From contig JAJYBX010000010.1 of assembly GCA_021778785.1 (NCBI GenBank), forward strand, positions 1-16,501: DNA of 16,501 nt. Reading direction: 5' to 3'. The notes under the pieces are model-generated. The model saw nothing but the letters and a program-made list of their open reading frames with translations. It was not told the DNA's origin and did not search any database. Positions 1 to 16,501 of the stretch are shown here, piece by piece. The stretch's first letter is position 1. Every line of letters begins with the position of its first letter. The stretch is from Acidobacteriota bacterium. GTDB taxonomy: Bacteria > Acidobacteriota > Holophagae > Holophagales > Holophagaceae. The position numbers and the translations under genes were made by a program.

Positions 1-360
1 CTGGTCCACGTCCCCCCGCACCCGCATCAGGGAGAACTCGAAGAAACCCGCCATGGGCGGCGGCAGCACATAGCGCGTCTCCCCGCCCTGAGGGAAATCC
101 AGCAGCATGGCCCGCGCTGCGAGGGCCTCCAGCGCGGCCTCCGCCTTCGCCTCGGGGATCCGCCAGATCGCGGCGGCGCGGCGGGCGGTGAAGGGCCGGA
201 TGGGCACCTGGGCCAGGAGCCCGGCCTCCTCCTCGCTCAGCAGCAGACGGAGGATCTGGAACAGCCGCTCCGAGGGCGGCGCGCCCTGGGGGAAGCGGTT
301 GAGCCGCGTCACCAGGCGATCGTAGGTGCCGTGTCCGGGTCGGAGGGAGGCGTGGCCCAT
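1..360 (-). CDS. 4Fe-4S ferredoxin-type protein, N-terminal part (cut by window edge)
   Basis: The reading frame starts at an ATG at 358-360 and stays open for 120 codons to the left window edge, so only the N-terminal part is visible. The visible part has an arginine-rich, helical, winged-helix-like stretch (about residues 25-85) followed by a segment containing LPPPMAGFFEFSLMRVR near residues 99-115. From memory, that segment is typical of a family of 4Fe-4S-binding proteins of roughly 350-400 residues whose cysteine clusters lie further downstream; none of those cysteines is in this window. The gene is divergent from the molybdopterin oxidoreductase starting at 471, with 110 nt between them, so an electron-transfer link is possible but not shown. 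No strong Shine-Dalgarno sequence precedes the ATG. The family call is recollection, not a search result. Confidence 0.6.
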   Translation of the reverse strand, partial: MGHASLRPGHGTYDRLVTRLNRFPQGAPPSERLFQILRLLLSEEEAGLLAQVPIRPFTARRAAAIWRIPEAKAEAALEALAARAMLLDFPQGGETRYVLPPPMAGFFEFSLMRVRGDVDQ

Positions 361-445
361 GGGGGGATCCCTGGGGCCAGGATAATCCCGGGACGGGCCG
401 CCCGGGGGGACCGGGGCTGGTCCATTCCTGCCGATTCTGGAGACA

Positions 446-472
446 ATGGGGCCTTCCGCCGGGGGGCCCCAT
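446..472 (+). promoter_or_regulatory. Hairpin over the start codon of the molybdopterin oxidoreductase
   Basis: ATGGGGCC at 446-453 is the exact reverse complement of GGCCCCAT at 465-472. Between the arms, TTCC at 454-457 can pair with GGGG at 461-464 (two G-U and two G-C pairs), leaving a three-base loop GCC at 458-460. The 12-bp stem buries the G-rich ribosome-binding region and the first two bases of the ATG at 471. Control of translation is inference. GC-rich sequence forms hairpins easily. Confidence 0.4.
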
Positions 473-2507
473 GTCGTCCAGCCTTCACCGTTCCGTCTGC
501 CCCTACGATTGTCCCGACGCCTGCGGTCTGGTGGTGCGGGTGGAGGACGGCCGGGCCGCGGAGGTGACGGGGGATCCCGAGCATCCGTTCACCCGGGGGA
601 GCCTCTGCCCCAAGATGAACCGCTACCAGGACACGGTGCACCACCCGGAGCGGCTGACGACGCCCCTTCTGCGCACCGGGCCCAAGGGCGGCGGCGCCTT
701 CGCACCCATCGGCTGGGACGAGGCCCTGGATCGCATCGCGGAGCGGTGGCGGGGGATCGCGGCCACCCACGGCGCCGAGGCCATCCTCCCCTACTCGTAC
801 GCGGGGACCATGGGCCTGGTGCAGCGCAACGCGGGCCATGCCTTCTTCCACCGCCTGGGCGCCTCGAAGCTGGACCGCACCATCTGCTCGCCCGCCAAGG
901 GCGCGGGCTGGGCCCTGGTAATGGGCGCCACGCCGGCGCCGCACCCGGACGCCTGCGCGGTCAGCGACCTCATCCTGCTCTGGGGCATCAACGCCGCGGC
1001 CACGACCGTCCACAGCCTCCACGCCGTGCGGGAGGCCAAGCGGAACGGCGCCCAGGTGTGGCTCATCGACACCTACGACCACGCCACCGCGCCCCTCTGC
1101 GACCGCGTGGTGCATGTGCGGCCGGGCACGGACGGGGCCCTGGCCCTGGGGATCCTCCACCTCCTCGACCGCCTGGACCTCTGCGACGAGGCCTTCCTCG
1201 CCGCCCACGTCCAGGGCGCGGCGGACCTGCGGGCTCGCATCCTGCCGGACTACCCGCCGGAGCGCGTCGAGGCGATCACGGGCGTGCCCGCGGCCACCCT
1301 CCGCGAACTGGCGGAGGCCTACGGGCGGGCCCGGGACCCGCACCTCCGCCCGGGCAACGGCCTCTCCCGCTACGGGAACGGGGCCATGGCCCTGCGCACC
1401 CTCGCCTGCCTGCCGGCCTTCGTGGGGGCCTACGCCAAGCCCGGCGGGGGGGCCTTCGCCTCCACCAGCACCGGCGAAGCCTTCCCCATGCGCCTCCTGG
1501 AGCGGGAGGACCTGCTGCCCGGGCCCGTCCGCACGATCAACATGAACCAGCTGGGCCGGGCCCTCAACGAGCTGCAGGATCCGCCGGTGGCCTCGCTCTA
1601 CGTCTACCATGCCAACCCCGCCGTTGTGACGCCGGACCAGAACGCCGTGCTGCGCGGCCTGGCGCGGGAGGACCTGTTCACCGTGGTCCACGAGCGGTTC
1701 CTGACCGACACCGCCCTGTTCGCCGACCTGGTGCTGCCCGCGACCTCGTCCCTGGAGCACAGCGACCTCTACCGCGCCTACGGCTCCTACTGCATCCAGC
1801 GGGCCCGCCCCGTGGTGCCGCCCGTGGGGGAGAGCCGCTCGAACCTCGAAGTGTTCCAGGCCCTGGCCCGGACCATGGGGTTCACGGAGGCGGTGTTCTC
1901 GCAATCCGCGGACGACCTCATCGATGCCCTGCTGGCGGCGCCCCACCCCTGGCGGGACGGGGTGGACACCGCCCGCCTGGACCAGGGCCTCGCCGTGGAC
2001 CTGGATCCGGGAAGGGGCGCCGGCCTGCGGTTCGCCACGCCCAGCGGAAAAGTGGAGGTCCTCAACCCCCGCGATCCCGAACCGCTGCCCCGCTACTTCC
2101 CATCGCACAGCGCGGAGGATCCCCATCCCCTCCAGCTCGTCACGGCTCCCGCGGTCCAGGGGCTCAACTCCACCTTCCACGAGCGGGAGGACCTGCGGCG
2201 GCGCATGGGCGCCATGACCCTCCTCCTGAACCCCGCCGAGGCCGCGACCCGCGGGCTGGCGGACGGCGATCCCGTGACAGCCTTCAACGGCCTGGGCGCG
2301 GTGGCCTTCACGCTGAAGACGACGGCCAAGGTGCCGGGCGGCCTGGCCGTGGCCGAGGGCGTGTGGTGGCGCCGGTTCGCGCCGGGCGACCGCACCGTGA
2401 ACGCCCTCACCTCCCAGCGCCTCACGGACCGTGGCGGCGGCAGCACCTTCTACGACAACCGGGTGGACGTGCGGGCGGGCTGGCCGGCCCCCACCGTCAC
2501 GCCATGA
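471..2507 (+). CDS. Molybdopterin oxidoreductase with N-terminal 4Fe-4S site (DMSO reductase superfamily)
   Basis: This 678-residue protein belongs to the large family of Mo/W bis-molybdopterin-guanine-dinucleotide oxidoreductases (COG0243-like). The N-terminal domain binds a 4Fe-4S cluster through Cys10, Cys14, Cys18 (CPYDCPDAC) and Cys46 (GSLCPK). The molybdopterin domain follows to roughly residue 500. A C-terminal dinucleotide-binding domain runs from about 556 (LVTAPAVQGLNS) to the end. There is no twin-arginine or other signal peptide, so the enzyme is probably cytoplasmic. I see no UGA-encoded selenocysteine and no obvious Cys Mo ligand of the formate-dehydrogenase type. The substrate is therefore unknown; a soluble redox enzyme of unassigned substrate is the safest reading. 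The gene overlaps the convergent DUF2235 gene by 11 bp at its 3' end. A hairpin spans its start codon. Confidence 0.9.
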   Translation: MSSSLHRSVCPYDCPDACGLVVRVEDGRAAEVTGDPEHPFTRGSLCPKMNRYQDTVHHPERLTTPLLRTGPKGGGAFAPIGWDEALDRIAERWRGIAATHGAEAILPYSYAGTMGLVQRNAGHAFFHRLGASKLDRTICSPAKGAGWALVMGATPAPHPDACAVSDLILLWGINAAATTVHSLHAVREAKRNGAQVWLIDTYDHATAPLCDRVVHVRPGTDGALALGILHLLDRLDLCDEAFLAAHVQGAADLRARILPDYPPERVEAITGVPAATLRELAEAYGRARDPHLRPGNGLSRYGNGAMALRTLACLPAFVGAYAKPGGGAFASTSTGEAFPMRLLEREDLLPGPVRTINMNQLGRALNELQDPPVASLYVYHANPAVVTPDQNAVLRGLAREDLFTVVHERFLTDTALFADLVLPATSSLEHSDLYRAYGSYCIQRARPVVPPVGESRSNLEVFQALARTMGFTEAVFSQSADDLIDALLAAPHPWRDGVDTARLDQGLAVDLDPGRGAGLRFATPSGKVEVLNPRDPEPLPRYFPSHSAEDPHPLQLVTAPAVQGLNSTFHEREDLRRRMGAMTLLLNPAEAATRGLADGDPVTAFNGLGAVAFTLKTTAKVPGGLAVAEGVWWRRFAPGDRTVNALTSQRLTDRGGGSTFYDNRVDVRAGWPAPTVTP

Positions 2508-3681
2508 CCACGCCGGCTTTCGCGGCGCCGCCGGCCACGTAGGCCCCGAGGTTGGCCGGGGCGTAGGCCTCCGCGGCCATGCCCGGTTCCGGCACCACCG
2601 GCCCCGCGGCCATGCGGTCGAGGACGGAGCGGTGGAGGCGCAGGCCCGCCGGGATGGCCCGGGGTCCCATGGGCAGGTGGACCCAGGGGAAATGGGCCCA
2701 GGGCCGGTGGGCCGCGCCCATGGCTGCGGGGGCCGGCACCCAGGCCGGATGCGCCGCGAGGCGGAGGCCCTGGCCCGCGAGCTGGTCCTGCATCCAGGCC
2801 AGCGCCCCGTCCGACAGGCCGCTCTCCGCCCCGGCGGGATAGCCGCCCCCCACATCGGCGTGGGCCCCGGGGAAGAGGGCCTGGACGATCCGGGGGTCCG
2901 GATCCCAGAACGTGGGATCGAAGTCCTGGCGGGCCTCGTCCACGGAGACGGCGTGGAGGCCGCAGGCCACCTTGGGGCTCAGCCGGGTGTCCGCGAAGCG
3001 GAACTGGTCCAGGCGGTCGTGGTCCGCGGCGAAGGCCGGGATGCCCATGGCGCCCACCGTGTCCCACACGGCCACGGCCCGGATCGGGACGTCGAGCATC
3101 CGGTCCGCCGCCGGCGCCTGGTTGAAGAAGCCGGGCAGGTCCGCCACAAAGGATTCCAGCCGGCCGAGGAAGCCGCCCCGCAGGGACCGCTGGTGCCGGT
3201 ACCACACGGCCGAACCCCAGCGGTAGGCCGCCTCCTTGTCCGTCAGGTCGAGCTTCGTCGCGTCCATCAGACCCTGCTTCGCCACCAGCCCGGCCAGGGC
3301 CCGGGCGGTGTAGGCGCCGCGGCTGAACCCCGCGAGGTAGATCGCATCCCCCGGCGCGTAATTGCGGGAGAGGAAGGTGTAGCCCCGGACCACCCGGGCG
3401 ATGAGGCCCGCGCCGAAGGCCCCCCCGAGGAACTTCACCAGCGGGTTCTCCGAATCCCCCACCCCATGGAGGTACTTGGCCACCTGGACCGTCTGCCCCG
3501 CCGCATCCACGGCCTGGCGTTCCTGCTCATCGGCGAAGCGGAGGGAGTCCGGGGAGTCGGTGCCGTCCAGGTTCCCGAAGAGCTTGAAGACGTTGGTGGG
3601 GCTGCCGGAGCGGGCGCCCTGTTCCGCCTCGCCGGGGCCGTTCCAGGTGCCGTCCGCGCAGAACACGAGATTCTTGGCCAT
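2497..3681 (-). CDS. DUF2235 alpha/beta hydrolase (T6SS Tle1-like phospholipase fold)
   Basis: This 394-residue protein has the hallmarks of the DUF2235 family. An N-terminal FCADGTWNG motif lies near residues 7-15. The nucleophile elbow GFSRG places the catalytic Ser at 120. The conserved WDTVGAMG carries the probable acid Asp207, and PGAHADVGGGYP carries His274, completing a Ser-Asp-His triad. Some family members are type VI secretion phospholipase effectors (Tle1), but many are housekeeping or uncharacterised hydrolases, and no VgrG, PAAR or immunity gene is visible here. There is no signal peptide. The ATG at 3681 is chosen because MAKNLVFCADGTWN matches the family N-terminus and a strong GGAGGAGGG precedes it. 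An upstream in-frame start at 3777 would add 32 unconvincing residues. The 3' end overlaps the convergent molybdopterin enzyme gene by 11 bp. Confidence 0.88.
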   Translation of the reverse strand: MAKNLVFCADGTWNGPGEAEQGARSGSPTNVFKLFGNLDGTDSPDSLRFADEQERQAVDAAGQTVQVAKYLHGVGDSENPLVKFLGGAFGAGLIARVVRGYTFLSRNYAPGDAIYLAGFSRGAYTARALAGLVAKQGLMDATKLDLTDKEAAYRWGSAVWYRHQRSLRGGFLGRLESFVADLPGFFNQAPAADRMLDVPIRAVAVWDTVGAMGIPAFAADHDRLDQFRFADTRLSPKVACGLHAVSVDEARQDFDPTFWDPDPRIVQALFPGAHADVGGGYPAGAESGLSDGALAWMQDQLAGQGLRLAAHPAWVPAPAAMGAAHRPWAHFPWVHLPMGPRAIPAGLRLHRSVLDRMAAGPVVPEPGMAAEAYAPANLGAYVAGGAAKAGVVMA

Positions 3682-3826
3682 GGACCCTCCTCCGGGGACG
3701 GCGAGCACCAGGTTGAAGTCGGGACAGGGATGTGGGACGGGACACGATACGGCAGGATCGGGGACCCCGCAACGCACCGCCCCCAGAGAGGCCGGGAGCC
3801 CGTTCCGCTAGAGTGGAGGCTGGAGG

Positions 3827-4447
3827 ATGCCCTTGCTCGACCACCCAGGCAACGTCTTCGTCGTGTCCGCGCCGTCCGGGGCGGGCAAGTCCACGCTGGT
3901 GCAGCGGCTGGTGGCCTCGGTGGCGGACCTGCGGTTCTCCATCTCCTTCACCACCCGGAAGCCCCGGCCCGGGGAGGTGGACGGCCGGGACTACTTCTTC
4001 GTGGATGACGCGCGCTTCGACGCCATGGTGCGGGAGGGGGGCTTCGTGGAGTGGGTGCAGGTCTACGGCCAGCGCTACGGCACCGGCCGCGCCTGGCTGG
4101 AGGGGCAACTCGCCAGCGGGGTGGACATCCTGCTGGACATCGAGACCACGGGCGCCCTCAACCTGCGCCGGGCCATCCCCGACGCCCAGATGATCTTCAT
4201 CCTGCCCCCCTCGGCCGCGGCGCTGGAGCAGCGCCTGCGCGGGCGGGGCAAGGACTCGGACGAGCAGGTGGCCATCCGCCTGAAGCATGCCCGGCATGAG
4301 CTGGAGCTGTACCACGCCTATGACTACCTCGTGGTCAACGACGACCTCGAGACGGCCTACCGGACCTTCGAGAGCATCGTCCACGCCACCCGGGCCCGGA
4401 AGGAACGGATGGCCCCCGTGGCCCAGCGGATTCTCCAGGGGTTCTAA
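3827..4447 (+). CDS. gmk: Guanylate kinase
   Basis: This 206-residue enzyme phosphorylates GMP (and dGMP) to GDP with ATP in the cytoplasm, an essential step of nucleotide metabolism. The P-loop APSGAGKST lies at residues 15-23. The GMP-binding region SISFTTRKPRPGEVDGRDYFF spans about 38-58, and the lid arginines RLRGRGKDS lie at about 136-144. Length is normal for the family. The segment often written DVDVQGA reads DIETTGA here (residues 104-110), a mild variation in an otherwise canonical sequence. GGAGG at 3815-3819, 7 nt before the ATG, is the likely ribosome-binding site; a second GGAGG directly abuts the start codon. Many bacteria pair gmk with yicC and rpoZ, but neither is adjacent here. 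The gene is divergent from the DUF2235 gene. Confidence 0.96.
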   Translation: MPLLDHPGNVFVVSAPSGAGKSTLVQRLVASVADLRFSISFTTRKPRPGEVDGRDYFFVDDARFDAMVREGGFVEWVQVYGQRYGTGRAWLEGQLASGVDILLDIETTGALNLRRAIPDAQMIFILPPSAAALEQRLRGRGKDSDEQVAIRLKHARHELELYHAYDYLVVNDDLETAYRTFESIVHATRARKERMAPVAQRILQGF

Positions 4448-4520
4448 GGATTCCCCGGGCATCGCCCCCGTCCCGGTCCGGTCGTATGCTGGAGGGAGGC
4501 GTTCGCCCCGGGGGAGCCGC

Positions 4521-6110
4521 ATGGCCCGCTTCGTCAAACGGAACTGGATGTGGCTGGTGATGCTGGCCACGGTGGCCGTGACCGGCCCGCTGCTCGCCCG
4601 CAACGGCGCGGAAAGCGCCAAGCAGAAGAGCCTGGACACCCTCACCGAGGTGATGGACATCGTGGAGAAGGAGAGCCCGGAGGCACCCACCTCCAAGCAG
4701 CTCACCCACGCCACCATCCAGGGCATGCTGCACACCCTGGACCCCCACTCGAACTACATGGACGAGAGCGAGTTCCGGATGCTCCGCGAGGAGCAGAAGG
4801 GCTCCTTCTTCGGCATCGGCGCCATCATCCAGCAGCACGAGCAGGGCATCGCCATCATCAGCCCCATGAAGGGCGGCCCGGCCGAGCGCCTGGGCGTCCG
4901 CTCCGGCGACATCATCAAGGAGATCGATGGCGCCAGCACCGAGGGCATGAGCTCCAACGCCGCGCTCCAGAAGCTCCGGGGCGACAAGGGCACGATCGTG
5001 GAGATCGCGGTCCAGCGCACGGGCATGCCCGGCCTGATCCGCTTCTCCATCCCCCGGGCCGAGGTGCCTTCCAACAGCGTCTACTACAGCTTCATGCTGA
5101 ATCCCACCACGGGCTTCATCAACATCAAGGACTTCGGCGAGACCACCTCCGACGAGTTCGAGCGGGCCGTGGCCGCCCTGAAGAAGCAGGGCATGAAGCA
5201 GCTCGTCCTGGACCTCCGCTACAACGGCGGCGGGGTGCTGGACGCGGCCATCGGCATCTGCCGGCAGCTCCTCGGCCCCGACCAGCTCATCGTCAGCCAG
5301 AAGGGGCGGGACGGCCGCGAGGAGAGCCAGACCCGCACCACCAAGGGCGCCGCGTTCGACCCCTACCCGCTGGTGATCCTCATCAACCGCGGCACCGCCA
5401 GCGCCAGCGAGATCGTCACCGGCGCCGTGCAGGACCACGACCGCGGCCTGGTGGTGGGCCAGACCAGCTGGGGCAAGGGCCTGGTCCAGAGCGTGCTCAC
5501 CATCAACCGCTCCCGGGGCCTGGCCCTCACCACCGCCCGCTACTACACCCCCTCGGGCCGCTGCATCCAGCGCGACTACACCCATGGCCTGGACGACTAC
5601 TACAACCCCGACGACGACAAGGACGCCAAGCCCCAGGGCCCCGCCTACAAGACGGACCTGGGCCGGGTGGTGTACGGCGGGGGCGGCATCAACCCCGACA
5701 TCACCGTGGTGCCGCCCAAGGCCACCGAGTACGTGTTCAACCTCCGCTACCGCTACTCCGCCTTCTTCCGCTTCGCCGTGCAGGAGAAGGAGCGCTTCGG
5801 CATCCAGCCCGGCCAGCACGCCGACGACGTGGTGCTGGACAGGTTCAAGACCTGGGCCCTGGAGCAGAAGCTTCCCTACACCGACAAGGACTGGGAGGCC
5901 AACCGCGAGGCCATGAAGGAGCAGCTCTCCGTCGAGATGCAGAACGTGGCCTACGGGGTGGAGGCCGGCTTCAAGCTGGGGTGCGAGACGGACCCCGTGG
6001 TCCAGAAGGCCCTGGAGCTGATGCCCCAGGCCGAGGAACTGCTCCAGAAGAAGCTGCAGGCACCCGCGCCCCGGACCCTCGCGGCCATGAACGTCGAAAC
6101 CTTCCGCTGA
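4521..6110 (+). CDS. S41 family carboxyl-terminal processing peptidase with PDZ domain
   Basis: This 529-residue serine protease is of the C-terminal-processing (CtpA/CtpB/Prc) type and is probably anchored in the inner membrane facing the periplasm. Residues 8-26 form a hydrophobic signal anchor ([20 protein letters not shown]). A PDZ domain with [27 protein letters not shown] and IDG spans about 92-180. The catalytic region has GTASASEI (Ser294), GKG (Lys319) and VQ (Gln323). The Ser-Lys spacing of 25 and the Lys-Gln spacing of 4 match those I recall for B. subtilis CtpB. A segment of about 120 residues after residue 400 has no motif I recognise. The ATG at 4521 has GGGGAG at 4511-4516 and starts the signal anchor; upstream in-frame residues belong to the gmk region read in another frame. 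The acyl-CoA dehydrogenase gene starts 13 nt downstream. Confidence 0.93.
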
Positions 6111-6123
6111 CGAGAGGTTCCCC

Positions 6124-7281
6124 ATGGATGTCACGCTCCCCGAGCACGTCGAGGCCCTGCGCCAGGAAGTGCGCAGGTTCGCCGAGAAGGAGATCCGGCC
6201 CCATGTCATGACCTGGGACGAGGCCAAGACCTTCCCCATGGACGTGGTGAAGCAGCTGGGCGCCATGGGCATGATGGGCGTCATCTTCCCCGAGGAATAC
6301 GGTGGCGCCGGCATGGGCTACGCCGAGTACGCCGTGGTGGTGGAGGAGCTCTCCCGGGTGGACGGCTCCGTGGGCATCACCGTGGCCGCCCACAACAGCC
6401 TGTGCAGCAACCACATCTTCGCCATGGGCAGCGAGGCCCAGAAGCAGAAGTACCTCAAGCCCCTGGCCAGCGGACAGGCCATCGGCGCCTGGGGCCTCAC
6501 GGAGCCCGGATCGGGCAGCGACGCGGGCTCCCTGCGCACCACCGCGAAGAAGGAGGGCTCCCACTACGTCCTGAACGGCACCAAGACCTTCATCACCCAC
6601 GGCACCGTGGGCGACATCGCCGTGGTGATGGCCCGCACCCGCCCCGCCCTGGATGGCCGCAGCAGCGCCGACGGCATCAGCGCCTTCATCCTGGAGAAGG
6701 GCATGAACGGCTTCCGGGCCGGCAAGCAGGAGAACAAGCTGGGCCTGCGGGCCAGCGACACCTCCGAGCTGATCCTGGAGGACGTGAAGGTGCCCGTGGC
6801 CAACCTGCTGGGCGACGATGGCGTGGGCTTCAAGCAGGCCATGAAGACCCTGGACGGCGGGCGCATCAGCATCGCGGCCCTGGGCCTCGGCATGGCCCAG
6901 GGGGCCTTCGAGGAGGCCCTCCGCTACAGCAAGATCCGCCACACCTTCGGCCAGCCCCTGTCCGGCCACCAGGGCATCCAGTTCAAGCTGGCGGACATGG
7001 GCACCCAGATCGAAGCGGCCCGCCTGCTGGTGTACCGCGCCGCCGGCCTGAAGGACCAGGGCCTGCCCTACGCCAAGGCCGCCAGCATGGCCAAGCTCTA
7101 CAGCTCCGAGGTGGCCTGCCGCGTGGCGGACGAGGCCGTGCAGATCCTCGGCGGCTACGGCTACGTCAAGGACTACCCGGTGGAGAAGTACTACCGGGAC
7201 GTGAAGCTCTGCACCATCGGCGAAGGCACCAGCGAGATCCAGCGCACCGTCATCGCGCGCTACCTGCTGGCCGAGTATTGA
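6124..7281 (+). CDS. Acyl-CoA dehydrogenase (short-chain/butyryl-CoA type)
   Basis: This 385-residue flavoenzyme introduces a trans double bond at C2-C3 of acyl-CoA esters and passes electrons to an electron-transfer flavoprotein. Signature 1, [13 protein letters not shown], is at residues 124-136. Signature 2 near the C-terminus, [20 protein letters not shown] followed by GEGTSEIQR, places the catalytic base at Glu367, the position used in short-chain and butyryl-CoA dehydrogenases. Length and the three-domain layout (helical, beta, helical) are standard. GAGAGG at 6112-6117 serves as ribosome-binding site, and the gene follows the S41 protease stop by 13 nt, so the two are probably cotranscribed although no functional link is known. 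No ETF or other beta-oxidation gene is in the window. Exact chain-length preference cannot be read from the sequence. Confidence 0.95.
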
Positions 7282-7305
7282 GTTGATCTGTCCGGGGGAC
7301 CGCCC

Positions 7306-7320
7306 GGGCGCGTCGCGCCC
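7306..7320 (+). terminator. Possible GC hairpin downstream of acyl-CoA dehydrogenase
   Basis: GGGCGCG at 7306-7312 and CGCGCCC at 7314-7320 are exact inverted repeats around one base; as RNA they would form a short GC stem. The hairpin lies 25 nt after the stop codon. There is no following T-run, so intrinsic termination is uncertain. Confidence 0.25.
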
Positions 7321-7341
7321 TCTGCGTCCCCCCGTTCCCCC

Positions 7342-7374
7342 GCGTGCCGGCCAGGCCGGGCCCGACCGGCACGC
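7342..7374 (+). repeat. 9-bp inverted repeat in the leader of the S9 peptidase gene
   Basis: GCGTGCCGG (7342-7350) and CCGGCACGC (7366-7374) are perfect inverted repeats with a 15-nt loop, ending 26 nt before the ATG at 7401. It could be a terminator stem for the upstream genes, a leader structure or an operator. The sequence alone does not decide. Confidence 0.35.
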
Positions 7375-7400
7375 CTGACCCGATCCCCCAAGAGGCACCC

Positions 7401-9416
7401 ATGCGCACCGCCCTCCTCCTCACGGCCTCCATGGCCCTGCTGGCCGCCCGGCCCATGCAGATCGACGACATGTTCAAGGTGGCCCGCGTGGCCGATCCCC
7501 AGCGCTCCGGCCGGGGCGCCTTCGCCTGGCAGGTCGGCACCGTGGACCTGGCGGCCAATACCGTCACCACCCGCGTCTGGCTCGAGACCCCCGGCGCCGG
7601 GCCGAAGGCCCTGGACCTGGGCCCGGGCAGCCAGTCCCGCCCCCGCTTCAGCCCCGATGGCGCCAGCCTCTGCTACCAGCAGAGCGGCCAGCTCTGGATC
7701 GTGGACCTCGGTTCCATGAAGTCCCGGCAGCTCACCACCCTGGCCGGCGGCGCCTCCACCGCCCGCTGGAGCCCCGACGGCCAGTGGATCGCCTTCCTCT
7801 CCGCCACCGTGCCCAGCGGCGATCCGGCGGAGAACGCGGCCTACCTGAAGGCCCAGGAAGCACGGAAGGCCGACGGCCGCCTCATCAAGAACCTGATGTT
7901 CCGCCACTGGACCGAGTGGAAGGATCCCATGCAGCGCACCCACCTCTTCGTCGTGCCCAGCGACGGCTCGGCGGCGCCGCGCGACGTGACCGCGGGCCTG
8001 CCCTACGACGTGCCCACGCCCTTCGATTTCGCCTCCGGCGACGACTTCGCCTGGGCCCCGGATTCCCGGCACCTGGCCTTCGCCGCCAACCCGGCGCAGG
8101 ACACCGCCACCAGCACCAACGGGGACATCTTCGAGGTGGGCCTCGGGGGCGGGAAGCCCGCGAACCTCTCCGCCTTCAACGCGGCCCAGGACAGCACGCC
8201 CCGCTACTCGGCGGACGGCCGCTTCCTCTTCTGGCGGGCCCAGCGGGTGCCGGGCCACGAGTCCGACAAGTTCGAGCTCTGGGCCTATGACCGCGCGGCC
8301 CAGAAGGTCGTGAAGACCACCCGGGACACGGATCTCAGCGCGGGCGAGTACCACCTGGTGGCGAACGGCGTCCTCTTCAGCGCCGACCACGAGGGGCAGG
8401 TCGAGCTGTTCCGCTGGGACTGGGCCACGGGCAAGGTGGCTCAGCTCACCCACGGCCTGGCCGTCGCCGCCTTCCAGCCCCTCGACGGCACCCATGTGCT
8501 GGCGGCCCTCAGCGACACCGCCACGCCGCCCGATGTCTACACCGTGGATCTGGGCACCGGCGCCAAGGCCCGCGTGAGCCACCACAACGAGGCCCTGGCC
8601 AAGGAGCTGGGCCTGAACCGGGCCGAGAGCTTCTGGTTCACCGGCGCCGCCGGCAAGGACGGGAAGGCGCCCCGGGTCCAGGCCCTGGTGGTGAAACCCG
8701 TGGGCTTCGATCCGAAGAAGACCTACCCCATGGCCTTCCTCATCCATGGCGGGCCCCAGGGCCAGTGGGACGATCTGTGGAGCTACCGCTGGAACCCTGA
8801 AGTCTGGGCCAACGCCGGCCAGGGCTTCGTCACCGTGATGGTGAACCCCCGCGGCTCCACGGGACGGGGCCAGGCCTTCTGCAATGAGATCAGCGGCGAC
8901 TGGAACGGCGCGGTCATGGGCGACCTCATGAACGGCCTCGACGCCGCCCTCAAGCGCTTCCCCAACGTGGATCCCAAGCGCGTCGCCGCCGCCGGCGCCA
9001 GCTACGGCGGCTACGCCATCAACTGGATCGCCGGGCACTACGCCGACCGCTTCGCCTGCTTCGTGAGCCACGACGGCGTCTACAACCTCGACTCCATGAC
9101 CACCACCACCGAGGAGCTGTGGTTCCCCCGCTGGGAGAACAAGGGCTGGCCCTGGCAGAACCGCAAGCTCTACGAGAGCGCCAGCCCCCACCTGGCCGCC
9201 GCCCACTTCAAGAAGCCCATGCTGGTCGTCCAGGGGGAGCAGGACTTCCGCGTGCCCATCGAGGAGGGCATCCAGAACTTCCAGGCCCACCAGCTGCGCG
9301 GCATCCCCAGCGAGCTGCTCTACTTCCCCAGCGAGGGCCACTTCGTCCTCAAGCCCGCCAACTCCAAGCTCTGGCACGAGACCGTGCTGGGCTGGATCCA
9401 GCGCTGGACGAAGTAA
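7401..9416 (+). CDS. Exported S9 family prolyl-oligopeptidase-type peptidase
   Basis: This 671-residue serine peptidase resembles the dipeptidyl-peptidase IV / acylaminoacyl-peptidase group, which cleaves short peptides. Residues 1-16 look like a Sec signal peptide (MRTALLLTASMALLAA), so it probably acts in the periplasm or outside the cell. Residues of about 25-410 contain WD/PD40-like beta-propeller repeats (for example RFSPDGASL, RWSPDGQWIAF, RYSADGRFLF). The catalytic alpha/beta-hydrolase domain carries Ser534 in GASYGGYA, Asp615 in QGEQDFRVP and His647 in SEGHFV. HGGPQGQW near 449-456 is the usual oxyanion-region motif. The ATG at 7401 is preferred over an upstream in-frame GTG at 7344 because AAGAGG (7390-7395) precedes it and it begins the signal peptide. 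The gene is convergent with folK, with a palindromic repeat between them. Confidence 0.93.
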   Translation: MRTALLLTASMALLAARPMQIDDMFKVARVADPQRSGRGAFAWQVGTVDLAANTVTTRVWLETPGAGPKALDLGPGSQSRPRFSPDGASLCYQQSGQLWIVDLGSMKSRQLTTLAGGASTARWSPDGQWIAFLSATVPSGDPAENAAYLKAQEARKADGRLIKNLMFRHWTEWKDPMQRTHLFVVPSDGSAAPRDVTAGLPYDVPTPFDFASGDDFAWAPDSRHLAFAANPAQDTATSTNGDIFEVGLGGGKPANLSAFNAAQDSTPRYSADGRFLFWRAQRVPGHESDKFELWAYDRAAQKVVKTTRDTDLSAGEYHLVANGVLFSADHEGQVELFRWDWATGKVAQLTHGLAVAAFQPLDGTHVLAALSDTATPPDVYTVDLGTGAKARVSHHNEALAKELGLNRAESFWFTGAAGKDGKAPRVQALVVKPVGFDPKKTYPMAFLIHGGPQGQWDDLWSYRWNPEVWANAGQGFVTVMVNPRGSTGRGQAFCNEISGDWNGAVMGDLMNGLDAALKRFPNVDPKRVAAAGASYGGYAINWIAGHYADRFACFVSHDGVYNLDSMTTTTEELWFPRWENKGWPWQNRKLYESASPHLAAAHFKKPMLVVQGEQDFRVPIEEGIQNFQAHQLRGIPSELLYFPSEGHFVLKPANSKLWHETVLGWIQRWTK

Positions 9417-9430
9417 TCCCACCTGCTTGA

Positions 9431-9496
9431 ACCACCAAGGCACCAAGACACCAAGTTCTGACTTGGTCGTTCTTGGTGCCTTGGTGTCTTGGTGGT
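9431..9496. repeat. Palindromic ACCAAG-repeat element between convergent genes
   Basis: A 25-nt left arm (9431-9455) holds ACCAAG at 9434, 9442 and 9450, a period of 8. A 25-nt right arm (9472-9496) holds TTGGTG at 9473, 9481 and 9489. The arms are reverse complements except at two positions where the G and A of neighbouring units are swapped. The element fills the gap between the stop of the S9 peptidase (9416) and the stop of folK (9504). It is AT-richer than its surroundings. It could act as a bidirectional terminator; this is inferred from position only. Confidence 0.8.
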
Positions 9497-9503
9497 GATC
9501 CCT

Positions 9504-9974
9504 TCAGCCCAGCGGAATCACGCCTCCACACGCCCCTGGATCGGAGAGGGCGCGCCAGGGCTCCAGCACGAAAGGGCGGCTGAAGGCCCGGGGGTGGGGC
9601 AGCTCCAGCGTCAGCTCAGGACCCAGGGCCCGCAGGTCCTCCGGCGCGGGCCAGGTCCAGGCCCCCGGCGGGCCGTCCGTGGTGATGAGATCCAGGTCCA
9701 GGGTGCGGGGCGCGTTCCGGCCCGCCGTGCGGTCCCGGCCCTGGGCCAGCTCCAGGCGCAGCAGGGCCTCCAGCAGGCGCCGGGGATCGGCCTCCTCCGT
9801 GACGAGCACCGCCACCGTGTTCAGGTAGGTGGGCCCGCGCCCCGATTCGTCCGGCGTTTCCATCACCAGGGGCGAGGGGACGACGCCCCCCAGCGTCCGC
9901 AGGGCCGCCAGTCCCGCCGCCAGGTGCGCCCGGCGGTCGCCGAGGTTCGAGCCGAGGGCGACGACGGCCTTCAC
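9504..9974 (-). CDS. folK: 2-amino-4-hydroxy-6-hydroxymethyldihydropteridine pyrophosphokinase
   Basis: This 156-residue enzyme transfers pyrophosphate from ATP to 6-hydroxymethyl-7,8-dihydropterin in folate synthesis. The N-terminal ALGSNLGDR motif is at residues 6-14. The signature APRTLDLDLI at 88-97 contains the two magnesium-binding aspartates Asp93 and Asp95, and the conserved LPHPR lies at 125-129. Length is typical. The start is a GTG at 9972-9974, required to give the family N-terminus; an ATG 7 nt upstream is out of frame. No convincing Shine-Dalgarno sequence precedes the GTG, because the upstream region is occupied by the ACAGAT palindromic repeat that begins 6 nt away. It is the last gene of the minus-strand train after queC and queF. 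No folB or folP is seen here. Confidence 0.93.
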   Translation of the reverse strand: MKAVVALGSNLGDRRAHLAAGLAALRTLGGVVPSPLVMETPDESGRGPTYLNTVAVLVTEEADPRRLLEALLRLELAQGRDRTAGRNAPRTLDLDLITTDGPPGAWTWPAPEDLRALGPELTLELPHPRAFSRPFVLEPWRALSDPGACGGVIPLG

Positions 9975-9980
9975 TTTGCA

Positions 9981-10053
9981 TCCACAGATTTCACAGATTC
10001 ACACAGATGAAATGGACAGATTCTAATCTGTGCCATCTGTGGAATCTGTGGAC
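9981..10053. repeat. Palindromic ACAGAT-repeat element, copy A (folK-queF junction)
   Basis: CACAGAT units at 9983, 9992 and 10002 form the left arm, and ATCTGTG units at 10026, 10035 and 10044 form the inverted right arm, with an AT-rich loop between. The element occupies almost the whole gap between the queF stop codon (10054-10056, directly adjacent) and the folK start (9974). Bases 9981-10008 reappear exactly, reverse-complemented, at 10529-10556 in copy B. Bases 10035-10053 reappear reverse-complemented at 10483-10501. Confidence 0.85.
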
Positions 10054-10467
10054 TCATTTCTTTTCTCCGTGTTCGGCCACGACGAGGGTGCGGATGCCGC
10101 CGCGGATGAGGAAGTCGCCCTCGACGCGCATCCACTGGGGCTGCGTGGCCTTCACCAGGTCGTCCAGGATCTGGTTGGTGACGGCCTCGTGGAAGGCGCC
10201 CTGGTCGCGGAAGCTCCAGAGGTAGAGCTTCAGGGACTTCGACTCCACGCAGAGCCGGTCGGGCTGGTACTGGATGCGGAGCTTGGCGAAGTCCGGCTGG
10301 CCCGTGAGGGGGCAGAGGCAGGTGAACTCCTCCGTCTCGAAGGTGATGGTGAAGGGCCGGCCCGGCCGGGGGCTCTCGAAGGTGTCGAGCTTCCCCGTGG
10401 GCCGGGTCACCACGTACTTCGGCAGCTTCCTCGGAAGCGTGGGCTGGGGGGTCTTCTTCGTGGCCAT
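10054..10467 (-). CDS. queF: NADPH-dependent 7-cyano-7-deazaguanine reductase (QueF, unimodular)
   Basis: This 137-residue enzyme reduces the nitrile of preQ0 to the amine preQ1 in queuosine tRNA-modification synthesis. The catalytic cysteine is Cys52 in [11 protein letters not shown] (residues 50-60), with the conserved Asp59 that protonates the substrate. The QueF motif ESKSLK is at 75-80 and the substrate-binding His93-Glu94 pair follows. Its length matches the short YkvM-type QueF rather than the two-domain E. coli type. The ATG at 10467 is chosen because AAAGGA precedes it; an in-frame start at 10497 would lie inside the repeat element. The gene directly follows queC, the enzyme that makes its substrate, and is bracketed by two inverted copies of the ACAGAT element: one abuts its stop codon, the other ends 15 nt before its start. 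Confidence 0.96.
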
Positions 10468-10482
10468 GGAAGTCCTTTTGTT

Positions 10483-10557
10483 GTCCACAGATTCCACAGA
10501 TTACACAGAGGAAAAACCGCGGGATGGAATCTGTGTGAATCTGTGAAATCTGTGGAC
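10483..10557. repeat. Palindromic ACAGAT-repeat element, copy B (queF-queC junction)
   Basis: The left arm (10483-10508) carries CACAGATT units and the right arm (10526-10557) carries AATCTGTG units, again an imperfect palindrome with a non-conserved centre. It is inverted relative to copy A: 28 nt at 10529-10556 are the exact reverse complement of 9981-10008, and 19 nt at 10483-10501 match 10035-10053 in reverse complement. It begins 2 nt beyond the queC stop codon (10560-10562) and lies in the leader of queF. Confidence 0.85.
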
Positions 10558-10559
10558 GC

Positions 10560-11255
10560 TCATTTCAGGTTCTCGGGAATGAACGCGTACGGGATGGGAT
10601 CGGTCACGCCCGCCTCTTTGAAGCCGCGGAGGCGGAGGGCGCAGGAGTCGCAGCGGCCGCAGGCCCGGTCCTCGCCCTGGTAGCAGGACCAGCTCAGGTG
10701 CAGGGGGGCGCCGAGTTCCATCCCCTTCCGGACGATGTCGGCCTTGCGGAGGTGCAGGAGCGGCGCGTGGAAGGCCAGGCGCGTCTCGGGCTTCGTGCCC
10801 AGGTTCGCCGTCTGCTCGAAGCTGCGGAGGAAGGCCTCGCGGCAGTCGGGGTAGCCGCTGCTGTCCTCCTCCACGAAGCCCACGAAGATGGCGCTGGCCC
10901 GCAGCACCTCGGCCCAGCTCACGCAGGTGGCCAGGAGGTGCGCGTTGCGGAAGGGCACGTAGCTCACGGGCACGCCCGCGCGGTCGGGATCGCCCTCGGG
11001 CAGGGCGATGGAAGGGTCCGTCAGCGCCGAGCCGCCGATGGCCTTGAGGGAATCGAAGCCGATGATGAGCCGCCGGGAAGCGGGGACGTCGTAGAAGTCC
11101 GCGATCTCGCGAAACGCGCGCTTTTCGCGCTCCTGGGTGCGCTGGCCGTAGTCCGCGTGGAGCAGGGCCAGCTCGAAGCCCTGGGCCTTCGCCATCGCGG
11201 CGGTCACGCAGGAGTCCATGCCCCCGGAGAGGGAGACGACGGCGAGGTCAGCCAC
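10560..11255 (-). CDS. queC: 7-cyano-7-deazaguanine synthase
   Basis: This 231-residue ATP-dependent enzyme converts 7-carboxy-7-deazaguanine and ammonia to preQ0, the step before QueF. The PP-loop SGGMDS is at residues 10-15, and the conserved GYPDCR at 134-139. A zinc site is formed by Cys191, Cys199, Cys202 and Cys205 (C-x7-C-x2-C-x2-C). The GTG at 11253-11255 is preferred: it gives the normal N-terminus two residues before LAVVSLSGG and overlaps the acyltransferase stop codon by 8 nt, a common operon arrangement. An upstream in-frame ATG at 11324 would add 23 residues lying inside the acyltransferase gene. QueD and QueE, the earlier pathway enzymes, are not in the window. Confidence 0.94.
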   Translation of the reverse strand: MADLAVVSLSGGMDSCVTAAMAKAQGFELALLHADYGQRTQEREKRAFREIADFYDVPASRRLIIGFDSLKAIGGSALTDPSIALPEGDPDRAGVPVSYVPFRNAHLLATCVSWAEVLRASAIFVGFVEEDSSGYPDCREAFLRSFEQTANLGTKPETRLAFHAPLLHLRKADIVRKGMELGAPLHLSWSCYQGEDRACGRCDSCALRLRGFKEAGVTDPIPYAFIPENLK

Positions 11256-11967
11256 GGGCCACCGCCTCGGCCCAGGCCTCCAGCTCGTCCATCCTTCGCT
11301 GAAGCCGTTCGGCTTCAGCGGCATCTGCCGCCGATGGCGGCAGCTGGTACGGCGCTCCGTACCGGATGGTGCACGTTGCGAACGGCATCGGGATCACCAT
11401 GCGGTCCCAGGTCTTCAGTTTGAAGCTGCGGTCGAAGGCCAGGCTCACGGGCACGATCCAGGCGCCGGTCTTGCGGGCCAGGGCCACGGTGCCGGGCTTC
11501 AGTTCCATGAGGGGGCCGCGGGGGCCGTCGGGGGTGATGCCGAAATCCCAGCCCTGCTTCACGGCCTGGATCATGCGCACCAGCGCCCGCGCCCCGTCCT
11601 CGCTGGCGGTGCCGCGCACGGCGTGGATGCCGAACCAGCGCCAGGTGGCGGCGCTGCGCTCGCCATCCCGGCTGTCGCTGGAGAGGATGGCCACGCCCCG
11701 GGCCTCCCCGGTGGCGGTGCGGCGGCGGAAGGGATAGGCGAGCGGCATCATGAAGAGGCGCCGGTGCCAGAAGGCCAGGATGAAGCGCTCGTCCCGGGCC
11801 ACGAGGGCCTCCACGGGCTCGAAGCCCTCCCGCTTCACCCGCAGGGTGTAGGACCAGAGCTTGATGAGGCCCGCCCCCAGGAAGGGCACGGCGCGGAAGG
11901 CCAGCCACACCGAGAATGGCGAGCCCAGGGGCCGCCCCCGCTCCGCGATGGCCACCCCGCCGGCCAT
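11248..11967 (-). CDS. DUF374 lysophospholipid acyltransferase family protein
   Basis: This 239-residue protein matches the DUF374 branch of the lysophospholipid/lipid A acyltransferase superfamily, thought to acylate membrane lipids or lipid A at the inner membrane. Visible motifs are FWHRRLFMMP (His68, where the family has its catalytic histidine), SSDSRDGE at 96-103 and the strongly conserved TPDGPRGP at 145-152. A hydrophobic N-terminal segment (about residues 18-40) could associate with the membrane. The acceptor lipid is not determinable here. Its ATG overlaps the hslO stop codon as TGATG, and its own stop overlaps the queC start, so translational coupling along the train is likely. Confidence 0.88.
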   Translation of the reverse strand: MAGGVAIAERGRPLGSPFSVWLAFRAVPFLGAGLIKLWSYTLRVKREGFEPVEALVARDERFILAFWHRRLFMMPLAYPFRRRTATGEARGVAILSSDSRDGERSAATWRWFGIHAVRGTASEDGARALVRMIQAVKQGWDFGITPDGPRGPLMELKPGTVALARKTGAWIVPVSLAFDRSFKLKTWDRMVIPMPFATCTIRYGAPYQLPPSAADAAEAERLQRRMDELEAWAEAVARG

Positions 11968-12803
11968 CAGGCCTCCTCCCCGAGGAGATCCTCGCGGGAG
12001 ATGGGGTACATCGTGCCGCAGTAGTCGCAGCGGACCTCCACCGGGCCGGGCTCGCGGAAGAGGTCCTCCTTCTGGTCCTCCGGGAAGGTGCGGAGGGTGG
12101 CCAGCAGGGCCTCGCGGCTGCAGCGGCAGCGGTAGTAGAGCTCCGAGGTGGACTGGAGTTCGGTGCCCTGGCCCTGGGCCACCCAGGCCGCGAGGAAGCC
12201 CGGCGTCCGCTCCCAGAGGGGCACCACGTCCAGGCCCTCGATCGCCTGCACCAGCCGGGCCAGGCGCTCCGGCGGGCACGCCGGCAGGGGCTCCACCAGC
12301 AGGCCGCCGGCCTCGCCGGTGCCCGGGTCGCACCACAGCGTGATGCTGGCCTGCACCTGCTCCGATTGCTGGAGGTAGTGCTCGATCTGCGTCTGGATGC
12401 CCCCCTCCACCAGGGGCAGGTGCCCGATGTAGGGCTGCCCGGCGGCGTTGGAGCGCATCACCTGGAGGACGCCGGGGCCCGCGATCCAGTCCCCCGCCTC
12501 GGGCGCGCCGAGGTCCAGGACGCCCCGCAGGGTGCCGTCGGGCCAGCTGTCGGCCACCACGGCCTTGGCCCGGCCCCCGCCCTTGAGGAGGAGCTGGAGG
12601 CGCTCCGCGAAGAGGGTGCGGCTCTGGAGCAGGGCCGCCGAAACCAGCAGCTCCGTGAGGCAGGCGCAGGCCGTCGGCTCCAGGTGGGGATGGCCCCGTC
12701 GCACGCCGTCCCAGAGCGGGGCGGCATCGAGGGAGGAGAGGCGGATGTGGCCGTCCTGGGTGAGGGCCTTGGTCACCCGGGCCTGGGGGATGGCGTCGTT
12801 CAT
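11967..12803 (-). CDS. hslO: Redox-regulated chaperone Hsp33
   Basis: This 278-residue cytoplasmic holdase binds unfolding proteins when activated by oxidation, notably by hypochlorous acid or peroxide with heat. The C-terminal zinc-binding redox switch is intact: Cys226 and Cys228 (RCRCS) and Cys259 and Cys262 (CDYC). In the reduced state these four bind zinc; oxidation releases it and unfolds the domain. The N-terminal substrate-binding core is of normal length. AGGA lies 5 nt before the ATG. It follows msrQ by 60 nt on the same strand and overlaps the acyltransferase start by one base. Its position beside msrQ, a gene of methionine-sulfoxide repair, suggests shared use under oxidative protein damage. 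Confidence 0.95.
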   Translation of the reverse strand: MNDAIPQARVTKALTQDGHIRLSSLDAAPLWDGVRRGHPHLEPTACACLTELLVSAALLQSRTLFAERLQLLLKGGGRAKAVVADSWPDGTLRGVLDLGAPEAGDWIAGPGVLQVMRSNAAGQPYIGHLPLVEGGIQTQIEHYLQQSEQVQASITLWCDPGTGEAGGLLVEPLPACPPERLARLVQAIEGLDVVPLWERTPGFLAAWVAQGQGTELQSTSELYYRCRCSREALLATLRTFPEDQKEDLFREPGPVEVRCDYCGTMYPISREDLLGEEA

Positions 12804-12863
12804 GGATCCTGCGGGGAAGGGCCGGGGCCGCCCCGGGAGGGCGCCCGCCGGCGGCGGAACCCT

Positions 12864-13466
12864 CTATTGTGCCCGCGCCGGGTGGCGGCGCGGCCAGGGA
12901 ATCCTCAGGAGGAGGAGCGCCGCCACGGGCACGGCCAGCAGGAGCACACGGGGATCCCGGAAGCCCACCTTGGCCTTCCAGGCAAAATGGATCACCCCCA
13001 GGAGCGCGGCGAGGTAGGCCAGGCGGTGGAGCCGTTTCCAGTTCCGCCCCAGACGCCGCTGCCAGCCCTTCGTGCTCGTGATCGCCAGGGGCAGCAGGCA
13101 CAGCCAGGTGGCCATGCCCACGAAGATGAAGGGATGCTTGGCCAGGTCGCGCGCCAGTTCCCTGGGGCTGAATCCCAGATCCAGGCCCGTGTAGATCAGC
13201 AGGTGGAGACAGCCGTAGGCGAAGGCCCAGAGCCCCAGGGGACGCTTCAGGACCCCCCAGCCGGACCAGCGGGTGGCCCGCTGCAGGGGCGCCATGGCCA
13301 GGGAGAGCGCCAGCAGCGCCAGGGCCCACCACCCGCAGGTGTCGATGAGCTTCTCCACGGGGTTGGCCGTGAGGATGGCGAAGTCCTGGCGGAGGAGGCC
13401 CCAGCCGAGGCGCAGCAGGGGCAGCAGGGGCAGCCATCGGGCGAAGTGGGGAAGCACGCGGCGCAT
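12864..13466 (-). CDS. msrQ: MsrQ-like heme-binding membrane subunit of methionine sulfoxide reductase system
   Basis: This 200-residue multi-spanning membrane protein of the ferric-reductase-like transmembrane family passes electrons from the respiratory quinone pool or a flavin reductase to the periplasmic MsrP. Predicted hydrophobic helices lie near residues 11-26, 46-60, 76-94, 113-130, 148-163 and 173-188. Candidate heme-ligating histidines are His88, His147 and His160. ANPVEKLIDTCGWWAL near 34-49 resembles the family's N-P-V...G-W-A-L segment. The ATG at 13466 has GGAGGG upstream; a longer in-frame reading to 13781 has low-complexity, non-family sequence and is rejected. It heads the minus-strand train that continues into hslO. 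Its partner msrP is about 1.1 kb away on the same strand, not adjacent as in E. coli. Confidence 0.9.
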   Translation of the reverse strand: MRRVLPHFARWLPLLPLLRLGWGLLRQDFAILTANPVEKLIDTCGWWALALLALSLAMAPLQRATRWSGWGVLKRPLGLWAFAYGCLHLLIYTGLDLGFSPRELARDLAKHPFIFVGMATWLCLLPLAITSTKGWQRRLGRNWKRLHRLAYLAALLGVIHFAWKAKVGFRDPRVLLLAVPVAALLLLRIPWPRRHPARAQ

Positions 13467-13491
13467 GGGCCCTCCGTGGATTTGCCGTTCC

Positions 13492-13522
13492 GGGTTCTGG
13501 CCTTCATAATCGGGGGTTCTGG
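13492..13522 (-). promoter_or_regulatory. Direct repeats flanking an AT-rich patch upstream of msrQ
   Basis: GGGTTCTGG occurs at 13492-13500 and again at 13514-13522, exactly 22 bp apart (about two helical turns), flanking CTTCATAATC. On the minus strand the patch reads GATTATGAAG and could serve as a -10 region for msrQ, whose start is at 13466. This would suit a dimeric activator or repressor site; no regulator is identified. Confidence 0.3.
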
Positions 13523-13650
13523 GCTTTTCGGATTGCGCTGACCCGCAGTGCAAGATGGCGGCGCGATCCCGGTGGTTCCCGTCCAGGATCCCCCCGCGCC
13601 ACGCCACGGCCGCCCGGAGGTCTCCCCGATCCCGCACCCCGGAACCCGCC

Positions 13651-14193
13651 ATGCCTTCGCTCCTCGGCCACGCCGCCGCCGGCCTCGCCCTGAACGCCGC
13701 CTTCGCCGGCCACCAGGCGCCCCGCCGCAGCTGGGCCCTCGCCGCCGCCTGCGCCCTGGCCCCGGACCTGGACTGGTTCACGGCCTTCCTCCACCTGCCC
13801 TACGGGCATGTCCTCACCCACCGGGGGGCCACCCACTCCCTGGCGGCCGCGGCCCTCATCGCCAGCGCCGCCATGCTGCTGGGCCTGCGGTCCCATCTGC
13901 GCAGCCGGAGGCTCTGGCTCTGCCTGTTCGCCGCCGCCTTCTCCCACGGCCTGCTGGACGCCTGCACCCTCGGCGGGGTCGGCGTGGCGGCCTTCCTGCC
14001 CTTCTCGGGCGAGCGGTACGTCTGCGTGTGGCAGCCCATCCGCGTCTCGCCCATCCCCCTCACGGGGCGCCTGTGGGTCCGCTTCCTCGGCGCCCTCTGG
14101 ACCGAGGCCGTGTGGATCGGCCTTCCGGCGATCCTCCTCGTCACCGCCGCCCGCGCGGCCCGCTGGGTCCGGCCTGTGCCTGACCACGCCTAG
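13651..14193 (+). CDS. YdjM/DUF457-type membrane-bound metal-dependent hydrolase
   Basis: This 180-residue integral membrane protein is of the DUF457 (YdjM/YbcI-like) family, annotated as inner membrane metal-dependent hydrolases of uncertain substrate. It starts MPSLLGHAAAG, with the family's early GH motif. Conserved polar motifs DLDWF near residue 40 and HRGATHS near 57-63 supply likely metal ligands (Asp and His). Further hydrophobic stretches follow, with FSHGLLDACT holding another conserved His and Asp. The ATG at 13651 gives the family N-terminus; 32 in-frame upstream residues from 13555 are low-complexity and rejected. Its TAG stop (14191-14193) is formed by the TA target duplication plus the first G of the mobile element. 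It is oriented opposite to msrQ and msrP and sits between them. Confidence 0.82.
   Translation: MPSLLGHAAAGLALNAAFAGHQAPRRSWALAAACALAPDLDWFTAFLHLPYGHVLTHRGATHSLAAAALIASAAMLLGLRSHLRSRRLWLCLFAAAFSHGLLDACTLGGVGVAAFLPFSGERYVCVWQPIRVSPIPLTGRLWVRFLGALWTEAVWIGLPAILLVTAARAARWVRPVPDHA
14191..14192. repeat. Left TA target-site duplication
   Basis: TA immediately outside the left terminal inverted repeat matches TA at 14582-14583 outside the right one. With the first G of the element it forms the TAG stop of the upstream membrane protein gene. Confidence 0.55.
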
Positions 14194-14211
14194 GGCCTGT
14201 TTTCAAATTGG
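14193..14211 (+). repeat. Left terminal inverted repeat (19 bp)
   Basis: GGGCCTGTTTTCAAATTGG is the exact reverse complement of 14563-14581. With the flanking TA the perfect match is 21 bp. Confidence 0.95.
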
Positions 14212-14266
14212 ATGTGAGCCGCGACGCCGGCCAGCCGCGCCCATGGCAGATATCTGTACGTCTCGC

Positions 14267-14398
14267 GTATCGCCGGAGGCGATACCGAGAGGGCGCCGAC
14301 CGCGGGGCGATGCGGGACATCGTTCACCATCCGCCAAGCGGATAGGGCCGCATCGGCGCAGCCGATGGCGGGGGCGGAGCCCCGAGGGCCAAGGGCCC
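14267..14398 (+). other. Run of short hairpins inside the MITE-like element
   Basis: Four exact stems with three-base loops occur in order. GTATCGCC/GGCGATAC lies at 14267-14285 (loop GGA) and CATCGGC/GCCGATG at 14351-14367 (loop GCA). GGGGC/GCCCC lies at 14371-14383 (loop GGA) and GGGCC/GGCCC at 14386-14398 (loop AAG). They could structure a transcript reading through the element or act as terminators. No known RNA family is recognised. Confidence 0.5.
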
Positions 14399-14562
14399 GA
14401 GCCAGGGTCGGCAACGCCGCCAGGGGTGCGGCTGGCCACGTCCCGGAGGGCAAGGGGCGGCGCCCGGCGCGAACCTGCGTCAAGCTCCTCGTCGATAGTG
14501 CCGCTATTGCCATCGTCGCTTTCCTTGTCTCGCTTGGGCGGCGCCCCTTGCGCGGCCGCACC

Positions 14563-14581
14563 CCAATTTGAAAACAGGCCC
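14563..14581 (-). repeat. Right terminal inverted repeat (19 bp)
   Basis: This is the exact reverse complement of the left terminal repeat at 14193-14211. Its last C plus the following TA forms the reverse complement of the msrP TAG stop. Confidence 0.95.
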
Positions 14582-15519
14582 TAGAAGTTCCGCCGCAGGT
14601 CCAGGCCGGTGTACAGCGGGGCCACCTGGTCGCCGTAGCCGTTGAACATCAGCGTGGGCCGGCGGAACCACTCGCCGATCCGGCGCTCCGTGGCCTGGCT
14701 CCAGCGCGGGTGGTCCACGGTCGGGTTCACCGTGGCGTAGAAGCCGTACTCGTCGGGGCTGGACTTGGCCCAGCTGGTCCAGGGCTGGTCCCGCACGAGG
14801 CGGATCTCCACGATGGACTTGGCCCCCTTGAAGCCGTACTTCCAGGGCACCACCAGCCGCAGGGGGGCCCCGTTCTGGTTCGGCAGCACGCGGCCGTAGA
14901 CACCGAAGGCCAGGAGCGTGAGCGGATGGTTCGCCTCGTCCAGCCGCAGGCCCTCCAGGTAGGGCCAGTCCAGCACCGGCAGGCGCACGCCGGGCTCCTG
15001 GGCGGGGTCGTCGAGGGAAAAGAAGGCCACGTAGCGGGCCGTGGACTTCGGCGCCACCCGGTCCAACAGGGCCTTCAGGGGAAAGCCCGCCCAGGGGATG
15101 ACCATGCTCCAGCCCTCCACGCAGCGCATGCGGTAGATCCGCTCCTCCAGGGGCGCCAGGCGCAGCAGATCCTCCAGGCCGAAGGTGCGGGGCTTCAGGC
15201 ACTCGCCCGTCACCCGCACGGTCCAGGGCCGGGGCTTCAGGCGCCAGGCCTCCCGGGCCGGGTCGTCCTTGCCCGTGCCGAACTCGTAGAAGTTGTTGTA
15301 GCCCGTCACCTCCTCCCAGCGGTTGGGCCGCTCGGTGGTGCTGAAGGGGCTGCGGGCCAGGGGCCCCAGGCCGCCTGGATCCGCCGCCCCCAGGGGCAGC
15401 CCCGTGGCCGCCAGGGCCAGGGCCGCGGCCGCGCCCCCCAGGAAGGCCCGGCGGTCCAGGTAGAGGCCCTCCGGCGTGATCTCGGAACCGGCGACGTCGG
15501 GCGGGCGGCGGATGAGCAT
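14581..15519 (-). CDS. msrP: Periplasmic protein-methionine-sulfoxide reductase catalytic subunit MsrP
   Basis: This 312-residue molybdenum enzyme reduces methionine sulfoxide in periplasmic proteins and receives electrons from MsrQ. A twin-arginine signal is present: LDRRAFLGG with the arginine pair at 23-24, followed by a hydrophobic stretch, so it is exported folded with its cofactor. The molybdenum-ligating cysteine is Cys133 in [15 protein letters not shown]. Other family features are [18 protein letters not shown] (about 64-81) and [11 protein letters not shown] (229-239). GGAGG lies 5 nt before the ATG. The TAG stop at 14581-14583 is made by the end of the mobile element plus the TA duplication. 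The gene is divergent from modE, which fits a need for molybdate; msrQ lies on the same strand further downstream, beyond the YdjM-like gene. Confidence 0.95.
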
Positions 15520-15565
15520 GGGGCCTCCGTGGAGGATGGGATGCCGGGATCACGGGGAACGTTCA

Positions 15566-15598
15566 CGGCCTCCTGGGCCACACTGGTCCCGGAGGCCG
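15566..15598 (+). promoter_or_regulatory. Long hairpin covering the modE ribosome-binding site
   Basis: CGGCCTCC (15566-15573) pairs with GGAGGCCG (15591-15598). Inside it GGG (75-77) pairs with CCC (88-90) and CCA (78-80) with TGG (84-86), leaving loop CAC and single bulged T at 15574 and 15587. The 14-bp stem includes the Shine-Dalgarno GGAGG (15591-15595) of the gene starting at 15601. It could repress translation or, as DNA, be an operator. Function is inferred. Confidence 0.45.
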
Positions 15599-15600
15599 CC

Positions 15601-15993
15601 ATGCCCCGTCCCAGCCCGCCACCCAGTCCCCGGCCCGCCCCCCGCCTCGACCTCCGCCTCCGGCTCTACCTGGGGGAGGAGATCGCCCTGGGCCCCGGCA
15701 AGGCCGACCTGCTGGAGGCCATCCGGGACACGGGATCCATCGCCGCCGCGGGCCGGGCCCTGGGCATGAGCTACCGGCGGGCCTGGCTGCTGGTGGACAC
15801 CATGAACCGCTGCTTCCGGGAACCCCTGGTGGCCACGGAGCGGGGCGGCGCGGCCCGCGGCGGGGCATCCCTGACCCCCCTGGGAACCGAGGCCCTGGCC
15901 CGGTACCGGGCCCTGGAGGCCGCGGCCTCGAAGGCCGCCGCCAAGGGCGCCGGGGCTCTGACGCCCCTCCTCGCCACCGGACTGGCGCGTTGA
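15601..15993 (+). CDS. ModE-type winged-helix molybdate-dependent regulator (DNA-binding domain only)
   Basis: This 130-residue protein corresponds to the N-terminal DNA-binding domain of ModE. After a proline-rich start (residues 3-14), RLRLYLGEEIALGPGKADLLEAI leads into the helix-turn-helix GSIAAAGRALGMSYRRAWLLVDTMN (45-69) and then the wing and TERGGAARGGASLTPLGTEAL (79-99). Full-length E. coli ModE has two extra molybdate-binding (TOBE/Mop) domains that are absent here. Such short forms are common in other bacteria, and how they sense molybdate varies or is unknown. GGAGG lies 5 nt before the ATG. The modA start is 64 nt downstream, so autoregulation and control of the transport genes are likely. 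Strictly, it should be named a ModE-domain LysR-like regulator. Confidence 0.88.
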   Translation: MPRPSPPPSPRPAPRLDLRLRLYLGEEIALGPGKADLLEAIRDTGSIAAAGRALGMSYRRAWLLVDTMNRCFREPLVATERGGAARGGASLTPLGTEALARYRALEAAASKAAAKGAGALTPLLATGLAR

Positions 15994-15999
15994 CGCCGC

Positions 16000-16018
16000 G
16001 GAATATCCGATCTATTCC
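16000..16018. promoter_or_regulatory. Candidate operator palindrome between the modE-type gene and modA
   Basis: GGAATA (16000-16005) and TATTCC (16013-16018) are exact inverted repeats separated by 7 nt, in an AT-rich island in the 64-nt gap before modA. The spacing resembles a site for a dimeric winged-helix regulator such as the adjacent ModE-type protein. It does not clearly match the E. coli ModE box. Confidence 0.35.
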
Positions 16019-16057
16019 TTGAAACATAGCGGCGACCGGCCGCGCCCGGGAGTCCGC

Positions 16058-16501
16058 ATGACGCGCCGTCGATCCCTCCTCACCCTCGCGTTGGGCCTGG
16101 CGCTCGCGGTGGGCCTCCGCGCCCAGGGCAGCGTCAGCGTGGCCGCCGCGGCGGACCTGCAGTTCGCGCTGGCGGATGTGAAGGCGGCCTTCGTCCAGGC
16201 CCACCCCGGGGTGCAGGTGGCCGCGACCTTCGGTTCCTCCGGGAACTTCTACGCGCAGATCGTGAACGGGGCGCCCTTCGACGTCTTCCTCTCCGCCGAC
16301 GAGGACTACCCCCGGAAGCTGGTCCAGACGGGCCTCGCGGACGCGGCCACGACCTTCCGCTACAGCCGCGGCCGGCTGGTGCTGTGGGTGCCGAAGGGCT
16401 CGCCGGTCCCCCTGGAGCGCCTCGGCATGAAGGCCCTCCTCGATCCGGCGGTGAAGAAGGTCGCCATCGCCAATCCCCGGCACGCCCCCTACGGCCGGGC
16501 G
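16058..16501 (+). CDS. modA: Molybdate ABC transporter substrate-binding protein ModA, N-terminal part
   Basis: The frame is open for 148 codons to the right window edge, so roughly 60 percent of a usual 250-residue ModA is visible. Residues 1-22 are a Sec-type signal peptide (MTRRRSLLTLALGLALAVGL...RAQ). The mature start VSVAAAADLQFAL matches the family, as do FGSSGNFYAQIVNGAPFDVFLSAD (about 58-81) and IANPRHAPYGRA at the window edge. The serines of SSGN and the first SxS-like segment normally contact the oxyanion. In the periplasm it delivers molybdate to the ModBC transporter, whose genes are expected downstream. GGGAG precedes the ATG by about 5 nt. The upstream regulator gene and a palindrome in the gap support regulation by molybdate. 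Confidence 0.94.
   Translation, partial: MTRRRSLLTLALGLALAVGLRAQGSVSVAAAADLQFALADVKAAFVQAHPGVQVAATFGSSGNFYAQIVNGAPFDVFLSADEDYPRKLVQTGLADAATTFRYSRGRLVLWVPKGSPVPLERLGMKALLDPAVKKVAIANPRHAPYGRA

Follow-up and report, generated by a model that had tools for sequence, protein, structure and literature searches.

A TA-flanked element with a covarying folded core lies between the regenerated stop codons of two convergent genes in Geothrix

Introduction

Insertion sequences (ISs) of the IS427 group, as tabled in PMC3281130, are ~850 bp long with 2-bp duplications in most tabled members, and in some of them two ORFs overlap and a frameshift motif is present. For ISPsp10 (IS5/IS427), the account in PMC4133298 states that a TAA at the target supplies its transposase gene with a stop codon, and the targets of IS5 in E. 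coli are given as CTAA/CTAG-like sites in the relevant part of PMC11677980. Non-autonomous relatives of such elements have been described as well. The sections of PMC10969869 and PMC2229807 that deal with bacterial MITEs (Chunjie, RUP, ERIC, QMITE2, and CIR) present them as short, mostly bounded by terminal inverted repeats (TIRs) and intergenic, often with a terminal TA and stable folds, with QMITE2 found mainly in the 3' untranslated regions of ORFs. The Tn3-derived miniatures called TIMEs are described in the corresponding part of PMC4133298 as non-autonomous, sometimes mosaic, with transcripts predicted to fold.

We analysed an inverted-repeat element in a 16,501-nucleotide stretch (hereafter the window; contig JAJYBX010000010.1), and compared it with elements in other genomes of Geothrix and of the phylum Acidobacteriota. 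No publication on this element family was found in open-licence PMC full texts, with ISfinder and subscription journals outside the scope of that search.

Results

The element and its two flanking genes

The element occupied positions 14193-14581 of the window (389 bp) and was flanked by TA at 14191-14192 and 14582-14583. Its outermost 19 bases at either end formed perfect inverted repeats, GGGCCTGTTTTCAAATTGG, with the left TIR at 14193..14211 on the plus strand, the right TIR at 14563..14581 on the minus strand, and base 20 unpaired. The junctions read C-TA followed by GGG on the left and CCC followed by TA-G on the right. The left TA together with the G at 14193 made up the TAG stop (14191-14193, plus strand) of a gene for a YdjM-like membrane protein (13555..14193, plus strand; YdjM PF04307, E 5.9e-23, with the Pfam domain from residue 34 and the start codon uncertain). 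The right TA together with the C at 14581 made up the TAG stop (14583-14581, minus strand) of msrP (14581..15519, minus strand), whose product, the catalytic subunit of protein-methionine-sulfoxide reductase, was identified as Oxidored_molyb PF00174 by Pfam and as MsrP by NCBIfam. The preliminary description had reported perfect 19-bp repeats between TAs and a duplication that recreates TAG on both sides, and the repeats, the junctions and both ORF ends bore this out. It had also described an interior lacking a transposase. This part stood, in that the longest ORF almost wholly within the element (14190-14561, minus strand, 123 aa) had no Pfam match at E<=1; the interior itself was found to be a conserved folded core rather than filler.

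Empty site, copies, and target

A relative with the empty site was found in genome G011, where msrP was 92% identical to that of the window. The junction there read GAGCATCCCTAGAAGTTCC, with the YdjM-like ORF ending at 1501 (plus strand) and msrP at 1498 (minus strand), so that both stops lay on overlapping TAGs within one common CTAG, as the preliminary description had anticipated. To the right of the element, similarity between G011 and the window started again at CCCTAGAAG; to its left, the YdjM-like gene differed in its last codons. Among 46 other Geothrix genomes, G011 was the only one with a match to the msrP of the window at E<=1e-60.

TA-flanked copies, likewise anticipated, were present in the same genome and across Geothrix. 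Complete copies of 269-389 bp were found on five contigs of the own genome (C330, C309, C62, C249, and C272), together with a miniature of 55 bp (C192) and copies truncated at contig ends. A single-copy sequence or a chance repeat was rejected because a search of the own genome allowing <=3 mismatches gave 13 TIR-like ends versus 0 for a reversed control pattern. The own-genome ends adjoined CTAG in 14/15 cases and TTAG in 1/15, and an end adjoining CTAG was present in 29/47 Geothrix genomes. A script run on 90 Geothrix stretches recovered 61 TIR-paired elements, of which 48 had CTA/TAG flanks, 8 TTA/TAG, and 5 CTA/TAA; this sample was found by a pattern requiring CTAG at one end, and the counts leave out 30 single ends. 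The 13 asymmetric sites among the 61 fitted only a 2-bp TA duplication, which ruled out a 4-bp duplication of CTAG. The element was therefore short, multicopy and TIR-bounded, with a TA duplication and an empty site in a relative, as expected of a MITE.

We also observed 23-bp TIR-to-TIR palindromes with CTA and TAG flanks in four Geothrix genomes (L239 1715-1737, L247 1758-1780, L248 1787-1809, and L296 1781-1803). The L296 palindrome lay at the same site as the 336-bp copy L289, only a 23-bp TIR-TIR remnant being left in L296. These palindromes fit a deletion between the TTT repeats of the two TIRs, after which the stop is still rebuilt.

Insertion sequences with matching ends

An autonomous IS with the same ends had been suggested as a partner, and an 861-bp transposase-bearing IS with very similar ends was found in another Geothrix genome (L078 in G030). 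Its outer bases equalled those of the window TIR at 15/15 positions on the left and 13/15 on the right. It was flanked by TA and carried two ORFs (1600-1986 and 1860-2354) with DUF4096 and DDE domains, over which the NCBIfam model transpos_IS5_3 (NF033580) was divided. Its sequence fits an IS5-family, IS427-like element, the group name being suggested by size, reading frames, and TA flanks. Six of the 61 paired elements were 860-861 bp long, all from G030, and L078 is the one studied closely. L078-like transposase matches were found in 6/47 Geothrix genomes, and none at E<=1e-10 was found in the own genome, which is an 80%-complete MAG.

Two further end patterns occurred in 21/47 and 22/47 Geothrix genomes, the latter also in the own genome. 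One of these two, referred to below as the second end type, was that of a 1537-bp IS in Geothrix (L465) with GGAGCCTGTCCAAGTAA ends, whose transposase was assigned to the IS1182 family (NF033551, 382.8 bits at a cut-off of 270). The own genome held another type of MITE (L006 and L007, on G000:C316 and C95) with ends GAGTGCCTAACA, a possible TTA duplication, and the same kind of core; its end pattern was present in 22/47 Geothrix genomes.

The tip of the window TIR was seen in more distant bacteria as well. In Vineibacter terrae (L088, L090, L093, and L137) it was located ~125 bp away from contig ends, a position that repeated IS copies would produce by breaking the assembly. In Calothrix and Symploca (L087, L121, L130, L144, and L155) it bounded 132-bp elements without arms, which constitute another MITE, in cyanobacteria.

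A two-armed folded core

Twenty-seven copies of 266-271 bp were aligned and gave one fold of 89 pairs, 32 of them with compensatory change. In this alignment, which leaves out L235 (one of 28 candidates) and every module-bearing copy, both sides of a pair had changed in 133 cells, versus 28.3 in shuffled alignments and <=19 in slid controls. The fold consisted of two arms inverted relative to each other, whose models have internal-loop spacing in common. In the window, arm A was the hairpin at 14223..14442 on the plus strand, with its borders taken from shorter copies, and arm B was the hairpin at 14450..14551 on the minus strand (model R1, 111.6 bits). Between them lay a mini-hairpin, CCC-N3-GGG (14442..14450), nearly invariant in the aligned phylum set, where it formed helix 3 with 99.0% of cells paired. 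The arm B model also detected arm A in 4/7 sources, the window, L049 and L222 being the other three. The arm A model scored just 19.5 bits in the window (14266-14362), the arm there being split by two inserted modules.

Both modules were inserted at internal loops of arm A, on the plus strand. The first (14250..14294) was a hairpin of ~43 bp, of which ~30-45 bp recurred elsewhere in Geothrix (L020, L021, L022, L024, L025, L124, and L319). The second (14327..14404) comprised several hairpins in 78 bp, of which 65 bp recurred at three places in the own genome (L008, L009, and L013, on C186 twice and on C157). At two orthologous sites (L225/L240 and L052/L245) a module was present in one genome and missing in the other. 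REP and REPIN sequences are hairpins of 20-40 bp that have GTAG or CGTC at the foot and are associated with a tyrosine transposase; the two modules (43 bp and 78 bp) have a REP-like appearance.

The fold was very stable, with a z of -7.25 for the window element as RNA and of -9.86 for the L222 copy as DNA. At gathering score, Rfam covariance models matched nothing in the window; with looser limits they matched nothing in 14150-14620 (E<=5) or in the elements of eight loci (E<=1). The single hit among those loci, a lysine riboswitch (RF00168, 62.5 bits), lay at 108-281 of L368, outside the element. The compensatory changes suggest that the core is a selected structure, and template-switch repair of hairpins, instead of selection, could account for part of the covariation.

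Homologous cores under differing ends across Acidobacteriota

The arm B model matched 41/47 Geothrix genomes, and at least 54/396 genomes and at least 20/210 genera of Acidobacteriota, the phylum figures being lower bounds under stricter filters. At 84 loci, an inverted repeat surrounded the arm in 74, and TA flanked it on one or both sides in 63 and on both in 34, counts that lean upwards in that the script placing the ends rewarded TA flanks. Thirty-two elements from nine families, hand-chosen from the 84 loci to span different ends, were aligned. In this alignment 65/68 pairs showed compensatory change, both sides had changed in 627 cells versus 186 when shuffled, and the covariation score was 0.713 versus 0.190 (shuffled) and <=0.162 (slid). 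Covariation of the TIR stem is expected in any transposon, and helix 1 (29 pairs) includes that stem; in the remaining helices, 36/39 pairs changed on both sides. The arm A model placed an arm A inverted next to arm B at 8/9 loci tried, in six families (f1, f5, f19, f25, f28, and f30), and found no arm A at the ninth, L391 (f61). Homologous cores thus lay under differing TIRs in Acidobacteriota, and the interior is the longest-lived part of the element.

The arm was found at E<=0.1 in none of 40 further sources (best 0.64), these being 35 non-Geothrix contigs with the window end pattern, drawn from a set of at least 111 stretches, four viral contigs with a partial TIR, and L424. The last of these was the one viral contig matched by the arm pattern, and it was rejected as a core carrier, the arm model giving no support at E<=1. 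Relatives of the 270-bp L222 core were found neither in plasmids (E 1e-3) nor in phages (E 1e-2) at blastn sensitivity.

We propose that the two-armed core is a mobile folded cassette spread across the phylum and longer-lived than its ends. By exchanging or adapting its TIRs it would have been moved by transposases from two or more IS families, and it would be kept for an effect of its folded form, either on its own spread or as a host gene-end element. In our judgement the case for this proposal is evenly poised. The nearest competitor, to which we give somewhat less weight, holds that no ends were swapped: the TIRs of one ancient MITE lineage drifted in step with a turnover of resident transposases, and the functionless fold was kept by template-switch correction of imperfect palindromes. 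The TIRs do form a chain, as such drift would leave them. By single linkage over 18 positions, those of the 32 elements joined into one group at 11 identities, and into 6, 10, and 16 groups at 12, 13, and 14, where shuffled pairs reached 10/18 at the 99th percentile. However, the ends fit two IS families, and within Geothrix they were not coupled to the cores. L363 agreed with L374, L407, and L417 at 45-58% of 20 end bases and at 72-76% of the core (shuffled cores, 53-54%), whereas L407 and L417 agreed at 90% of the end and at 64% of the core, so that the two parts of the element are uncoupled in this genus. Palindrome correction moreover leaves conserved unpaired bases unexplained, and the CCC/GGG of the mini-hairpin, the A of the GACGC loop in arm B, and the matching T in arm A were invariant or almost invariant across the 32 elements.

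Gene ends at the insertion sites

We next compared insertion sites with unoccupied ones. Coding frames were assigned with a codon model for which long ORFs had served as training data and in which the correct frame scored best in 603/648 test windows. Collapsing orthologous sites reduced 55 non-IS elements to 49 independent insertions, and 201 unoccupied CTAG sites in 800 kb of arbitrary stretches from 12 genomes served as background. A gene ended on the rebuilt TAG at 43/49 insertions versus 83/201 unoccupied sites (p 2e-9), and genes ended on both sides at 17/49 versus 9/201 (p 6e-8). Across four settings the counts were 42-43 (either side) and 17-18 (both sides) of 49, versus 82-83 and 8-9 of 201. 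The reading expected of a gene interior, with one side running in and the other away, was obtained at 34/201 background sites versus 0/49 elements. For ten of the 16 double-stop sites listed, 18/20 proteins matched a Pfam family at E<=1e-3, 17/20 of them above the curated cut-off, and several matched to the end of the profile (for example, triosephosphate isomerase, residues 3-242 of 244). Paired IS copies lay mostly away from gene ends (1/6 at one).

Elements collected with the structure model had a stop at 11/13 further Geothrix sites and, as judged by the Geothrix-trained codon model, at 4/9 sites in other genera; this tally leaves out the 41/74 elements without TA on both sides. The second end type behaved differently. 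Its 19 elements, chosen by their ends and not individually by core, had a stop on either side in 11/19 and on both in 1/19, no clear excess, and the double-stop excess is shown for a single end type. The rule put forward in the preliminary description, that such an element tolerates insertion at gene ends, thus held as a statistical one for the window end type in Geothrix, and its double-stop part did not extend to the second end type.

An excess of double stops might also mean that the host profits from the element in addition to tolerating it, if the folded transcript acted as a two-way terminator or insulator. Double stops were over-represented even among stop sites (17:26 versus 9:74, p 3e-4), the very stable folds described above would suit such a role, and two of five orthologous sites showed higher conservation in the element than in its flanks (268/269 versus 753/800, and 266/270 versus 713/797). 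The other three sites did not follow this pattern: in L237/L264 the element (118/155) had diverged at least as much as the flanks (299/388 and 352/400), in L228/L235/L301 it was just slightly more conserved, and in L289/L296 the comparison was limited to 23 bases. A consensus search of 14000-14800 revealed neither a promoter-like site nor a terminator-like one (a hairpin followed by a T-run), and the second end type lacks the double-stop excess. We consider a terminator or insulator role unlikely on this evidence. That the stops at the window site are a single lucky event with no broader rule is very improbable: 83/201 CTAG sites in these genomes sit at a stop anyway, but 43/49 independent insertions do so, 17 with two stops. 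Chance is thereby refuted for the window end type, provided that the coding classification (603/648) is not badly in error, and the Pfam spot checks argue that it is not.

Discussion

The element is very probably a MITE with IS5-family, IS427-like ends, mobilised in trans into CTAG (more widely YTAR) such that stop codons are spared, with a folded core inside. Judging by the matching ends, an IS5-family transposase acting in trans would move it, and insertion at CTAG (YTAR) would duplicate the central TA. The landing is neat because the target holds a stop on both strands; with G as the first base of the element, C as its last, and a stop on each strand of YTAR, an insertion at a gene end would rebuild the stop. 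By the same token, a TAA stop would turn into TAG because the element begins with G. Selection against landing in genes and promoters would then leave copies mainly at gene ends, so that the stop rule is one of target choice plus survival. Between the ends, the covarying two-armed core would be selected for the fold itself.

These features offer a testable rule for entering a dense genome without breaking genes, namely a target with a stop on both strands and an element whose first base completes it. The conserved interior also lets one ask directly what the folded interior of a MITE does.

The locus shares with the IS5/IS427 elements its presumed partner, as the 861-bp Geothrix IS fits that group in length, two frames, and TA flanks. 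It differs in that the stops of host genes are rebuilt on both sides and in that the window element has no transposase. The likeness to the IS1182 family lies in the second end type, whereas the ends of the window element are of the IS5-family type. Among bacterial MITEs, Chunjie is said, by the title of its description, to have inserted without disturbing an operon. The elements described here differ from known bacterial MITEs in a strongly covarying core common to nine families, under TIRs that differ and with ends matched by ISs of two families. As far as our searches show, conservation here resides in the interior and not in the ends, which inverts the usual view of a MITE. The contrast with TIMEs is of the same kind: TIME derivatives hold their ends and vary the core, whereas the Acidobacteriota core family holds its core and varies the ends.
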